From assembly GCA_002753275.1 (NCBI GenBank), contig PEAA01000003.1, forward strand, positions 1 to 64,000: a DNA stretch of 64,000 nt. Direction: 5' to 3'. Source of the DNA: Zetaproteobacteria bacterium (GTDB lineage Bacteria; Pseudomonadota; Zetaproteobacteria; Mariprofundales; Mariprofundaceae). Below, piece by piece: positions 1-64,000 of this stretch. The notes under the pieces are model-generated. The model ran no database searches. It saw only the letters and a program-made list of their open reading frames with translations, and was not told where the DNA came from. Both the position numbers and the translations under genes were made by a program. Positions within the stretch are counted from its first letter, which is position 1, and every line of letters begins with the position of its first letter.

Positions 1-155
1 TCGAAGATGGTGCCATCGAAATTGATAACAATGCTGCCGAACGAGCTATCAAGCCGTTTGTAATTGGTCGAAAAAATTGGCTGTTTTGTGACAGTGCCAA
101 TGGTGCCGCTGCCAGCGCACCACAACGATTTGACAGGAAACTTCTCATCTCATAA
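1..155 (+). pseudogene. IS66-family transposase (TnpC) C-terminal remnant
   Basis: Reading from base 3, the fragment encodes the strongly conserved end of the IS66 transposase catalytic domain: an [20 protein letters not shown]-type block followed by [13 protein letters not shown]. In intact IS66 transposases roughly 50-60 further residues follow this Ala/Ser-rich turn. Here the reading frame leaves the family consensus at about base 120 and stops at 153-155 after eleven unrelated residues, so the C terminus is broken. The 5' part lies outside the window, so I cannot say whether the upstream part is intact. No terminal inverted repeat was recognised. Seen: the conserved block and early divergence. 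Inferred: an old, partly deleted insertion sequence. Confidence 0.75.
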
Positions 156-205
156 TTCAAGGTGTGGTTCCTTGATCGCTTACGGTGCGAGGAGGAATGT
201 TTCCA

Positions 206-406
206 GTGCGTGAGCTGGGGGGGCGCTTAATACCTGAGCAAGCTCTGTATCGCGTTGCGTTGTCATTGATGGAAGATAGTGGCGACCGATTCAATTTTGA
301 GCGAAGTAAGCGGGGTGATGTGATGATTATTGGTAAGGCGGAGGCAATAATTGATCAATTTTTGCGTAGTTCTGCGTTATGGTTGATGCGCGAGTCAGGG
401 TTTTGA
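206..406 (+). CDS. small hypothetical protein
   Basis: Short open frame that I do not recognise. The frame is open from a GTG at 185, with an ATG at 197, but the only ribosome-binding sequence (GGAGGA, 191-196) abuts that ATG; the GTG at 206 has better spacing and is used here, giving 66 residues. The product would be soluble and mixed in charge, with a C-terminal helix-like stretch (IIDQFLRSSALWLMRESGF). Its end overlaps the convergent lpxK by 12 bases. It sits between an IS66 remnant and lpxK, so it could be a decayed or recently joined piece of a longer gene. Existence as a gene is uncertain. Confidence 0.35.
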   Translation: MRELGGRLIPEQALYRVALSLMEDSGDRFNFERSKRGDVMIIGKAEAIIDQFLRSSALWLMRESGF

Positions 407-1411
407 TTGCAGCGCTTGAGCGATGATTTTTTCAATGTGATCAACCAAGGTGTGGTTGGTGATGATGCGCTGTTCAATCACCCAGAGTGGCTCTTTTTTG
501 GGCCACATCGGTAAAATTTTCACGGCATCTTTGTGGGTGGTCACAACGGGTGATGTTGATTGTAACCACTGTCGAATATCCGTGGTGCTATAATTGTAGT
601 GGTCAGAATAGAAGTAGCGCGTGTTGGATGAAAGGTTGAGTTTATTGAGGCTTTTCAATAGACGCTCGGGTCTTGCGATCGCGGCAACAAGTTGGACTTG
701 TTGGTGGGGCGGTGATGCCTCTACGCTTTCATTGAGGTTGTGCAGATGGGAGGTCTCAATGCTCCAGTTGTAGTTATGGGGAAGTTCGGTTCCAGCGACC
801 GGTTGGATGGCGCCTTCCCCAGTTCTGACAATGATATCGGCCCGTGTTAATGCTTGGATAGGCTCGCGCAAGGGGCCTGCAGGAATGAGATGCCCATTTC
901 CCACTCCCTCGTTGGGAATCAGGACGATGTGGCAGGTTGCTTGCAGTTGCAGGTATTGAAAGCCATCATCAAGAATCAATACATTGCCAAGTGTTGCACC
1001 GATCTTGGCACCCAAAACACGATCGCGTCCTGCGATAACCGGGGAGCCTGTTTGCTTGAAAAGCAGGATGGCTTCATCGCCTACATCTTGTGGGGTGGTT
1101 TGTGATGAAATGATCACAGGTGTTTCGGCTGTACTCCCTTGTGCGCGGCATAAAATGACAGGGGTATAGTCTCGTTTCTTTAATTCTTTTGCCAACCAAA
1201 TGACAAAAGGAGTTTTGCTGCTGCCGCCGACTGTGATGTTGCCAACAGAAATAAGCGGAATTTGCGGTGTCGTGGCACAGTTGCGGCGTTGCGTTAAATT
1301 GTGTGCATTGAAAAATTGATAGATTTGCGCACATTTTTTGAGGAATCGGGGTGGCTGTTCATGCCACCACAGCCGTTCAATGCGTTGATTGAATAAATGG
1401 TTGAATTTCAT
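395..1411 (-). CDS. lpxK: tetraacyldisaccharide 4'-kinase
   Basis: LpxK transfers phosphate from ATP to the 4' position of the lipid A disaccharide at the inner face of the cytoplasmic membrane, the last step before Kdo addition. The family's N-terminal block SVGNITVGG is followed by KTPF at residues 56-69, then the conserved RAQGS and GDE (VGDEAILLF) segments and the LDDGFQYLQL motif. Length (338 residues) is normal. The ATG at 1411 is preferred over an upstream TTG at 1426; either way the gene overlaps the end of waaA, fitting a waaA-lpxK transcript. Oddity: the P-loop reads GGSSKTP where the family has GGxGKTP, a serine replacing the second P-loop glycine. Confidence 0.93.
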   Translation of the reverse strand: MKFNHLFNQRIERLWWHEQPPRFLKKCAQIYQFFNAHNLTQRRNCATTPQIPLISVGNITVGGSSKTPFVIWLAKELKKRDYTPVILCRAQGSTAETPVIISSQTTPQDVGDEAILLFKQTGSPVIAGRDRVLGAKIGATLGNVLILDDGFQYLQLQATCHIVLIPNEGVGNGHLIPAGPLREPIQALTRADIIVRTGEGAIQPVAGTELPHNYNWSIETSHLHNLNESVEASPPHQQVQLVAAIARPERLLKSLNKLNLSSNTRYFYSDHYNYSTTDIRQWLQSTSPVVTTHKDAVKILPMWPKKEPLWVIEQRIITNHTLVDHIEKIIAQALQSKP

Positions 1412-2591
1412 TGTAGTAGTCATCAAGAAGATGGTGTTGCGGTTGCATCATAAGCACTGCATTTCCATGCAATGTTTGTAAGGTGTCGGGGTGCGCCAGA
1501 AGTTGTTGCACACACTGTTGAAGCTCTTCTTGGCTATTGCAAACAATGGCAGCCTGCTTCTTCTGCATGGTTTGCATAATTTCTCGAAAATTTTCTACAT
1601 AAGGGCCTGTGATGACGCCACGACCACATATTGCGGCTTCAAGGGGATTATGGCCGCCAATCGGAAGCAAACTTCCACCAATGATCGCCACATCGGCAAT
1701 GGTGAACAGTTGCCGTAAAACACCCATCGCATCGAGCAAGAAAACATCGGGATAATGCCCCAAATCAATTTCGTTTGACCATTGAGAGAGGGTGTAACCT
1801 TGCTGTTCAATCAATGAGCCCACACGATCAAAGCGTTCGGGATGCCTCGGTGCAATGATCAATAATAGATTGGGGACAATGCTTTTCCATGAGGTGATCA
1901 TGTTGAGGATTGCGCTCTCTTCTCCTTCGTGGGAACTGGCGAGGAGGAGAAGCGGGCGTGTTTGTGAGGGATCGATGCGTTTTCGAAGCGCTGCAACATC
2001 AATGTTTGGCGCTTCGAGGACATATTTGAGATTACCAAGGGTGCGGATTTTTTCAGGATCGATGCCAATGGTGGTAAGGCGCTCCGCATCTTGAGCGCTC
2101 TGTGCTAAAAAGAGTTGAACCGGTTTGAGCCAATGCTTCCAGATGTAGCGTGTGGCCAGATAACGCGGAAAGGAGCGATCAGAGATGCGCGTGTTGATGC
2201 CGATGATAGGGATGTTGCGTCGTTGGCAATTCTTAAGCATGCGTGGCCAGAACTCTGTTTCGGTGAGAAGCAGTAGTTGCGGTTGAATGCGTCGAATCAA
2301 TCGGTTGGGTAAAAATGGTAGATCCCAAGGTAAAAAAGAGATGCCAATACGCTTGTGAAAATGTTTTTGTGCCAGCGCCATGCCTGTGTGGGTCACGACC
2401 GTTAAGTGGATGGAATGGTTGCGTTCAAGTAGATATTCGATCAATGGTATGATCGATGCGACCTCGCCCATTGAGCAGGCGTGCACCCAAATGCAGCGCT
2501 TCTTTTGTGCTGGCGGCAAATCAAGTGTAAAGTGCTGCCGCCATCGTGAAGGTGGTTTTAAAGGGGATTGCGTAGTTGTTGCATGGCTCAT
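1377..2591 (-). CDS. waaA: 3-deoxy-D-manno-octulosonic acid (Kdo) transferase
   Basis: WaaA/KdtA adds Kdo from CMP-Kdo to lipid IVA. The N-terminal glycosyltransferase half shows HACSMGE (residues 37-43), matching the family segment that carries the catalytic glutamate (E43 here); LTETEFWP and NTRISDRS follow, and the C-terminal half has the nucleotide-sugar segments GGSLLPIGGHNPLEAA and GPYVENF. Start: the frame is open far upstream into the divergent gene, but that extension has no family similarity; the ATG at 2591 begins a sequence that reaches the conserved core in about 30 residues. With this start (404 residues) the usual hydrophobic N-terminal anchor is missing. It is followed by lpxK with overlap. 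Confidence 0.92.
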   Translation of the reverse strand: MSHATTTQSPLKPPSRWRQHFTLDLPPAQKKRCIWVHACSMGEVASIIPLIEYLLERNHSIHLTVVTHTGMALAQKHFHKRIGISFLPWDLPFLPNRLIRRIQPQLLLLTETEFWPRMLKNCQRRNIPIIGINTRISDRSFPRYLATRYIWKHWLKPVQLFLAQSAQDAERLTTIGIDPEKIRTLGNLKYVLEAPNIDVAALRKRIDPSQTRPLLLLASSHEGEESAILNMITSWKSIVPNLLLIIAPRHPERFDRVGSLIEQQGYTLSQWSNEIDLGHYPDVFLLDAMGVLRQLFTIADVAIIGGSLLPIGGHNPLEAAICGRGVITGPYVENFREIMQTMQKKQAAIVCNSQEELQQCVQQLLAHPDTLQTLHGNAVLMMQPQHHLLDDYYNEIQPFIQSTH

Positions 2592-2670
2592 GAGCGTATT
2601 GCAACAGGATTTGTCAATTTCTTCCAGTGAATGCTGTTTTTGAATGGCTTTGCTGCTTTTAGGAGCGTGT

Positions 2671-3684
2671 ATGTTTGAAATTTTATTTGATCTTCTTGGA
2701 GCGTTGGTGCTGGTGTTTATTGCCGCTGAACTCTTTACCAATGCCCTTGAGATTATAGGGGAGCGGATTGGTGTCTCTGAAGGGGTGACCGGATCTGTTT
2801 TTGCTGCGGTTGGTACGGCGATGCCAGAGACCATTGTTCCCATTGTGGCAATTGTAGCGGGTGGCGCAGCTGAGGCGGTTAATCATGCGGTCGGTATGGG
2901 GGCGATTTTGGGCGCACCTTTTATGCTTGCGACTATGGGATTAGGTTTAATGGCTGTTTTTGCAGGTTTTAAGCGTGGATGGGGGGATTCATTTCACCCT
3001 GAACGGACAGGATTGAGCCGTGATATTAATGTATTTCTGTTTGGGTTTGGGCTTGCCGTGATTGCAGGAATATTACCTGCTTCGATGGCAAATGTTAAAA
3101 TGGTTATCGCATTTGTATTGTTTATCACCTATTTTATGTATCTGTTGATGACGATTCGTGCCAGCAAAGGATTGGTGGAAGATGGCCATGGTACCGAAGC
3201 GGATAATGCACTCTATTTTTCAAGATTGTTAGGGAACTCGATTGTGATTGTGGTCTTGCAGTTGCTTGTGGGACTGGCGATGCTTGTTTGGGGGGCGATG
3301 ATTTTTGTTCATGGTGTGGAGTTGGCCAGCGGTTTATTGCATGTCTCTCCTCTATTGGTTTCGATGTTGATTGTGCCGATTGCGACGGAGTTGCCAGAGA
3401 AGGTCAATTCGATTTTATGGATTCGTAAACGCCGTGATACCCTGGCTTTTGGTAATATTACTGGAGCGATGGTCTTTCAAGGAACGGTTATTCCTGCCAT
3501 CGGTATTTTGATTTTGCCTTGGAATTTAACGGAAGCAGGTGCGGCATGGTCTGTTGGCTTTGCGCTGCTTGGCTGTTTTTGGTTGTGGGTCTTGAAATTG
3601 CTAAACTTACTTAAACCCGCATATATTAGCGTGAATATTTTACTTTATTTTCTGTTTGTCGCCTTGGCTGTTGAAGGGTTCTAA
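2671..3684 (+). CDS. CaCA-superfamily sodium/calcium-type exchanger
   Basis: Integral membrane protein of about ten hydrophobic helices with the two inverted alpha-repeats of the calcium/cation antiporter superfamily: AVGTAMPETIVPI near residues 46-58 and IVPIATELPEKVNSI in the second half. The PE pairs are the cation-coordinating acids in this family. The repeats deviate slightly from the common GTSLPE. The ATG at 2671 is chosen because AGGAG lies 5 bases upstream; an earlier ATG at 2644 has no such site. Length 337 residues fits the bacterial YrbG-like group. The downstream ion-channel gene begins one base after the stop, implying co-transcription. The transported ion (Ca2+ or Na+ exchange, or another cation) cannot be read from sequence alone. 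Confidence 0.85.
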   Translation: MFEILFDLLGALVLVFIAAELFTNALEIIGERIGVSEGVTGSVFAAVGTAMPETIVPIVAIVAGGAAEAVNHAVGMGAILGAPFMLATMGLGLMAVFAGFKRGWGDSFHPERTGLSRDINVFLFGFGLAVIAGILPASMANVKMVIAFVLFITYFMYLLMTIRASKGLVEDGHGTEADNALYFSRLLGNSIVIVVLQLLVGLAMLVWGAMIFVHGVELASGLLHVSPLLVSMLIVPIATELPEKVNSILWIRKRRDTLAFGNITGAMVFQGTVIPAIGILILPWNLTEAGAAWSVGFALLGCFWLWVLKLLNLLKPAYISVNILLYFLFVALAVEGF

Positions 3685-3685
3685 G

Positions 3686-4519
3686 ATGCAAGCTTCGCTA
3701 TCATCATGGCGTGATGGTTTTTTAGCCGTTCGTAACAATAAGAGTTTTGAAATGTTGGTGATTGCGATCATCTTGATCTCAGCCTTGGTCATTGGCGCCA
3801 CCACCTATGACATTGATTCTCGTTGGTTGCAAGCGATCCAAGTGCTTGATCATGCTATTACCATCTTTTTCTTGATTGAAATTGCGATTCGGATGGCTGC
3901 AGAAAAACACATCTTGGATTTCTTTAAGCAGGGTTGGAATGTTTTTGATTTCCTGATTGTTACGGTCAGTTTGGTGCCAATTGATGATACCGACATGGTG
4001 CTTTTGGCTCGCTTGTTACGAATTTTTCGTGTCCTGCGGTTGATCTCCATTGTGCCCGAATTGCGGGTGTTGATGGATGCATTACTGAAAGCGATTCCAC
4101 GCATGGGGTATGTGTTGGTGTTGATGTTTATTATTTTCTACATCTATGGGGCTATGGGCAGTTTTCTATTTGAGTCCATTAATCCTGTGCTGTGGGGCGA
4201 TGTGAGCATCTCGATGTTAACGCTGTTTCGGGTTTCGACCTTTGAGGATTGGACCGATGTGATGTACGAAACGATGGCTGTTTATCCTATGAGTTGGACT
4301 TTTTATCTTACCTTTATCTTTCTGACCACCTTTGTCTTTATGAATATGATGATCGGGATCATTCTGGAAGTGATGCAAGCAGAACATGAAAAAATGAGCC
4401 GTGAAGAGGGCACTGGCGAAGCGGGTGAGGTGCATTGGATTAAAGAGCACACCCGTGAGATGGAGGCGCGTTTGACGCGTATCGAGACGATGTTGGAGCA
4501 GATAACCAAACCAAAATAG
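3686..4519 (+). CDS. voltage-gated-type cation channel (BacNav/CavAb-like, single 6TM subunit)
   Basis: A 277-residue protein with the one-domain plan S1-S6 plus a C-terminal coiled coil (residues about 235-275), expected to form homotetramers in the cytoplasmic membrane. S4 (about 108-120) carries arginines at every third position (R109, R112, R115, R118), the voltage-sensor pattern. The pore segment holds TFEDWTD at 185-191, aligned with the TLESWSM filter of bacterial sodium channels; the acids at 187, 188 and 191 make it more like calcium-selective filters. Start ATG 3686 follows the exchanger stop by one base with a GAAGGG site upstream, so translation is probably coupled. Family assignment is firm; ion selectivity is inferred. 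Confidence 0.88.
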   Translation: MQASLSSWRDGFLAVRNNKSFEMLVIAIILISALVIGATTYDIDSRWLQAIQVLDHAITIFFLIEIAIRMAAEKHILDFFKQGWNVFDFLIVTVSLVPIDDTDMVLLARLLRIFRVLRLISIVPELRVLMDALLKAIPRMGYVLVLMFIIFYIYGAMGSFLFESINPVLWGDVSISMLTLFRVSTFEDWTDVMYETMAVYPMSWTFYLTFIFLTTFVFMNMMIGIILEVMQAEHEKMSREEGTGEAGEVHWIKEHTREMEARLTRIETMLEQITKPK

Positions 4520-4587
4520 GATAGGAATTTTCCTGTATCGTGCGTAGAGTTCGCCGCGTTTACGATGTTCGCTGAGAGGGGGGGGAT

Positions 4588-5949
4588 ATGTCAGATGCAG
4601 TAGAAATACCTCAAGAGTTGACATCGGCTATGGCGTTGCAGCTGGCTGACATTGCCCCAGAGCAGTTGCGTGATCTTTTAGAAGCCATGCACACCAGTCA
4701 ACTGGCAGATCTGCTTCTCTCTTGCCGTGATAACCAAGAGCGAATCCATCTGGTTTCCTACATTCCTCATGCGCTTCTTGGCGTTGCGATTCTGGAGTTG
4801 CCTGAATCCTTGCAACAAGAGCTAATGTCGCAGTTGCGCATCGAACATATTGAAGATGTCGTTGAGCATCTTGATTCCGATGATATCGCAGATATTTTGC
4901 AAGCTGCGGATAAACGCGTTGCCGATGAGATTATTAGTCGGTTAGAGCCTGATGAACGCCGCGAACTCGAGCCGTTGATGGCGCATGATGAAGAGTCTGC
5001 CGGCGGCTTGATGCAGACGGAGCTTTTTAAGGTGCGTGATTACTGGACGGTGGCGAAAGTGCTGACCGTATTGCGCCGTTGGGGGCGTGAAATTGATAAC
5101 CTTAATTATGTATATGCTGTGGATGATGAAGATCATTTAACGGGCATCCTACCCATCACAGAACTACTTTTTTGCGAACCTGATTCGATTATTTTGGGTG
5201 TTGCGCAACTTGATTTTATCTCAGCTCGTGCAGGGCAAGACCAAGAAGAGGTCGCCCATATTTTTGATAAATACGATATTTTGGTGCTTCCTGTTTTGGA
5301 CGAGTCGGGGGTTTTGGTAGGGCGAATCACCGCCGATGATATTCTCGATGTGCTGCATGAAGAGGCGACCGAAGATATGTACCGTTTGGCGGCATTGTCC
5401 AATGAGGATGATTTGGCAGATACGGTCTCTGTTACGGCATGGCGGCGGGGGGTGTGGTTGGCGGTGAATTTGGTCACAGCCGTTTTAGCTTCGACTGTTG
5501 TGGCACAATTTGAAGCGACCATTTCACAGATCGTGGCGTTGGCAGTATTGATGCCAATTGTAGCGAGCATGGGGGGGATCGCCGGCACGCAAACCTTGAC
5601 AGTGATTGTGCGCAGTATTGCGCTTGGCCGTGTCACCTTTGATAATGCCAAGCGTGCATTGATTAAAGAGGTTTCGGTTAGTATGGTCACAGGCCTGTTT
5701 TTTGCTTTGGTGATCGGCGTGGTTGCCTCGATTTGGTTTCCAGAATTAGGCATGAAACTTGGTGCTGTTATTGGCGTGGCAATGATGGTCAATCTTTGTA
5801 TGGCAGGGTTGGCGGGGGCATGGATTCCACTTACCCTTAAACGGATCAATATTGACCCGGCACTTGCTTCGGGGACGATTTTGACGACGGTAACAGATGT
5901 GGTTGGTTTTTCAGTGTTTCTTGGTTTAGCAACCCTTTACCTGTTGTGA
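4588..5949 (+). CDS. mgtE: magnesium transporter MgtE
   Basis: Complete 453-residue MgtE: an N-terminal superhelical MgtE_N domain (about 20-125) rich in LDSDDIADIL-type repeats, two CBS domains (about 130-255), the plug helix, and five C-terminal transmembrane helices. The pore signature PIVASMGGIAGTQTLTV is present at the expected place. MgtE carries Mg2+ inward as a homodimer and is closed by Mg2+ binding to the N and CBS domains. A purine-rich GAGAGGGGGGG stretch directly precedes the ATG. It lies 68 bases behind the exchanger/channel pair on the same strand, so it may share their transcript and extend the cation-handling cluster. Confidence 0.95.
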   Translation: MSDAVEIPQELTSAMALQLADIAPEQLRDLLEAMHTSQLADLLLSCRDNQERIHLVSYIPHALLGVAILELPESLQQELMSQLRIEHIEDVVEHLDSDDIADILQAADKRVADEIISRLEPDERRELEPLMAHDEESAGGLMQTELFKVRDYWTVAKVLTVLRRWGREIDNLNYVYAVDDEDHLTGILPITELLFCEPDSIILGVAQLDFISARAGQDQEEVAHIFDKYDILVLPVLDESGVLVGRITADDILDVLHEEATEDMYRLAALSNEDDLADTVSVTAWRRGVWLAVNLVTAVLASTVVAQFEATISQIVALAVLMPIVASMGGIAGTQTLTVIVRSIALGRVTFDNAKRALIKEVSVSMVTGLFFALVIGVVASIWFPELGMKLGAVIGVAMMVNLCMAGLAGAWIPLTLKRINIDPALASGTILTTVTDVVGFSVFLGLATLYLL

Positions 5950-6032
5950 TGGCGTGTGTGAAAAAGCGCCGTGGTTTTTGCATTTGAAAAGAGAACAATA
6001 GATTGTAGAAAGATGTAAATTTGGAGCGTTTT

Positions 6033-6968
6033 ATGGCAGATAAACAACACCACCCCTTAATTATTTTAGGCTCAGGGCCTGCGGGCTACAGTGCTGCGAT
6101 TTATGCAGCGCGTGCCAATTTAGAGCCTGTGATTATCCAAGGCATCCAGCCTGGTGGTCAATTAACTACCACGACCGATGTGGATAACTATCCTGGTTAT
6201 AAAGATGGCGTGATGGGGCCGGAGATGATGGAAGATTTTCAGGCGCAAGCAGAGCGCTTTGGTACCCGTTTGATCACGGATCATATTTCATCTGCCGATC
6301 TGTCGTTGCGTCCGTTTACCCTGGTTGGTGATGATGCGACCTATACCTGCGATGCTTTGATTGTTGCAACAGGTGCCTCTGCAAAATATTTAGGCATTCC
6401 CTCTGAGGAAGCTTTTGCAGGTCGTGGTGTTTCAGCATGTGCAACATGTGATGGTTTCTTTTACCGAGGCAAAGAGGTGGTGGTTGTCGGTGGTGGTGAC
6501 ACCGCGGTTGAAGAGGCAATCTATTTGGCACACTTGTGTAAAAAGGTGACGGTTGTCCATCGTCGGGAGACCTTCCGTGCGGAAAAGATTATGCAAGATA
6601 AGTTGTTTGGTATGGAAAATGTCGAAGTGCGTTGGAACAGTACGCTGGATGAAGTGCTTGGTGACGAGAGTGGCGTAACAGGTGTTCGTCTTCGCTCAAC
6701 GGTTGATCAATCCACGGTTGAACTTGCGGTGCATGGCGTTTTTATTGCGATTGGTCACCAGCCGAACACTGGTTTCTTTAATGGTCAGTTGGCATGTGAT
6801 AGTGCGGGTTATATCGTCACTCAGGGTAAGAGTACCCAAACTTCCGTTGAGGGTGTTTTTGCTGCCGGTGATGTTGCTGATCCTGTTTACCGTCAGGCAG
6901 TGACTTCTGCCGGTGAAGGGTGCAAAGCGGCGCTTGATGTTGAGCGCTGGCTGTCGATGCAACACTAG
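6033..6968 (+). CDS. trxB: thioredoxin-disulfide reductase
   Basis: Low-molecular-weight thioredoxin reductase, 311 residues from the ATG at 6033 (GGAG 6 bases upstream; an in-frame TTG at 6021 is less likely). FAD-binding [10 protein letters not shown] (residues 13-22), the redox CATC pair (C136/C139), the NADPH-binding [10 protein letters not shown] and the C-terminal FAD-contact block [10 protein letters not shown] are all intact. It passes electrons from NADPH to thioredoxin in the cytoplasm. It is followed by a non-coding stretch with two palindromic elements, the first of which could help end transcription. Confidence 0.97.
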
Positions 6969-7037
6969 AGATAGACTGATTCACTGGATACTGATCGTTC
7001 GTCATGCCTACTTTATGGGTGTCATATTGATCTCTGA

Positions 7038-7058
7038 ATTGCGGGTCAAGCCCGCAAT
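7038..7058. repeat. REP-like palindrome, copy 1
   Basis: Perfect 8-base inverted repeat, ATTGCGGG / CCCGCAAT with a TCAAG loop, in the gap between trxB and the parvulin lipoprotein gene. A degenerate second copy with the same core and loop lies at 63541-63570. The element resembles the widespread proteobacterial intergenic palindromes built on GCGGGTCAAGCCCGC. A T-run at 7068-7073 follows, so it may also act as a weak terminator for trxB. Confidence 0.7.
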
Positions 7059-7075
7059 GGCAGTGGCTTTTTTAG

Positions 7076-7102
7076 GGATACTCTGAATAAGTCAGAGTAT
7101 CC
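7076..7102. repeat. dispersed palindrome family B, copy 1
   Basis: Perfect 11-base arms (GGATACTCTGA / TCAGAGTATCC) around the 5-base loop ATAAG. The segment 49496-49521 is its exact reverse complement over 26 bases, including the loop (CTTAT), which chance would not give. Function unknown; both copies are intergenic. The rest of the 6969-7204 gap shows nothing else recognisable. Confidence 0.75.
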
Positions 7103-7204
7103 GTGCAGGTCATGGAGTCCTGCCAAAATTATAAACTGCAAGTGATCGGTTCAGATCAACCTGAGGGTATCATGCGCTGGAAAAATGAAGGGTGGGAAAC
7201 GAAT

Positions 7205-8152
7205 CTATTGAGGTGCGACAGTGCTCGATGGATTCGTGTCATCACTTTCATGGCTTGATACAGCCTCTTGATCTTCCGATGTAGGCGTGACTGAAGAAAG
7301 TTCGTACTCCTTTTTATAAATGATCACTTCACTGTTATTGACGATGCTATCCATCCAGCTATCGAGGCTTTGCTGTTGCAAGAGAGCGATAATCTCTTCT
7401 TGAACATCGGCGAGAGGTTTGATCGTTTCGGGGCGTTCACCAAGCATTTCAACAATATGCCAGCCATATTTGGTTTTGAAGGGGCCTGCGCGTTCACCGA
7501 TATTTTTAAGTTGAAAGACTGCTTCTTCAAAAGGCTTGACCATGACTCCGCGTGTAAACCAATTGAGATTACCGCCATTCTCTTTGGTTGGATAATCAAC
7601 GGAATATTCGGCAACCATCTCTTCAAAGTTTCGCCCCCCCCGTTGCAGCATTTGTAGCACCTTTAGCGCGCTCTTTTTATCCTTAAATAGGATGTGCCGA
7701 ACATGTCGTTGTTCAGGGAGTATGAAATCCTGGAGGTGGTGTTGATAGTACGCCTCAACATCTTCGGGCGTTATTTTGGGCATCCAGTTACGCCGCCATT
7801 GTTGTAGATGTTCGATAAGAAGTTGGTCTTTGGCCTGTTGGATTTGATGTTGAAGTTGTGGATCAGCATCCATCTCCAGGCGAATGGCTTGTTCGCTAAT
7901 GATCGATCTTCGTATCATCGCATGTAAAATTTTTGCGCGTACTTCTGGGTCTTCTGCAAGGTATTGCAAGGAAGGGGGGAGTGAGTGGATTTCAGCCACA
8001 AGATCTTCCTCGTAGAAGGTATGGTGATCGGTCTGGGCGATGATAGCACTATCGGAGACATGCGTAGCTGAGTAGGGTTCTGGTTCACATGCTGAAAGGA
8101 TCATGGTTAAGCCAATCATTATGACTGCATGTTGTTGGATATGAACATTCAT
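7205..8152 (-). CDS. parvulin-type peptidyl-prolyl isomerase lipoprotein (PpiC/SurA-like)
   Basis: A 315-residue envelope foldase candidate. The N terminus is a lipoprotein signal ending in LSAC (Cys 22). An N-terminal helical chaperone-like part (residues about 45-140) precedes one PpiC rotamase domain (about 145-245) with HVRHILF, GGNLNWF and the closing KYGWHIVEML. The C terminus is a polar, Ser/Thr/Glu-rich tail. The family isomerises Xaa-Pro bonds and helps outer-membrane proteins fold. Anchoring by a lipid rather than a free periplasmic form separates it from classical SurA; PrsA-like is a fair alternative name. It is transcribed alone, divergent from cstA by 38 bases. Confidence 0.88.
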   Translation of the reverse strand: MNVHIQQHAVIMIGLTMILSACEPEPYSATHVSDSAIIAQTDHHTFYEEDLVAEIHSLPPSLQYLAEDPEVRAKILHAMIRRSIISEQAIRLEMDADPQLQHQIQQAKDQLLIEHLQQWRRNWMPKITPEDVEAYYQHHLQDFILPEQRHVRHILFKDKKSALKVLQMLQRGGRNFEEMVAEYSVDYPTKENGGNLNWFTRGVMVKPFEEAVFQLKNIGERAGPFKTKYGWHIVEMLGERPETIKPLADVQEEIIALLQQQSLDSWMDSIVNNSEVIIYKKEYELSSVTPTSEDQEAVSSHESDDTNPSSTVAPQ

Positions 8153-8190
8153 TGCGCTAGCCTAACGCATTTTTATTGAGAGGAAAGAAT

Positions 8191-9879
8191 ATGACACCGG
8201 TGATGATGACAATTTTGGTGCTTTGTTGCTATTTCCTTTTTTTTCGTTTTTATGCTAAAGGTCTTTTGGCACGAAAAGTTTTTCAGATCAATGATGCCGA
8301 GCCAACAGCGGCGCACCACATGCGTGATGATATTGATTATCTTCCGACCAATAAATATATCCTTTTTGGTCATCACTATGCTTCGATCGCCGGACTTGCA
8401 CCGATGCTTGGGCCTGCCATTGCGGTCATTTGGGGCTGGGTTCCTGCGCTGTTGTGGGTGGTGTTTGGTACCTTGTTAATAGGCGCTGTTCATGATTTTA
8501 CAGCACTGATTCTTTCTGCGCGCAACGGTGGTAAGAGTATGGGCTCGATTGCCAGTGATGTGATTGGACCGCGGACACGCTTGCTTTTTTTGTTGGTTAT
8601 TTTCTTTTTGGTTGCCTTGGCGATGGGTGTTTTTGTGTTGGTCATTTCGGGGTTGTTTGCGGCGCCGGATGCCGCCAATATTCCTGCAACAGCCCATCCG
8701 GAGGCAATTTTCCCTACCTATTCATTAATGTTGATCGCGATGGTGATTGGATTTTTTGTCTATAAAAAGAATTATCCGGTTTGGCTAATGATTGGCATTG
8801 GTTTTGTCTTGATGTTGATCACCACCTGGATGGGGCTCGATATGCCCATCACTGGTTTTGCCGCTTCCGATTGGACTTGGTCATTATTGATTTATGCCTT
8901 TATTGCTTCGGTGTTACCTGTTTGGTTGCTGTTGCAACCGCGAGATTTTCTTAATTCACTGTTGCTTTATTTGGCACTGATGATGATGTTGATTGGTTTT
9001 TTTATGCTCTCCCCTGATTGGGCAGCACCTGCGGTTAATGCCCATCCTGAAGGGGCCCCTCCCATTTTACCGTTCCTCTTTATTGTCATTGCGTGTGGCG
9101 CAGTTTCGGGTTTCCATGGCATTGTGGCGTCGGGAACGACGGCGAAACAGTTGGATAAAGAGAGTGATGCCCCTTTTGTTGGCTATGTGGGCATGATCGG
9201 TGAATCCCTTTTGGCACTTCTGGCGGTATTGGCGACAACTGCTGGCGCTTTTAGTAACCGTGGTGAATGGGAACATTTTTATGCGTCATGGGATCATGCG
9301 GTGGGGTTGCATCAGAAGCTGGGTGTATTTATTCAAGGTAATGCCAATTTTATCCATCAATTGGGTATCCCTTTAGATTATGCGGCGGCATTTATTAGTG
9401 TGGTTGTCGTCGGTTTTGCCATGACCTCTGTTGATACAGGAGCTCGCCTACTTCGTTATAATATTCAAGAGATTGGACAGACCCTTGGTGTGAAGTTGTT
9501 AGAAAATCGCTATATTTCAACCACGGTAGCGGTGGCAGCAATCGGTTTCTTTGCCTTTTTTGAAGTGAATGGCAAACCCGCTGGACTTTTTTTATGGACG
9601 CTTTTTGGAACGACCAATCAGGTCTTGGCGGGATTAACTTTGTTGACCGTTTCGATCTATCTCTACCGTAAACGGAAACCAATTTTATATACCATGTTAC
9701 CGATGTTGTTGGTGTTAGGGACGACGATTGCGGGAATGGTCATGGGCGTGATGGATGCCTATGCCTCATCACAATGGACGGTGGTCTTAGTGGGAGGTTC
9801 TATTTTGCTTTTGGCTTTATGGGTGTTGGTTGAAGGTGTATTGGTGATGCTTAAGCCAAGATTGGCCGAATCTGAGTAA
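8191..9879 (+). CDS. cstA: CstA-family carbon starvation protein / pyruvate-peptide transporter
   Basis: A 562-residue polytopic membrane protein with about 14-16 hydrophobic helices. The N-terminal CstA block is conserved: DDIDYLPTNKYILFGHHYASIAG-type sequence followed by GPAIAVIWGW and GAVHDF. CstA members import peptides or pyruvate, often with a two-component partner. The ATG at 8191 has GAGAGGAAAG upstream and is preferred to an earlier GTG/ATG-type start at 8176. Length is shorter than E. coli CstA (about 700) and matches the short CstA-like group. No kinase is adjacent. Substrate assignment is by family only. Confidence 0.9.
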   Translation: MTPVMMTILVLCCYFLFFRFYAKGLLARKVFQINDAEPTAAHHMRDDIDYLPTNKYILFGHHYASIAGLAPMLGPAIAVIWGWVPALLWVVFGTLLIGAVHDFTALILSARNGGKSMGSIASDVIGPRTRLLFLLVIFFLVALAMGVFVLVISGLFAAPDAANIPATAHPEAIFPTYSLMLIAMVIGFFVYKKNYPVWLMIGIGFVLMLITTWMGLDMPITGFAASDWTWSLLIYAFIASVLPVWLLLQPRDFLNSLLLYLALMMMLIGFFMLSPDWAAPAVNAHPEGAPPILPFLFIVIACGAVSGFHGIVASGTTAKQLDKESDAPFVGYVGMIGESLLALLAVLATTAGAFSNRGEWEHFYASWDHAVGLHQKLGVFIQGNANFIHQLGIPLDYAAAFISVVVVGFAMTSVDTGARLLRYNIQEIGQTLGVKLLENRYISTTVAVAAIGFFAFFEVNGKPAGLFLWTLFGTTNQVLAGLTLLTVSIYLYRKRKPILYTMLPMLLVLGTTIAGMVMGVMDAYASSQWTVVLVGGSILLLALWVLVEGVLVMLKPRLAESE

Positions 9880-9969
9880 GAAAGGACTTGATATTCAGTG
9901 TGTGGAATGAAATATTTGAGTCGAAACGATGATTTTAACGCTCGTTGTGAGCCACGGTAGGAGTAGACA

Positions 9970-11679
9970 ATGTTGATGAAAAAAGATCGTCAGGGTGTTG
10001 TCTTGACGCTGGCAGGGCAGATGGCGTTGATTGTAATTTTGGTCTTTATTATCGCTTTGGGAGGAAGTTCGATCTATTCGTATACAACGCAGCAAGATCG
10101 TGTACTCGAACGGGTGGAAGAGAATATCGACAACATGGCCAATTTCTATTTTGATGGCGTGAATACCATGATGCTCACAGGGGCAATGGATGAACGGGAA
10201 ATTTTAAAGACCAAGTTGCGTCAAGATCCAGCTGTAAAAGATGTGCGCGTGATTCGTGGTGATGCCGTGAATCAACAATATGGGCCTGGCCATTCGGATG
10301 AAGCCGCGATGGACAGTTGGGATGCTCAGGTTTTGCGTGATGGCCATGTGGTTCAACAGATAGAGGTGGTTGATGGCGATCGTATCTATACGATTATCAA
10401 ACCTTTTCGTGCCAGTGAAGATACCCGAGGGGTTAATTGTTTGAATTGTCATGATGTGGAAAGCGGTACCATTATGGGTGCTGTGCGGATCAGTTACTCG
10501 ATGGAGATGCTTGATAAACAGTTGGCAGCTGATCAAACAAAAACCATTTTGCTTTCAATCACGATGTTTTTTATCGGTATGATTATCTTTTTAACGATGA
10601 CGCAAAAAATGGTTATTAACGCGCTTTTGAAATTGGGGCAGATGGCACAGCAGATTGCCAATGGGGATATGAGTTTCTCTGCCAATTTGAAACGGCGTGA
10701 TGAATTGGGAGAGCTCTCAACAGCCATGGAAAAAATGCGCATTGCCATTCATCAGGGCAATCAAGAGCGCGAGGCGAGGGCGCTCAAAGAGCGCACCGAG
10801 TGGGAGCGGCAGCAGGGGTTGCAAAAGCGCAAGAATCAACTGATTTCTGTGTTTGAATCGGGTATTGGAAATTTGGTCGATACGGTTTCAAATTCAGCGG
10901 AATATGTGAAGGAGTCAGCATCAACATTGGCGGCCACTTCAGAAGAGTTGACCCATCAATCAGAGTCGGCATCGGAAGGGACAGAGCGCGGCGTTGCTCA
11001 TGTTGAATCGACGGCAGCAGCAACGGAAGAGATGAGTGCGACCATTGGTGATGTGACGCAGCGTGTGCAAGATGCGTTGAGAATTGCCGATGAAGCAGTG
11101 CAAGAGGCCAATCGAACCAATGAAATTGTAGGGCGCTTGGGGCGTGTGTCACAAGAAATTGGCACCGTGGTCAATACCATCAATGAGATTGCTGAGCAGA
11201 CCAATTTATTGGCGCTCAATGCTTCTATTGAAGCCGCGCGGGCAGGTGATGCTGGACGAGGATTTGCGGTGGTTGCCAATGAAGTGAAGGATTTGGCAAC
11301 GCAAACAGCCAAGGCTACGAGTGAAATTGAGGGGCAAGTGAATGGAATGCAGTCGGAGAGTAAGTCTGCTATTCAAGCGCTGGAGCGTGTTGCCGAAATT
11401 ATTTCACGCATCAATGAGCATACCAAAAATGTTGCCTTCGCGATGGATCAACAAGCGGAGGCTGTTGCTGAGATTTCACATGGGGCGCAGTTGGCGAGCC
11501 AAGGGATGGGCGAAGTGCAAGAAGCGATTGGCGATGTCTCTTCGGCAGCAAAGGAGACTTCGCGCATGTCTGGTGAAATGTTAAATGCTTCGGAGGCGTT
11601 ACAGACTGTGGTGATGGATCAGCGTAAAGTTGTCGATCAATTTTTGCTAGGATTGCATCAAGTAGATGAGCAGGTGTAA
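9970..11679 (+). CDS. methyl-accepting chemotaxis protein with periplasmic haem (Tll0287-like) sensor domain
   Basis: 569 residues. TM1 (about 12-38), a periplasmic domain containing a c-type haem motif CLNCH (C157, C160, H161), TM2 (about 185-212), a HAMP region ([13 protein letters not shown]), and a methyl-accepting domain with the tip sequence [19 protein letters not shown]. The sensor resembles the DUF3365/Tll0287 haem domain, so the signal is probably redox state, oxygen or NO; this is inference. AGGAG lies 6 bases before the ATG. The receptor lacks a C-terminal CheR-docking pentapeptide. It is followed 18 bases later by sucA, perhaps by chance rather than shared function. Confidence 0.9.
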
Positions 11680-11697
11680 CGGTTAAGGACTTTTTCA

Positions 11698-14493
11698 ATG
11701 GATGATGGGATGATCTCGTTGGCCCAGATGCAATGGCTGGAACTTTATGGTGCCGATGCCAGTGGATGTGGTGATGTACCATTTGAGCAAGAGGATTCCG
11801 ATGGAGCCTTGCTCCATCGCCATGCAGAAATGCAACAACTTATGCGTCGACAGTTCAGGATGGGGAGAGAGTCTTGTCGCCATGATCAAAGTGAGATTGC
11901 ATCCTCTAATGATCATGTTATCGCCAATGTCGAGTATCCTTCGCGAGTTCTCTATCTGATCCATGCCTACCGTATGCATGGGCATAGGCATGCCGACCTT
12001 GATCCATTGAAATTAAGCAGTAATGATCGCTCGATCGTGGCCGATTTGGCACTGCGTTACTATGGGCTGACAGACGATGATTTGGGTCGTATTTTCCCGA
12101 CAGGGGATTTACATGCACCGCCGCAAATGCCATTGCGTGATATCTTGTCCATTTTACAAGAGACCTATTGTGGTCATATAGCCCCCGAATTGATGCATAT
12201 TTCAGATACAGCGCGTCGGGTTTGGTTGCAAGAAAAGTTGGAATCTGTGCGCTCCAAAGCAAATTTTTCTGCAGATAAAAAGAAGAAGATTTTAGAAAAA
12301 ATTATGAAGGCGGAAGAGTTTGAGCGTTTTTTGCATACCCGCTACGCTGGGCAAAAACGATTTTCCCTTGAGGGGGGAGAGAGCGTCATCCCAATGCTCG
12401 ATCACTTGATTGATGAAGCGGCTGAAAAGGGGGTCGAAGAGCTTATTTTTGGGATGGCTCATCGCGGTCGTTTGAATGTTCTTGCTAATATTATGGGCAA
12501 ACCTATCTCGGATATCTTTGCAGAGTTTGAGGGGATCTACTACTCCGATGCAAGTGAAGGTGCTGGTGATGTGAAATACCATTTGGGTTGTTCAACCGAT
12601 GTGGTGACCCGAACAGGAAATATTCATCTCTCATTGGCCTTTAATCCTTCGCATCTTGAGGCGATTACGCCAGTGATTCTTGGTAGTATTCGTGCGCGGC
12701 AGTGTCGTCGTAAAGATAAAGCGAGACGCAAGGTGATGGGGGTACTGCTGCATGGTGATGCCGCTTTCGCAGGGCAGGGAATTGTTGCCGAATCACTCAA
12801 TTTAAGTGAGCTGTCAGGTTACAAAACGGGTGGCACGATTCATGTGGTCATTAATAATCAGATCGGTTTTACCACCAATCCATACAATGCACGCTCCACA
12901 CTTTATTGCACCGATATTGCTAAAATGGTGCAAGCACCGATCTTGCATGTCAATGGTGATGATCCTGAAGCGTGTTGTTTGGCTATGGATCTGGCGATGG
13001 AGTATCGGATTCGTTTTCGCTCGGATGTGGTGATTGATCTCGTCTGTTATCGCCGTCATGGGCATAATGAGGCGGATGCCCCAGAAATTACTCAGCCGCT
13101 CATGTATCAAACAATTGCCCTCCATCCTACACTCTATCAGCTCTATCGTGATAACTTGCTGAAGCAAGGGGTTGTAACCGATGCGGAGGTGGATGAGGCC
13201 GTTGCACAGTATCGTCTATGTATGACGCGTATGAAAGAAGAACAGAGTGGAAAATCTCCATCGAGACCCAATAGCCTGCGTGGCCGCTGGCATGGCTTTA
13301 CCCATATCGGAGCAGAGGAGCCGACGACGACGGTTGCAGCGGATACTTTGCAGTCACTGGCAGAGCAGGTTTATACCTTTCCCGAGGGGTTCACACTCTC
13401 GCGTCAGGTGTCGAAAATTTTCATGCAGCGGATTGAGATGATGCGGGGAGATACGGAGATTGACTGGGGATGTGCGGAAGCGATGGCGTACGCTTCTTTG
13501 GTGCAGGAAGGGGGCTGGGTGCGCATTTCGGGGCAAGATAGTGGCCGAGGGACTTTTGCCCATCGTCATGCCATTGTTTATGATCAAAAGACGGGACGGG
13601 GGTTAATGCCCATTCGTAAGGTGGAAAATGGACCATTATCACACTTTATCGTCATTGATAGCATGCTTTCAGAAGCGGCAGTGATGGCTTTTGAATACGG
13701 TTATTCAATTGCAGAGCCAAGGGCCTTGGTTATTTGGGAAGCGCAGTTTGGTGATTTTGCCAACAATGCACAGGTGATTATCGATCAGTTTATTACTTCA
13801 GGAGAGTCGAAATGGCGTAGGATGTCGGGGCTCGTTTTGTGGCTGCCGCATGGTTATGAGGGGCAAGGGGGGGAGCACTCTTCAGCGCGATTGGAGCGTT
13901 TTTTACAGCTGGCCGCAGAAGATAATATTCAAGTTGTTAATCCAACCACGCCAGCGCAATTGTTCCATCTGCTGCGTCGGCAATATCTGATCAAAACCCG
14001 CAAGCCATTAATTCTCTTTTCACCTAAAAGTTTGTTACGAAAGCGGTTGACCTTCTCATCATTGGTTGATTTAACCTCGGGCGGTTTTCAGCCATTGCTT
14101 GCGGAAAGCTTGCCCGCTGTCGTTGTTGCCAATGTGCAGCGGGTATTGCTCTGTTCAGGGAAGGTCTATTATGATCTTTTTGAGGCGCGTGAAATATTGA
14201 AACGCTATGAAGTTGCGATTGTTCGCATTGAATCGCTCTACCCGTTTCCAAAAACGATGTTGATTCAAGAGATGGCGAAATATCATGCCACAACCAAGGT
14301 CTTATGGGTGCAAGAAGAGCCTGAGAATCAAGGAGCGTGGTATCAAATCAAGCACCATCTCAAGCGCTCGCTGCTGCCGACGCAGAAATTGTACCATATC
14401 AGTCGCGCTGCGCTTGCTGCCCCAGCATCGGGCTCATCAAAACGACATGCCATGGAGCAACAGTTGTTGTTAGATCGTGCACTGACTTTGTAA
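11698..14493 (+). CDS. sucA: 2-oxoglutarate dehydrogenase E1 component
   Basis: A 931-residue thiamine-diphosphate enzyme that decarboxylates 2-oxoglutarate and passes the succinyl group to the E2 lipoyl domain. The N-terminal LIHAYRMHGHRHADLDPL segment, the thiamine-diphosphate block GMAHRGRLNVLANIMGK, GDAAFAGQGIVAESLN, INNQIGFTTNP and GHNEADAP are intact, as is the C-terminal QEEPENQGAW. AAGGA precedes the ATG. Usually sucB follows sucA; here a terminator follows directly and no E2 or E3 gene is in the window, so the complex must be completed from elsewhere. Confidence 0.96.
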   Translation: MDDGMISLAQMQWLELYGADASGCGDVPFEQEDSDGALLHRHAEMQQLMRRQFRMGRESCRHDQSEIASSNDHVIANVEYPSRVLYLIHAYRMHGHRHADLDPLKLSSNDRSIVADLALRYYGLTDDDLGRIFPTGDLHAPPQMPLRDILSILQETYCGHIAPELMHISDTARRVWLQEKLESVRSKANFSADKKKKILEKIMKAEEFERFLHTRYAGQKRFSLEGGESVIPMLDHLIDEAAEKGVEELIFGMAHRGRLNVLANIMGKPISDIFAEFEGIYYSDASEGAGDVKYHLGCSTDVVTRTGNIHLSLAFNPSHLEAITPVILGSIRARQCRRKDKARRKVMGVLLHGDAAFAGQGIVAESLNLSELSGYKTGGTIHVVINNQIGFTTNPYNARSTLYCTDIAKMVQAPILHVNGDDPEACCLAMDLAMEYRIRFRSDVVIDLVCYRRHGHNEADAPEITQPLMYQTIALHPTLYQLYRDNLLKQGVVTDAEVDEAVAQYRLCMTRMKEEQSGKSPSRPNSLRGRWHGFTHIGAEEPTTTVAADTLQSLAEQVYTFPEGFTLSRQVSKIFMQRIEMMRGDTEIDWGCAEAMAYASLVQEGGWVRISGQDSGRGTFAHRHAIVYDQKTGRGLMPIRKVENGPLSHFIVIDSMLSEAAVMAFEYGYSIAEPRALVIWEAQFGDFANNAQVIIDQFITSGESKWRRMSGLVLWLPHGYEGQGGEHSSARLERFLQLAAEDNIQVVNPTTPAQLFHLLRRQYLIKTRKPLILFSPKSLLRKRLTFSSLVDLTSGGFQPLLAESLPAVVVANVQRVLLCSGKVYYDLFEAREILKRYEVAIVRIESLYPFPKTMLIQEMAKYHATTKVLWVQEEPENQGAWYQIKHHLKRSLLPTQKLYHISRAALAAPASGSSKRHAMEQQLLLDRALTL

Positions 14494-14502
14494 AGTCTCA
14501 AT

Positions 14503-14538
14503 AAAAAAACCGCACTATATTGGTATAGCGCGGTTTTT
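14503..14538. terminator. bidirectional intrinsic terminator between sucA and mamC
   Basis: An A-run, the stem ACCGCACTATA / TATAGCGCGGT (one mismatch) with a short loop, then TTTTT. It sits between convergent sucA and the mamC-like gene, and reads as a terminator on either strand. Confidence 0.85.
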
Positions 14539-14569
14539 AAAATGGGGTTCGATGCTTTAAATCTGTTGC

Positions 14570-14986
14570 TTATGCAGCAGAAGGTGTTGCAACATGCGGG
14601 TGTTCATCATGGGCATCAATCATTGCATCGGCAAGCCCTTCAACTGTTTCTAAGTGATTCTCTTCTTCAGGCTCTTCTTCAGTAGGGATCATATCCATGG
14701 CATAATCCCATGCATATTTTGCCCCTGCAGCCGCAGCCAAGGCTGTAATTACAGAGATCGTTAAACCACCACCAACCACGCCGACAGCAGCAGCGCTGAT
14801 GGCTGTCGCGATTCCAGCTCCAGCTGCTTCTTTACCTACATCTTTACCCGCTTCTTCAAGTGTAACCTTGCCATTACGGAAATCTTTATAATTTTTTGCA
14901 GCTGCCGCAGATCCACCAACAATCGCACCCAAGGCCCCCATGCCCGTTGTTGATGATGCTAAAAAAGGTCCAAGTTGAAATGCCAT
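14570..14986 (-). CDS. mamC: MamC/Mms13-like magnetosome membrane protein
   Basis: A 138-residue protein with two hydrophobic, Gly/Ala-rich helices (about 14-31 and 55-88) joined by a short charged loop. It matches MamC/Mms13 along its length: N-terminal LGPFLASSTTGMGALGA, GGSAAAAKN, the loop block TLEEAGKDVGKE, then GAGIATAISA, VVGGGLTISV and the diagnostic KYAWD. The loop of known MamC proteins binds magnetite through an acidic pair; E45 and D49 occupy the matching places. The C-terminal tail is very acidic (EEEPEEENH). MamC is an abundant magnetosome-membrane protein that affects crystal size. AAGGAG lies 6 bases before the ATG. It is downstream of aspC by 77 bases, with no other magnetosome gene in the window. 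Homology is seen; a magnetotactic host is inferred. Confidence 0.85.
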   Translation of the reverse strand: MAFQLGPFLASSTTGMGALGAIVGGSAAAAKNYKDFRNGKVTLEEAGKDVGKEAAGAGIATAISAAAVGVVGGGLTISVITALAAAAGAKYAWDYAMDMIPTEEEPEEENHLETVEGLADAMIDAHDEHPHVATPSAA

Positions 14987-15063
14987 GTTTTGCTCCTTAA
15001 CGCGAAATTGATCGAGACTTTAACAATCTGAGAATAAAATTAAACTGCTAATTTAATGAGGTT

Positions 15064-16269
15064 TTAATCGATAAGTGATCGGACAGCAAGATCAATGCGA
15101 TCCATCGCATCTTCGATGGTTTCTTGCGCAACAGCATAGGAGATTCGTAAGTGACCAGGTGCGCCAAACTCAGTGCCAGGAACCAAGGCGACGCCCGCCT
15201 CTTCAAGCAACCATGCACAGACATCAATATCACTGTTTAGCGAGAGACCGTTGCTGCATTTTTTACCAAGCCATGCGGCGATCGATGGAAAGAGGTAGAA
15301 GGCACCATCAGGCACCATGCAGTTGACACCTTTAATTTGATTGAGGCGATGAACCAACCAAGTGCGCCGTGTTTCGTAAGTGTGAACCATTGCATCAAGG
15401 GCATCCGTAGGGCCTGTGAGTGCGGCAAGTGCTGCTTTTTGTGAGATAGAACATGGGTTTGATGTGCTTTGACTTTGCGCTTTGGCCATTGATTGAATGA
15501 GATGGCGCGGTCCCGCACAATAACCGATGCGCCAGCCTGTCATGCAATAGGCTTTTGAAACACCATTGAGGGTGATGGTTCGCTCTTTTAGGTCAGGGTT
15601 TACTTGTGCAAAGGTGAAAAATGCTTTGCCATCAAAGAGAATTTTCTCATACATATCATCGGTGGCGATGGCTACATTAGGATAATCGCGTAACACTTCG
15701 CCAAGTGCGCGTAGCTCATGCTCGCTGTAAGCCATTCCGGTTGGGTTCGATGGCGAGTTGATAATGACCAAGCGTGTGCGCTCGGTCAGGGAATTTTTTA
15801 ATTGTGCAGCGGAGAGTTTGAATTGATCTTCGGCCGAGGTTGGCACAATCACAGGAACCCCTTCAACCAGTTGCACCATGTCTGGGTATGATACCCAGTA
15901 AGGCGCGGGGATGATCACTTCATCGCCTGTATTGATGATGGCAACCAAAAGGTTGTAAATACACTGTTTGCCACCACTTGATACCAGAATATCATTGATA
16001 TCATAATCGAGATGGTGATCGGTTTTGAATTTATTAACAATCGCTTGCCGAAGCTCAGGGATGCCATTCACAGCCGTGTAGCGCGTAAAACCATCTTCAA
16101 TAGCAGTGATTGCTGCTTTTGCTGCATGCACGGGGGTATCGAAGTCGGGTTCACCCACAGAGAGGGAAATGATATCGCGCCCTTGTGCTCTCAATTCAGC
16201 AGCTTTCGCCGTGATGGTTAAGGTTGCTGAGGGTTTAATTTGCTGGATTCGTTTTGATAGGGCGATCAT
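15064..16269 (-). CDS. aspC: class I aspartate/aromatic aminotransferase
   Basis: A 401-residue PLP enzyme of the fold-type I aminotransferase class, subgroup I-gamma (AspC/AAT of thermophile and alphaproteobacterial type). Seen: the LSVGEPDFDTP substrate-binding start, NSPSNPTG, DDMYEKI, and the PLP lysine in NGVSKAYCMTGWR (K239). It exchanges amino groups between aspartate and 2-oxoglutarate; some relatives also accept prephenate. It begins 15 bases after bamD, in the rne-rluD-pgeF-bamD-aspC series. Exact substrate range is not readable. Confidence 0.93.
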   Translation of the reverse strand: MIALSKRIQQIKPSATLTITAKAAELRAQGRDIISLSVGEPDFDTPVHAAKAAITAIEDGFTRYTAVNGIPELRQAIVNKFKTDHHLDYDINDILVSSGGKQCIYNLLVAIINTGDEVIIPAPYWVSYPDMVQLVEGVPVIVPTSAEDQFKLSAAQLKNSLTERTRLVIINSPSNPTGMAYSEHELRALGEVLRDYPNVAIATDDMYEKILFDGKAFFTFAQVNPDLKERTITLNGVSKAYCMTGWRIGYCAGPRHLIQSMAKAQSQSTSNPCSISQKAALAALTGPTDALDAMVHTYETRRTWLVHRLNQIKGVNCMVPDGAFYLFPSIAAWLGKKCSNGLSLNSDIDVCAWLLEEAGVALVPGTEFGAPGHLRISYAVAQETIEDAMDRIDLAVRSLID

Positions 16270-16284
16270 GGTTGCTCCTGCGAT

Positions 16285-17022
16285 TTATTGAAATTGAGCC
16301 GCTTGTTTACTCCAATTTCCATTGGGGTAGTTGTGGATCAATAAGATAGCGGTGTCACGCGCACAGCTATGTACGCCGAGATTGTCATAAGCGGTTGCGA
16401 GCAAAAAAAGCGCCTCTTCAATCGAGGGCGTTGTTTGATAGTTTTCAAGTACGGTTTGGAAGTGGTTGATTGCAGCAATGTACTCTTTGTGGTCAAAGTA
16501 AAACTTGCCAATAATGAGTTCATGTTCAGCAAGCTGATTGTAGAGATGCTGTAATCGTTTTTTGGCATCGAGAGCATATTCACTCTGGGGAAAGTCTTTA
16601 AGCAGTTGCTCAAAAGCTTCAATGGCTTTCTGGGTTGGTTCCTGATCGTTGGTTGATGGATTGGTTTGCTTTTGATGGCTCATCGCCAGCATGTATTGCG
16701 CATAATCTTTTTGCGAGTGGTAAGGGTGATTACTAATAAATTGTGTGGCCAGTGTTTCACTTAAAATATGTTCACCACCCTCATACGCAGCATAAATCCG
16801 TAGCAGTTCTGCTGAGATGGTGTATTGACTGTAGGGATGTTTGGCGGAGAAGTCGGCAAGAAAAAGGTTGGCTCGTGAAAAGTTGTTGCTGGCGATCAAC
16901 TCTTTGGCTTTGAGGTAATCAAGTTTTGCCGATTCAGAGGGGGGAATGTTTTTTGTGCTGCATGAAAAAAGTAACAAGGTCATCATGCAGAGGGTCAGAA
17001 TGGATGGTATTGAAAATTGCAT
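16285..17022 (-). CDS. bamD: outer membrane assembly lipoprotein BamD
   Basis: A 245-residue lipoprotein with a signal peptide ending at LLFSC (Cys about 21) and five TPR-like helical pairs, e.g. AIEAFEQLLKDFPQSEYALDA and LFLATAYDNLG-type repeats. HPYSQYTISAELL matches the conserved BamD substrate-facing segment. BamD is the essential partner of BamA in inserting outer-membrane beta-barrels. It lies 9 bases after pgeF and 15 before aspC, thus part of a co-directional operon. Confidence 0.9.
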   Translation of the reverse strand: MQFSIPSILTLCMMTLLLFSCSTKNIPPSESAKLDYLKAKELIASNNFSRANLFLADFSAKHPYSQYTISAELLRIYAAYEGGEHILSETLATQFISNHPYHSQKDYAQYMLAMSHQKQTNPSTNDQEPTQKAIEAFEQLLKDFPQSEYALDAKKRLQHLYNQLAEHELIIGKFYFDHKEYIAAINHFQTVLENYQTTPSIEEALFLLATAYDNLGVHSCARDTAILLIHNYPNGNWSKQAAQFQ

Positions 17023-17031
17023 GGCGATATC

Positions 17032-17799
17032 TTAGATGAGAGTGTGCTTGGCTACAATCGAAAGGTGGCGCCCTGCATCAAACTGATCACGACGATGTGA
17101 AAAATAGAGCTCGGGTTGGCAATGGGTGCAGCCTGAAATGATTTCAATATGCTCATTGAGAACGCCTATATCAAGCAGTTGATGTTGGTTGATCTCTTTT
17201 AAATCGGCACGAAGTGGCTGTATGAGTGGTAAGGGGAGGTCGCATGTTTTATAAAGTTGATTGGCAATAGGGAGATTCACTTCAAAACAACATGCTTCAA
17301 TACAAGGTCCAAAGCTGGCAATGATATTTTCAGCAGTGCATCCATTGGCAAGCATCTCATCAACGGCAACTTTAACAATTTGATTGGCGGTGCCTTTCCA
17401 GCCTGCATGAACAGCGGCGATGATGCCGCGCTGCACATCAGCGAGCATAATGGGAAGACAGTCGGCCGTGCGGATCGCTAGTGGGGTATCTTCGTGTTGA
17501 CTTAATAAGATATCGGCAGGGATATTGTGATATTCACCTGGGCCTTCGCACCAAAGTGAATGGGTGTCATGTACCTGTTTGGCTTGATGGGGCTGGGTGG
17601 GTAATGATGACCAACGCATCAACTGTAGAAGATTGTATTGCAGATTGTAGGGATCATCACCCACTTCTGTTGAAAAGTTTAAACTATTGAATGGCTTGGG
17701 GCTGATGCCGCCACGACGGGTGCTAAAAATTGCCATAAAACCATGTTTGTTAAAGAGTTCGGATTGTAATATGCGTGATTGAATGAGCGGTTTTTTCAT
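17032..17799 (-). CDS. pgeF: peptidoglycan editing factor / purine nucleoside phosphorylase (YfiH family)
   Basis: A 255-residue member of the YfiH/laccase-domain family. The metal-site motifs are intact: the QVH-type segment (AKQVHDTHSL), ADCLPIML, AVHAGWKGT and GPCIEACCFEV. Bacterial relatives act on purine nucleosides; the E. coli protein also keeps wrong residues out of peptidoglycan precursors. Its place right behind rluD and before bamD is a common proteobacterial arrangement. Confidence 0.92.
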   Translation of the reverse strand: MKKPLIQSRILQSELFNKHGFMAIFSTRRGGISPKPFNSLNFSTEVGDDPYNLQYNLLQLMRWSSLPTQPHQAKQVHDTHSLWCEGPGEYHNIPADILLSQHEDTPLAIRTADCLPIMLADVQRGIIAAVHAGWKGTANQIVKVAVDEMLANGCTAENIIASFGPCIEACCFEVNLPIANQLYKTCDLPLPLIQPLRADLKEINQHQLLDIGVLNEHIEIISGCTHCQPELYFSHRRDQFDAGRHLSIVAKHTLI

Positions 17800-17816
17800 C
17801 GAGATAGGTGCCTCTT

Positions 17817-18788
17817 TTATGAATAGTGCTGCCGTAAGGCTAAATCCAGTTGGGTTAAATCATGGGGGAGAGGGGCGATACAGTGGATGTATTCATTACT
17901 GATAGGATGTTGGAATCCGAGTACTTCTGCATGCAGAGCTTGATGATTTAAGCTTTGAATCGCGGCAGAGACTTCAGGTGAAATTTGTTTGCCAGGGTTA
18001 AAGTGGCGCCCATAGGTGGCATCACCAAGAATGGGGAGTTGCATGTGAGTGAGATGGACGCGGATTTGATGGGTTCGTCCTGTTTGCAGTGTTAAACGAA
18101 TGCGGCAAAAGCGTTGTGCAAAGTTTTGTTCGATTGCGATATCGGTAATGGCCATCTTTCCTTGGGGATTGATCGCCATTTTTTGACGGTTTTGTGGATG
18201 GCGGCCAATGGGTTGTTCAATGCGTTGTTGTTGCCATGACACACTCCCGCGCGACCACGCGATGTATTGTCGATCAATATCATGTGTTGCAAAAAGTTTG
18301 GATAACCCCGTATGCGCAGCCTCTGACTTGGCAACCACCAAACTTCCTGAAGTCCCTTTATCCAGGCGATGGACAATCCCAGGTCGTTCAACACCATTGA
18401 TGCCAGGAAGCGTTTGACAATGGTGAAGTAGGGCATGGACCAGCGTTCCCGAATCGTGCCCTGCGCTGGGATGAACCACCATGTGCGCGGGTTTGTTGAT
18501 CACCAAAAGGTGTTCATCTTCAAAGAGAATATCGAGAGGGATCGCTTCTGGTTGAAGGTCAAGTGGAACTGTTGAAGGGATGGTCAGTTGGAATAGATCG
18601 CCTTCATAAACTTTTTGAGAAGGTCGAACACCATGCTCTGAGTAGAGGTGACCCTCTTTAATCAGTGCTTGAACTTTACTGCGTGAGAAATCCGTAAGGG
18701 TTGCCAAGGCTGCATCCAAACGCTGACCATTCAAGGGTTCTGGAATGGTCAGCGAAAGTCTGCTTGAGGAATCACGCGTTGTTTTCAT
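17817..18788 (-). CDS. rluD: 23S rRNA pseudouridine synthase RluD
   Basis: An N-terminal S4 RNA-binding domain (residues about 15-75) is followed by the RluA-type catalytic domain with HRLDKGTSG carrying the catalytic aspartate (D143 from this start) and RTHQIRVHL. RluD makes the pseudouridines of helix 69 in 23S rRNA. The gene overlaps the end of rne by 17 bases; ATG at 18788 is used (a GTG at 18791 is equally possible). The neighbour pgeF supports RluD rather than RluC, which is encoded separately nearby. Confidence 0.92.
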   Translation of the reverse strand: MKTTRDSSSRLSLTIPEPLNGQRLDAALATLTDFSRSKVQALIKEGHLYSEHGVRPSQKVYEGDLFQLTIPSTVPLDLQPEAIPLDILFEDEHLLVINKPAHMVVHPSAGHDSGTLVHALLHHCQTLPGINGVERPGIVHRLDKGTSGSLVVAKSEAAHTGLSKLFATHDIDRQYIAWSRGSVSWQQQRIEQPIGRHPQNRQKMAINPQGKMAITDIAIEQNFAQRFCRIRLTLQTGRTHQIRVHLTHMQLPILGDATYGRHFNPGKQISPEVSAAIQSLNHQALHAEVLGFQHPISNEYIHCIAPLPHDLTQLDLALRQHYS

Positions 18789-21195
18789 CACCTGAATGTT
18801 TCACTTCATTTGCAGAAGGGATGGCTGTAGGTGTCGTTGATGGCGTGTTTCCATTTTGCGCAGCGGATTTTTTGGGAGCCGTTGTTGATGCACCATCCGA
18901 TGTGTCGTTGGCAGTGGATGCATTGGCAGAATGCTCCTTCTGTATTTGAGGTGCAGGGTTGTCTGCAGACTCACCTATTTCACGGTTGTTATCAGAAGCG
19001 TCATCATTGCCTTTATGACGCGGACGACGACGGCGACGCGGGCGTTTGCGTTTGCTTCCCTCTTCTGAAGTTTGTTCGCCTGATGACTCTTCACTGGCGA
19101 CATTCGATGAGGGAGCGTTCGGTTCTGTTACTGTCGTTATAGCGGCTTGGGTTACCGTTGTTTTTTCAGGGGAGATCTCGTCACTGTTGTTGGCAGTGCT
19201 GTTTTCATCAGTGGTTGTCTCGCCATTGGTTTCGCGCGATTTGTTTGGCCGACGACGGCGACGACGACGACGGGCTGGTGCTTCACCTTCTGCAAGCGCG
19301 GGGTTGTTTTCTAAGTTCTCGCTGATCAAATTTTCATCATTTTTGGAAGAAGGGGGGGTATCTTCGTCCTCTGCTTTCGGCGTTGAAGCGCGACGGTTTC
19401 TATTGCGATTGTTTCTGTTTTCACTGCGGTTTTCATTGTTTCTAGTAGAGCGAGGTTTGCGCGCCTGTGGGGGGGGCGTTGGGGTGTTTTCCTCTACAGA
19501 GCTCTCTTCCACCTTAGGCTCCTTGCGACCAAATAAGGTTTCAAGCAGCAATGTCCACCAACTTTTTTTGATGACTGCAGGTGTAGTTGGCTGCGTGATT
19601 TCAGGGATTTCAGGCACACCTACCACCGGTTTCAATGCCTTTAATTTGCGACCTGGACGAATGGGTTTCTTGTTTTTCCCAGTATCTTCCAAGACCTCCA
19701 TGCGTTTTTGGTTCTCTTCATTCCAGTGGCGTTCGATACGGTAGTGTGGGATATCAAGTTCGGGGCGAATTTGAATGGAGACTTGAACTTCGTACATCTC
19801 TTCAATGCGTGCAATGGAGTCGCGTTTGTTGTTCATCAGATATTCGCCCGTTTCAGATGGAATCTGAACAACCAGTGTTGGTTTTTTGCCTGCTGCGGCA
19901 AGATCTTCGATGCGTGTGAGCATTTGCAGTGCCATGCTTTCAACCGTACGGATTGACCCTTTCCCCTGGCAGCGTGGGCACTCTTCCGTGGTTGTTTCAC
20001 GCACGCTTGGGTGGAGGCGTTGGCGAGACATTTCCAATAGGCCAAAGCGTGAAATTCTCGTTACTTGCACCCGCGCTTTGTCGTAAGCGGTGGCGTTACG
20101 CAACTCCTCTTCTACTTGCTGTGCATGTTTTCGCGAGGCCATATCGATGAAGTCAATGACAATCAGGCCACCAATATCTCGAATGCGCAGTTGGCGTGCG
20201 ATTTCACGCGCCGCTTCGATATTGGTTTGCAGCGCTGTATCATCAATATGTTTGCCGCGAGTGGAGCGTGAGGAGTTGATATCGACCGAGGTTAAGGCTT
20301 CCGTTGGATCGAATACGATCGAACCACCTGAGGGTAGTCGCACTTCGCGTTCGTGGATATCTTCGCATTGGCCTTCAATATTGTAGTGACGAAACAGCGG
20401 TTTTTTGCCACGGTAAAGTTTGACAATCTTCTCTTTCCCGGGAATGACAGCGTGAACAAACTGTTTGGTGCGGGTATAGGTTTCGTGGTTATCAACCCAG
20501 ATCTCTTCGATATCTTCGGTGAAATGGTCGCGGATGGCGCGGGTGGCGAGATCACCTTCAAGGTAGATCAAAGCTGGCGCGGGGGCGGTATCCCCTTTGA
20601 TACGAATTTCATCCCACAGGCGACGCAAATACATGTAATCGCGCTCAAGCGATTCCAGTTTTTGATCTTTTCCAGCCGTACGGACGATCAAGCCCATCGA
20701 TTCAGGAACATCAAGTTGGGTGAGGATCGCCTTCATTGCTTTGCGGTCATCATCACTTAATTTGCGTGAGATTCCACCACGGTTGGTGTTGGGGCTTAAT
20801 ACCAGATATCGGCCTGCAAGGGATATTTGAGTGGTCAGTGCGGCGCCTTTGTTGCCCCGTTCTTCTTTGACCACTTGCACAAGAATTTGCTGTTTGTTAT
20901 CAACTAAGTCTTGAATGTTCATCTTTCTGGAGTCTGCGGTTTTGTCGGCGCTTGCTTTCCAGTAGTCAGGATGAATTTCGTTGAGTGGTAAGAAACCTTG
21001 GCGGGCTGAGCCATATTCAACAAAGGCGGCTTGTAAACTGGCTTCTACCTTGGTGATGGTGCCGCGATAAATGTTTCCTTTGGTGACTGCTTTTTGTGCT
21101 GATTCGATATTAAGTTCTTGTAAGTAGTCATCTTCTATGACCGCGACACGACTCTCTTCCTCGTGTGATGCGTTGATTAGCATCAATTTTTTCAT
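18772..21195 (-). CDS. rne: ribonuclease E
   Basis: An 807-residue endoribonuclease. The catalytic half has an S1 domain (about 37-120), the DNase I-like core with VDINSSRST and VIDFIDM, each holding a metal-binding aspartate, and the Zn-link CPRCQGKG. The C-terminal third is disordered and holds arginine-rich RNA-binding patches (RRRRRRRRP, KRKRPRRRRRPRHKG) with acidic Ser/Glu stretches between, the usual degradosome scaffold composition. The ATG at 21195 has AAAGGA upstream and starts at the canonical MKKLMLINASHEEESR; 35 extra in-frame residues upstream are rejected. It initiates mRNA decay and rRNA processing. It is divergent from rluC, as in many gammaproteobacteria. Confidence 0.95.
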   Translation of the reverse strand: MKKLMLINASHEEESRVAVIEDDYLQELNIESAQKAVTKGNIYRGTITKVEASLQAAFVEYGSARQGFLPLNEIHPDYWKASADKTADSRKMNIQDLVDNKQQILVQVVKEERGNKGAALTTQISLAGRYLVLSPNTNRGGISRKLSDDDRKAMKAILTQLDVPESMGLIVRTAGKDQKLESLERDYMYLRRLWDEIRIKGDTAPAPALIYLEGDLATRAIRDHFTEDIEEIWVDNHETYTRTKQFVHAVIPGKEKIVKLYRGKKPLFRHYNIEGQCEDIHEREVRLPSGGSIVFDPTEALTSVDINSSRSTRGKHIDDTALQTNIEAAREIARQLRIRDIGGLIVIDFIDMASRKHAQQVEEELRNATAYDKARVQVTRISRFGLLEMSRQRLHPSVRETTTEECPRCQGKGSIRTVESMALQMLTRIEDLAAAGKKPTLVVQIPSETGEYLMNNKRDSIARIEEMYEVQVSIQIRPELDIPHYRIERHWNEENQKRMEVLEDTGKNKKPIRPGRKLKALKPVVGVPEIPEITQPTTPAVIKKSWWTLLLETLFGRKEPKVEESSVEENTPTPPPQARKPRSTRNNENRSENRNNRNRNRRASTPKAEDEDTPPSSKNDENLISENLENNPALAEGEAPARRRRRRRRPNKSRETNGETTTDENSTANNSDEISPEKTTVTQAAITTVTEPNAPSSNVASEESSGEQTSEEGSKRKRPRRRRRPRHKGNDDASDNNREIGESADNPAPQIQKEHSANASTANDTSDGASTTAPKKSAAQNGNTPSTTPTAIPSANEVKHSGDENNA

Positions 21196-21526
21196 GATAG
21201 CATTCCTTTGCCATCTATGGTTTAAGTGAAAGTTGGAGTGAACATACGCGCAATCCGTGGATGCGGCGAGGCTCTTTTCTAACAGTCTTTCTTTACCCAT
21301 TTGGATTTAATAAAAAAACCAAGTGGATAGTAAACAAACAATAGATGATTTTTTTGTATAAAGGCTCGACACAGGGGAGGCTGTTTTCTGTTCCTTGGTA
21401 TATTGTATTATCAATGTACTGGGAATCTGTATACTCTCTGCGCTTATTTGAAGCTGCAGGTTAAAGCCAACCGACGCTTTGTGGAGCATCTTTATCAATG
21501 GGCATACTAGCGAGTAGGAGAGTGTT
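21196..21526. promoter_or_regulatory. rne-rluC divergent intergenic region
   Basis: A 331-base gap, A+T-rich in its centre, holding the leaders of rne (minus) and rluC (plus). A plausible rluC promoter is TTATCA at 21408-21413 and TATACT at 21430-21435, 16 bases apart. In known cases the rne leader mediates feedback by RNase E itself; nothing here allows a structure to be assigned. An open frame across this gap on the minus strand runs into rluC and looks spurious. Confidence 0.5.
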
Positions 21527-22519
21527 TTGGCAAGTAACATCGATGAATCAAACTGTTTGGTGGATGAGAATGAAGCGGGATCGCGGCTGGATCGGTTTTT
21601 ATTGCGCCGATTGAACGGTATCGATCGTTCGTTGGTTTTGCGCTTGATTCGTAAAGGCAATGTGCGCGTGAATGGCAAACGGATGAAGCCGGAAGGTCGG
21701 TTGAATTTGGGCGATACGATCTTTTTACCCCTCTCTCTTCGTAGCGGCGAGCCTTCATCGACAAAGAGAGCGCAGGAAGAACACACTATTCCCCAACATA
21801 TCCTCAATAGCATTGAACGACTTTATGAAGATGATGATTTATTGATTCTCAACAAGCCTGAAGGGGTGGTTGTGCATGGTGGAAGTGGACACGATGCGGG
21901 GTTGATTGAGTCGTTAAAAAAACAGTTGGGATTGGATGAGCTTCGTTTGGCGCATCGTCTGGATCGTGACACCAGTGGTTGCCTGTTGTTGGCGAAAAAT
22001 CTGTTAACCTTGCGTGAGCTCACGGCCGACTTTCGTGTGCGCGATGTGCAAAAAACTTATCTCGCTTGGGTTGAGGGGCACCCTTATCCTTATGCCGCAC
22101 GCATCACTTCACATTTGAGTAAAGGGGTGGTTCGTGGGGGCGAACGGATGGTGGTCTCGAATGATGAGGGGCAAGAGTCGGTGACCGATTACCAAGTGAT
22201 TTTGTTGGCTGAAAAAGAGGGGCTTGATTATGCGATGGTTGCTTTAACGCCGCACAGTGGTCGTACGCATCAGCTTCGTGTGCAGATGCAAGTGCAAGGC
22301 CATGCGATTTTGGCAGATGGTAAATATGCGACGCAAGAGGCGCAAAAGTCCGCCAAGAAAGTGTTGGGTTGCAAGGCGTTGGCACTGCATGCATGGCGTT
22401 TGAAAATTAAACACCCGCGTACGGGTGCTCTTCTCGATGTACGCGCTCCTTTTCCAAAACGGTGGCAAAAGAGCTTTGCCAATGTCGGTTACGAACTTTG
22501 TGCCGAGGCGCATTTTTAA
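21527..22519 (+). CDS. rluC: 23S rRNA pseudouridine synthase RluC-like
   Basis: A 330-residue RluA-family enzyme with an N-terminal S4 domain (about 18-70), catalytic HRLDRDTSG (D146) and RTHQLRVQM. The start is TTG at 21527, supported by TAGGAG 6 bases upstream and by absence of a nearby ATG. RluC modifies positions 955, 2504 and 2580 of 23S rRNA in E. coli. Divergence from rne repeats the E. coli gene order, supporting RluC over RluD. Confidence 0.9.
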   Translation: MASNIDESNCLVDENEAGSRLDRFLLRRLNGIDRSLVLRLIRKGNVRVNGKRMKPEGRLNLGDTIFLPLSLRSGEPSSTKRAQEEHTIPQHILNSIERLYEDDDLLILNKPEGVVVHGGSGHDAGLIESLKKQLGLDELRLAHRLDRDTSGCLLLAKNLLTLRELTADFRVRDVQKTYLAWVEGHPYPYAARITSHLSKGVVRGGERMVVSNDEGQESVTDYQVILLAEKEGLDYAMVALTPHSGRTHQLRVQMQVQGHAILADGKYATQEAQKSAKKVLGCKALALHAWRLKIKHPRTGALLDVRAPFPKRWQKSFANVGYELCAEAHF

Positions 22520-22559
22520 TGCGAGGTATTATTCTGTATCGGCTTAAGACACTATTTTG

Positions 22560-23519
22560 CTAATCAAAGCGCTTGGTGTAGGCGTGGCAGTAGGGCTGCT
22601 TGTGGTTTTGGTCGTAGTAATTTTGGTGATAAGCTTCGGCAGGCCAAAACTTGTGTGCTTGTATTAGATGCGTGACAACGGCGTAGTTGCGTTTTTTTAA
22701 CTGTTCAATGAGAGACGCCGCAATGCGTTTCTCCTGCTCATTGTTGTAAAAAACTGCAGATAAATATTGGCTGCCAATATCAGGACCTTGACCATTGGCT
22801 TGGGTGGGGTCGTGAATTTCAAAGAAAAATTTCGCCAGTTCGGTGTAGCTGATACGGCTGGGGTCATAGGTGACCTCGACGGTTTCTAAATGGCCTGTTT
22901 TCCCATCGGAGACATCGTGGTAGGTGGGATTTTTCACACTGCCCCCCATATAACCCGATGTGGCGGCAATGACGCCGGCCTTGTGTTCAAAAAGATATTC
23001 AATGCCCCAGAAGCATCCACCCGCAAAATAGGCGTTGGCCTGCTGAGGGGGCGATGCGTTGAGTGTGTTTGGTTGTGAGTCGGCAATAAAGGTGAGTGAA
23101 AGTGAGTTGACGCAGTGGCGGGTGTTTTTAGGTGTTAATCTTTCGCCTTTGAATATATGACCCAAATGGGCGCCGCAGCGTGCGCATACGATTTCAGTGC
23201 GCTCTCCATCGCTATCGGGTTTTCTGAGCACTGCTCCAGGGATTTCATCATCAAAACTTGGCCAGCCGCAGCTTGATGCAAATTTACTGTCCGATTGGTA
23301 AAGGGGGGTATTGCAGCGTTTGCATTGGTAAGTTCCTTGTTCAAAGAACTGATCGAACGCACCGCTGAAGGGGCGTTCCGTCCCTTTGTGAAGGATAATG
23401 CGCTTCTCTTCGGGCGTGAGTGGGTTGAATGTATTCACGGATCGCTCCTGTGCATCGGATGGAATGGAAGATAGAAAAAGGGAGAATATGGCAATGCATT
23501 GCCAGTATCTTGGCATCAT
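22560..23519 (-). CDS. periplasmic peptide-methionine sulfoxide reductase, MsrB-MsrA fusion
   Basis: A signal peptide (residues 1-23, ending SDAQ) is followed by an MsrB domain (about 33-155) with zinc cysteines C66, C69, C112, C115 and catalytic C136 (NTRHCVNS), then an MsrA domain (about 163-319) with GGCFWG (C169). The two domains reduce the R and S forms of methionine sulfoxide. The order B-A is the reverse of the commoner A-B fusions. The ATG at 23519 follows AAGGAGGTGA, an almost perfect ribosome-binding site. With export and no thioredoxin domain, an electron donor such as a DsbD-like protein is needed; none is nearby. Confidence 0.93.
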   Translation of the reverse strand: MMPRYWQCIAIFSLFLSSIPSDAQERSVNTFNPLTPEEKRIILHKGTERPFSGAFDQFFEQGTYQCKRCNTPLYQSDSKFASSCGWPSFDDEIPGAVLRKPDSDGERTEIVCARCGAHLGHIFKGERLTPKNTRHCVNSLSLTFIADSQPNTLNASPPQQANAYFAGGCFWGIEYLFEHKAGVIAATSGYMGGSVKNPTYHDVSDGKTGHLETVEVTYDPSRISYTELAKFFFEIHDPTQANGQGPDIGSQYLSAVFYNNEQEKRIAASLIEQLKKRNYAVVTHLIQAHKFWPAEAYHQNYYDQNHKQPYCHAYTKRFD

Positions 23520-23580
23520 TACGGTCACCTCCTTATCGATCAACTATAGTCAACCATTTTACTCAGGTAAAGATCGCGTA

Positions 23581-24891
23581 TTAAAAACTATATTCAATTT
23601 CACCGTAGAGACGATGGTTGTTGTTAAAATTGGCAAAGAAACCGCGTTTGCCACCGAAGAGATCGAAGCCGATGCGGCTGATCAGTTGATCACTCCACTC
23701 ATAGTTTACTTTGGGGCGTACCATCCAACTTCCTGTATTCCACTCCATCATGGTAATCATTTCGGGTTTGAGCTTCTCATTCATATAATCGGTGGAGATC
23801 ATCATGCTCACAAAGCCGGATGATGCGGGCTCGGCGATGTTGGCCTGCCAATTGGGAATGAAGCGTTGGAAATATTGCGGTGAGATGCGCCAGTTATTGG
23901 CGGTGTAATCGATGCCAATGGCTGCGTTGTAGGTGGTATGTTGTGCTGTTGAACTGTTGGGAGTGATGCCTGTTAAGTTGATCGGCTCTTGAATGCGTGC
24001 CGCCATTTCAGCGCGTAACACCCATGCGCCAAAGGCGTTGGAGAATGAGCTTCCGACGGTATGCATTTGATGATACCAGGGGGTAAGGGTGAGAGTGGTT
24101 GGGTTGAGGAGCGCTTTTTGCATCACTGGCGTATCGTTCCAACCGTAGTACCAATTGAGTGAGAGATCCCATCCGGCAAGGTTGCTACGCCATGCGGCAC
24201 CATATTCACTGTTTTTCAGTGACCAGTTGGGGCGTGTGGTTCCCGATCTGATAATGCTTTGCATGCCGGCAGGAGTAGGGGGATGAATGCTCCAGCGCGA
24301 GCCGATAGGTGCCATTTTTGCAGGCTTTGCATCTGGGGTGGCGATGAACTCAAATTCATGCTCGTTGTCACCCAAATAGGCGTAGTAGTTAATGCGAATG
24401 GCCCATACTCCAATGCGTGAATCGAGAAAATCATCCAACACAAACTCACGCATATCCAGAGGATTAACGACATCGAGCATGCGTAAGCCATCGGTTTTCC
24501 CCCAAATAATCTGCTGCATACCAATGCGTAGATCATAATCATTGGCATGGTAGAGCAAATAAGCCTCTTTGGCTTCGGTTTGGGTGCGATAATGTCGTTT
24601 GATGGCTTGGGTTAGATCGCTGCTGTTGGTCGTATTGAGATCCATGGCGGCATCGTAGAGATTGAGAAAACGGCTGCGAAATTCCCAATCATTGCCCAGG
24701 GTTCCTTCGGGTTTGAGATCAAGTCGATTTTGCATTTTATCCAGATGATGGGTGCCGCTGATGAAATAGGCTGTCTCATTTTTGAAGCTGCCGTGTAGTG
24801 TCATATCGAGCGCATAAGCCTCGTTGCAACCGATTATCGCGAGCAAGGGAATAAAAATGAGCTGGATAACGCTTTGTTGATGGATATTCAT
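23581..24891 (-). CDS. DUF1302-like outer membrane beta-barrel protein
   Basis: A 436-residue exported protein: signal peptide (about 1-28), then alternating aromatic/polar strands to a terminal YGEIEYSF, a typical barrel end with a final phenylalanine. The GMQQIIWGKTDGLRMLDVVNPLDMREFVLDD region is characteristic of DUF1302 proteins. It starts 5 bases after the RND gene stop, and the RND/LolA-like/MarR neighbours suggest the outer-membrane part of an export route. Its substrate is unknown. Confidence 0.8.
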   Translation of the reverse strand: MNIHQQSVIQLIFIPLLAIIGCNEAYALDMTLHGSFKNETAYFISGTHHLDKMQNRLDLKPEGTLGNDWEFRSRFLNLYDAAMDLNTTNSSDLTQAIKRHYRTQTEAKEAYLLYHANDYDLRIGMQQIIWGKTDGLRMLDVVNPLDMREFVLDDFLDSRIGVWAIRINYYAYLGDNEHEFEFIATPDAKPAKMAPIGSRWSIHPPTPAGMQSIIRSGTTRPNWSLKNSEYGAAWRSNLAGWDLSLNWYYGWNDTPVMQKALLNPTTLTLTPWYHQMHTVGSSFSNAFGAWVLRAEMAARIQEPINLTGITPNSSTAQHTTYNAAIGIDYTANNWRISPQYFQRFIPNWQANIAEPASSGFVSMMISTDYMNEKLKPEMITMMEWNTGSWMVRPKVNYEWSDQLISRIGFDLFGGKRGFFANFNNNHRLYGEIEYSF

Positions 24892-24896
24892 GGCGC

Positions 24897-27215
24897 TCAA
24901 TGTTTTTGTAAGCGTAACAAAACAGGGAAGAGGTAGCAGGTTGCCAAATAGCAGATTACCATGGTGGCGGCAATGAGTGCACCCAGTTTCATTTGTGGAT
25001 AGAGGGCTGCTGAGAGTAAAACTAAAAAACCACCGACAACGACAAAACTGTTAAAGAGTATGGCATGACCCACGGTGCTGTTGGTTTCACGCACGCAGGA
25101 AGGGTAATCTTTTCCACTTGCTTTCAGTTCATGGTAGCGGTGGAGGTAGTGAATGGCAAAATCAACCCCAATGCCCATTGCCATGGCTCCAGTGAGGGCT
25201 GTGGCAATATCAAGGGGAATGCCAAAGTTGCCCATCATGCCATAATTGACGGTGACGGCGAGCGCCACGGGAATCATGGCAATTCCTGCCATGCTCACTC
25301 GACCAAAAATCCACCAGCAGAGTAAAAATATGGCGATAACCGAGACGATGAGCGAGGCAATTTGACCATTGATAATCATATCCGCCAATCGGGAGACCGT
25401 AAAGCCTGTCCCTGCCCATGCCACTTTGAATCCTTGCTCTGCTGGGAAATAGTTTTGGAGTGCTGTATCAATGTTGGCGATAATCGCTTGCACGGTATTG
25501 GTCGCATCGGTTTTGAGATTGATGCGAAGATGGGCTTGTTGATAGTCACCGGTAATAAAGGTTTCAAAATCATCAGGCGCCCCTGAAAAAGAGTAGAGCA
25601 GCAGGTATTGTGCCGCAAGCTCACTGTTGTCTGGAACCTTGCGCCACGCTGGATCATCATTGTGTAAGGCTTGGTTCATGGTGCTCAGAAACTCAGCAAT
25701 AGATGCGGTATCTCCCACCATCGGTTGTTGTTCTAACTGCTGTTGTAGCTGCGCAAGGTGTTGTAAAAAAACAGGTTCCAATAAGCCATTCTCACGCCCT
25801 GTGTCGATCATAATGTCGAGCGTTGTGGTTCCTGAAAAATGAGCATTTAAAAAGGTGTCGGCGGCGCGAAGAGGGTCACCGGGTTTGAATTGTTCAACCA
25901 ATGAGGCATTGACTTGCAGTTTGACCACCCCTATGAATGCGACCATGATGAGGAGTGCGAAGAGTATCGTAATGCGTTTGGGATAATTTAACACCGTATT
26001 GCCAAGCCATTGAACATAGCCAGAAAAGAGTGGTTTCCGTTCGGCATGACTTGATTTTTCTGGTAGAAGTATCAGTGCTGACGGGAGTAGCAGCATGGTG
26101 ATAAGCAGAGCATAGGCGATACCAAGGGTAGCAAAAAGACCAAAATCTCGTATGGGTGGAAGCTCGGATGCCATCATCGATAAAAAGCCAGCGCCTGTTG
26201 TCACGGAGGTGAGCAACATCGGTTTCCAGAGTTCATGCATGACCTCGGTGATTCGTTCTTTGCGATGGGCATAGGCTTGGTAATGGGCGAGCAGCCGTTC
26301 ACGGCTAAGAAAATGGACCGCATCGGCAATGCCAATGGCAAGAATGAGAATAGGGAGCATAGTCGTGATGGTGTACATTGGTGCTTTTAGCGCAGCCATT
26401 GTTCCAAGCGTCCATATCTCTGCCATGAGAACGACCAACATTGGTAGACCCACGCCGCGCGGGGTGCGAAATGAGAGAAATAACAATAAAATCAACACGC
26501 CCATGACCAGAGGTTGCATCCGTTTCATCTCCTGCGGCATGTATTGGCCAAAGACGCCCTCAATGACAGGGCGACCTGCAATAAAGAATTGTACCTCTGG
26601 ATGCTCGGCTTCGAGCGATGTGACCTTTGTTTGCAGCAGGTCGTAGATGGCGGCATAGGTATGGCGGGCATTGGGCTGGGGGCGTACGATAAAAAGGGTG
26701 CCATGGCCATCGGCTGAAGCAATGACATCTTCATAGATGCCAAAATCGTGCATGCGTGTTTTTAGATGTTCAATGGCTTGGGTGACCGCTTCCGAATTGT
26801 TGGCGTCGATATCTAGAAAGTCATTCAGAAAGGGTAAGACGCTCATGCCATCTTCTGAGCCCTGAATATCTTTAATGGTAGCAAGAGAGAGTAGGTCATT
26901 GAGTGCTAATGTACGGAAAAGGGGCTCTGTAGATAGCCAATCGGTGAGTTCTTGAACGAGGTTGAGGGTTGCTGCATTGTAGATTCCACTGGGGCTATTG
27001 TTCATCAGTCCAATAATCACCATGTCTGTGCTGCCGAACCGTTCTTCTAAGACCTTGGTGTTGATATAGGCATCGCTTTGCTTGGGAAGCATGGCATCAA
27101 GATCCGTTTCCATGGTGAGATGGCGTATTTGCCCAATAGCCAGTGCGGTGAGGAGAAACAGTAGCAGTAAAACAGTTTTAGGATGGGCAAGAATGCGTTG
27201 GAAAATTGAAGACAT
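24897..27215 (-). CDS. RND/MMPL-family transporter
   Basis: A 772-residue protein with about twelve transmembrane helices and two large periplasmic loops, the RND plan as found in the MMPL/HpnN-type group. Conserved: GIADAVHFLSRERLL in the first half and GAMAMGIGVDFAIHYLHRYHE in the second, each with acids in the membrane segments expected to carry protons. Such transporters move hydrophobic molecules such as lipids to the outer membrane. It lies between a LolA-like periplasmic protein and a barrel protein. No membrane-fusion (HlyD-type) gene is present, consistent with this subgroup. Confidence 0.88.
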   Translation of the reverse strand: MSSIFQRILAHPKTVLLLLFLLTALAIGQIRHLTMETDLDAMLPKQSDAYINTKVLEERFGSTDMVIIGLMNNSPSGIYNAATLNLVQELTDWLSTEPLFRTLALNDLLSLATIKDIQGSEDGMSVLPFLNDFLDIDANNSEAVTQAIEHLKTRMHDFGIYEDVIASADGHGTLFIVRPQPNARHTYAAIYDLLQTKVTSLEAEHPEVQFFIAGRPVIEGVFGQYMPQEMKRMQPLVMGVLILLLFLSFRTPRGVGLPMLVVLMAEIWTLGTMAALKAPMYTITTMLPILILAIGIADAVHFLSRERLLAHYQAYAHRKERITEVMHELWKPMLLTSVTTGAGFLSMMASELPPIRDFGLFATLGIAYALLITMLLLPSALILLPEKSSHAERKPLFSGYVQWLGNTVLNYPKRITILFALLIMVAFIGVVKLQVNASLVEQFKPGDPLRAADTFLNAHFSGTTTLDIMIDTGRENGLLEPVFLQHLAQLQQQLEQQPMVGDTASIAEFLSTMNQALHNDDPAWRKVPDNSELAAQYLLLYSFSGAPDDFETFITGDYQQAHLRINLKTDATNTVQAIIANIDTALQNYFPAEQGFKVAWAGTGFTVSRLADMIINGQIASLIVSVIAIFLLCWWIFGRVSMAGIAMIPVALAVTVNYGMMGNFGIPLDIATALTGAMAMGIGVDFAIHYLHRYHELKASGKDYPSCVRETNSTVGHAILFNSFVVVGGFLVLLSAALYPQMKLGALIAATMVICYLATCYLFPVLLRLQKH

Positions 27216-27286
27216 CGTGTGTTATCCCCTTGGTGTGATGAGAGATGGGTGGATTGTTACAGCATGATCATTTTTGGCGATGAACA

Positions 27287-28111
27287 TTAATTGGCACGGT
27301 AACCCATTTTGAGCATCCGTTCAGAGAAGAGCCGATCTGACAGGTTGCTGTTGTATTGTTGTTCACTGAACGAGAGTTCCGTAATGTGTTGACTTTGAAT
27401 ATTTTTCATCACCATGTGTCGCACACTCCAGATGCCATCGATCGCTTCAACCTTATCTACAATCAGGGTTTTGAGGTGCTGCGCTTTACGGTCCCAATAG
27501 TCGATGCGTACGGCGATAAGGATATCTTTGCGGATATAGCTGATCGTTTTTGTGTAGCCGAGATTTTTTTGCAGATCTTCCGTTTTGGGTGTTGCAGAAA
27601 TTTTCCAGCAATCATGGTTGTCGATGATTTCAGAGCCTAATAGGGTCCAGTTATAATCTTCGAGTTCGGGTGTCTGCTTGATGTCTTCAAAGGTGAAATC
27701 GGTCCCCATAAAATAGTCACCTCGGTCGGATGAGGAAATTCTACGAACTTTTTTCAATGCGGGAAGATAAAGCCATTGGTCATCATCTCTTGCCACACCA
27801 TCGTAGTCGTAGGTGAGCAGGGCTGTATCTAAAATATTGGCAGGTTTTAGAAAGTAAGAGATTGATTTACTGTCGGCACCATAATCTTTGCGAAAGGCGA
27901 TCATGTGGCGCTCGCGTACACCGCCGCGTTTATCAATCAACTTTTGGTCAATCTTTTGAATAAGATCCTCGCCATCATCCCGCTGATCCACCGCTTGCAT
28001 AATGGAGAGCCCCGTTGGGTTTTCCACTGGCGTCTCTGCTTGGCTATAGGTTGGAATGGCCAATAGGGTGAACGATATGAGCGAGAGTGGAAGGAGGGTT
28101 GTGAATTTCAT
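27287..28111 (-). CDS. LolA-like outer-membrane lipoprotein-sorting family protein
   Basis: A 274-residue periplasmic protein with signal peptide (residues 1-25) and a LolA/LppX-like half-barrel pattern: repeated antiparallel strands with DDQWLYLPALKKVRRISSSDRGDYFMGTDFT-type core. Proteins of this type accompany MMPL/RND transporters and probably carry a hydrophobic load across the periplasm. The start ATG shares an ATGA overlap with the marR stop, so both are translated from one message. The specific load cannot be read. Confidence 0.8.
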   Translation of the reverse strand: MKFTTLLPLSLISFTLLAIPTYSQAETPVENPTGLSIMQAVDQRDDGEDLIQKIDQKLIDKRGGVRERHMIAFRKDYGADSKSISYFLKPANILDTALLTYDYDGVARDDDQWLYLPALKKVRRISSSDRGDYFMGTDFTFEDIKQTPELEDYNWTLLGSEIIDNHDCWKISATPKTEDLQKNLGYTKTISYIRKDILIAVRIDYWDRKAQHLKTLIVDKVEAIDGIWSVRHMVMKNIQSQHITELSFSEQQYNSNLSDRLFSERMLKMGYRAN

Positions 28112-28593
28112 GGGTTTGCTCCATAGGTTGATTTTTTCTCGATAAGTAAGTGCTTTAAGGTGTTCAATGCGGAAAATAATTGCGTTCGCTGCGCTTTTGG
28201 AAACCCCGCCAATAGGCTCTCTTGGAAGGATTGTACGGCATTTTGCATTGTTTGAAGTGCCTCCACTCCTTTGTCGGTGAGTGAAAATTGGTAGCAGCGG
28301 CGATCACAGGGGGCGACGGAGCGGTGGAGAAAACCTTGCTTAACCAAGCCATCCAGTCGTCGGGTGACCGTTGCTTTATCACGCAGCATCATGGCGACAA
28401 TATCGCGTTGCCCCATCACTTTTTGTTCATGAATGCGATAGAGAATGCCAAAGTCTTGAGCATTACAAGCGTAGCCTGATGCTGAAAAATCTTCGGCAAT
28501 GGCATGGGTCATCAAGGCTGCAACTTGATTGATTTGAAATCCAAGCGCATGTTCCAATTTGAAGGGGGGAAAATGATCTTGCGTATCGCTCAT
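28108..28593 (-). CDS. MarR-family transcriptional regulator
   Basis: A 161-residue winged-helix protein: helix-turn-helix around residues 60-85 (QRDIVAMMLRDKATVTRRLDGL) and a wing with DRRCYQFSLTDKG, as in MarR. Helical ends form the dimer. It is first in the operon marR-LolA-like-RND-DUF1302, with a palindromic operator 20 bases upstream, so it most likely represses itself and the export genes until a small hydrophobic ligand binds. A cysteine in the wing (ACDRRC-like, APCDRRC) might give redox sensitivity, but this is speculation. Confidence 0.9.
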   Translation of the reverse strand: MSDTQDHFPPFKLEHALGFQINQVAALMTHAIAEDFSASGYACNAQDFGILYRIHEQKVMGQRDIVAMMLRDKATVTRRLDGLVKQGFLHRSVAPCDRRCYQFSLTDKGVEALQTMQNAVQSFQESLLAGFPKAQRTQLFSALNTLKHLLIEKKSTYGANP

Positions 28594-28612
28594 AGGCAGC
28601 GAGCTTAGTTAA

Positions 28613-28633
28613 TTAGTTGCGGTATGCAACTAA
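28613..28633 (-). promoter_or_regulatory. MarR-type operator
   Basis: A perfect 8-base inverted repeat, TTAGTTGC / GCAACTAA, with 5 bases between. Size and TTGC/GCAA core fit known MarR-family sites. It begins 3 bases downstream of the presumed -10 hexamer and would cover the transcription start of marR, a position for repression. Confidence 0.75.
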
Positions 28634-28636
28634 ATT

Positions 28637-28664
28637 TTTATACGGAGAATGGGTCTTAGAACAA
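28637..28664 (-). promoter_or_regulatory. candidate marR promoter
   Basis: On the minus strand TTGTTC (28664-28659) and TATAAA (28642-28637) are 16 bases apart. The -35 box lies inside the 3' end of the pirin gene. The -10 is near consensus and the operator starts just after it. Confidence 0.5.
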
Positions 28665-29540
28665 TCCTTGTTCAAAATCGTAAAAGGCTTGGCGAACTTC
28701 CGCTTTGGTGTTCATTACAAACGGCCCCCCGCGCGCCACGGGTTCATGAATCGGTTTCGCGGCGATGAGCAACAGGCGGCAGTCAGTTTCGTTGGCCTGC
28801 AGTTGAATGGTGGCGCCGAGGGAGAGTACGGCCAAATCATCACGATGCAGCAGTTTTGATTGCCCCTCTTGATCATCGAGCGTGATTTCACCCATAATGA
28901 CATAGAGAAAGGCGTGATGTTCGATTGGCAGTGATTGTGTAAAGGTGTGTTGTGCGGGTAAATGAATGTCGAGATACAAAGGTTCGGTAAGAGGTTGTTG
29001 AATGACTCCTTGGGTACCTTGGTCGGTGGTGCCAGCAATCACCCGTACGATGGTGCCGTTGGACTCGGTTTGTATGGGAATTTTATCAGCAGGGTACTCT
29101 TGATAACTGGGGAAATCCATTTTGTGTTGGGCCGGTAAATTGACCCAGAGTTGAAAGCCTTCAAGCAGACCATCTTGCTGTTCGGGCATTTCAGAGTGAA
29201 TGATGCCACGGGCTGCGCTCATCCATTGAATTCCACCTGCTTCAATGATCCCTTCATGGCCGGCGTTGTCTTTGTGACGCATACGCCCGGCAAGGAGGTA
29301 GGTGACGGTTTCAAAACCACGGTGAGGGTGGGGCGGAAATCCAGCAATGTAGTCATCCGGTTGATCGGAGCGAAAAGCATCGAGCATTAAAAAAGGGTCA
29401 AGCATGGGCAGAGAGGGGGTGCCAATCATACGGGTCAGTTGTACGCCTGCACCATCTTGGGTGGCGATTCCATGAACGATGCGTTCAATATGACGCGTGG
29501 TGTGAATCGGAGATGAGGTCGTCGAAGGCGTGTGCGTCAT
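28656..29540 (-). CDS. pirin family protein
   Basis: A 294-residue bicupin. The N-terminal cupin has the metal-binding set HPHRGFETVTY, the GGIQWMSAARGIIHSEMP block and the GFQLWVNLPAQHK segment typical of bacterial pirins; the C-terminal cupin is more divergent. Some members show quercetin 2,3-dioxygenase activity; others have regulatory roles. GAGGAT precedes the ATG at 29540. It stands between the Tim44-like gene terminator and the marR promoter; shared regulation is not shown. Confidence 0.9.
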   Translation of the reverse strand: MTHTPSTTSSPIHTTRHIERIVHGIATQDGAGVQLTRMIGTPSLPMLDPFLMLDAFRSDQPDDYIAGFPPHPHRGFETVTYLLAGRMRHKDNAGHEGIIEAGGIQWMSAARGIIHSEMPEQQDGLLEGFQLWVNLPAQHKMDFPSYQEYPADKIPIQTESNGTIVRVIAGTTDQGTQGVIQQPLTEPLYLDIHLPAQHTFTQSLPIEHHAFLYVIMGEITLDDQEGQSKLLHRDDLAVLSLGATIQLQANETDCRLLLIAAKPIHEPVARGGPFVMNTKAEVRQAFYDFEQGLF

Positions 29541-29597
29541 AAGGATCCTCGTACTTTCAATATACCGTAAGAGACGGTTTCACAGGGCGATGAAATA

Positions 29598-29624
29598 GCG
29601 CCTGAGTGATGTGACCTCAGGCGC
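29598..29624 (-). terminator. hairpin after the Tim44-like gene
   Basis: Perfect 9-base stem GCGCCTGAG / CTCAGGCGC with a 9-base loop, 15 bases past the stop of the Tim44-like gene. The T-run after it is short (TATTTCA), so termination is likely but not certain. Confidence 0.55.
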
Positions 29625-29638
29625 ATGATTTTCAAAAA

Positions 29639-30535
29639 TTAAGCTTGTTGAATACCTGCAAGGTACCAGGTTGGATCTTCTGATGTAGGGTTGTGTTGGA
29701 AAATCCATGTTTCATTGACTTCTGAATTACTGCTTTCGAGGACTTTGCCACCGGCATCCAGCGTACTTTCACGCATCATCGCGGTAAAGTGAACGGCAAC
29801 CCAGTCAAGATCGGTTTCATGCCAGCTGCTTAACACCTCTGCGGCCAGTGTCACGGCTTCTGTTTGATGCTGAACATCGCCCGACTGTTCCATCTCTTGA
29901 GCAATGCGCTCGCTGATTTCAGGGGTGCAAAAGCTGCGAATATCATGGATATCTTTTGCATCCCACGCCTTTTGCATGCGTACAAAAATATCGCGTGAAG
30001 CCTGGGTGAAAAAGTCGAGATCAAGATTGGACTTGATGGCTGTACTTTCAGGTTGGCTTGATCCCATCGCTTGGCTTTGGCGCTGCATCGGTTCCGCATC
30101 CAAGCTGTTTTGTTGATCCATTGGGGGAGTAGGATGGCCTGCATAGGCAGTTCGGTTGGCAGGTTGCTGTCCTTTGCGTTTGAAGACCATATAGAGCAAA
30201 AAGGCAACGCCTGCAAAGAGCAGGATATCGACAAAGTTAATGCCCTCAAATGCACCGCCAAAGAGCATCGCTCCTAGCAATCCGCCCATGGCAAGACCTG
30301 CTAGTCCTCCCATCAGACCACCGCTCATGAAACCACTTTTTTTTGCGGTTGAACTTGAGGCATTGTTTTGCATGGCAGGACTTTTTTGTGCCGGTGATGC
30401 CATGCGTTGTTGTCCAAAGCTTTTGCCGCCACCAAAGCGTTTGGCCTCAGCATCGACGGCGCCATAGGGAACAATGCAGGCGAGGGTAAAGATGAGCGCG
30501 AATGATTTTAATAAATTCTTCATAAGGCTGGTCAT
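29639..30535 (-). CDS. Tim44-like domain membrane protein
   Basis: A 298-residue protein: signal/TM segment (residues about 8-28), an Ala/Gln/Lys-rich low-complexity part, glycine-rich hydrophobic stretch (about 70-98), a TM helix (about 100-117), and a C-terminal Tim44/MRPL45-type domain (about 165-298) with NEVNETWIFQ-like strands ending in WYLAGIQQA. Bacterial versions are membrane proteins of unsettled role. Its ATG overlaps the upstream DUF721 gene stop as ATGA. A glycine-rich hydrophobic segment also occurs in some magnetosome proteins, but no specific similarity was seen here. Confidence 0.85.
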   Translation of the reverse strand: MTSLMKNLLKSFALIFTLACIVPYGAVDAEAKRFGGGKSFGQQRMASPAQKSPAMQNNASSSTAKKSGFMSGGLMGGLAGLAMGGLLGAMLFGGAFEGINFVDILLFAGVAFLLYMVFKRKGQQPANRTAYAGHPTPPMDQQNSLDAEPMQRQSQAMGSSQPESTAIKSNLDLDFFTQASRDIFVRMQKAWDAKDIHDIRSFCTPEISERIAQEMEQSGDVQHQTEAVTLAAEVLSSWHETDLDWVAVHFTAMMRESTLDAGGKVLESSNSEVNETWIFQHNPTSEDPTWYLAGIQQA

Positions 30536-31041
30536 GGGTGTTGATCTCCTAAAAACTGAATATGTGCCACTTGCGCTTGAAACATCGCCAAGCGTAAGGG
30601 GTGATTGTTGATGTTTGGCAATGAAAGTGCAATCTTTTTTCGTATCGTGAGCGGTAAAGGGGAGCTTTTTACTATACTTTTTTTTGCTGGGGAAATCCCC
30701 GCATGGCTTTGAATGCGCGTGCGTAAATCACGAAGATTGCGCAGTCCCGCCCGATCTTGGCAGGCGGAGATGATCTGTTCGTGCAAGAAACGAATTTGTT
30801 GCGCCATGTTGGGGTGGGTGATGCCAATGATGAGGGTGTAACTGTGATCTTCTGCATATTCAAAAAAAACGGGCTCGCTATGTGAAGCCAACATGGTTCC
30901 GACAATTCCGGGCCAATCACGGCGAATGCGTGCCAACATTGATAGGGTCTGAAAGCGTTGTTCTCCTAAGATATTGGCAAAATGATCTTGCGCATCCAGA
31001 AGTTGTGATCGAGGTCGTTTGGGTTGCTTCATGTTGGGCAA
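30532..31041 (-). CDS. DUF721/DciA-like protein
   Basis: A 169-residue protein with the DUF721 pattern: an N-terminal helix, ARIRRDWPGIVGTMLASHSEP, the strand segment YTLIIGITHPNMAQQIRFL and a following helix. DUF721 proteins related to DciA load the replicative helicase; this copy may do so, or be a diverged relative. A second ATG at 31032 is an alternative start. It lies 9 bases after the HIT gene. Confidence 0.65.
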   Translation of the reverse strand: MPNMKQPKRPRSQLLDAQDHFANILGEQRFQTLSMLARIRRDWPGIVGTMLASHSEPVFFEYAEDHSYTLIIGITHPNMAQQIRFLHEQIISACQDRAGLRNLRDLRTRIQSHAGISPAKKSIVKSSPLPLTIRKKIALSLPNINNHPLRLAMFQAQVAHIQFLGDQHP

Positions 31042-31050
31042 TAACGGGAT

Positions 31051-31380
31051 TTAAAAGGGAAGCCGTTTGCCACCGAGTAGATGGATGTGCAGGTGGAAAA
31101 TCTCTTGCCCACCACCCTCTTTGACATTGATGACAACTCGGTACCCCGCCTCGGCAATGCCTTCATTCTCAGCAATTAAACGCACGCGTTGCATCATGTT
31201 GCCAAGAAGTGCTGGGTCGTCGGCATCGGCCAGCGTCGCAATATGCTGTTTTGGAATCAGCAGGATATGGGTGGGGGCTTTGGGGTGGATATCACGAAAG
31301 GCGAGCATGGTTTCATCTTCAAATACTTTTTGCGCAGGGATTTCACCTGTGGCAATACGACAAAATAGGCAGTTAGACAT
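31051..31380 (-). CDS. HIT family (HinT-like) nucleotide hydrolase
   Basis: A 109-residue histidine-triad protein: N-terminal CLFCRIATGEIPA, RDIHPKAPTHILLIPKQHI, and the catalytic HLHIHLLGG. HinT-type enzymes cleave purine nucleoside phosphoramidates. The two cysteines near the N terminus are typical of bacterial members. Placement directly behind hisE is a recurrent proteobacterial order. Confidence 0.93.
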   Translation of the reverse strand: MSNCLFCRIATGEIPAQKVFEDETMLAFRDIHPKAPTHILLIPKQHIATLADADDPALLGNMMQRVRLIAENEGIAEAGYRVVINVKEGGGQEIFHLHIHLLGGKRLPF

Positions 31381-31412
31381 TGTGACTCCCAGATCGATGA
31401 ATAGATTGATGG

Positions 31413-31730
31413 TTAGCGTGATGCTTTTTCATCATGGCCGGAGACGCCGAAACGGCGCGCCAGCTCTTGCAAAATATCATCGGCGCTTAAATTATGATGT
31501 GCAAGCATGATCATCGAGTGAAACCATAGATCGGCCGTCTCATAAATGATCTTTTCACGGTTGCCCGTTTTGCTTGCTAAGATAGTTTCTATCGCCTCTT
31601 CTCCGACTTTTTCTAGAATTTTATCTTCGCCCTTGTGGTAGAGTGAAGCAACATAGGAGCTCTTCGCTGATTGTTGTTTGCGATCCTCTAAGATACGGGT
31701 CAATTCGTTGAGAATGTCATATTGATTCAT
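31413..31730 (-). CDS. hisE: phosphoribosyl-ATP pyrophosphatase
   Basis: A 105-residue all-helical MazG-like enzyme for histidine biosynthesis step 2. [14 protein letters not shown] and [13 protein letters not shown] hold the Mg-binding acids. ATG overlaps the hisI stop as ATGA, so the two are coupled; in other bacteria the same two activities are fused as HisIE. Confidence 0.95.
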
Positions 31731-32080
31731 AAGGCATCCTTATTGTTGACCCATGCCTCATCTTCATAATGGCGATAGAAGCAGGTTCGGTTGTTGGTGT
31801 GACACGCCGCACCGGTTTGTTCAATGGTAAGTAGCAGTGTGTCACCATCGCAATCGAGTTGGATGTTGCATATTTTTTGCACATGGCCACTGCGTTCGCC
31901 TTTTTTCCATTGCGATTGGCGTGAGCGGCTGTAGTAGTGGGCATAACCTGTTGCGATGGTTTGATTGACCGCTTCACGGTTCATCCACGCCATCATCAAC
32001 ACTTCACCACTCTTGCGCTCTTGTGCAATGGCGGGAACGAGTCCATCGGCATTAAATTTGATCTGTGCGAAGATGCTCAT
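31727..32080 (-). CDS. hisI: phosphoribosyl-AMP cyclohydrolase
   Basis: A 117-residue enzyme for histidine biosynthesis step 3. The metal-binding segment [10 protein letters not shown] and zinc cysteines in CDGD and [13 protein letters not shown] are intact; the N terminus has [11 protein letters not shown] and [10 protein letters not shown]. It overlaps hemL by 4 bases (ATGA) and hisE by 4 bases, so hemL-hisI-hisE forms one translation-coupled unit linking haem and histidine synthesis genes. Confidence 0.95.
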
Positions 32081-33378
32081 GCTGTTAGGGTTGCCAAGGC
32101 GCGTTTGGCTGCTTCGAGGGTGGCATCAATATCGGCATCGCTATGGGCAGCTGAAACAAACGCGGCCTCATATTGACTTGGTGCGAGGTAAATACCCTCT
32201 TCAAGCATAGCGTTAAAGAATTTTCCAAAAAATGCTAAATCACAATGGTTGCTTACATCGCTGCAACAAGTTACTTGGTCAAGTTGTGTGAAAAAGATGG
32301 TGAACATCGAACCGACACGGTTACCACTGGCGGCAACGCCCGCCTCTTGACAGCCTGCGAGCAATCCTTCGAAGAGTCGTTTGGATTTGGTTTCAAGATC
32401 AGCATATATCGCAGGATTTTGCAGATGTTTTAAGGTCTCAAGCCCTGCACGCATGGCCAGTGGATTGCCTGAAAGTGTGCCCGCTTGATAGACAGGGCCA
32501 TCTGGCGAAATTTTACGCATAATATCTTCACGGCCACCATAGGCACCGACAGGAAGCCCTCCACCGATAATCTTACCAAGGCAAGTGAGGTCAGGCGTAA
32601 TGCCAAAACGCGCTTGCGCTCCACCTGCTGCAACACGAAATCCACACATCACTTCATCAAAAATGAGCAGCGCCCCTTCGGCATCGCAGAGATCACGCAG
32701 TGCTTGCAAAAAACCATTCTCATTTAACAGCATCACGCCGGTGTTGCCAGGAACAGGCTCGACAATAATGCAGGCGATTTCACCGGGGTTTTCAGCAAAA
32801 AGTCGCTTCACGGCATCAAGATCATTAAAAGGGGCTGTGAGGGTGAGTTTGGCATAATCGTTGGGAACACCTGCAGAGTCAGGCTCTCCAAAAGTGGATG
32901 CGCCAGAGCCAGCTTTCACCAAAAAACCATCGGCATGACCATGGTAGCCACCCTCAAATTTGATAAATTTATCGCGTCCGGTAAAGCCGCGTGCAAGACG
33001 CAGGGCACTCATGGTCGCTTCCGTACCTGAATTGACAAACCGTATCACTTCTATTGAGGGTACCATCGCAATCACTTGTTGTGCGAGGGCAATTTCAAGT
33101 TCACATGGCGCGCCAAAAGAGACGCCCGATTGGGCTGTATCTTGGATGCCCTTGAGCACATCAGGATGGCTGTGACCTAAAATCATCGGCCCCCATGAAC
33201 CAACATAGTCAATATAACGGTTACCATCGACATCTTCAATGTAAGCACCGTGTGCTTTGGCGATAAACCGAGGGGTTCCACCGACGGATTTGAATGCGCG
33301 TACAGGAGAGTTAACACCGCCAGGGATGATTTTTTTGGCTTGTTCAAAGTCGATAGCCGATTGGCTTGTAGATAGCAT
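32077..33378 (-). CDS. hemL: glutamate-1-semialdehyde 2,1-aminomutase
   Basis: A 433-residue PLP enzyme making 5-aminolevulinate in the C5 haem pathway. Conserved: [13 protein letters not shown], the glycine-rich [26 protein letters not shown] and the PLP lysine in [13 protein letters not shown]. The ATG at 33378 follows AAAAGGAG; thirteen upstream in-frame residues are rejected. Its presence indicates haem synthesis from glutamate rather than glycine, which differs from the ALA-synthase route usual in Alphaproteobacteria. Confidence 0.96.
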
Positions 33379-33460
33379 GGAAGCTCCTTTTAAAAGAGAA
33401 AAATAAAATTTGTGCAAACGCTATAGGGAAGAAAAAATAGCGGTGATTGATGGTGGAATC

Positions 33461-35566
33461 TTATTTGAGGTGCCGTGTTTGATTTAACTCCATCAAGAAG
33501 CGGTCAACAGCGGCTTTTTGTTCTCCCGATGTTTGGTGCAGACTGCGAGCGGATTGAAGCAGCTCTTGTGACATGCGTGAAGACTCCTCCGATGCCAAGG
33601 TTACATCTTGAATACTTCGACCAATCTCTTCCATTCCATCTTTCGATAGCTGTGCGCCTTGAGAGATATCACTGACGGTGACCGATTGCTCTTCCATGGC
33701 CGAAGAGATGGTCATGGTGTGTTCATTGATCTCTTCAATGATGCGTGAAATGGCTTGCAGTGCCGTGACTGCAGAAGCACTTTCGTGTTGCATGCTGGCA
33801 ATTTGGCTGTCGATCTCTTTGGTTGCCTGGCCTGTTTGTTGCGCGAGATCTTTCACTTCGTTGGCCACAACAGCAAAGCCCCGTCCGGCATCACCTGCAC
33901 GGGCCGCTTCAATCGAAGCATTCAGTGCCAGTAGATTGGTTTGTTCAGCAATATCATGAATGGTATTGACGACATGACCGATATCAGATGAAGCCTGGGA
34001 TAAACGGTCCATGATCGCATTGGTTTGGATTGCTTCCGCAGCGGCTTGCTCGGCAATTTGCAATGCATTTTGAACGCGGTGGGTCACCTCTTGGATGGTT
34101 GCACTCATCTCTTCGGTTGCCGCGGCTGTGGCAGAAACATGGATGATTCCTTGTTCTGTCCCTCCTGAAGCTGATTCTGCTTGAGCCGTGAGCTCTTCAG
34201 ACATCGAGGCAAGCGCTTCAGCAGCAGTGTTCACCTGCTGAGAACTGCTGTCAACATGGGAGACAAATTGGCTGATTTCACGCTCAAACTCACGAATGAT
34301 TTCGCTCTCTTTGGCTTGTTCATCAAGCTGTTGTTGCATGATTTTACGCTCTTGCAGTTGATGTGCTTCTCGTTCTTGCAGTGCCAGTTTGAGCCCCATA
34401 CGCATTTTTTCTAATGCTTTGAGTAAATGCCCCATCTCATCATGAAGATGGGTGACAATGGGGGTGTCAAGTTCGCCTTGCGCAATTTTTTCACTGGCGG
34501 CAACGGCCACATGAATCGGGTTGATGAGAGATTTGGCAATAAGAATCGAAACAAAAATGCCTCCGATCAGCAGCACAAGGGTGATAATGATAGTGAGATT
34601 GCGTAGCATAACAGCTTCATTAACCATTGTATCTGCCGTAGCTTCCATATCTTCTAATAGATTGTTTTCAATGTTGCGAAATAGGTTGATTCGTGCTGTG
34701 GCGGCATTAAACCAGGCCGTTGCATCGACATTGTAAACCTGTTTGTTTTGTGCCTGTTGGCGGTAATGCAGGGCGGTATCAATGGTCTCTTTGTCCAATC
34801 CTTGCTGATACATCTGCCATGCTTCTTGACTGGCAATATTTTTAAAGGTGTTTTCCGCTTGGTTCTGATTGGCCACCAATGTGATAAATTTTTCAAAGAG
34901 GGCATCTGAAAAAGAGCCCTTGGCAAAAACATTGGAGAGTACTGCGCGCTCAATGCCTGCATTTTCTTTAATCCCGGTATATTGCGCATAAGCTTCCATC
35001 ATAAGAGAGAGCTTGGCATTGCTCACCACAATATCGATGCCGGAATACGCTTCTGGACCCGCTAAGATTTTTGCAAGCAGCGCAGGGATTTCACGAATGT
35101 CTGCAATCAATGCGCTAAAATAACCAACCTCTTGTTGAACTGTCATTGTTAAGTCTGCAATTGATTGACGCGTTGCACGCAATTGATCGAGCTGTTGCAT
35201 AATATGGGCAAGTTTTGCATCGAGTTCGGGAACATTGAAGAAGTCGTGTTGTTGACTGTATGTTTCAATGTGTTGCGCAAAGATTGCCATATTTTTATCA
35301 ACCAGTTGTTGTTGCTTGGGTAGCGTATCCGCAAACTTTTGCCCTGTTGAACCGATGTACCCTGCACTCATGCCGCGTTCTTTTTGCAGTTCATGGACCA
35401 AGTCCGCCGCATATTGATTGAAATGGGTATATTTAGTGGCAATGGTTTCAACGGATGTTGCGGCATCATGTTTTTCTTTAATGTAAATTCCAGCATAAAA
35501 GAGCAATCCGATTGCAGGAAGAATAATGAGCAATAATAGTCGCTTGGATAGAGAAATGTTATGCAT
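33461..35566 (-). CDS. methyl-accepting chemotaxis protein with NIT sensor domain
   Basis: 701 residues. TM1 (about 8-26), a large periplasmic all-helical NIT domain (about 40-310) marked by HELQKERGMSAGYIGSTG, TM2 (about 320-342), HAMP (to about 400), and a methyl-accepting domain with [22 protein letters not shown] domains sense nitrate/nitrite in several proteins, so this receptor may guide cells along such gradients; ligand is inferred. It is transcribed alone on the minus strand behind the trk genes' end. Confidence 0.9.
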   Translation of the reverse strand: MHNISLSKRLLLLIILPAIGLLFYAGIYIKEKHDAATSVETIATKYTHFNQYAADLVHELQKERGMSAGYIGSTGQKFADTLPKQQQLVDKNMAIFAQHIETYSQQHDFFNVPELDAKLAHIMQQLDQLRATRQSIADLTMTVQQEVGYFSALIADIREIPALLAKILAGPEAYSGIDIVVSNAKLSLMMEAYAQYTGIKENAGIERAVLSNVFAKGSFSDALFEKFITLVANQNQAENTFKNIASQEAWQMYQQGLDKETIDTALHYRQQAQNKQVYNVDATAWFNAATARINLFRNIENNLLEDMEATADTMVNEAVMLRNLTIIITLVLLIGGIFVSILIAKSLINPIHVAVAASEKIAQGELDTPIVTHLHDEMGHLLKALEKMRMGLKLALQEREAHQLQERKIMQQQLDEQAKESEIIREFEREISQFVSHVDSSSQQVNTAAEALASMSEELTAQAESASGGTEQGIIHVSATAAATEEMSATIQEVTHRVQNALQIAEQAAAEAIQTNAIMDRLSQASSDIGHVVNTIHDIAEQTNLLALNASIEAARAGDAGRGFAVVANEVKDLAQQTGQATKEIDSQIASMQHESASAVTALQAISRIIEEINEHTMTISSAMEEQSVTVSDISQGAQLSKDGMEEIGRSIQDVTLASEESSRMSQELLQSARSLHQTSGEQKAAVDRFLMELNQTRHLK

Positions 35567-35684
35567 GAATACCTCTTTTTCTTATTCGAATCAAGATCGT
35601 TTGTATATTTTTCTATCAGTTTTATTTTGATAAGATGAAACAAATGGTGGCATGTTATCAGAAATATTCAATGATCGTTTTTAT

Positions 35685-37124
35685 CTATTTGCGCCAAAAT
35701 TCAGGGATGAGCAAAACGAAGAAGGTGAAAATCTCCAATCGTCCCAAAACCATGCCGAACATGAGTATCGCTTTGGCGCCATCGGGCAGGTTAGCATAGG
35801 TCGTACTTGGGCCGACCTCTCCAAACCCTGGGCCTGTATTGGTGATGCACGCCGCAGAGGCAGAGATTGCGGTAAGCACATCGACCCCTGTGCAAGCGAC
35901 CAATAAACTGATACAGCCAAAGCAGACAATATAGAGTACAAAAAATCCCCACAGAGCTTGCATGGAGGTCTCATCGACGCGGTGGTTGCTGATTTTAACC
36001 TGCATGATGCCATGGGGGTGGATCAGTTTGCGAATTTCACGAATGCCTTGACGAAAGAGCAGAGTTGCACGAACGACCTTCATCCCCCCACCTGTTGAGC
36101 CGGCGCATGCACCAATAAACATCGAAGTGAGTAGCAGCATCGTCGTTCCAGGTGGCCAGAGTGCATAATCGCTGATGGCAAATCCTGTGGTTGTGGCAAT
36201 GGAAATGGTGTTAAAAAAGACCTCATGCCATGGAACATTCATGGTCGTGTGGGTAAGTAAACTGATGAAGATGATCAAGACTGCGAGCCACTTTAAGTAG
36301 GTACGAAACTCATCATCTTTCCAGTAGGCGGAGAGGGAAAATCCATGGCGAATGGAGGCAAAGTGGAGGGTGAAGTTAATTCCTGCGAGCAGCATGAAAA
36401 TCATGATGACGATTTCCATGATGTTGGAATTAAAGTAACCAATGCTGGCATCGTGGGTGGAGAATCCACCAATGGCGATAGTACACATGGCGTGATTGAC
36501 GGCATCAAACCAACTCATGCCCGCAAGCCAAAGGCTAAATGAGGTAAAAGCAGTCATGGCTAAGTAGATGAGCCAAAGCACTTTTGCTGTTTCAGTCACG
36601 CGAGCCGTCAGTTTGTCTTTTGAGGGGCCTGGTGTTTCTGCGCGAAAGAGTTGCATGCCACCAATGCCAAGAAGAGGCATCACAGCGACAGCCAAAACGA
36701 TAATCCCCATGCCACCAAGCCACTCTTGCATAGAGCGCCAAAAGAGGATTGAGCGTGGCATTTGGTCTAGCCCTGAAAGAATGGTCGCACCCGTGGTGGT
36801 TAATCCTGAGGTCGATTCAAATAGAGCGTCAATAATATGGTCGCAACTCCCCGTGGTTAAAAAGGGGATCGCCCCTAAGGATGAGAGCAATACCCAAGCG
36901 AAGGCAACGATGAGAAAACCATCTTTGTGGCTTAATCGTTTGGGTGCTTCTTGACCCCATCGCATCATCATCAGCCCGATGCTGATGGTAATGAGGGTTG
37001 ATAAAATAAAGTCGAGTGTATGACCATCTTGGTAATACCAAGAGATCAGCAGGGGGAGAGTCATGCCAAGCCCAAATAGCGCCCCCAAAATTCCCAGTGT
37101 CCAGACAATACCATGAATATGCAT
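35685..37124 (-). CDS. trkH: TrkH potassium uptake channel subunit
   Basis: A 479-residue membrane protein with the four M1-P-M2 repeats of the Trk/Ktr/HKT family. Pore signatures: FESTSGLTTTGAT, GGFSTHDAS, GACAGSTGGGMKVVR and the last NTGPGFGEVGP, each supplying filter glycine. TrkH works with the cytoplasmic NAD-binding TrkA, whose gene ends 3 bases upstream. The first codon begins MHIHGIVW. Part of the DUF4390-ntrYX-trkAH operon. Confidence 0.95.
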   Translation of the reverse strand: MHIHGIVWTLGILGALFGLGMTLPLLISWYYQDGHTLDFILSTLITISIGLMMMRWGQEAPKRLSHKDGFLIVAFAWVLLSSLGAIPFLTTGSCDHIIDALFESTSGLTTTGATILSGLDQMPRSILFWRSMQEWLGGMGIIVLAVAVMPLLGIGGMQLFRAETPGPSKDKLTARVTETAKVLWLIYLAMTAFTSFSLWLAGMSWFDAVNHAMCTIAIGGFSTHDASIGYFNSNIMEIVIMIFMLLAGINFTLHFASIRHGFSLSAYWKDDEFRTYLKWLAVLIIFISLLTHTTMNVPWHEVFFNTISIATTTGFAISDYALWPPGTTMLLLTSMFIGACAGSTGGGMKVVRATLLFRQGIREIRKLIHPHGIMQVKISNHRVDETSMQALWGFFVLYIVCFGCISLLVACTGVDVLTAISASAACITNTGPGFGEVGPSTTYANLPDGAKAILMFGMVLGRLEIFTFFVLLIPEFWRK

Positions 37125-37127
37125 GGT

Positions 37128-38498
37128 TTAAAAAAACTCCAGGTTGACTTCAAATAGTTTTTCAACGGCGCGTAGATCTTTGCTGCGCGTCACGATGATA
37201 ACATGATCACCAGGTTGAACCATGCTTGCACCATCAGGGATGATCACTTGATTTTTACGCACGATTGCTGCAATAAGCGTCTGTTTGGGGAAGGCAATCT
37301 CGGCGAGAGGGGTATTTAAAATACGCGATGTCTGCAAGGCTTCTGCTTCTAAAACCTCCAGGGCGCCAGCTCCCAGCGTTGACATGTTTAAGATTTTCCC
37401 CTTGCGCACATGCCTTAAAATGGCCGATGCGGTGGTATAGCGGGGGGATATGGTGATGTTGAGTCCAATTTGACGCACCAGGTCGGTATACATGGCTCGA
37501 TTGACCAGCGTAATAATGTGTGGGACATTATATTTTTTGGCGATCAAACTTCCTAAAATGTTGGTTTCATCATCGTTGGTCAGAGCAAGAAAATCATCCA
37601 TTTTTTCGATGGACTCCTCTTCAAGAAGCTGTTGATCGAGTGCATCGCCACAAATAACCACGCTTTTGGAGAGTTTCTCGGCCAGCCACTCGGCACGCTG
37701 GCGATCAAACTCAATCAGTTTGGGTGAAAAACCCATGCTTTCGAGTTGCTGTGCGACCACATAACCAACATTACCGCCGCCAGTAATGAGTACATTTCGC
37801 TGTGTGTGTGTTTTGCGTTCATAGCCCATAAGAGCTAAGAATGCATCCACATCATTGGACGAGAGGGCAACATAAACACTATCACCTGCCAGTAGAACCG
37901 TACTGGAACAAGGAACCTTCCATACCTTGTTGTGTTCATGGGCTGTGATGCAGATACGCAGTGCCTCTGTGACATCGCCAAGCTCTTTAACAGACACACC
38001 CGCCAAGAGGCTTTTGGGTTGAATACGAATGCCGATGAGCCGAACTTTTCCATCTGCAAATTCCTGTACATCAACAGACGATGAGATTTGAAAGCGCTTG
38101 ACAATGGAGTAGGCAGCTTCGCGTTCAGGTGAGATGACCAAATCAATAGGAAGATCATCGCGACCCAATAACCCTTCATAATCCATGTAGTCTGGCTCAC
38201 GCACACGGGCCATTTTGGTGGTGACTTTGAAGAGCGAGTGGGCAATTTGGCAGGCAAGCATGTTGGTTTCATCATTGGTCGTGGCTGCAATCAATAGGTC
38301 AGCATTTTTGGCTCCCGCTTGCTCAAGAATGCTTGGATGGGAAGCGTGCCCTAAGACTGTGCGTACATCCATTGTTTCGGAGACGCGTTGAAGACGGAGG
38401 GGATCATTGTCAATGACGGCGACATCATTACCTTCCGCCGAGAGCCTTTGCGCAATATGGAAACCAACTTCGCCCGCCCCTAAAATTAGAACATTCAT
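37128..38498 (-). CDS. trkA: Trk system potassium uptake protein TrkA
   Basis: A 456-residue soluble gating subunit with two RCK units: each a Rossmann NAD domain (ILGAGEVGFHIAQRL at 4-18; ITGGGNVGYVVAQQL near 230) and a TrkA_C domain. It forms the ring that opens TrkH. ATGA overlap with the ntrX stop couples it to the regulator genes. Confidence 0.95.
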   Translation of the reverse strand: MNVLILGAGEVGFHIAQRLSAEGNDVAVIDNDPLRLQRVSETMDVRTVLGHASHPSILEQAGAKNADLLIAATTNDETNMLACQIAHSLFKVTTKMARVREPDYMDYEGLLGRDDLPIDLVISPEREAAYSIVKRFQISSSVDVQEFADGKVRLIGIRIQPKSLLAGVSVKELGDVTEALRICITAHEHNKVWKVPCSSTVLLAGDSVYVALSSNDVDAFLALMGYERKTHTQRNVLITGGGNVGYVVAQQLESMGFSPKLIEFDRQRAEWLAEKLSKSVVICGDALDQQLLEEESIEKMDDFLALTNDDETNILGSLIAKKYNVPHIITLVNRAMYTDLVRQIGLNITISPRYTTASAILRHVRKGKILNMSTLGAGALEVLEAEALQTSRILNTPLAEIAFPKQTLIAAIVRKNQVIIPDGASMVQPGDHVIIVTRSKDLRAVEKLFEVNLEFF

Positions 38499-39898
38499 TG
38501 CCCATTTCCCTCGCGTATTAAGCCAAAGCTTTTGATTTTCCGGTGTAACTGGGTGCGCTCGACGCCAATTTCATTGGCTGTTCGGCTAATGTTCCAGTCA
38601 TGACGATTGAGGCTTTCGAGTAGAAATTGCCGCTCAAAAGAGTGTTTGGCATCACTAAATGTTTGTGGCACAGAAAGATCAAAGTGACGCAGGTTTTCAT
38701 CTGCAGAGGGTACCTGTGGTGGCGCTGAAAGGCTTGCATCCATGGTGGGCATTTTATCAACGCCAATACAAGTGTCGGGCAGAAGGATGTGACAGCGTTC
38801 AATATAATTGCGTAGCTCTCGTACATTACCATGCCAATCGTAGTCTTGCATACGGGCAATGGCCGCATCGGTAAATTCGATCGCTGCGGCACCATTCTCG
38901 CGTACATATTGTGCTGAAAGTGATTCGATCAGCAGTGGAAGGTCCCCAATGCGTTCGCGCAGAGGGGGCATGTGCAGCGTGACAACATTGATGCGGTAGT
39001 AAAAATCTTCACGCAGCCGTTTTTCTTCTAGCATTTTTTCGGGAGGGTAGGTACTCGCACCGATCAAACGGATATCCATAGGGATCGATTGGTTCCGCCC
39101 TTGAATTTGATATTTTTTCTCAAGCATGATGCGTAATAACTTGGCTTGTGTTCCCAAAGGAATATCGGCAATTTCATCGAGGAATGCCGTGCCGCCATGG
39201 TGCGTCTCAAAGCGGCCGCGCAGCATGCTGGTTGCCCCTGGAAATGCGGCGTGATCGGAACCAAAAAGCTCGGTATCAAGCTGTTCAGGTGCAAAGCTGG
39301 CAATGTTGAGGTTAAGGAATGGAGCTTGGGCACGCATCGATTGTTGATGGATCATGTTGGCAACAATATTTTTTCCGGTGCCATGTTCTCCCAGAATTAA
39401 TAGATGTGCGTTGCTTTTGGCGATTCGATGAATGGTGTTACGAATGGTTTTGATTTCAGGACTATGACCCACCAAGTCGAAGTCTGTCTGCTCTTGTACC
39501 TTTGATTTGAGCATGTTGTTTTCTTGTTCAAGTTTTCGTTTGGCGAGAGCATTGCGTACTAAGATTAACATCTTTTCTGATGAGAGCGGTTTTTCAACAA
39601 AGTCATAGGCGCCTTGCCGTGTTGCACGCACAGCGGTGTCAATGGTGGCATGCCCCGACATCATAATCACGGGTAGTTGCGGGTAAATGTGATGGATGCG
39701 CTCAAGGGTTTCGAGCCCATCAATTCCGGGCATCCAGATATCCAATAAAATGCAATCGACACGCTGTGTGCGCAGGCGAACAATGGCCTCTTCACCTGAA
39801 GCTGCGCTGGAAACAAGAAAACCTTCATCTTCAAAAAGTCCCTGTAGCGAGTCACGAATCGCAGCTTCATCATCTACAATCATTACATGCATGGTCAC
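38495..39898 (-). CDS. ntrX: NtrX-type response regulator
   Basis: A 467-residue regulator: receiver domain (phosphorylated D53 in CILLDIWMPG), AAA+ domain with Walker A GEHGTGKN and sensor GGTAFLDEIADIP, and a C-terminal Fis-type HTH (RHDWNISRTANEIGVERTQLHRKIK). The sigma54-contacting loop, GAFTGA in NtrC, reads AAFPGA, so direct sigma54 activation is doubtful; other NtrX proteins share this kind of decay and work with sigma70 promoters. Overlaps ntrY and trkA by 4 bases each. Confidence 0.93.
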   Translation of the reverse strand: MTMHVMIVDDEAAIRDSLQGLFEDEGFLVSSAASGEEAIVRLRTQRVDCILLDIWMPGIDGLETLERIHHIYPQLPVIMMSGHATIDTAVRATRQGAYDFVEKPLSSEKMLILVRNALAKRKLEQENNMLKSKVQEQTDFDLVGHSPEIKTIRNTIHRIAKSNAHLLILGEHGTGKNIVANMIHQQSMRAQAPFLNLNIASFAPEQLDTELFGSDHAAFPGATSMLRGRFETHHGGTAFLDEIADIPLGTQAKLLRIMLEKKYQIQGRNQSIPMDIRLIGASTYPPEKMLEEKRLREDFYYRINVVTLHMPPLRERIGDLPLLIESLSAQYVRENGAAAIEFTDAAIARMQDYDWHGNVRELRNYIERCHILLPDTCIGVDKMPTMDASLSAPPQVPSADENLRHFDLSVPQTFSDAKHSFERQFLLESLNRHDWNISRTANEIGVERTQLHRKIKSFGLIREGNGQ

Positions 39899-42060
39899 AA
39901 TGGTATCTCCATTTGCTGGGTCTGCATTGGCAGGGATAGGCAGAAGTGTGTCGGTTTGGCGTGCGAGAGCAGTTGTAACTGACCTTGGTGATCCTCAGCA
40001 ATTCGTTTGGCAATAGCAAGCCCAAGCCCTGATCCATCTGCTTTTGTTGAGATATAAGCCTCAAAAATTTTGCCGGCGAGTGTTTCAGGAATGCCGTCAC
40101 CTTCATCGAGAATATGGAGGTTGATGCTGTGATGATTGAAGGTGGCGTAAAGGTTGATCGGCGCCAGGTTCTCTTCGGTTGCAGCCAAGGCATTGTTCAT
40201 CAAATTAATGATAATTTGGCGTATCTGATCGAAGTCACAATAGAGGGGTAACTCATGCTCGGGAAAATCGATGTGTACACGACTGTAGGTTTCGTAAAGC
40301 TCTTGCATCGAGGTGAAAATGGCAGCAACGGTGCAGTTGTCCATGCGTGGTTTAGGAATGCGCGCTAAGGATGAGAAATCACCGACAAGGCGTTGTAATC
40401 GATCGGTTTGGTTAATGATGGCATGGGTACAATGATCAAATACTTTTTGATCATCCACTTGGGTACGAAAACGGCGTTGTAACCGTTCTGCGGCCAATTT
40501 TATGGGGGTGAGCGGGTTTTTGATCTCATGTGCAAGGCGTTGAGCGACTTCGGACCACGCTTTATGGCGCTGCGCTTCGGCTAAATCGGTAATGTTATCC
40601 ATGAGGATAAGGTAGCCTGAGAGTTTACTTAGGGGGGTGTGTTGATCATGAAGACATGTGCCTCGCAATAGCATGATTTGCGATTTTTTGCCCATCATGA
40701 TTTCAACTTCTTGCTGGAGATATTGCGTTTGTTGATCCTTCATTTCATCAAAGAACTTAAGAATAAAATTAAGTTGTGGGTGCTGTTTTAAGTTGTGAAT
40801 ATCATTGCCAATGACCCAGTCATCATGGTTGGAAGAGAGTTGTTGGAACGCTTGATTGACCAAGCGAATATGACCTTGGTCGCTAAGCAGGAGTGCACCG
40901 CTCTGCATGTTGGCAAGAAGCCGTTCTAAGATATATTGCCGTTGCTGACTGTCATTGAGTGATTGTTTGAGGTGGTCTTGAGCAATGTCAAGCGCTTGCA
41001 TGTTCTGTTTTAAGCGGGTTGCCATTTGGTTGAATGATTCAACCAGTGCACCAAGTTCATCTTGAGGCGATGCTGGAATAATGACATTGAGATCGCCTTC
41101 AGTAATACGGTGGACGGCAGAGGCGAGTTGATCGATAGGGGCAGTGAGTTTGCGTGAAAAGAAAATGGCAATCAGCCCAGCAATCAATACGATGGAGAGG
41201 GTGATGAAGAGCATAATATGTGTAAACAGTGAGCCAATGGCTTGACGGTTTCGCTCCAGTTCGCGGTAGGATCGGTAATTGTCTTCAATGTTTTTGGCAT
41301 CATTGACAATTCCTTCGGGTAGGGTTATTTCTGCTTGTAAGACACCAATGATTTTTTGATTGTAACGCAAAGGGGCGTAGCCAACGGCCATTTCACTGCC
41401 ATCAATGACGGCAAGCTCTGTAGAGGTGTGCCCAATTTTTAGTGCCAGTTTTGCTTGTTCGCTTAAGGGGGGAGGGGTGAGTTCAGCAAGCCCAGTCATG
41501 CGAACATTGGCGACAAGGTGTTCATTGAGATCATAAATACGAATGCTTTGCCAGTTATGTTGTTGCATCAATTCTGAAAGCCGTAGATGGAGGGGGGAAA
41601 ATTGCTCAGGCATCATGGAAAAGCGATTTAGTAATACTTGGTCTGAGGTGACGCTAATCAACCCTTGTTTAAGTTCGTGATCTACGCGGCTGTAAAAACC
41701 TTGGGCGAGATGGAGAGCCTGATCCATGACCTTATCAACGCGCACATCAAACCAGATGTTTAATCCTTTTTCGACCACTTGGTGGGAAGATGTTTGAATA
41801 ATCATGGTTGGAAGAAGTAAAATACCCATAAAGGCGATGACCAGTTTTGAGCGTAGGGGGGAGCCTGCACGCATCGGCTTGTTTTGCAGGGAGCGAACGC
41901 TGTAAAGAAGAAAAAACAGACTGAGGATGCCCATGATTCCAATGTTGATCAAGGCAATCAGAGAGGTTTCTGGCACCGTGATATCGCCCCACACGATGCC
42001 TGTCACTCCCCACAGTGTTAGGGTCAAAGCAAGGGGGGGGATGCGGGCCATTAATTTCAT
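39895..42060 (-). CDS. ntrY: NtrY-type sensor histidine kinase
   Basis: A 721-residue membrane kinase: three N-terminal TM helices, a periplasmic segment, a fourth TM near 280-305, HAMP, a PAS domain, HisKA with HEIKNPLTPIKLAAERL and an HATPase domain (EGDGIPETLAGKIF, GSGLGLAIAKRI). The ATG at 42060 overlaps the DUF4390 stop (ATGA), so 19 further upstream residues are rejected. NtrYX systems respond to nitrogen or redox conditions. Linkage to trkAH suggests control of potassium uptake or envelope state, an inference from gene order. Confidence 0.93.
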   Translation of the reverse strand: MKLMARIPPLALTLTLWGVTGIVWGDITVPETSLIALINIGIMGILSLFFLLYSVRSLQNKPMRAGSPLRSKLVIAFMGILLLPTMIIQTSSHQVVEKGLNIWFDVRVDKVMDQALHLAQGFYSRVDHELKQGLISVTSDQVLLNRFSMMPEQFSPLHLRLSELMQQHNWQSIRIYDLNEHLVANVRMTGLAELTPPPLSEQAKLALKIGHTSTELAVIDGSEMAVGYAPLRYNQKIIGVLQAEITLPEGIVNDAKNIEDNYRSYRELERNRQAIGSLFTHIMLFITLSIVLIAGLIAIFFSRKLTAPIDQLASAVHRITEGDLNVIIPASPQDELGALVESFNQMATRLKQNMQALDIAQDHLKQSLNDSQQRQYILERLLANMQSGALLLSDQGHIRLVNQAFQQLSSNHDDWVIGNDIHNLKQHPQLNFILKFFDEMKDQQTQYLQQEVEIMMGKKSQIMLLRGTCLHDQHTPLSKLSGYLILMDNITDLAEAQRHKAWSEVAQRLAHEIKNPLTPIKLAAERLQRRFRTQVDDQKVFDHCTHAIINQTDRLQRLVGDFSSLARIPKPRMDNCTVAAIFTSMQELYETYSRVHIDFPEHELPLYCDFDQIRQIIINLMNNALAATEENLAPINLYATFNHHSINLHILDEGDGIPETLAGKIFEAYISTKADGSGLGLAIAKRIAEDHQGQLQLLSHAKPTHFCLSLPMQTQQMEIPL

Positions 42061-42620
42061 GGTTGTTGAAATGAGCCTTGCGCCACCGTTTTGGCAAAAT
42101 GAAAATATGCGCTCCACCAGCTTTCATCGCGCTCACCTTTGAAAATAAGCAATTTGCAGTTTAATGCGTAGTGCTCAGATTCAGATAAGAGTGCACGGTC
42201 AAGTAGTGGAAAATTATTTAAAGGGGTTAAAAAATTGAGCGCAGTGTTAAGAGATGAGGTGTTGCGTGTAATGGATCCCGTTGCACTATCGATCAGCATC
42301 CAACTCTTTGAAATAAGGTTGGGAATCACTTCGCGAGTCACAATGATTTCACCGATCGGTTCATTGATCCAGTAGGGATTGACCTGTTCGATAGAGACGC
42401 TCCATGTGAAGGAGACGGGGGTTCCTTCTTGCAATGCTAAACGGACATCTTCAGGAATCGTAAATTCCTTCAAGGTGACCGTAATGAGCTCTTGCTCGGA
42501 TGTGGTCGTGAGTTTCGCAAGGTTAGCTGCTGCAAAGAGATGCGCAGGGAGAAGCATGCAGAGCCAAAGCGTGCTGCAAACAATAAGGCGGAGGGCTGTT
42601 GAGAGGCTAGGGTTGGACAT
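42057..42620 (-). CDS. DUF4390 exported protein
   Basis: A 187-residue protein with a signal peptide (about 1-31, ending AHLFAA). The mature part has a beta-rich pattern and FTWSVSIEQVNPYWINEPIGEI, typical of DUF4390 proteins, which often precede ntrY. Function unknown; a periplasmic partner of the kinase is conceivable. No good ribosome-binding site precedes the ATG at 42620. Confidence 0.75.
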   Translation of the reverse strand: MSNPSLSTALRLIVCSTLWLCMLLPAHLFAAANLAKLTTTSEQELITVTLKEFTIPEDVRLALQEGTPVSFTWSVSIEQVNPYWINEPIGEIIVTREVIPNLISKSWMLIDSATGSITRNTSSLNTALNFLTPLNNFPLLDRALLSESEHYALNCKLLIFKGERDESWWSAYFHFAKTVAQGSFQQP

Positions 42621-42640
42621 GGATCAATGCGGTTGCAAGT

Positions 42641-42668
42641 GCAGCCTCGCAATGATCAGCGAGGCTGC
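42641..42668. terminator. GC-rich hairpin between cytochrome c and DUF4390 genes
   Basis: Perfect 10-base stem GCAGCCTCGC / GCGAGGCTGC, loop AATGATCA. No T-run follows on the minus strand, so it may partially terminate the cytochrome message, protect its 3' end, or shape the ntrYX leader starting 20 bases later. Confidence 0.45.
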
Positions 42669-42686
42669 AATCATGAAACGCGTCGT

Positions 42687-42986
42687 CTATTTTTGCTCGG
42701 AGCGAATATAGGCAACCAAAGTATCAATCTCTTCAGCTGAGAATTTTTTGCCAAAGGCTTTCATTGGTGGTTTGCTGCCATTGGTAATAACATCGGTTAA
42801 ACGCGCGGGGTCTTGGCTCATATCTTTCAGCGCGGGCCCTGTCTTCTTTTTGTCGACAGCATGGCACATGCTGCAATTCTTTTTGAAAAGCGTAGCGCCA
42901 GCATCGGTATCGTTGGCCATGGCAGGTGTTGCGAAGAAGCTTGCAGCAACCAGTGTGATAGCATATTTAAGCGGTTGATTGATCAT
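42687..42986 (-). CDS. small periplasmic class I cytochrome c
   Basis: A 99-residue protein: signal peptide (1-24, ending AMA), haem-binding CSMCH (C38, C41, H42) and an axial methionine candidate in KPPMKAF (M75). Size and DTDAGATLFKKNC start fit c5/c-class electron carriers. The gene is preceded by AAGGAAACC. Its redox partner is not in the window. Confidence 0.92.
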   Translation of the reverse strand: MINQPLKYAITLVAASFFATPAMANDTDAGATLFKKNCSMCHAVDKKKTGPALKDMSQDPARLTDVITNGSKPPMKAFGKKFSAEEIDTLVAYIRSEQK

Positions 42987-43152
42987 GGTGGTTTCCTTGT
43001 CTCATTGAAGATATACAAAGGATGGCGATTGAAAGGTCGCCAAGTCCAATGGATTGAATGCGCAGCATAGCCATTTTTTGCGTCACACACTAGAAGAGAT
43101 TTTGCAAGGTGTCTTGATATCGACACGCTTGCGGATTTTATTTTTTCATCTT

Positions 43153-43160
43153 GTTATGAT
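43153..43160 (+). promoter_or_regulatory. extended -10 promoter, uup (possible leaderless start)
   Basis: TGTTATGAT (43152-43160) is an extended -10 element. It ends 5 bases before the uup ATG, placing the transcription start at or next to the A of the start codon. No Shine-Dalgarno lies upstream. Confidence 0.45.
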
Positions 43161-43165
43161 GCGGC

Positions 43166-45076
43166 ATGCCTTTACTTAATCTTAAAAACATTTACAAAGC
43201 TTTTGGTCCGCAAGTGGTGCTGGACGATTTATCACTTACCTTGAAACGCGGGGCTCGCGTTGGTTTGATTGGGCGTAACGGTGAAGGTAAATCAACCTTG
43301 TTGAAGATTATTGCGGGGTTTGAGGAGCCTGATCAGGGTGAGATCAATTGGCGCTCTGGAAGTGTGGTCGCCTATCTGCCACAAGATCCTGGATTTTGTG
43401 CGGGTGAGTCGGTTTTTTCTGTGGTCGCGCATGCGTTGGGTGATGTTGCCGATGTGTTGAGTGCGTATGATGCCGCGGTTGTGGCGTTGGAACATGATAG
43501 TTCGGAGACTGCCTTAAAGCATGTGGCCCATCTGCAATCGGAACTTGAGCGATGTGAGGCTTGGCAATACAAAACCAAGGTTGAGGCGGTCATCTCGAAG
43601 CTGCAATTGCAACCGCATCAAGATGTCGGCGAACTTTCGGGCGGTTGGCTTCGACGGGTTGCCTTGGCGCGGGCCATTGTGACGGATCCAGACCTTCTCT
43701 TGCTGGATGAACCGACCAACCATCTTGATGTGGCTTCGATTGAGTGGTTGGAAGAGTTTGTGGCGGGTTATCCTGGGGCCGTGGTTTTTATTACCCATGA
43801 TCGTTATTTTCTCGATGCTGTCGCCGAGGAGATTATTGAACTGGATCGTGGGCGTTTGCGCCATTTTGTTTGTGACTATGCCGAGTATCTTGATAAAAAA
43901 GCGGAGTTGCTTGCGCAAGAGGATCGACAGCATAAGAAGTTCGACCGTTTTTTGGCCGAAGAGGAGCGTTGGATTCGGCGTGGAATTCCCGCCCGTCGCA
44001 CCCGTGATGAGGGGCGGGTGCGACGGCTTGAAGATCTGCGTCAGCAGCGTACGGGGCGCCGTTTGCGTGGTAACGATGTCAATTTGCGCGTTGCCAGCGG
44101 CATTAAGCCGGGGAAAATTTTGGTGGATATGGTGGATGTCTCTCACGCCTTTGGTTCTAAAGTGATTCTCAAAGGGTTCAATAGCCGCATGATGGCAGGG
44201 GAGCGTATTGGCTTAATTGGCCCCAATGGCATTGGCAAAACGACGCTTTTGAATATGTTGCTTGGGAAATTAAAAGCGGACTCGGGGAAAATTAAACTGG
44301 GAGCCAAACTTGAGCCCGCCTTTTTAACCCAACTGCGTGAACTTGATCCGACCGTTAAGATGAAAGATGTCTTGCTGCCCAATGGTGGCAACTTTGTGCA
44401 TATCGCAGGGGTGGAACCGAAGCATATTGCCAGTTATCTGCAAGATTTTTTGTTTGATTCTGATCGAATGTTTATGCCGGTTGGGGCTCTTTCTGGCGGT
44501 GAGCGAGGGCGCTTGATGCTCGCGCGCCTGCTGCTTGAACCCGCCAATTTATTGGTGCTTGATGAGCCAACCAATGATCTTGATATTGGTACTTTAAGCG
44601 TGCTGGAAAATGCCTTGGCCAAATATGATGGCACCATATTGATTGTGAGCCATGACCGTGCCTTTATTGATCGGGTCGCTTCACGGGTGTTGGCTTTTGA
44701 GGGGGGGGGGCAGGTGGTCTCGATTGAGGGGGGCTACTCGGACTATTTGGCATGGAAGGTTCGTCAACAAGAGGAGCAGGTGAAGGTGCGTAAAGCTGCC
44801 ATAACGCCATCGAAAGTTGTTGAGAAACGGGTAGCACAAAAACTTTCCTACCATGAACAGCGTGAATTGGATGGCTTGCCCAATCAAATTGAACAGCTCG
44901 AAACGGAGAAATCTGCGATTGAGCAGCGTTTTTGCGTTGCTGACTATTTTCAAACAGATGCCAGTGGCTTTCGCAACGATCAAGTACGCCTGCAAGTGAT
45001 TGAGGAATCATTGTTGCATTGTTATGACCGTTGGGAGATCTTGGAGCAGAAACAAGCCGATCTCGCAGGAGCATAA
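43166..45076 (+). CDS. uup: ABC-F family ATPase (Uup-like)
   Basis: A 636-residue cytoplasmic protein with two ABC domains: Walker A GRNGEGKST and GPNGIGKTT, signatures LSGGWLRRVALARA and LSGGERGRLMLARLL, Walker B LLLLDEPTNHLD and LLVLDEPTNDLD, and the ABC-F linker between. A C-terminal coiled coil (about 565-630) fits Uup rather than EttA. ABC-F proteins act on ribosomes; Uup also affects transposon excision. The ATG has no ribosome-binding site. Confidence 0.93.
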   Translation: MPLLNLKNIYKAFGPQVVLDDLSLTLKRGARVGLIGRNGEGKSTLLKIIAGFEEPDQGEINWRSGSVVAYLPQDPGFCAGESVFSVVAHALGDVADVLSAYDAAVVALEHDSSETALKHVAHLQSELERCEAWQYKTKVEAVISKLQLQPHQDVGELSGGWLRRVALARAIVTDPDLLLLDEPTNHLDVASIEWLEEFVAGYPGAVVFITHDRYFLDAVAEEIIELDRGRLRHFVCDYAEYLDKKAELLAQEDRQHKKFDRFLAEEERWIRRGIPARRTRDEGRVRRLEDLRQQRTGRRLRGNDVNLRVASGIKPGKILVDMVDVSHAFGSKVILKGFNSRMMAGERIGLIGPNGIGKTTLLNMLLGKLKADSGKIKLGAKLEPAFLTQLRELDPTVKMKDVLLPNGGNFVHIAGVEPKHIASYLQDFLFDSDRMFMPVGALSGGERGRLMLARLLLEPANLLVLDEPTNDLDIGTLSVLENALAKYDGTILIVSHDRAFIDRVASRVLAFEGGGQVVSIEGGYSDYLAWKVRQQEEQVKVRKAAITPSKVVEKRVAQKLSYHEQRELDGLPNQIEQLETEKSAIEQRFCVADYFQTDASGFRNDQVRLQVIEESLLHCYDRWEILEQKQADLAGA

Positions 45077-45077
45077 A

Positions 45078-45518
45078 GTGGCGGATCTGAGTCAACCCTT
45101 TTGGCAGCAGAAAACAATGATGGAGATGGATGAAAAGGAGTGGGAATCCCTGTGTGATCACTGCGGTCGATGTTGTCTGCATAAGTTTGAAGATGAACAG
45201 GAAACGATTCACTACACGAATGTGGTGTGCAGGCTTTATGCCCATGACGGTCGTGGTTGCGGTGATTATCAAGCGCGTCAGACATTGGTGCGTGATTGTT
45301 TGCGTTTACAACAGCTTGATCACAAACAGTTTCGTTGGTTGCCAGAGAGCTGCGCTTACCGCCTGTTATCTGAGGGGAAAACACTCCCGCTTTGGCATCC
45401 GCTGCGCTCGGGGAATGCGACTTCAGTTGCGAACGCTGGGATGACGATTGCGGGTCGGGTGGTGCGCGAATCAGATGTGGATGATCTGGAATCGCATATT
45501 ATCAGCTGGGTACAATGA
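45078..45518 (+). CDS. ycgN: YcgN (UPF0260) cysteine-cluster protein
   Basis: A 147-residue protein with CDHCGRCCLHKFEDE, CRLY and later Cys positions of the YcgN/YkgJ metal-cluster family, probably chelating Fe or Zn. The start is GTG at 45078, 1 base after the uup stop, with AGGAG 6 bases upstream; longer in-frame starts lie inside uup and lack support. Biochemical role unknown. Confidence 0.88.
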   Translation: MADLSQPFWQQKTMMEMDEKEWESLCDHCGRCCLHKFEDEQETIHYTNVVCRLYAHDGRGCGDYQARQTLVRDCLRLQQLDHKQFRWLPESCAYRLLSEGKTLPLWHPLRSGNATSVANAGMTIAGRVVRESDVDDLESHIISWVQ

Positions 45519-46198
45519 AACTCCCTTTTCCCTATACATTAAAACGAAGTGCGCGGCGTAAGCGATTGGCGATTACCATTGCGGATGGGAAAGTGGTGGT
45601 GGCGATTCCTGCGAAAATGAGCGCCAAGCAAGCATTGGCCTTCATCCAGGAAAAGCGGGGTTGGGTGGAAGAAAAGTTGGCCTGGCAATTAGAGAAAAAA
45701 GCGCAGACACCCGCGTTCACTTTTCAAGAGGGCGATCAGTTTTCCTACTTGGGAGAACGCTATGGTTTGCAGGTTGAATTGGGCAGCGAGGATGTCGCAT
45801 TGGTGGGTAATATGATCAAGGTTGTCACCACTAATGATGAACCGCAAGGGGTGCGTCAGCGCTTGCTGCATTGGTATTACCATCGTGCCCAGGCGTATAT
45901 GACGCAGCGCATAGCCTATTTTTCCCCCTGTTTGGGTGTTCCTTCACCAAGCTTTGTGGGCGTGAAACACTACAAGAGTCGCTGGGGTGTCTGTTATGAA
46001 GATGGGCGGATCTTTTTTCACTGGGGCTTGATGATGGCGCCTGCCTGGGTTGTTGATGATGTCATTGTGCATGAACTTGCCCATTTACAACATATGAACC
46101 ACTCCAAAGATTTTTGGGCTTTGGTTGCAACAGTCTCTCCTGATTATAAAGCTTCAACCCAGTGGTTGAAAGAGCATGGATCGTTTTTAAATTTTTAA
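45515..46198 (+). CDS. YgjP-like M48-type metallopeptidase (DUF45)
   Basis: A 227-residue protein with zinc motif HELAHLQHMNHSKDFW (two histidines and a distant third) and the YKSRWGVCYEDGRIFFHWGLMMAP block of the YgjP/SprT-like family. Starts by ATGA overlap with ycgN. Substrates are unknown. Its last 12 bases overlap the convergent symporter gene. Confidence 0.9.
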   Translation: MKLPFPYTLKRSARRKRLAITIADGKVVVAIPAKMSAKQALAFIQEKRGWVEEKLAWQLEKKAQTPAFTFQEGDQFSYLGERYGLQVELGSEDVALVGNMIKVVTTNDEPQGVRQRLLHWYYHRAQAYMTQRIAYFSPCLGVPSPSFVGVKHYKSRWGVCYEDGRIFFHWGLMMAPAWVVDDVIVHELAHLQHMNHSKDFWALVATVSPDYKASTQWLKEHGSFLNF

Positions 46199-47644
46199 TG
46201 GTACGCTGTTTTCGCGGGTTGGTGTCGCATGTGGTTTCAGCCATGAGCCAAGGGACATGCCGATGATAGCCATGAGAAATCCTGCAAATTGTGGGGGAAT
46301 CACCCCTTCACCTTCTGGCGCGATCAATTCAAGGGGGATCCATGTGATGAGCCCGAAACAAATAGCGCAGTAAGCCCCCATCGTGCTTGCGCGCGACCAG
46401 TAAAGCCCAGCCACGAGCGGAACGAATGCGACAACCAAAGTAACCTTGTAGGCATTCTCAACCATTTGGTGAATGCCCATATCACTGTCGAGCGCCCACA
46501 GCGCATAGATGGTCACGAGCAAGGCGAAGCTTGCCACGATGCTACGGGTGATTTTAAGAAAGTGTTGGTCATCTGTGGCATTGTGAATAAGCCAGCCTTT
46601 GAGAACATTTTCAGAGAGCGTAACTGAAGGCGCAAGCAGTGTACTCGATGCGGTACTCATGATGACTGAGAGTAGTGCACCAAAAAAGATCACTTGTGCG
46701 AACAGGGGCAGATGGTCCATTACCAGTGTCGGTAAGATTTTCTGCGCATCTTCATTGAGCCAGTGGGCAACCATTTCCGCATCCATGAGATGTGCGGAGT
46801 AGGCGAGGTAGATCGGTACAGCAGCAAACAGGAGATAGGCAATACCACCCAATACGGTTCCCCACACGGCAATCGTCGCACTTTTACTGGCATTGGCGCG
46901 TTGGAATACATCCTGCTGGGGGATAGAGCCAAAGCCCATGGTGAGCAGTGCCGATATAAAGGCAATGATGGCAATTCCATTCATTTCAGGCCAGAAGTTG
47001 AATTTTTGCTGCTCGGCTGCGTGTTCAATGACAGGGGCAAGGCCACCGACTTGATCGGCAATTAACCATGCAATGTAGAAGAGACCTGTAACAATCATCA
47101 CCATTTGAAAGCTTGTCGTGAGTGCAACCGCCCACATGCCGCCAAAGAGGGTGTAGATCAGCACAATGGTTGCGCCAATAATGATTCCCTCTGTTTGGCT
47201 GATGCTGCCATCGGAAAGAATATTGAAAACCAGACCAAGCGCGGTGATTTGTGCCGAAACCCAGCCAAGGTAGGAGAGGGTAATGGCAACGCCGGTGATG
47301 AGTTCGACACGGCGATCAAAGCGTTGCCGATAAAAATCGACAATGGTCATAAGGTTCAGTCGATAGAGTTTACGGGCGAAAAACAGACCGAAGAGAATGA
47401 GGCAGAGTGACGCACCCAAAGGATCGGAAATAAGCCCTGACAGCCCTTCATCCAAAAAAGTCGCAGGAATTCCTAACACGGTCTCCGCGCCAAACCAGGT
47501 CGCAAAAACCATTGAGGTGACAATGAACAAAGGCATTCTTCGATTGGTGGTGATGTAATCACGGGCATTATGAACTTGGGTTGCGGCATAGATGCCAAGC
47601 GCTATGGATATCAACAGATAGGCAATGACAAATCCGATCAGCAT
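46187..47644 (-). CDS. sodium:solute symporter (SSS family)
   Basis: A 485-residue protein with about 13 TM helices. Family features: YITTNRRMPLF after TM1, FATWFGAETVLG, GGMWAVALTTSFQMV, and FGSIPQQDVFQRANASKSA in the middle. This resembles the group including proline/pantothenate and uncharacterised acid symporters. The solute cannot be assigned. It lies behind the large lipoprotein gene with a 135-base gap. Confidence 0.9.
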   Translation of the reverse strand: MLIGFVIAYLLISIALGIYAATQVHNARDYITTNRRMPLFIVTSMVFATWFGAETVLGIPATFLDEGLSGLISDPLGASLCLILFGLFFARKLYRLNLMTIVDFYRQRFDRRVELITGVAITLSYLGWVSAQITALGLVFNILSDGSISQTEGIIIGATIVLIYTLFGGMWAVALTTSFQMVMIVTGLFYIAWLIADQVGGLAPVIEHAAEQQKFNFWPEMNGIAIIAFISALLTMGFGSIPQQDVFQRANASKSATIAVWGTVLGGIAYLLFAAVPIYLAYSAHLMDAEMVAHWLNEDAQKILPTLVMDHLPLFAQVIFFGALLSVIMSTASSTLLAPSVTLSENVLKGWLIHNATDDQHFLKITRSIVASFALLVTIYALWALDSDMGIHQMVENAYKVTLVVAFVPLVAGLYWSRASTMGAYCAICFGLITWIPLELIAPEGEGVIPPQFAGFLMAIIGMSLGSWLKPHATPTRENSVPLKI

Positions 47645-47779
47645 GATACGGGCCTTATATTGATGACAACGAAGCTATTCTTCATTGTACAATGATTGAG
47701 TTTTTGTTTTCTGTTTTTGTGCCCTATTTTGGCAATGGAAGGCAAGAGCCGATCAGGTTTTCTTAACATGGGGAATTTT

Positions 47780-49336
47780 CTACTGAATAATTTTTGGCGT
47801 TAACAATAAATTGGGGTTGGCACCGGCTGTGGAGCCCGGTTTCAGATAGGCGCGTTGGATGATTGATATGGGATTGAGGAGAGGTACATCCGCTGTATTG
47901 ACTTGTGCACAATAGGTTTGACCAGGGGTGCAGTTGCGCGAAACAAAGGCGACATAAAGATTTGGCAGGTTAGCGATGAGGTTGGGAGATGCGCTATTGA
48001 TGAGACCTAAATCTGTCAACGCTGTTGCCGCCGATCCAGTGAGTGAACCACTTGAGAAACCAGCAGCTCCTGGGTTTGTTTGTGAAAGGCTCGCGACACC
48101 TTTGACCGTCGTTTGATCGTTAATAGCCAAGCTAATATAGGTTGCAGCATTGGTGACCGTGTGATTGACCCCAGCGATGATGGAAGTTTTGTTTCCTGCC
48201 AATAAGCCGATAACGCCAAAGCGATATGAATCGGTATCTTGATTATCACCTAGACAAGAGGTGCCGTTGGTTAAACAGAGCGACCCTACCAGACCTTGCA
48301 GGTTTCCTGCTGGATCAACCTGAACACTGGGAATCATATCCGTGATGGTGACAGCTTGTAGTTGCTGCGTTGCAAGCCAGTTTGAAAGTAGTGTCGAGAG
48401 TTCATTGAGTGCAGGTTGGTAACCACTTTCATCGAGGCTTTGCCGTGTTGTGTAGGCAGGTTGTGGGTATGGTTGTGCTGCAATGGTTGGTAATGAAACG
48501 CGATAAACGCGAACATTTTGGGCAACGGCAGATCTCCACGCATCAGCCGCTGTTGTGTTTTCTGGTAGAGCATAGCGAATAAGGCTAATAAAATCATCAG
48601 CAAGCGCATCGCGTCCTGTTACCAGTTGTGAACCCAAGGGTTCAACAAAGATGTTGTTAGAATTCATACCGGACTGGATTGCATTGGTAATCAATGCAGA
48701 GGCAAGCGTTTGATTGGGGGTCGTGATGAATACAGCTGCACCATTTCCCCAATTCATAGAATTTTGCGAGGCCAAACTAGCGCTATTGATGTTGTTACCC
48801 ACACTTCCAAAGATTTGTACGCGTGCAGGATCGGGGGTGGCATTGGCAGGAAGTGCTGGAAATGGATAACTACTTGTTTCGCGTGTGAAAATATAACTTT
48901 GATAGCCCATGTAAGCAGCGCGTGGAGGCAATGATACAACGGTGACAAGGGCATCCGTATCAGCCAGACGGTAAAATAGATTGACGGTATTGCCATTGGT
49001 TGTGATGGTGTTAAAGGGTGTCCCGTAAATGGGATTGATATAGCTGTTATCTACGGGAGGGAGTGGAACGATGTAGGGGGCGGCTGGATTGTTTCCCCAA
49101 CATGTGCCGAATACATTGATAAAATTAGTACAACCTGCGCTATCAACCAAAAAAGCGCTTCCATTCGTAACCGTGTAACCATTTCCCGTCAGTTTAGTGA
49201 CCCAGGCTTGCCACTGTTCCGCAGATGATTGGTTGCCGCCGTTGATGCAACCTGAGAATAACAAGATTAACGATGTGAATAAAAGTGGAAATACAAATGT
49301 TTTCCGTGCGGTGTAGCCCTCTTTTTTCATGCACAT
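47780..49336 (-). CDS. large lipoprotein of unknown function
   Basis: A 518-residue protein that I cannot place in a family. The lipoprotein signal ends LILLFSGC (Cys about 30). The mature part is rich in Asn, Thr, Ser, Ala, has few charges, and contains repeated paired cysteines (CTNFINVFGTC, CLTNGTSC, CTPGQTYC) that suggest disulfides and a periplasmic or surface place. AAGGAG lies 9 bases before the ATG at 49336. Repeated NTxxN/TNG-type strands suggest beta structure. It may form a unit with the symporter after it. Confidence 0.75.
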   Translation of the reverse strand: MCMKKEGYTARKTFVFPLLFTSLILLFSGCINGGNQSSAEQWQAWVTKLTGNGYTVTNGSAFLVDSAGCTNFINVFGTCWGNNPAAPYIVPLPPVDNSYINPIYGTPFNTITTNGNTVNLFYRLADTDALVTVVSLPPRAAYMGYQSYIFTRETSSYPFPALPANATPDPARVQIFGSVGNNINSASLASQNSMNWGNGAAVFITTPNQTLASALITNAIQSGMNSNNIFVEPLGSQLVTGRDALADDFISLIRYALPENTTAADAWRSAVAQNVRVYRVSLPTIAAQPYPQPAYTTRQSLDESGYQPALNELSTLLSNWLATQQLQAVTITDMIPSVQVDPAGNLQGLVGSLCLTNGTSCLGDNQDTDSYRFGVIGLLAGNKTSIIAGVNHTVTNAATYISLAINDQTTVKGVASLSQTNPGAAGFSSGSLTGSAATALTDLGLINSASPNLIANLPNLYVAFVSRNCTPGQTYCAQVNTADVPLLNPISIIQRAYLKPGSTAGANPNLLLTPKIIQ

Positions 49337-49495
49337 TTACGCACTCCTTCATTGTCGTAATGTTCAAGGAATCGTTAATCTATTCAAACATGATGCTCGA
49401 ATTGAATCAGTAACCCTTAAAAAAAGTGCTGATTGAATCGCAATGAGATAAATGTGTCAATTGGCGATGATTTCAGACCGTCCATGGGCTGCACC

Positions 49496-49520
49496 GATAC
49501 TCTGACTTATTCAGAGTATC
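49496..49520. repeat. dispersed palindrome family B, copy 2
   Basis: Perfect 10-base arms (GATACTCTGA / TCAGAGTATC) around CTTAT. It is the reverse complement of the element at 7076-7102 over 26 bases. It lies about 77 bases before the sensor kinase gene in the 260-base gap 49337-49596, which otherwise holds only promoter-like sequence. Confidence 0.75.
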
Positions 49521-49561
49521 CTTAGATCTATCTTCGAAAAGATGTCCTTATCGACTTTTTG

Positions 49562-49590
49562 TTGGTGAATCAATTTAAACATGGTATTTT
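49562..49590 (+). promoter_or_regulatory. candidate promoter of the 7TM sensor kinase
   Basis: TTGGTG (49562-49567), 17 bases, then TATTTT (49585-49590) preceded by TG (extended -10). The predicted transcription start falls on the A of the kinase ATG, and no Shine-Dalgarno is present, so a leaderless message is possible. Confidence 0.4.
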
Positions 49591-49596
49591 ATCACA

Positions 49597-51495
49597 ATGA
49601 TCTGGTTGCGTACGATAGGGCTATCCACTTTTTTGAGCATGGCATTGCTGTTGATAACATCTCCCGTGTTGATGGCCACTTCGTTTGTGGCAGAGCAATC
49701 CTACTTTTCTGATTCCACCATGAAAATGAATATCGAAGATGTGACCTCAATCGCATTTACCCCCTATCAAGGGGCGTTGAATCAAGGCTATTCGGAATCG
49801 GTATTGTGGGTGAAGATTCGTATTGATCCGCGTGTTGATTTAATCACTGCCGCGGGTGAAAACGAGTTGATGGTATTGATTCGCCCCACTTATCTAGATG
49901 ATATTACCCTTTTTGATCCGACTTACGAGAAGGGCATGGTGGCAAGGACTGGGGATAAACAGCATTGGAGTGATCACGAAATTTCGTTGTTATCCTATAA
50001 TTTCGTTATTCCGAGGGGGGAAGTGCCGCGTGATATTTGGCTGCGCATTGACACGACAAGTGCGCAAATGGTCAGTTTTGATGTGACAACGGTGAATGGG
50101 GCGCTGAAGATCAATACTCAACAGCATCTTCTTACAGCAATGTTTGTGGGGCTATGCATGTTTGCGCTTGGATGGGCGTTGATTCAATTTTTGGTAGTGC
50201 GTGATTGGGCTCTTTTTTTATTGTTTCTCAATCAATGGATGAGTCTGGCTTATATGATGGTCAATTTTGGTTATGTTCGTTTTATCTTGGTGAGCGAGAT
50301 CGAACCTGTTTGGATTGATTTCATTGCCAATGTAATCGTGGTGAGCACCTTGGCTTCAGCGGTCGCTTTTCATATGGTGTTTCTGCGTGGTTTGGGCGCT
50401 TCATCGCTATGGGTGAAAATACTTCTTCTGCTGCTGCTTGCTTTTCCTCTTGAGTTGTTGCTGATTTTTCTTGGAGAAACCCGTTTGGCGATGGTTGTCA
50501 ATGTGGTGGTGGTGTTTGTTTTGCCCATCGTTAATCTGTTGGCTGCATGGTCTGTGAAGGAAAACCCAAAGACAATGTTACCACTTTCACGCGCATTATT
50601 ACGCTTCTTTTATCTTTTCTTATGGGGCGTCTTACTGCTCTATATGGTGCCTTTCATTGGATTATATCCAGGGAGCGAGATCTCCTATTACATCCCCTCC
50701 ATTGCTTCAGTCTTGTCTGGATTGGGGATGGTGCTGATGATGCAATACCGTTCCTATTCGATGGGTAAGCAGCGGGAAGAGCTGTTGATGCAGTTGGCTG
50801 CATCCCGTGAAGAGGTAGCGCAAGAACGGAAGTTTCACCATGAAAAGATTAGCTTTTTAGATATGCTGACCCATGAATTACGCACGCCACTGAGCTCTTT
50901 AAAGTTGTTATTATCCATGCCAACAATGAATGCCCATTCGATATCGTTGGCAGAGCGTTCGGTGAATGATATGAATCATATTATTGAACACTGCGCATTG
51001 GCAGGGCGATTGGAAGATCATAACCATCGATTTGTTCTATCCAATGAGAGGGTTTCGGTAGCGACGCTGCTTGATTCATTGGGAATGGTCTCTGAAGATG
51101 AACGGCGGGTGCAGATCCACCTTGCGTCAGATCTTGTCGATGTTTATACCGAATTGCAGCAGTGTCGTATTGTATTGAGAAACTTGCTCGATAATGGCTT
51201 GAAATATGCGCGCATTGAAAGTGATGTACACCTTTATGTCCGTGAAGAGGTGAGAGAGGGGCGTAAAGGGGTTGTGTTTGAGGTCGAGAATGAACCGGGC
51301 ATGGCTGGTTTTCCCGATCCTGAATTGGTTTTTATAAAGTATTATCGGCACAAAGGGGCTCGGCGTAAGTCGGGTTCAGGACTTGGTCTATATTTGGCCA
51401 CCCAAATTTGTTACCGTTTGGGCATTGAATTGCAATATGTTCCCAATGAAAAAGTCGTGAGGTTTGTTTTATGGATTCCAGCTTGCACATCGTAG
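49597..51495 (+). CDS. 7TM-DISM sensor histidine kinase
   Basis: A 632-residue kinase: signal peptide, extracytoplasmic DISMED2-type beta domain (about 30-175), seven TM helices (about 185-385), coiled linker, HisKA with LTHELRTPLSSLK (H426), and an HATPase domain with NGLKYAR and GSGLGLYLATQI. Such kinases bind carbohydrates or other ligands outside the cell. The response regulator gene overlaps the 3' end by 25 bases. Confidence 0.9.
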   Translation: MIWLRTIGLSTFLSMALLLITSPVLMATSFVAEQSYFSDSTMKMNIEDVTSIAFTPYQGALNQGYSESVLWVKIRIDPRVDLITAAGENELMVLIRPTYLDDITLFDPTYEKGMVARTGDKQHWSDHEISLLSYNFVIPRGEVPRDIWLRIDTTSAQMVSFDVTTVNGALKINTQQHLLTAMFVGLCMFALGWALIQFLVVRDWALFLLFLNQWMSLAYMMVNFGYVRFILVSEIEPVWIDFIANVIVVSTLASAVAFHMVFLRGLGASSLWVKILLLLLLAFPLELLLIFLGETRLAMVVNVVVVFVLPIVNLLAAWSVKENPKTMLPLSRALLRFFYLFLWGVLLLYMVPFIGLYPGSEISYYIPSIASVLSGLGMVLMMQYRSYSMGKQREELLMQLAASREEVAQERKFHHEKISFLDMLTHELRTPLSSLKLLLSMPTMNAHSISLAERSVNDMNHIIEHCALAGRLEDHNHRFVLSNERVSVATLLDSLGMVSEDERRVQIHLASDLVDVYTELQQCRIVLRNLLDNGLKYARIESDVHLYVREEVREGRKGVVFEVENEPGMAGFPDPELVFIKYYRHKGARRKSGSGLGLYLATQICYRLGIELQYVPNEKVVRFVLWIPACTS

Positions 51496-52175
51496 TTGTT
51501 GAGGATCATGATGGATTGCGTGAAATCGTTGTCCATGCGCTCGAACAAGATGGCTATCAGGTGGTTGGTGTTGACTGTGCAGAAGCGTTGGTTGAAGAGC
51601 CATCATTGCATAAAATTGATATCTTGATTACGGATCTTAATTTGCCCGGTGAAGATGGTTTGGAGCTTGTGCAACGCATGCGTCGTCTGCAACCATCGTT
51701 GGGTGTGATCATGATGACCGTGCGCAATCAGACCCAACATCGTGTGCTTGGCTATGAACGAGGGGCCGATGTCTATTTGAGTAAACCGTTTGATTTGGTG
51801 GAGCTGCAAGCCGCTGTAAAAAGCCTAGGGCGCCGAATCGTGGCGGATAGGCAGAGTGCGCTGGAGCAGGTGACCAGTGTAAAACTCTATGTTGAACGCA
51901 TGCAGTTGGAATCAGAGCTGGGGATCGTCAAACTTAATCACGATGAGTTGATTTATATGGTGGCATTGGCGCGCGCCAATGATCATCGTTTGGAATATTG
52001 GCAGATGTTGGAGTTGATTTCTGCAGGTGGCGATGATTTGCCAGATCGTTCGTTGTTGGGTGTGAAAATTTTGCGTTTACGCCATAAGTTGGATCAGATA
52101 GGGCTTACCATGGGGGCCATTCAGTGTGTACGCAACTATGGCTATCAACTTTGCGTACCGATCAAGATTTGTTGA
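51471..52175 (+). CDS. OmpR-like response regulator
   Basis: A 234-residue regulator: receiver domain with acidic pocket EDHD, phosphorylated D55 (ITDLNLPGEDG) and K105 (LSKPF); the C-terminal part is a winged-helix Trans_reg_C-like domain with ILRLRHKLDQIG and the closing VRNYGYQL. The ATG lies inside the kinase gene with GAGG 9 bases before. The pair probably works as one two-component system; targets unknown. Confidence 0.9.
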   Translation: MDSSLHIVVVEDHDGLREIVVHALEQDGYQVVGVDCAEALVEEPSLHKIDILITDLNLPGEDGLELVQRMRRLQPSLGVIMMTVRNQTQHRVLGYERGADVYLSKPFDLVELQAAVKSLGRRIVADRQSALEQVTSVKLYVERMQLESELGIVKLNHDELIYMVALARANDHRLEYWQMLELISAGGDDLPDRSLLGVKILRLRHKLDQIGLTMGAIQCVRNYGYQLCVPIKIC

Positions 52176-52228
52176 ATTCGCAATGCGTGTGAATTGGTTG
52201 CAAGTGTATAGTCTTTAAAGCGCGACAA

Positions 52229-52292
52229 AGCCGCAACCTATACGCGCCCATCATCGTAAACTTGATTTTGCATGATGGGCAAGGTTGCGGCT
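52229..52292. terminator. long two-step hairpin between convergent genes
   Basis: Outer stem AGCCGCAACCT / AGGTTGCGGCT (11 bases) and inner stem GCCCATCAT / ATGATGGGC (9 bases), separated by a 6/1-base bulge, loop of 17. It lies between the response regulator and ppiD stops. A clean T-run is missing, so it may be a bidirectional terminator or a folded repeat. Confidence 0.55.
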
Positions 52293-52337
52293 CGTTTCTT
52301 TCGATTGCGGCTCAAGTGCCGCACTGGCGTTGTTGAA

Positions 52338-54248
52338 TTAAAATCGTTCTAAGATGCGGTTATGCAGGGTGATCTCATGACGATCACGCACCGATGCCAT
52401 CCAGCGTGCAAAGCGAACAGCCCCTTTGGATTGATCAACCTCTTGGCGAATCTTCGCCTCTTCATTTGCAAAGCGTGTTTCATCGGCAGCAATCACCCCG
52501 CTGACCTCGATGACCGCCCATCCTTGGTTTGTACGAATGCTTTGTTTCAACCACGCTTGTGGTGGTAGGGCAAACGCTTGCGCGAGTACATCACCCGTGA
52601 TCCACTCGGCACGATCACCTTCACCGTTGGAGCGTAGGGCTTTGGAAATGTATTTGGGTTGGCCGAAGTTTTGTGCCAATTGATCAATGGCTTGCGTTGC
52701 ACTTGCTGTTAAAATTTCCTCAGCGAGGCTAGCAGCCTTTTTCTCAGCAGCATCATGTTTGGCATCTTCATAGACTTTGCTTGCAACAGTCGAGAAATCG
52801 AGCAGATGAGGCTCGATGCGTTCAATCACTTCAAAGGCAACAAAACGGCCATCATCAAGTTCCATCACATCAACATTGCTGCCGACTTGGGTTGCGAAGG
52901 CTTTGGAGCGTACATCTTTGTGGTTTAAAATGGCATTGCCAAGTGCGCTGTTGAAATCAACTGGGCCAATGTTTTGCACGGCTAAGTCGACGCTCGCAGC
53001 AGCTTTCTCCAATGATCCTTCCATGCCGAGTGCATTGTCGAGATCTTGTGAAAGTTGGTAAGCCTCTTCGCGGGCTTTTTCGTTGCGCAGGGTTTGTCCC
53101 AGTGTGTCATAAACGGCAGCAAGGGTTGCCTCTTTGGCGGGTTTGATCTCTTCCAGTAGAATGAGGTGGTAGCCAAATTGGGTCTCAACAATTTCACTGA
53201 CTTGCCCTGCTTCCATGGCAAAGATGGCCTCATCAAAGGCGGGAATCATTGCGCCTTTGGGGGAGAATCCAAGGTCGCCGCCGTTGGCTGCAGTGGCAGT
53301 ATCATCGGAGAGTGCTTTGGCGATATCACTGAATGACTCCCCTTGATTGAGTCGCGCTTTGGCTGTTTCGATTCGATCACGGGCCTGAATACGATCCGCA
53401 TCACTGTCGCCATTGAATTTTGCCAGAATATGGCGGGCATGGCGCTGTTCAGGTTCACTAAACTCGGCTTTGCGTTCTTCAAAGGCTGCCAAAATATCAG
53501 CATCATTGACACTGATGTTGAGCGCCAGTGCATCAGGGTCAATTTCAACCGCATGCATGTTAATTTGTAACATCGATTGATAACGGTCGGGATGTTCATC
53601 GTAATAGGCGCGCGCGGCAGCATCATCGATGGTGATCTCTTTTTTAAGTGATTCTGTTTGCACTATGATGGCTGAAAGGATGCGTTGTTCAAAGTTGCTC
53701 GCAAAGCGTTGCCGAACTTCAGCGTCACTGGTTGTGGTGCCTGCCATGATTGATTGTTGTAACGCATCAATGATCATGTTGAGGCGGAGGTCATTTTCAT
53801 AATCCCGGGTGGATAAGAAGCCCATGTTGCGTGTTAAAATACGGTAGCGCTCAGGGTCAAAGCCATCGGCAGATTGGAAGGCTGGATTGCTTTGTACACG
53901 CAGCAGAAGAGCATCTTCAGGCGCGCTTAACCCCAAACGGTTCGCCTCTTCAAGCATCAGTTTCCGATTGATCAGTGTTTGCAGTGTCGCATCTTTCAAG
54001 CCCAGTTGATCGATAATCTCTTTGGAGAAGTTCTTTCCAAGCATGTTGCGGTAGCTGTTCACCTGGCGTTGGTAGGCGGTTTGAAACTCACCATCGCTGA
54101 TCGGTTTTCCATCGACCTCAGCGACATACTCGACATGATCACCAAGAAAGTAATCGCCGACCCCCCATAGAGCAAAGGAGAGCGCGATGCCGATGAGCAT
54201 CACTTTGGCAACCCAGGATTTGGCGTGTTTGCGCATCGATTCAAGCAT
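52338..54248 (-). CDS. ppiD: periplasmic folding chaperone PpiD
   Basis: A 636-residue protein with one N-terminal TM anchor (about 14-33, VMLIGIALSFALWGVG), a SurA_N-like helical region (about 40-190), a central parvulin domain (about 265-370: ARHILAKF, GGDLGFSPKG, FGYHLILL) and a C-terminal second rotamase-like domain. PpiD sits on the periplasmic side of the SecYEG exit and helps new proteins fold. It is transcribed alone. Confidence 0.94.
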   Translation of the reverse strand: MLESMRKHAKSWVAKVMLIGIALSFALWGVGDYFLGDHVEYVAEVDGKPISDGEFQTAYQRQVNSYRNMLGKNFSKEIIDQLGLKDATLQTLINRKLMLEEANRLGLSAPEDALLLRVQSNPAFQSADGFDPERYRILTRNMGFLSTRDYENDLRLNMIIDALQQSIMAGTTTSDAEVRQRFASNFEQRILSAIIVQTESLKKEITIDDAAARAYYDEHPDRYQSMLQINMHAVEIDPDALALNISVNDADILAAFEERKAEFSEPEQRHARHILAKFNGDSDADRIQARDRIETAKARLNQGESFSDIAKALSDDTATAANGGDLGFSPKGAMIPAFDEAIFAMEAGQVSEIVETQFGYHLILLEEIKPAKEATLAAVYDTLGQTLRNEKAREEAYQLSQDLDNALGMEGSLEKAAASVDLAVQNIGPVDFNSALGNAILNHKDVRSKAFATQVGSNVDVMELDDGRFVAFEVIERIEPHLLDFSTVASKVYEDAKHDAAEKKAASLAEEILTASATQAIDQLAQNFGQPKYISKALRSNGEGDRAEWITGDVLAQAFALPPQAWLKQSIRTNQGWAVIEVSGVIAADETRFANEEAKIRQEVDQSKGAVRFARWMASVRDRHEITLHNRILERF

Positions 54249-54438
54249 GTAAACTCCGTGGTGATAAGGTGTCGCAGAGAGAAATTTGGCAAAATCTGCG
54301 AGGTGAAATCCTATTCAATTGTTGGCCGAGACTAGCCAAGACGCATTTTTCTAGCAAGATGCAGGCACAATTGGCATGCTGCGTCTGATCATGTCAGCGT
54401 GCTTGTTTGGGGAAAAAAGATGGGACTGGAGGTTGTGA

Positions 54439-54762
54439 ATGGGTGATAAATTGGAGATTGTTCAATCAAGTGATCGTGCGGGTGTGCAGCTGCTTGCGGT
54501 GTCGGGGATGCTTGATTGGCACCATGCGCAGCAACTTTTGAATCAATTAAAACCACTCATGAAATCCAAGTCAGCGACCATTGTCGTTGATTTAACGCAG
54601 GTTGCGGGCATGGATTCCGCAGGGGTTGCAGTGCTTGTTGAGGGGGCGCGTTGGGGTGCATCGCCTGCGTGCCGTTTTGTATTGCGCGGTGTAGGCAGAG
54701 AGGTTCATGATCAATTTGAGTTGGCCAAGGTTGAACAACTGTTTGAGATCGAGTCTTACTGA
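54439..54762 (+). CDS. STAS-domain protein (MlaB/anti-sigma antagonist-like)
   Basis: A 107-residue single-domain STAS protein with [19 protein letters not shown]60 occupies the place phosphorylated in anti-sigma-factor antagonists. MlaB-type STAS subunits look similar, but no other mla gene is present. TGGAGG is 6 bases before the ATG. It overlaps ubiD by one base (TGATG). Confidence 0.85.
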
Positions 54763-56225
54763 TGGCGTGTAATGATATGAGAGCGTTTATTCAACTGCTT
54801 GAGGGCAAAGGCTTGTTGAAACGCATCAGCTGTGAAGTGAATCCCGTTCTTGAAATGACAGAAATTGCCGATCGTGTGTTGCGTGCGAAAGGCCCCGCGT
54901 TGCTTTTTGAAAATGTGACGGGAAGTTCCATGCCGGTTTTGGCGAACTTGTTTGGTACGGAAGAGCGTATTGCGCTTGGTATGGGCAAAGAGTCTGCCGA
55001 TGAACTGCGAAGCATTGGCGAGTTGCTCGCCTACCTCAAAGAGCCTGAGCCCCCCAAAGGGTTGAAAGATGCGTGGGATAAACTTCCCATGCTTAAGCAG
55101 GTATTAAATATGTCGCCGAAGGTGGTGAAGAAGGCCCCCTGGAAAGAGGTGGTTTACCGTGGCGATGAGGTTGATTTGGGTATGTTGCCCATTCAAACCT
55201 GTTGGCCAGGCGATGTGGGGCCGTTGCTGACTTGGGGATTGGTGGTGACCCAAGGTCCTGGCAAAGCGCGGCAAAACCTTGGTATTTATCGTCAACAGAA
55301 GTTGGCAAAAAATAAATTGATTATGCGTTGGTTGAAACATCGTGGTGGCGCGCAAGATTTTCGTGAAGCGGGGGTGAATGGTGCCGCGAAGTTTCCTTGT
55401 GCTGTGGTGATTGGTGCAGATCCCGCGACCATCTTGGGGGCGGTCACGCCTATTCCAGACACCCTCTCTGAATATCAGTTTGCAGGATTGCTTCGTGGTG
55501 AAAAAACGCAGCTAACCGATGGTTTGACGGTGCCGTTGCAGTTGCCGGTTTCGGCGGAGATTGTGCTTGAGGGCTATATCTCTTTTGATGAGTATGCCCC
55601 TGAAGGTCCCTTTGGCGATCATACCGGCTATTACAATGAGGTTGATTCGTTTCCTGTTTTTACGGTTGAGAGCATGGCGATGCGCCCGGATGCGATCTAT
55701 CACTCCACCTATACTGGTAAACCGCCTGATGAGCCTGCGATTCTTGGTGTCGCATTTAATGAAGTGTTTGTGCCGATTTTGAAAAAACAGTTTCCAGAAA
55801 TTGTCGATTTTTATCTGCCCATGGAGGGGTGCTCTTACCGTATGGCGGTGGTGTCGATCAAAAAAGGGTACGCGGGGCACGCCAAACGGGTGATGTTTGG
55901 GGTTTGGTCCTATTTGCGCCAATTTATGTACACCAAATTTATCATTGTGGTTGATGATGATATTGATTGCCGTGACTGGAAAGAGGTGATTTGGGCGATT
56001 ACCACCCGTTGTGATCCAGTGCGTGATTTTACCATGGCGGATCGTACGCCGATTGATTATCTCGATTTTGCGTCGCCGATCGCGGGGCTGGGTTCGAAGG
56101 TTGGTATTGATGCGACCAACAAGTGGGGGGCGGAGACCGATCGCGAGTGGGGGACACCGATTCAGATGAGTGATGAGATTAAGAACCGTGTTGATGCGAT
56201 GTGGCATGGGTTGGGGATTGATTAA
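54762..56225 (+). CDS. ubiD: 3-octaprenyl-4-hydroxybenzoate carboxy-lyase (UbiD)
   Basis: A 487-residue prFMN-dependent decarboxylase of ubiquinone synthesis. Highly conserved: [49 protein letters not shown] and [19 protein letters not shown]. Length equals E. coli UbiD. Translation starts by TGATG overlap with the STAS gene and ends by TAATG overlap with the next. It points to a ubiquinone-using respiratory chain; the prFMN maker ubiX is not in the window. Confidence 0.96.
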
Positions 56226-56611
56226 TGCGTTTTGTCGGGTTGTTGATCGTTTCTCTCTGCTCTTTTGTCGCCCATGCGCAAAACTTTAATGATAAACTGC
56301 TTAGTGATGATTATAACCGCTGTGTGCAGGCGAGCGAGCAGAAAGCAGGGTTGTTATTGCTCTGCATTCAGCGCGAATATGGGGTGCAAAAAGAGGCGAT
56401 GCAGGATGGCTATGATGAGGCAATGGTCCGGATTTCTGAGAAGAAACAGCAACGGTTGCTGGAAGAGCAGCCGTTGTGGGATCTTGGTATCAATGCTTCT
56501 TGCCAACCCTATGCTCAGGTGGGCGGTGGCGCCTATGCGGAGTTTAGATCGATCTACTGTTTCACCCATGCCTATGCGGAACGGGCGAAACAGTTGACGA
56601 AGATGCGATGA
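56225..56611 (+). CDS. LprI/DUF1311-like periplasmic protein
   Basis: A 128-residue secreted protein: signal peptide (1-18, ending AHA), then cysteines at about 38, 52, 96 and 114 in the DUF1311 pattern with QPLWDLGINASCQPYA and GGGAYAEFRSIYC. Lysozyme inhibitor LprI has this domain. Overlaps ubiD by one base. The inhibitor role is inferred from the family. Confidence 0.75.
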   Translation: MRFVGLLIVSLCSFVAHAQNFNDKLLSDDYNRCVQASEQKAGLLLLCIQREYGVQKEAMQDGYDEAMVRISEKKQQRLLEEQPLWDLGINASCQPYAQVGGGAYAEFRSIYCFTHAYAERAKQLTKMR

Positions 56612-56626
56612 GTGTAAGGCGTATCG

Positions 56627-58009
56627 ATGTTTAATGTGAATAGATCATGGTGGCGTGACTGGCAACAGCAGTTGTGGTATGCGCGATTGCATAAGATGCC
56701 TGTGGCGATGGCTTTTTTTGTACGAATTGTACGGGTTTTGATCGCCTTGGTGCGTGATTTTGTCGATGGGCAGATCACGCTGAGGGCGATGAGTTTGGTC
56801 TATACTACACTGCTCTCGTTGGTGCCGCTGCTTGCGCTTACCTTTTCGGTGCTCAAAGGGCTGGGGGTTCATAATCAACTTGAGCCTATTTTGCTTAACA
56901 GTTTAGCGGCACTTGGTGACCAGGGCGTTGAGATTACCCAACGCATTCTTGGCTTTGTTGAAAACATTAAGGTTGGCGTGTTGGGCACTGTTGGGATGGG
57001 GCTACTTGTTTATACGGTTGTGGCGTTGCTTCATAAAGTGGAGTTGACTTTCAATTACATCTGGCAAGTGAAGGAGCCGCGTACTTTGGCGCAGCGTTTT
57101 AGTGAATATCTTAGTGTGTTGATGGTCGGGCCGTTGCTGATTTTTTCTGCACTTGGCTTGACGGCGTCAATGATGAATTCGGCAATGGTGCAGTCGATGA
57201 TGCTCTGGCCTGTCATGGGTGTGGTGGTGGTGCACATTGGTAAATTAATCCCGTATGTGTTGGTGATTTCGGCCTTTACTTTTGTCTATATGTTTATGCC
57301 CAATACCCGCGTGCGTTTGTTGCCTGCTGCGTGTGGCGGGGTGGTGGCTGGAGCGACCTGGCAGACGGCGGGTTGGGCGTTTGGTCTTTTTGTCGCGGGT
57401 TCAGGCAGTTATGCTGCGATCTACTCAGGATTCGCGGTGGTAATCGTCTTTTTGATCTGGCTCTTTGTCAGCTGGATGATTTTGCTGTTGGGGGCAAGTG
57501 TTGCCTATTATGTGCAAAATCCGGAGCGTTTTTATTTGAAACGCGAAGCGTTGCAGATCAGTCCGAAGCATAACGATCATCTGGCACTGTTGATTATGCT
57601 CTATGTTGGACGACATTTTTACCATGCCAATTCAGGGTGGAAAATAGATGATTTGGCTGAAGATTTGGGCATGCCCGTGTATGTGGTTGAATTGACACTG
57701 CAGCAATTGCAACGCGGTGGCGTCGTTGTGGCGACGGAGGATTCGACATCGCCCTATGTTCCGGCACGCGATCTGTCTTCATTGAGGGTGAGGGATATTT
57801 TGCAGGTGATCTATGAAGCGCAAGGTGAATCTTCAACCGATGCATCATGGTTGATGCCTGAACAAATTGCGGTTGATTCGGTGATGACGCAGTTAAGTGA
57901 TGCAAGGAATGGTATTGGCGAATTGACGCTGTTGGCATTGTTGCAATCTGAAGGGATGCAACCCAATCATGATGGTGTGGCGGATGATGTCGCAAGGGCG
58001 GGTGCGTGA
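56627..58009 (+). CDS. YihY/BrkB family membrane protein
   Basis: A 460-residue protein with six TM helices in the N-terminal two thirds and SLVYTTLLSLVPLLALTFSVLKG, AAIYSGFAVVIVFLIWLF segments of the YihY (UPF0761) family. The C-terminal part (about 335-455) resembles a winged-helix domain (DDLAEDLGMPVYVVELTLQQLQRGG). Once mislabelled RNase BN; true function unknown. Confidence 0.9.
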   Translation: MFNVNRSWWRDWQQQLWYARLHKMPVAMAFFVRIVRVLIALVRDFVDGQITLRAMSLVYTTLLSLVPLLALTFSVLKGLGVHNQLEPILLNSLAALGDQGVEITQRILGFVENIKVGVLGTVGMGLLVYTVVALLHKVELTFNYIWQVKEPRTLAQRFSEYLSVLMVGPLLIFSALGLTASMMNSAMVQSMMLWPVMGVVVVHIGKLIPYVLVISAFTFVYMFMPNTRVRLLPAACGGVVAGATWQTAGWAFGLFVAGSGSYAAIYSGFAVVIVFLIWLFVSWMILLLGASVAYYVQNPERFYLKREALQISPKHNDHLALLIMLYVGRHFYHANSGWKIDDLAEDLGMPVYVVELTLQQLQRGGVVVATEDSTSPYVPARDLSSLRVRDILQVIYEAQGESSTDASWLMPEQIAVDSVMTQLSDARNGIGELTLLALLQSEGMQPNHDGVADDVARAGA

Positions 58010-58479
58010 TGTTGACGCGGCCGAGTGCATTGAATCAATACCATGCGCACCATATTGGTTGCCTGAGCGATAGTTTGTATCGCTGGACGGGAAAAGGATT
58101 GATTGATAAAGGCGAGACCGCTGTGGATGCGGCAAAACGGCTCTACTATGCCCCTTTTGCACTGCTCTCTCATGGGATTGAAGCGGATCCAGTGTTGAAC
58201 TATGGCAATCAAACAGGGCAATCACTGTTTGCCATTGCGTGGGAGTCATTGATTCAAATGCCTTCGCGCTTGACGGCGGAGGCGGTTAGGCAAGTCGAGC
58301 GTGATGCGTTGATGGCACGGGTGACGCAAAAAGGTTGTATCACAGATTATTCAGGTATAAGGATTGCCGCCAATGGTCGCCGTTTTCGCATTGAGCAGGC
58401 GGTTGTGTGGAATGTGCTGGATGGTGCGGGCCGTTATCTTGGTCAAGCGGCGATGTTTGCCCAATGGCACGATTTATAA
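58009..58479 (+). CDS. MEKHLA-domain protein
   Basis: A 156-residue soluble protein matching the MEKHLA domain, a PAS-related ligand domain: FALLSHGIEADPVLNYGN, LFAIAWESLIQMPSRLTAE and GCITDYSGIRIAANGRRFRIEQAVVWNVLD. The ATG overlaps the yihY stop (TGATG). Stand-alone copies of this type are of unknown role, perhaps ligand or redox sensing. Confidence 0.8.
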   Translation: MLTRPSALNQYHAHHIGCLSDSLYRWTGKGLIDKGETAVDAAKRLYYAPFALLSHGIEADPVLNYGNQTGQSLFAIAWESLIQMPSRLTAEAVRQVERDALMARVTQKGCITDYSGIRIAANGRRFRIEQAVVWNVLDGAGRYLGQAAMFAQWHDL

Positions 58480-58498
58480 TTTTGAGGAAGGGGGCACT

Positions 58499-59026
58499 AT
58501 GTTGTCAGAAAAACAGCAAGTAATGGCGAATGCCTTGGAAAAACATGTTAGCGCAGAGCTCGCGGGAGATTTGGAAACGACGATGGCCACCATGACGGCC
58601 GAACCCCATCTGCACAATGTTGCCAATATGATGGGTGGCGTGGGTTACGAAGGGGTGAAGTCATTCTACAAAAACAATCTGGTGGGTAAATTTTTTCCAC
58701 CGGATGTGACCATGGAACGGATCTCATTGACCGTAGGTGATACGCAGGTGATTGAAGAGTTGGTGATCAGTTATACCCATACCGTTGAGGTGGAGTGGAT
58801 GTTGCCGAAAATTGCACCGACGGGGAAATATGTTTCGGTTGGCTTTGTGGTGATTGTCGGCTTTGATGAGGGAAAAGTGACCCATGAACATATCTATTGG
58901 GACCAAGCCACGGTGTTGGTGCAGTTGGGACTGCTTGATCCCACGGGGTTGCCTGTTGTGGGCGCGGAAAGCGCCAAGCGACTGTTAGATCCGTCTCAGC
59001 CTGCCAAGCTCTATTCCGCGTTCTAA
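58499..59026 (+). CDS. SnoaL-like (NTF2-fold) protein
   Basis: A 175-residue protein from the ATG at 58499, which follows GAGGAAGGGGG. The cone-shaped NTF2 fold is suggested by the helix-strand pattern and TMATMTAEPHLHNVANMMGG, YEGVKSFYKNNLVGKFFPPD, and GKVTHEHIYWDQATVLVQLGLL. Relatives are putative hydrolases, cyclases or ester-cleaving accessory proteins. The frame is open 45 residues further upstream, inside the MEKHLA gene, but without support. Confidence 0.75.
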   Translation: MLSEKQQVMANALEKHVSAELAGDLETTMATMTAEPHLHNVANMMGGVGYEGVKSFYKNNLVGKFFPPDVTMERISLTVGDTQVIEELVISYTHTVEVEWMLPKIAPTGKYVSVGFVVIVGFDEGKVTHEHIYWDQATVLVQLGLLDPTGLPVVGAESAKRLLDPSQPAKLYSAF

Positions 59027-59072
59027 TTGCGGGGCGAATACCGTAACGATGTAAACCTTTTTTGGAGGTATT

Positions 59073-59591
59073 ATGCGATTGATATTATGGATATTTTGTG
59101 TGGTTGTATTGTCTGGATGCTTGGGTATGCCCGCTTCCGTGAAGCCTGTTTCGGGGTTTGAGCTGAAGAACTATTTGGGCAAATGGTATGAGGTCGCCCG
59201 GCTTGATCATTCATTTGAACGGGGCTTAAGTCAGGTTACAGCCGAGTATCGTATGCGAGACGATGGTGGGGTCGCGGTTGTGAATCGTGGATATTCCAGG
59301 GAGACAAATGAATGGCAAGAGGCGGAAGGTCGAGCTTACTTTGTCAATGGTCCAACGGAGGCTTATCTTAAAGTCTCGTTTTTTGGCCCTTTTTACGGCT
59401 CCTATGTGGTCTTTGCGTTGGATCGGGACCATTACAGTTATGCCTTTGTATCTGGGCCCAATAACGACTATCTGTGGTTACTCGCACGAACACCATCCGT
59501 TGAGCCTGCCGTGATGGAAAAATTTCTGCAGATGTCGCAGGCGCGAGGCTTTGATATCAATCGGCTCATTGATGTTCGGGCATTGCCGTGA
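59073..59591 (+). CDS. blc: outer membrane lipoprotein Blc-type lipocalin
   Basis: A 172-residue lipoprotein: signal ending VVLSGC, then the lipocalin YLGKWYEVARLDHSFERGL, GYSRETNEWQEAEGRA and KVSFFGPFYGSYVV motifs. Bacterial lipocalins bind lipids in the outer membrane under stress. GGAGGT precedes the ATG. Confidence 0.93.
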   Translation: MRLILWIFCVVVLSGCLGMPASVKPVSGFELKNYLGKWYEVARLDHSFERGLSQVTAEYRMRDDGGVAVVNRGYSRETNEWQEAEGRAYFVNGPTEAYLKVSFFGPFYGSYVVFALDRDHYSYAFVSGPNNDYLWLLARTPSVEPAVMEKFLQMSQARGFDINRLIDVRALP

Positions 59592-59697
59592 ATGGGTTGG
59601 CGATAGGGACGCCGCTGTTTGGTAAGTGTGCACGGCTGCTGTTTGTCTGTTTCGCCAATTGCTATTTTGCCCTCTTTGCGTAAAGTTCGCCGCGCTT

Positions 59698-59890
59698 TAG
59701 GTGCCTTGATGGTGAAATGAACCAAGAGGTGAAACGGGAAGTCCGGTGCAGTGTTTAACACTTATTCCGGCGCAGCCCCCGCTACTGTAAGTCTGACGAA
59801 GGGTTGATAGGCCACTGGGAAACTGGGAAGGTGACAACCACAAGGGTGAGGACAAGCCAGGAGACCGGCCTACAAGCAAGAGTGATGGCG
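59698..59890 (+). ncRNA. cobalamin (AdoCbl) riboswitch
   Basis: The conserved elements appear in order: GAAACGGGAAGTCCGGTG (59731 on), CCGGCGCAGCCCCCGCTACTGTAA (59767 on, in two parts), GCCACTGGG, and the B12 box AAGCCAGGAGACCGGCC (59854-59870). It precedes btuB by about 170 bases. Binding of adenosylcobalamin is expected to lower btuB-operon expression. A short GCGC stem lies just before the btuB ribosome-binding site. The 470-base gap from 59592 to 60061 holds this and little else. Confidence 0.93.
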
Positions 59891-60061
59891 CATTTGTGCC
59901 GGGCTCGAAACGGAATAGGTCTCGGAGGGAGGCTGGTTTGTCGTTGGCCACGCGCTTGGCTCATTGTGATGGTGCGCGCCTGGTTTGCACAACCTTTGAC
60001 TCCTTTTTTATCTACTCTTTGTTATCAGATGATCAAGCGCGGCGGGCGCAAAAAAGGAACA

Positions 60062-61963
60062 ATGAATAAAACATATATCTTGGGCTCGGTGGTTTCAGCG
60101 ATGCTCCTTGCAATACCTCTATCCATCCAAAACAGTTATGCACAAAATCTCGGTGATATTTCGGTGCAAAGTGGCCATTCCGTCAGCAGTGTGAAGTCGG
60201 CAGTGGCGCAGAGTTCAACGGTGATTGATCGTGTTGCGATTGAGACGAGTGGCGCACAAAATGTGGTCGATCTTTTTAAGTCTGTTGCCAATGTTACCGT
60301 GCGGGACACCTCGGGTATTGTGGCGAAATCACAAGTAGATCTGGGTGGATTCGGTGAATCTGCAGCGGCAAACAGTGTGGTGTTGGTGGATGGGCGCCGC
60401 GTCAATGCGCCTGATTTGAGCGGTGTCGATTGGACGCAGATTCCATTGGATCAAATTGAGCGTATTGAGATTATCCATGGCGGCGCAGCGGTTGCGTATG
60501 GCCAGGGCGCTGTTGGCGGGGCGATCAATATTGTTACCAAAATACCTGAGCAGGGCTTTGGTGTTGAAGCGTCTGTGGGAAGTTATGGTGGGGTTGCAGA
60601 AAAGATCTATACCGGTGCGGGCACGGATAAGGTGCGCTTGGCGTTGCATGCGTCTGGCAATAAAACCGACGGTTATCGTCAGAATGGACAGTTTGAACGC
60701 TATGACAGTGGCTTGCGCGGAGAGGTCGATCTTCCCGCAGAGAGCTTGCTCTATTTTAGTGGCAATCATCACACCGATCGCTCGGGCATGCCCGGGTCAC
60801 TAACCCTGATGCAGATGTCGGCGAATCCGCGTCAAACCAATACCCCCAACGATTATGCGACGGCAACGGATGATTTTTTTAATGTGGGCGTGCAATCGTC
60901 ACTGGCGGCAATTGATGTTGATCTTCCGGTGAGTGTGCGTACACGGAGTGCACAAGCTGTCTATGGCGGGTTTGCTGTGCCAAGCAATATGCGTATCTAT
61001 GAAACGCGTCCGAAAATGGAGTTGAATACCCATATCGGTTCGATTGTGACGCATGTGGTTGTTGGCGCTGATTTACAACGAACGGAGGGTGATTTTGGAG
61101 GAATTGTCGCCAAACGGGTTGCGACAGATATGTATCATTTGCTGCGCTTTTCTGATGAAACGCAGCGTTTGAGTGTGGTGGGTGGATTTCGATCAGTCAC
61201 CAATCAAGATCAATTGACGCAAACGCCCCATGCATCGATAAAAAATAAAAAGTTGATCTATAACCTTGGCATCAATGGCGCGCATATGGGCTATCGTGTT
61301 GCGTTGGGCCATAGTACCAGTGTGCGCAATCCGTTGTTGGATGAGCGTTATAATTGGATGACGAGCAATTGGAACAACACGCTTCTTAATCAAGCAGGTA
61401 AACATTTTAATGCATTGATGGGGTATGAAAATGATCTTTTTTCAACGCAACTGTCATGGCAGCGTGCAGATTTAACCGATGAGATCTATTATGATCCAAC
61501 GGCATTTGCCAATCAGAATTATCAATCAGCCACCCGTCATGATGCGATGATGTGGCAAAATCGTATCAACATTACCGAGAGCTTGCGTATCGCTGCCAAT
61601 TACACCTATACGCAAGCCAAGTTTCTGGGCGGCCTCTATTCGGGCAATGAAATTCCTGGCGTAGCGCGTCAAAAGGCGAACCTGCATATCGATTGGGAGG
61701 TGATGCAAGGGCTCGCTCTAGGCGGCAATGTAGCATGGACGGGATCCTCGCGATCGATAAGTGATCAGGCCAATGTGTTGGCAAAATTGCCAGCCTATAC
61801 TCTGGTTGATTTGTCGGCGCAGTACCATTGGCAAGGCGCAAAATTGTTTGTCAATTTGGATAATGTGACCAATAAAAAATATAGCAGTTATAGTGCCTAT
61901 GGTGTGAATTATTACCCTGCGGCCACCTTCACCGCCCGTGCAGGCGTTGGTTATTCCTTCTAA
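60062..61963 (+). CDS. btuB: TonB-dependent vitamin B12 receptor BtuB
   Basis: A 633-residue outer-membrane receptor: signal peptide (1-27), plug domain (about 50-155: VVLVDGRRVNAPDLSGVDW, IERIEIIHGGAAVAYGQGAVGGAINIVTK) and a 22-strand barrel ending AGVGYSF. AAAAGGA precedes the ATG. An in-frame extension into the riboswitch is rejected. Riboswitch and the following btuF/btuC support the cobalamin assignment. Confidence 0.92.
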   Translation: MNKTYILGSVVSAMLLAIPLSIQNSYAQNLGDISVQSGHSVSSVKSAVAQSSTVIDRVAIETSGAQNVVDLFKSVANVTVRDTSGIVAKSQVDLGGFGESAAANSVVLVDGRRVNAPDLSGVDWTQIPLDQIERIEIIHGGAAVAYGQGAVGGAINIVTKIPEQGFGVEASVGSYGGVAEKIYTGAGTDKVRLALHASGNKTDGYRQNGQFERYDSGLRGEVDLPAESLLYFSGNHHTDRSGMPGSLTLMQMSANPRQTNTPNDYATATDDFFNVGVQSSLAAIDVDLPVSVRTRSAQAVYGGFAVPSNMRIYETRPKMELNTHIGSIVTHVVVGADLQRTEGDFGGIVAKRVATDMYHLLRFSDETQRLSVVGGFRSVTNQDQLTQTPHASIKNKKLIYNLGINGAHMGYRVALGHSTSVRNPLLDERYNWMTSNWNNTLLNQAGKHFNALMGYENDLFSTQLSWQRADLTDEIYYDPTAFANQNYQSATRHDAMMWQNRINITESLRIAANYTYTQAKFLGGLYSGNEIPGVARQKANLHIDWEVMQGLALGGNVAWTGSSRSISDQANVLAKLPAYTLVDLSAQYHWQGAKLFVNLDNVTNKKYSSYSAYGVNYYPAATFTARAGVGYSF

Positions 61964-62708
61964 TCAACAACGAAGAGTTCTGTATGGTGTGGCGCTCAGT
62001 GTCGCAATGCATGCAGGGCTTTTTTATACATGGTTTGCACTTGTTGCGAAGCCAGCGAGTGATGTTGTGCCCTCGCCACCTCCCGTGATGCAGGTAGCGA
62101 GGGTTTCAATAGCTATGCCATCGGCCGATCTAAGGGGGGAGCGTTCGCTTGATCGTCAGAATAACTCTCCCGTGCAAGAGACGCCTTCACCCGGGCATTT
62201 GCCGCTAGCGCCGCCCATGGATGGTGAAAAATATGAAGGTGATATCGGGGCGCCAATGGCTGCCAAGGGTGTTGTTGAGACGATGTCTCCTGTTCAAGTT
62301 CTCCCTGAGTCGGTGAACGCGCCACTGATTTCCTCCGTTTTGAATCGTGCTAAAGTTAATGGCTCTTCCATCTATGAGACGGAGGAGCCTCTATCCCATG
62401 AAGATCAGCACCATCTTACCATCGTCCATGCAGCGCCAAGTGAGGTGGAGCAGGCGCGTTCCATGATTCGTGCCCAACTGGAATCGGCAAAGTTTTACCC
62501 TGCCAGTGCGCGGCGGCGGGGCATTGGCGGCGATGTTGAGGTCGGTTTTCGTTTGAATGATGCGGGATTTGCCGAGGAGTTATTGGTGCTCACAGGATCG
62601 GGTTATGCGGTGTTGGATCAAGCGGCATTGGCGACCGTGACACGCGCACAACCCTTCTATCCATGCGCCGGTGCCTATCAATTTCGATTACAATTTCGGC
62701 AACTATGA
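61938..62708 (+). CDS. TonB-like energy-transducing protein
   Basis: Up to 256 residues: N-terminal TM anchor (about 16-36, VALSVAMHAGLFYTWF), a proline-rich linker and a C-terminal TonB domain (ESAKFYPASARRRGIGGDVEVGF). It overlaps btuB by 26 bases. The start is uncertain: GTG at 61938 is used; GTG at 61989 is a shorter option, but would leave the anchor shorter. A TonB dedicated to this receptor is inferred from the operon. Confidence 0.8.
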   Translation: MQALVIPSNQQRRVLYGVALSVAMHAGLFYTWFALVAKPASDVVPSPPPVMQVARVSIAMPSADLRGERSLDRQNNSPVQETPSPGHLPLAPPMDGEKYEGDIGAPMAAKGVVETMSPVQVLPESVNAPLISSVLNRAKVNGSSIYETEEPLSHEDQHHLTIVHAAPSEVEQARSMIRAQLESAKFYPASARRRGIGGDVEVGFRLNDAGFAEELLVLTGSGYAVLDQAALATVTRAQPFYPCAGAYQFRLQFRQL

Positions 62709-63526
62709 GTCTGTCTCGTACACTCTTTTTGCTCTGTTTGCTGTTGCTTTCTACGCAGTCATGGGCAGGTGGTGCGCGTATTTTGGCGTTGACGCCGCAC
62801 GCATGTGAGATGTTTTTCGCCATGGGTGCAGATGATCAATTGGTGGGTGTCGGTGATTATTGTGATTACCCTGCTGCGGCTAGAGGGGTGCCACGGGTCG
62901 CAAGCCATGCGCGTATTCATCTTGAGGCAGCGCTTCGCCTTCATCCTACGGTGGTGGTGGTGATGAATCGAACCGTGGCGGGTTTGGAGATATTGGAGCA
63001 GCAAGGTATTCAAGTGCTGGTCTCCAATCCGCACTCTTTTGAGGAGATGTTTGCGGATATGCTTCGCCTTGGCGTTGTGGCCGGTTGCGAAATCCAGGCC
63101 GAATCCTTGGTGGCCCGTTGGCGGCAACGGTTGGCGCAAGTGCGAGCGCAGCCCCGTCTGAATCTGCCTATCTTTTATGAGTTATGGTCCGACCCTTTGT
63201 TGGCGGTGGGGGGGGAAGGTTTTCTTGAAGATATGATTGAAGCTGCCGGTGGCGTCAATGTTTTTGCCCAGGAAATGCGGGAGAGTGTGCGGATCAATGT
63301 GGAATCGGTGGTTCGGGCCGCACCTAAGCTGATTATTATTCCCCTTGAGCAGCGTGCATTGGCGGCGCGCGAACAATTTTGGCGGCACTATTTTGTTGAT
63401 AAAACGGTGCTGTTTGTGGCGGTGGATGCCGATCTGTTGCATCGACCAGGGCCAAGGTTGCTGGATGGTTTGGAGCAGTTGCAGCAAATGTTTCAACGGC
63501 AGTATCGGCTGCAACTGCATGAATAG
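62705..63526 (+). CDS. btuF: cobalamin ABC transporter substrate-binding protein BtuF-like
   Basis: A 273-residue periplasmic binding protein: signal peptide (1-22), ILALTPHACEMFFAMGADDQLVGV, VGDYCDYP, and GGVNVFAQ of cluster A-II (BtuF/FhuD) proteins. The ATG overlaps the TonB stop as ATGA. Substrate B12 follows from the riboswitch and BtuB. Confidence 0.88.
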   Translation: MSLSRTLFLLCLLLLSTQSWAGGARILALTPHACEMFFAMGADDQLVGVGDYCDYPAAARGVPRVASHARIHLEAALRLHPTVVVVMNRTVAGLEILEQQGIQVLVSNPHSFEEMFADMLRLGVVAGCEIQAESLVARWRQRLAQVRAQPRLNLPIFYELWSDPLLAVGGEGFLEDMIEAAGGVNVFAQEMRESVRINVESVVRAAPKLIIIPLEQRALAAREQFWRHYFVDKTVLFVAVDADLLHRPGPRLLDGLEQLQQMFQRQYRLQLHE

Positions 63527-63540
63527 TTGCATGGCATTTC

Positions 63541-63570
63541 TGGATTGCGGGTCAAGCTGGCAATGACGGT
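63541..63570. repeat. REP-like palindrome, copy 2 (degenerate)
   Basis: ATTGCGGGTCAAGC core as at 7038-7058, with the right arm altered to TGGCAAT. Lies in the 134-base gap between btuF and btuC. Confidence 0.55.
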
Positions 63571-63660
63571 TGCGGTTGTGATGAGGGTTGAATCTGTGAA
63601 GAGGGTGAAAAAGAATGGAGAGAGTCATGACCGGTGTGCAGGGCGTTCATTGAGAGATTT

Positions 63661-64000
63661 ATGTTGAAAATAATCGGTTTGATTGCGATTGGCGTCGTAT
63701 TTTTTCTGGGTTCCATTGGTGTAGGTGAGCAATGGATTAACCCATTTTCTCCAGTCTCTGCCTTGGATGCGATGATTCTCTGGGATATTCGTTTTCCCCG
63801 TGTATTGCTCGCATTTGCCGTTGGTGGTCTGCTGGCATTGGCAGGGGCTTGGTTTCAGGTGTTGTTGGGCAATCCATTGGCGGAACCCTATGTCCTGGGT
63901 GTTGCGGGAAGCAGTGCGGTTGGGGCCATTGTGGCGATGATGTTTTGGCCGGATGTGGCTTGGGTGATGTCGATGGGCGCATGGGTGGGCGCATGGGTGG
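63661..64000 (+). CDS. btuC: cobalamin ABC transporter permease BtuC-like, 5' part
   Basis: The first 113 codons of a FecCD/BtuC-type permease; the gene runs off the window. Seen: TM1 after MLKIIGLIAIG, the RFPRVLLAFAVGGLLALAG motif and QVLLGNPLAEPYVLGVAGSS, signature of the family. It should form the membrane channel with an ATPase (btuD) beyond the window. Weak GAGAG ribosome-binding site. Confidence 0.88.
   Translation, partial: MLKIIGLIAIGVVFFLGSIGVGEQWINPFSPVSALDAMILWDIRFPRVLLAFAVGGLLALAGAWFQVLLGNPLAEPYVLGVAGSSAVGAIVAMMFWPDVAWVMSMGAWVGAWV

Follow-up and report, generated by a model that had tools for sequence, protein, structure and literature searches.

Why should a gene for a magnetosome protein stand alone among housekeeping genes? 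The question is raised by one open reading frame in the stretch of DNA analyzed here (the window, 64 kb), which forms the first part of a 106-kb contig, C26. The contig belongs to a 1.86-Mb draft genome (55 contigs, 93.9% complete, contamination estimate 0.08%) from the Mariprofundaceae, Zetaproteobacteria (the NCBI lineage names the class Mariprofundia), the only representative of its genus in a search of 74 genomes of the family. The initial annotation had called the product MamC/Mms13-like and had offered three explanations for its position: a relocated magnetosome gene, an extra paralogue, or an ancestral MamC relative with another role.

We searched the product against the NCBIfam model NF038051 (MamC, equivalog; cut-off 100 bits), the check proposed with that annotation. 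The match reached 118.3 bits (E=1.3e-34) and covered profile positions 1-96 of 97, and the same profile search gave zero matches in 14 control genomes. An unrelated Gly/Ala-rich or holin-like family, the outcome that would have spoken against MamC, was ruled out: the Pfam search returned no real match, the best being DUF2076 at 13 bits, and the NCBIfam family was MamC. No relative was found among solved structures by sequence, nor by fold at E-values up to 10. The hydrophobic stretches of the two claimed membrane helices, the charged loop and the KYAWD motif were all present. Judged by its sequence, the open reading frame is a genuine mamC, which adds a member to a known family and is unusual in where it lies. 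It was also the only MamC match in the draft genome, which leaves the extra paralogue unsupported, although a second copy may lie in an assembly gap. The features of the locus are collected in Table 1.

Table 1. Features at and around mamC (window coordinates).
Feature	Position	Strand	Basis or detail
mamC	14570..14986	minus	138 aa; ATG at 14986, stop codon ends 14570; NCBIfam equivalog above cut-off
Ribosome-binding site of mamC (AAGGAG, strong)	14993..14998	minus	sequence
aspC, aminotransferase, same strand as mamC and upstream of it (gap 77 bp)	15064..16269	minus	ORF; matches in 61/74 family genomes
sucA-like 2-oxoglutarate dehydrogenase E1, converging on mamC	11698..14493	plus	ORF; name from sequence
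Hairpin flanked by A and T runs in the mamC-sucA gap, probable two-way terminator	14503..14538		by eye; absent from scan output
Magnetite-interacting loop, codons 36-56 (E45, D49, G51, E53, G56)	14819..14881	minus	register against the tested MamC peptide
Acidic C-terminal tail, codons 101-138	14573..14686	minus	12 Asp/Glu, no Lys/Arg, 38 residues

Within the contig, mamC is the last gene of a housekeeping string behind aspC, and a promoter scan of the gap between the two genes gave nothing above chance. The earlier statement that the 64 kb hold no other mam or mms gene is true, and in the tests made it also held for the remainder of the 106-kb contig. Neither mamD, mamF nor any other magnetosome neighbor accompanies mamC on the contig, such linkage being common, not universal, in the family. 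Relatives have bamD and then a small lipoprotein gene where aspC would stand. A simple insertion at aspC, to be recognized from an empty site, was unreadable, since the neighbors of aspC differ in each relative looked at.

The rest of the genome largely answers the question. Queries with MamK and MamE led to contig C2 of the same genome, where a near-complete magnetosome cluster occupies about 7.1-28.1 kb (~21 kb) on one strand, encoding MamS, B, R-like, Q, X-like magnetochrome, Z, FeoB, T, A, P, O, N, M, K, an acidic protein of (EA)n type, E, I, H, F and a MamD/MamG-like protein. MamK (427 bits, cut-off 400), MamM (426, 350), MamQ (257.5, 250), MamP (300.2, 300), MamZ (712, 650) and MamH (616, 300) exceeded their curated cut-offs; MamE, MamS and a truncated MamO (275 of 800 bits) fell below theirs. 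All of mamA, B, M, K, E, I, O, P and Q, the core set that the initial annotation had named for a genome search, were thus matched on C2, MamO being short, and mamC was not found in the cluster. Going by genes alone, the genome carries a magnetosome gene set. The description of mamC as stand-alone therefore holds for its location and not for the genome, and with the cluster on another contig the puzzle of the isolated gene mostly dissolves. The long (EA)n-repeat protein (C2:22608-23030) is encoded between mamK and mamE, where MamJ is usually found. In addition, a second MamK-like gene (C40:21635-22642; 375 bits, cut-off 400) stands apart from other magnetosome genes, accompanied by a small membrane protein and near rnhB and pheT.

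We consider it highly probable (about 0.87) that the window gene is the sole mamC of a genome with a magnetosome set, separated from the C2 cluster and now placed at the 3' end of a housekeeping string. Among the three original explanations the relocated magnetosome gene fits best, and the other two are unsupported.

Next to this location, codon usage suggests how the gene is used. Synonymous codons were scored against 23 ribosomal-protein genes of the same genome across 150 ORFs from three contigs, with correction for amino-acid content. In this ranking, which is approximate as the background includes some spurious ORFs, mamD came 1st, mamF 2nd and mamC 8th (z=3.6), ranks 3-7 belonging to the ATP-synthase region of C2; the neighbors of mamC ranked ordinarily (aspC 105, sucA 72, of 150). 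The bias shared with mamD and mamF despite the unlinking implies that mamC would still be made in quantity within that group, and the window MamC most likely continues to act as an abundant protein of the magnetosome membrane. In Magnetospirillum, mamC shares one operon with mamD, mamF and mamG; losing this operon leaves crystals at about 75% of their size (PMC3905215). Deletion of mamC alone in M. gryphiswaldense caused no crystal defect (PMC3905215), so the contribution of the window MamC may be small.

A MamC relative with a task unconnected to magnetosomes, such as general handling of iron or membranes, and kept under housekeeping control, would suit the neighborhood of the gene and the existence of divergent, unlinked MamC-like genes in Gammaproteobacteria. 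However, the genome holds a cluster and no second mamC, it retains the loop residues and codon bias typical of the magnetosome group, and no MamC match came up in 36 further family genomes and 4 relatives from the order, which makes such a role very unlikely. The same C2 gene set and the bias shared with mamD and mamF likewise tell against the ancestral relative proposed at first.

To place the locus among others, we used a profile scan of genome contigs that yielded 33 MamC loci, all genomes compared being drafts. Most other loci have recognized magnetosome neighbors; a Magnetococcales locus (L069) has none recognized within 20 kb. The nearest MamC, 70% identical with the tail motif included, is that of Mariprofundus sp. 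AMOR20 (JAUZRH010000020.1). One of the family genomes and the AMOR20 genome give an identical aspC match (C5:2128-3321, 609.6 bits) and are one genome, which places the window in the family of Mariprofundus. The AMOR20 mamC occupies bases 7-396 at the edge of a 27-kb contig carrying most of the cluster, with one flank visible, 1.4 kb from an X-like gene, mamZ, feoB, mamT, mamA and mamP; mamS-B-R-Q lie on another contig, and no mamC was found at aspC in AMOR20. AMOR20 and the window genome have the same cluster genes and a second mamK, but in AMOR20 both mamC and the second mamK, the counterpart of the C40 gene, are on the cluster contig. The two Zetaproteobacteria thus have a common gene set that is split differently. 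A nucleotidyltransferase-HEPN pair of toxin-antitoxin type (L108:727-1544) separates the AMOR20 mamC from the cluster and is a possible trace of rearrangement. The linked copy in this nearest relative and the usual linked state elsewhere suggest that the window mamC would have moved out of the cluster.

Unlinked copies occur in other phyla and classes as well. In two related Gammaproteobacteria (nzgw581 and X1_MaxBin.010; loci L059, L060, L083 and L134) mamC (63%) is unlinked and close to iron-sulfur-cluster (isc-type) genes, with the cluster on another contig. Both also have a divergent MamC-like paralogue (51-76 bits) on a third contig. The Bdellovibrionales MAG Kiruna_bin-06382 (L062, L152) has an unlinked MamC above the cut-off and, on its contig C50, a weaker cluster-like run of MamA-, MamQ- and MamE-like genes with two CDF genes; neither MamK nor MamH was found above its cut-off in this genome. 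The idea that this Bdellovibrionota genome carries mamC without magnetosome genes is weakened by the C50 run.

These loci bear on two further readings. The join of aspC, mamC and sucA might be false, an artefact of assembly or binning, with mamC truly in or beside the C2 cluster; the draft is in 55 contigs, and the AMOR20 mamC is on a cluster contig. We regard this as highly improbable, given that mamC sits 14.5 kb into its contig (106 kb), that its ribosome-binding site is intact, its distance from aspC clean and the gap to sucA occupied by a probable two-way terminator, that the contamination estimate is 0.08%, and that mamC is also unlinked in the two Gammaproteobacteria and the Bdellovibrionota genome. 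Less improbable, though still improbable, is that mamC reached this locus by a horizontal transfer of its own, later than the cluster or independently of it. Outside the class, the unlinked Gammaproteobacterial copies come closest (63%), and the third-position G+C of mamC is low (0.29), but the nearest copy of all is in the same family (70%, tail motif shared), the overall G+C matches the genome, and the codons match those of its highly expressed genes. Foreign composition was accordingly rejected, the overall value being ordinary and the third-position value better explained by high-expression codons. In the tree, the window MamC groups with AMOR20 and the Gammaproteobacteria with weak support, which favors neither side.

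We then asked what the relocated gene would encode. The residues of the tested magnetite-interacting MamC peptide (Glu3, Asp14, Gly16, Glu18, Thr19 and Gly21; PMC6206293) fit a single register on the MamC of Paramagnetospirillum caucaseum (L076), in which the peptide Asp14 falls on D49 of the window MamC. This Asp14 corresponds to Asp70 in full-length AMB-1 MamC, with Glu66 four residues earlier (PMC6584501), and E45/D49 of the window MamC align with Glu66/Asp70. PMC6206293 gives the acidic pair as Asp66 and Glu70; our register fits Glu66 and Asp70 instead. Across 25 aligned MamC proteins, D49 is nearly invariant, E53 is invariant and position 45 is variable (D, H or G elsewhere), indicating that the acidic pair is not strictly required family-wide. 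The pair singled out by the initial annotation is therefore present, although its first position is not invariant in the family. An AlphaFold2 model, also proposed there for the loop, had helices at residues 13-37, 43-69 and 74-99 (mean pLDDT 75.5, about 90 over residues 21-60, pTM only 0.47); E45 and D49 lie near the beginning of the second helix, the loop is thus helical from residue 43, and hydropathy peaks support hydrophobic helices. The long acidic tail, which had been listed as a difference, is real, but acidic tails are common among MamC proteins. Its motif HLxTVxGLADAxID is common to the window and AMOR20 proteins, which makes the tail a trait of the lineage and not a peculiarity of one gene.

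By analogy with studied MamC proteins, the product would insert in the magnetosome membrane through its hydrophobic helices, with the loop residues E45, D49 and E53 facing the lumen. There the loop may weakly bind iron or the magnetite surface, and the protein would adjust crystal size and shape.

The locus bears on the question of whether magnetosome genes can work without being linked. It is a tentative and rather unlikely generalization that mamC has repeatedly left the cluster, in Zetaproteobacteria, Gammaproteobacteria and Bdellovibrionota, and come under housekeeping expression; if true, a main organelle surface protein would be made independently of the rest of the cluster. In practice, searches confined to clusters can miss magnetosome genes, as mamC may sit elsewhere in the genome. 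The window MamC adds a Zetaproteobacterial member to a family whose known members are mostly from Alphaproteobacteria and Magnetococcia, and offers a natural variant of loop and tail for crystal assays.

Compared with known systems, the protein shares with MamC/Mms13 of Magnetospirillum, Magnetococcus and others its length, helices, E/D-pair loop, KYAWD motif and acidic tail, at 41-67% identity in the alignment. It departs from the NF038051 family in that its gene is apart from mamD and mamF and in a tail sequence so far seen only in two Zetaproteobacteria. Lin et al. 2018 (PMC5955933) described PCbin4, a draft from the Zetaproteobacteria whose magnetite-type cluster is nearly complete; it may be the same genome, and the main text of that paper names mamC 0 times. 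A parallel in gene arrangement is the magnetotaxis islet of M. magneticum AMB-1 (PMC2818848), where, as here, magnetosome genes including a second mamK lie outside the main island. However, that islet is one 22-kb region with seven extra copies, whereas the mamC of the window genome is its only one and stands by itself.
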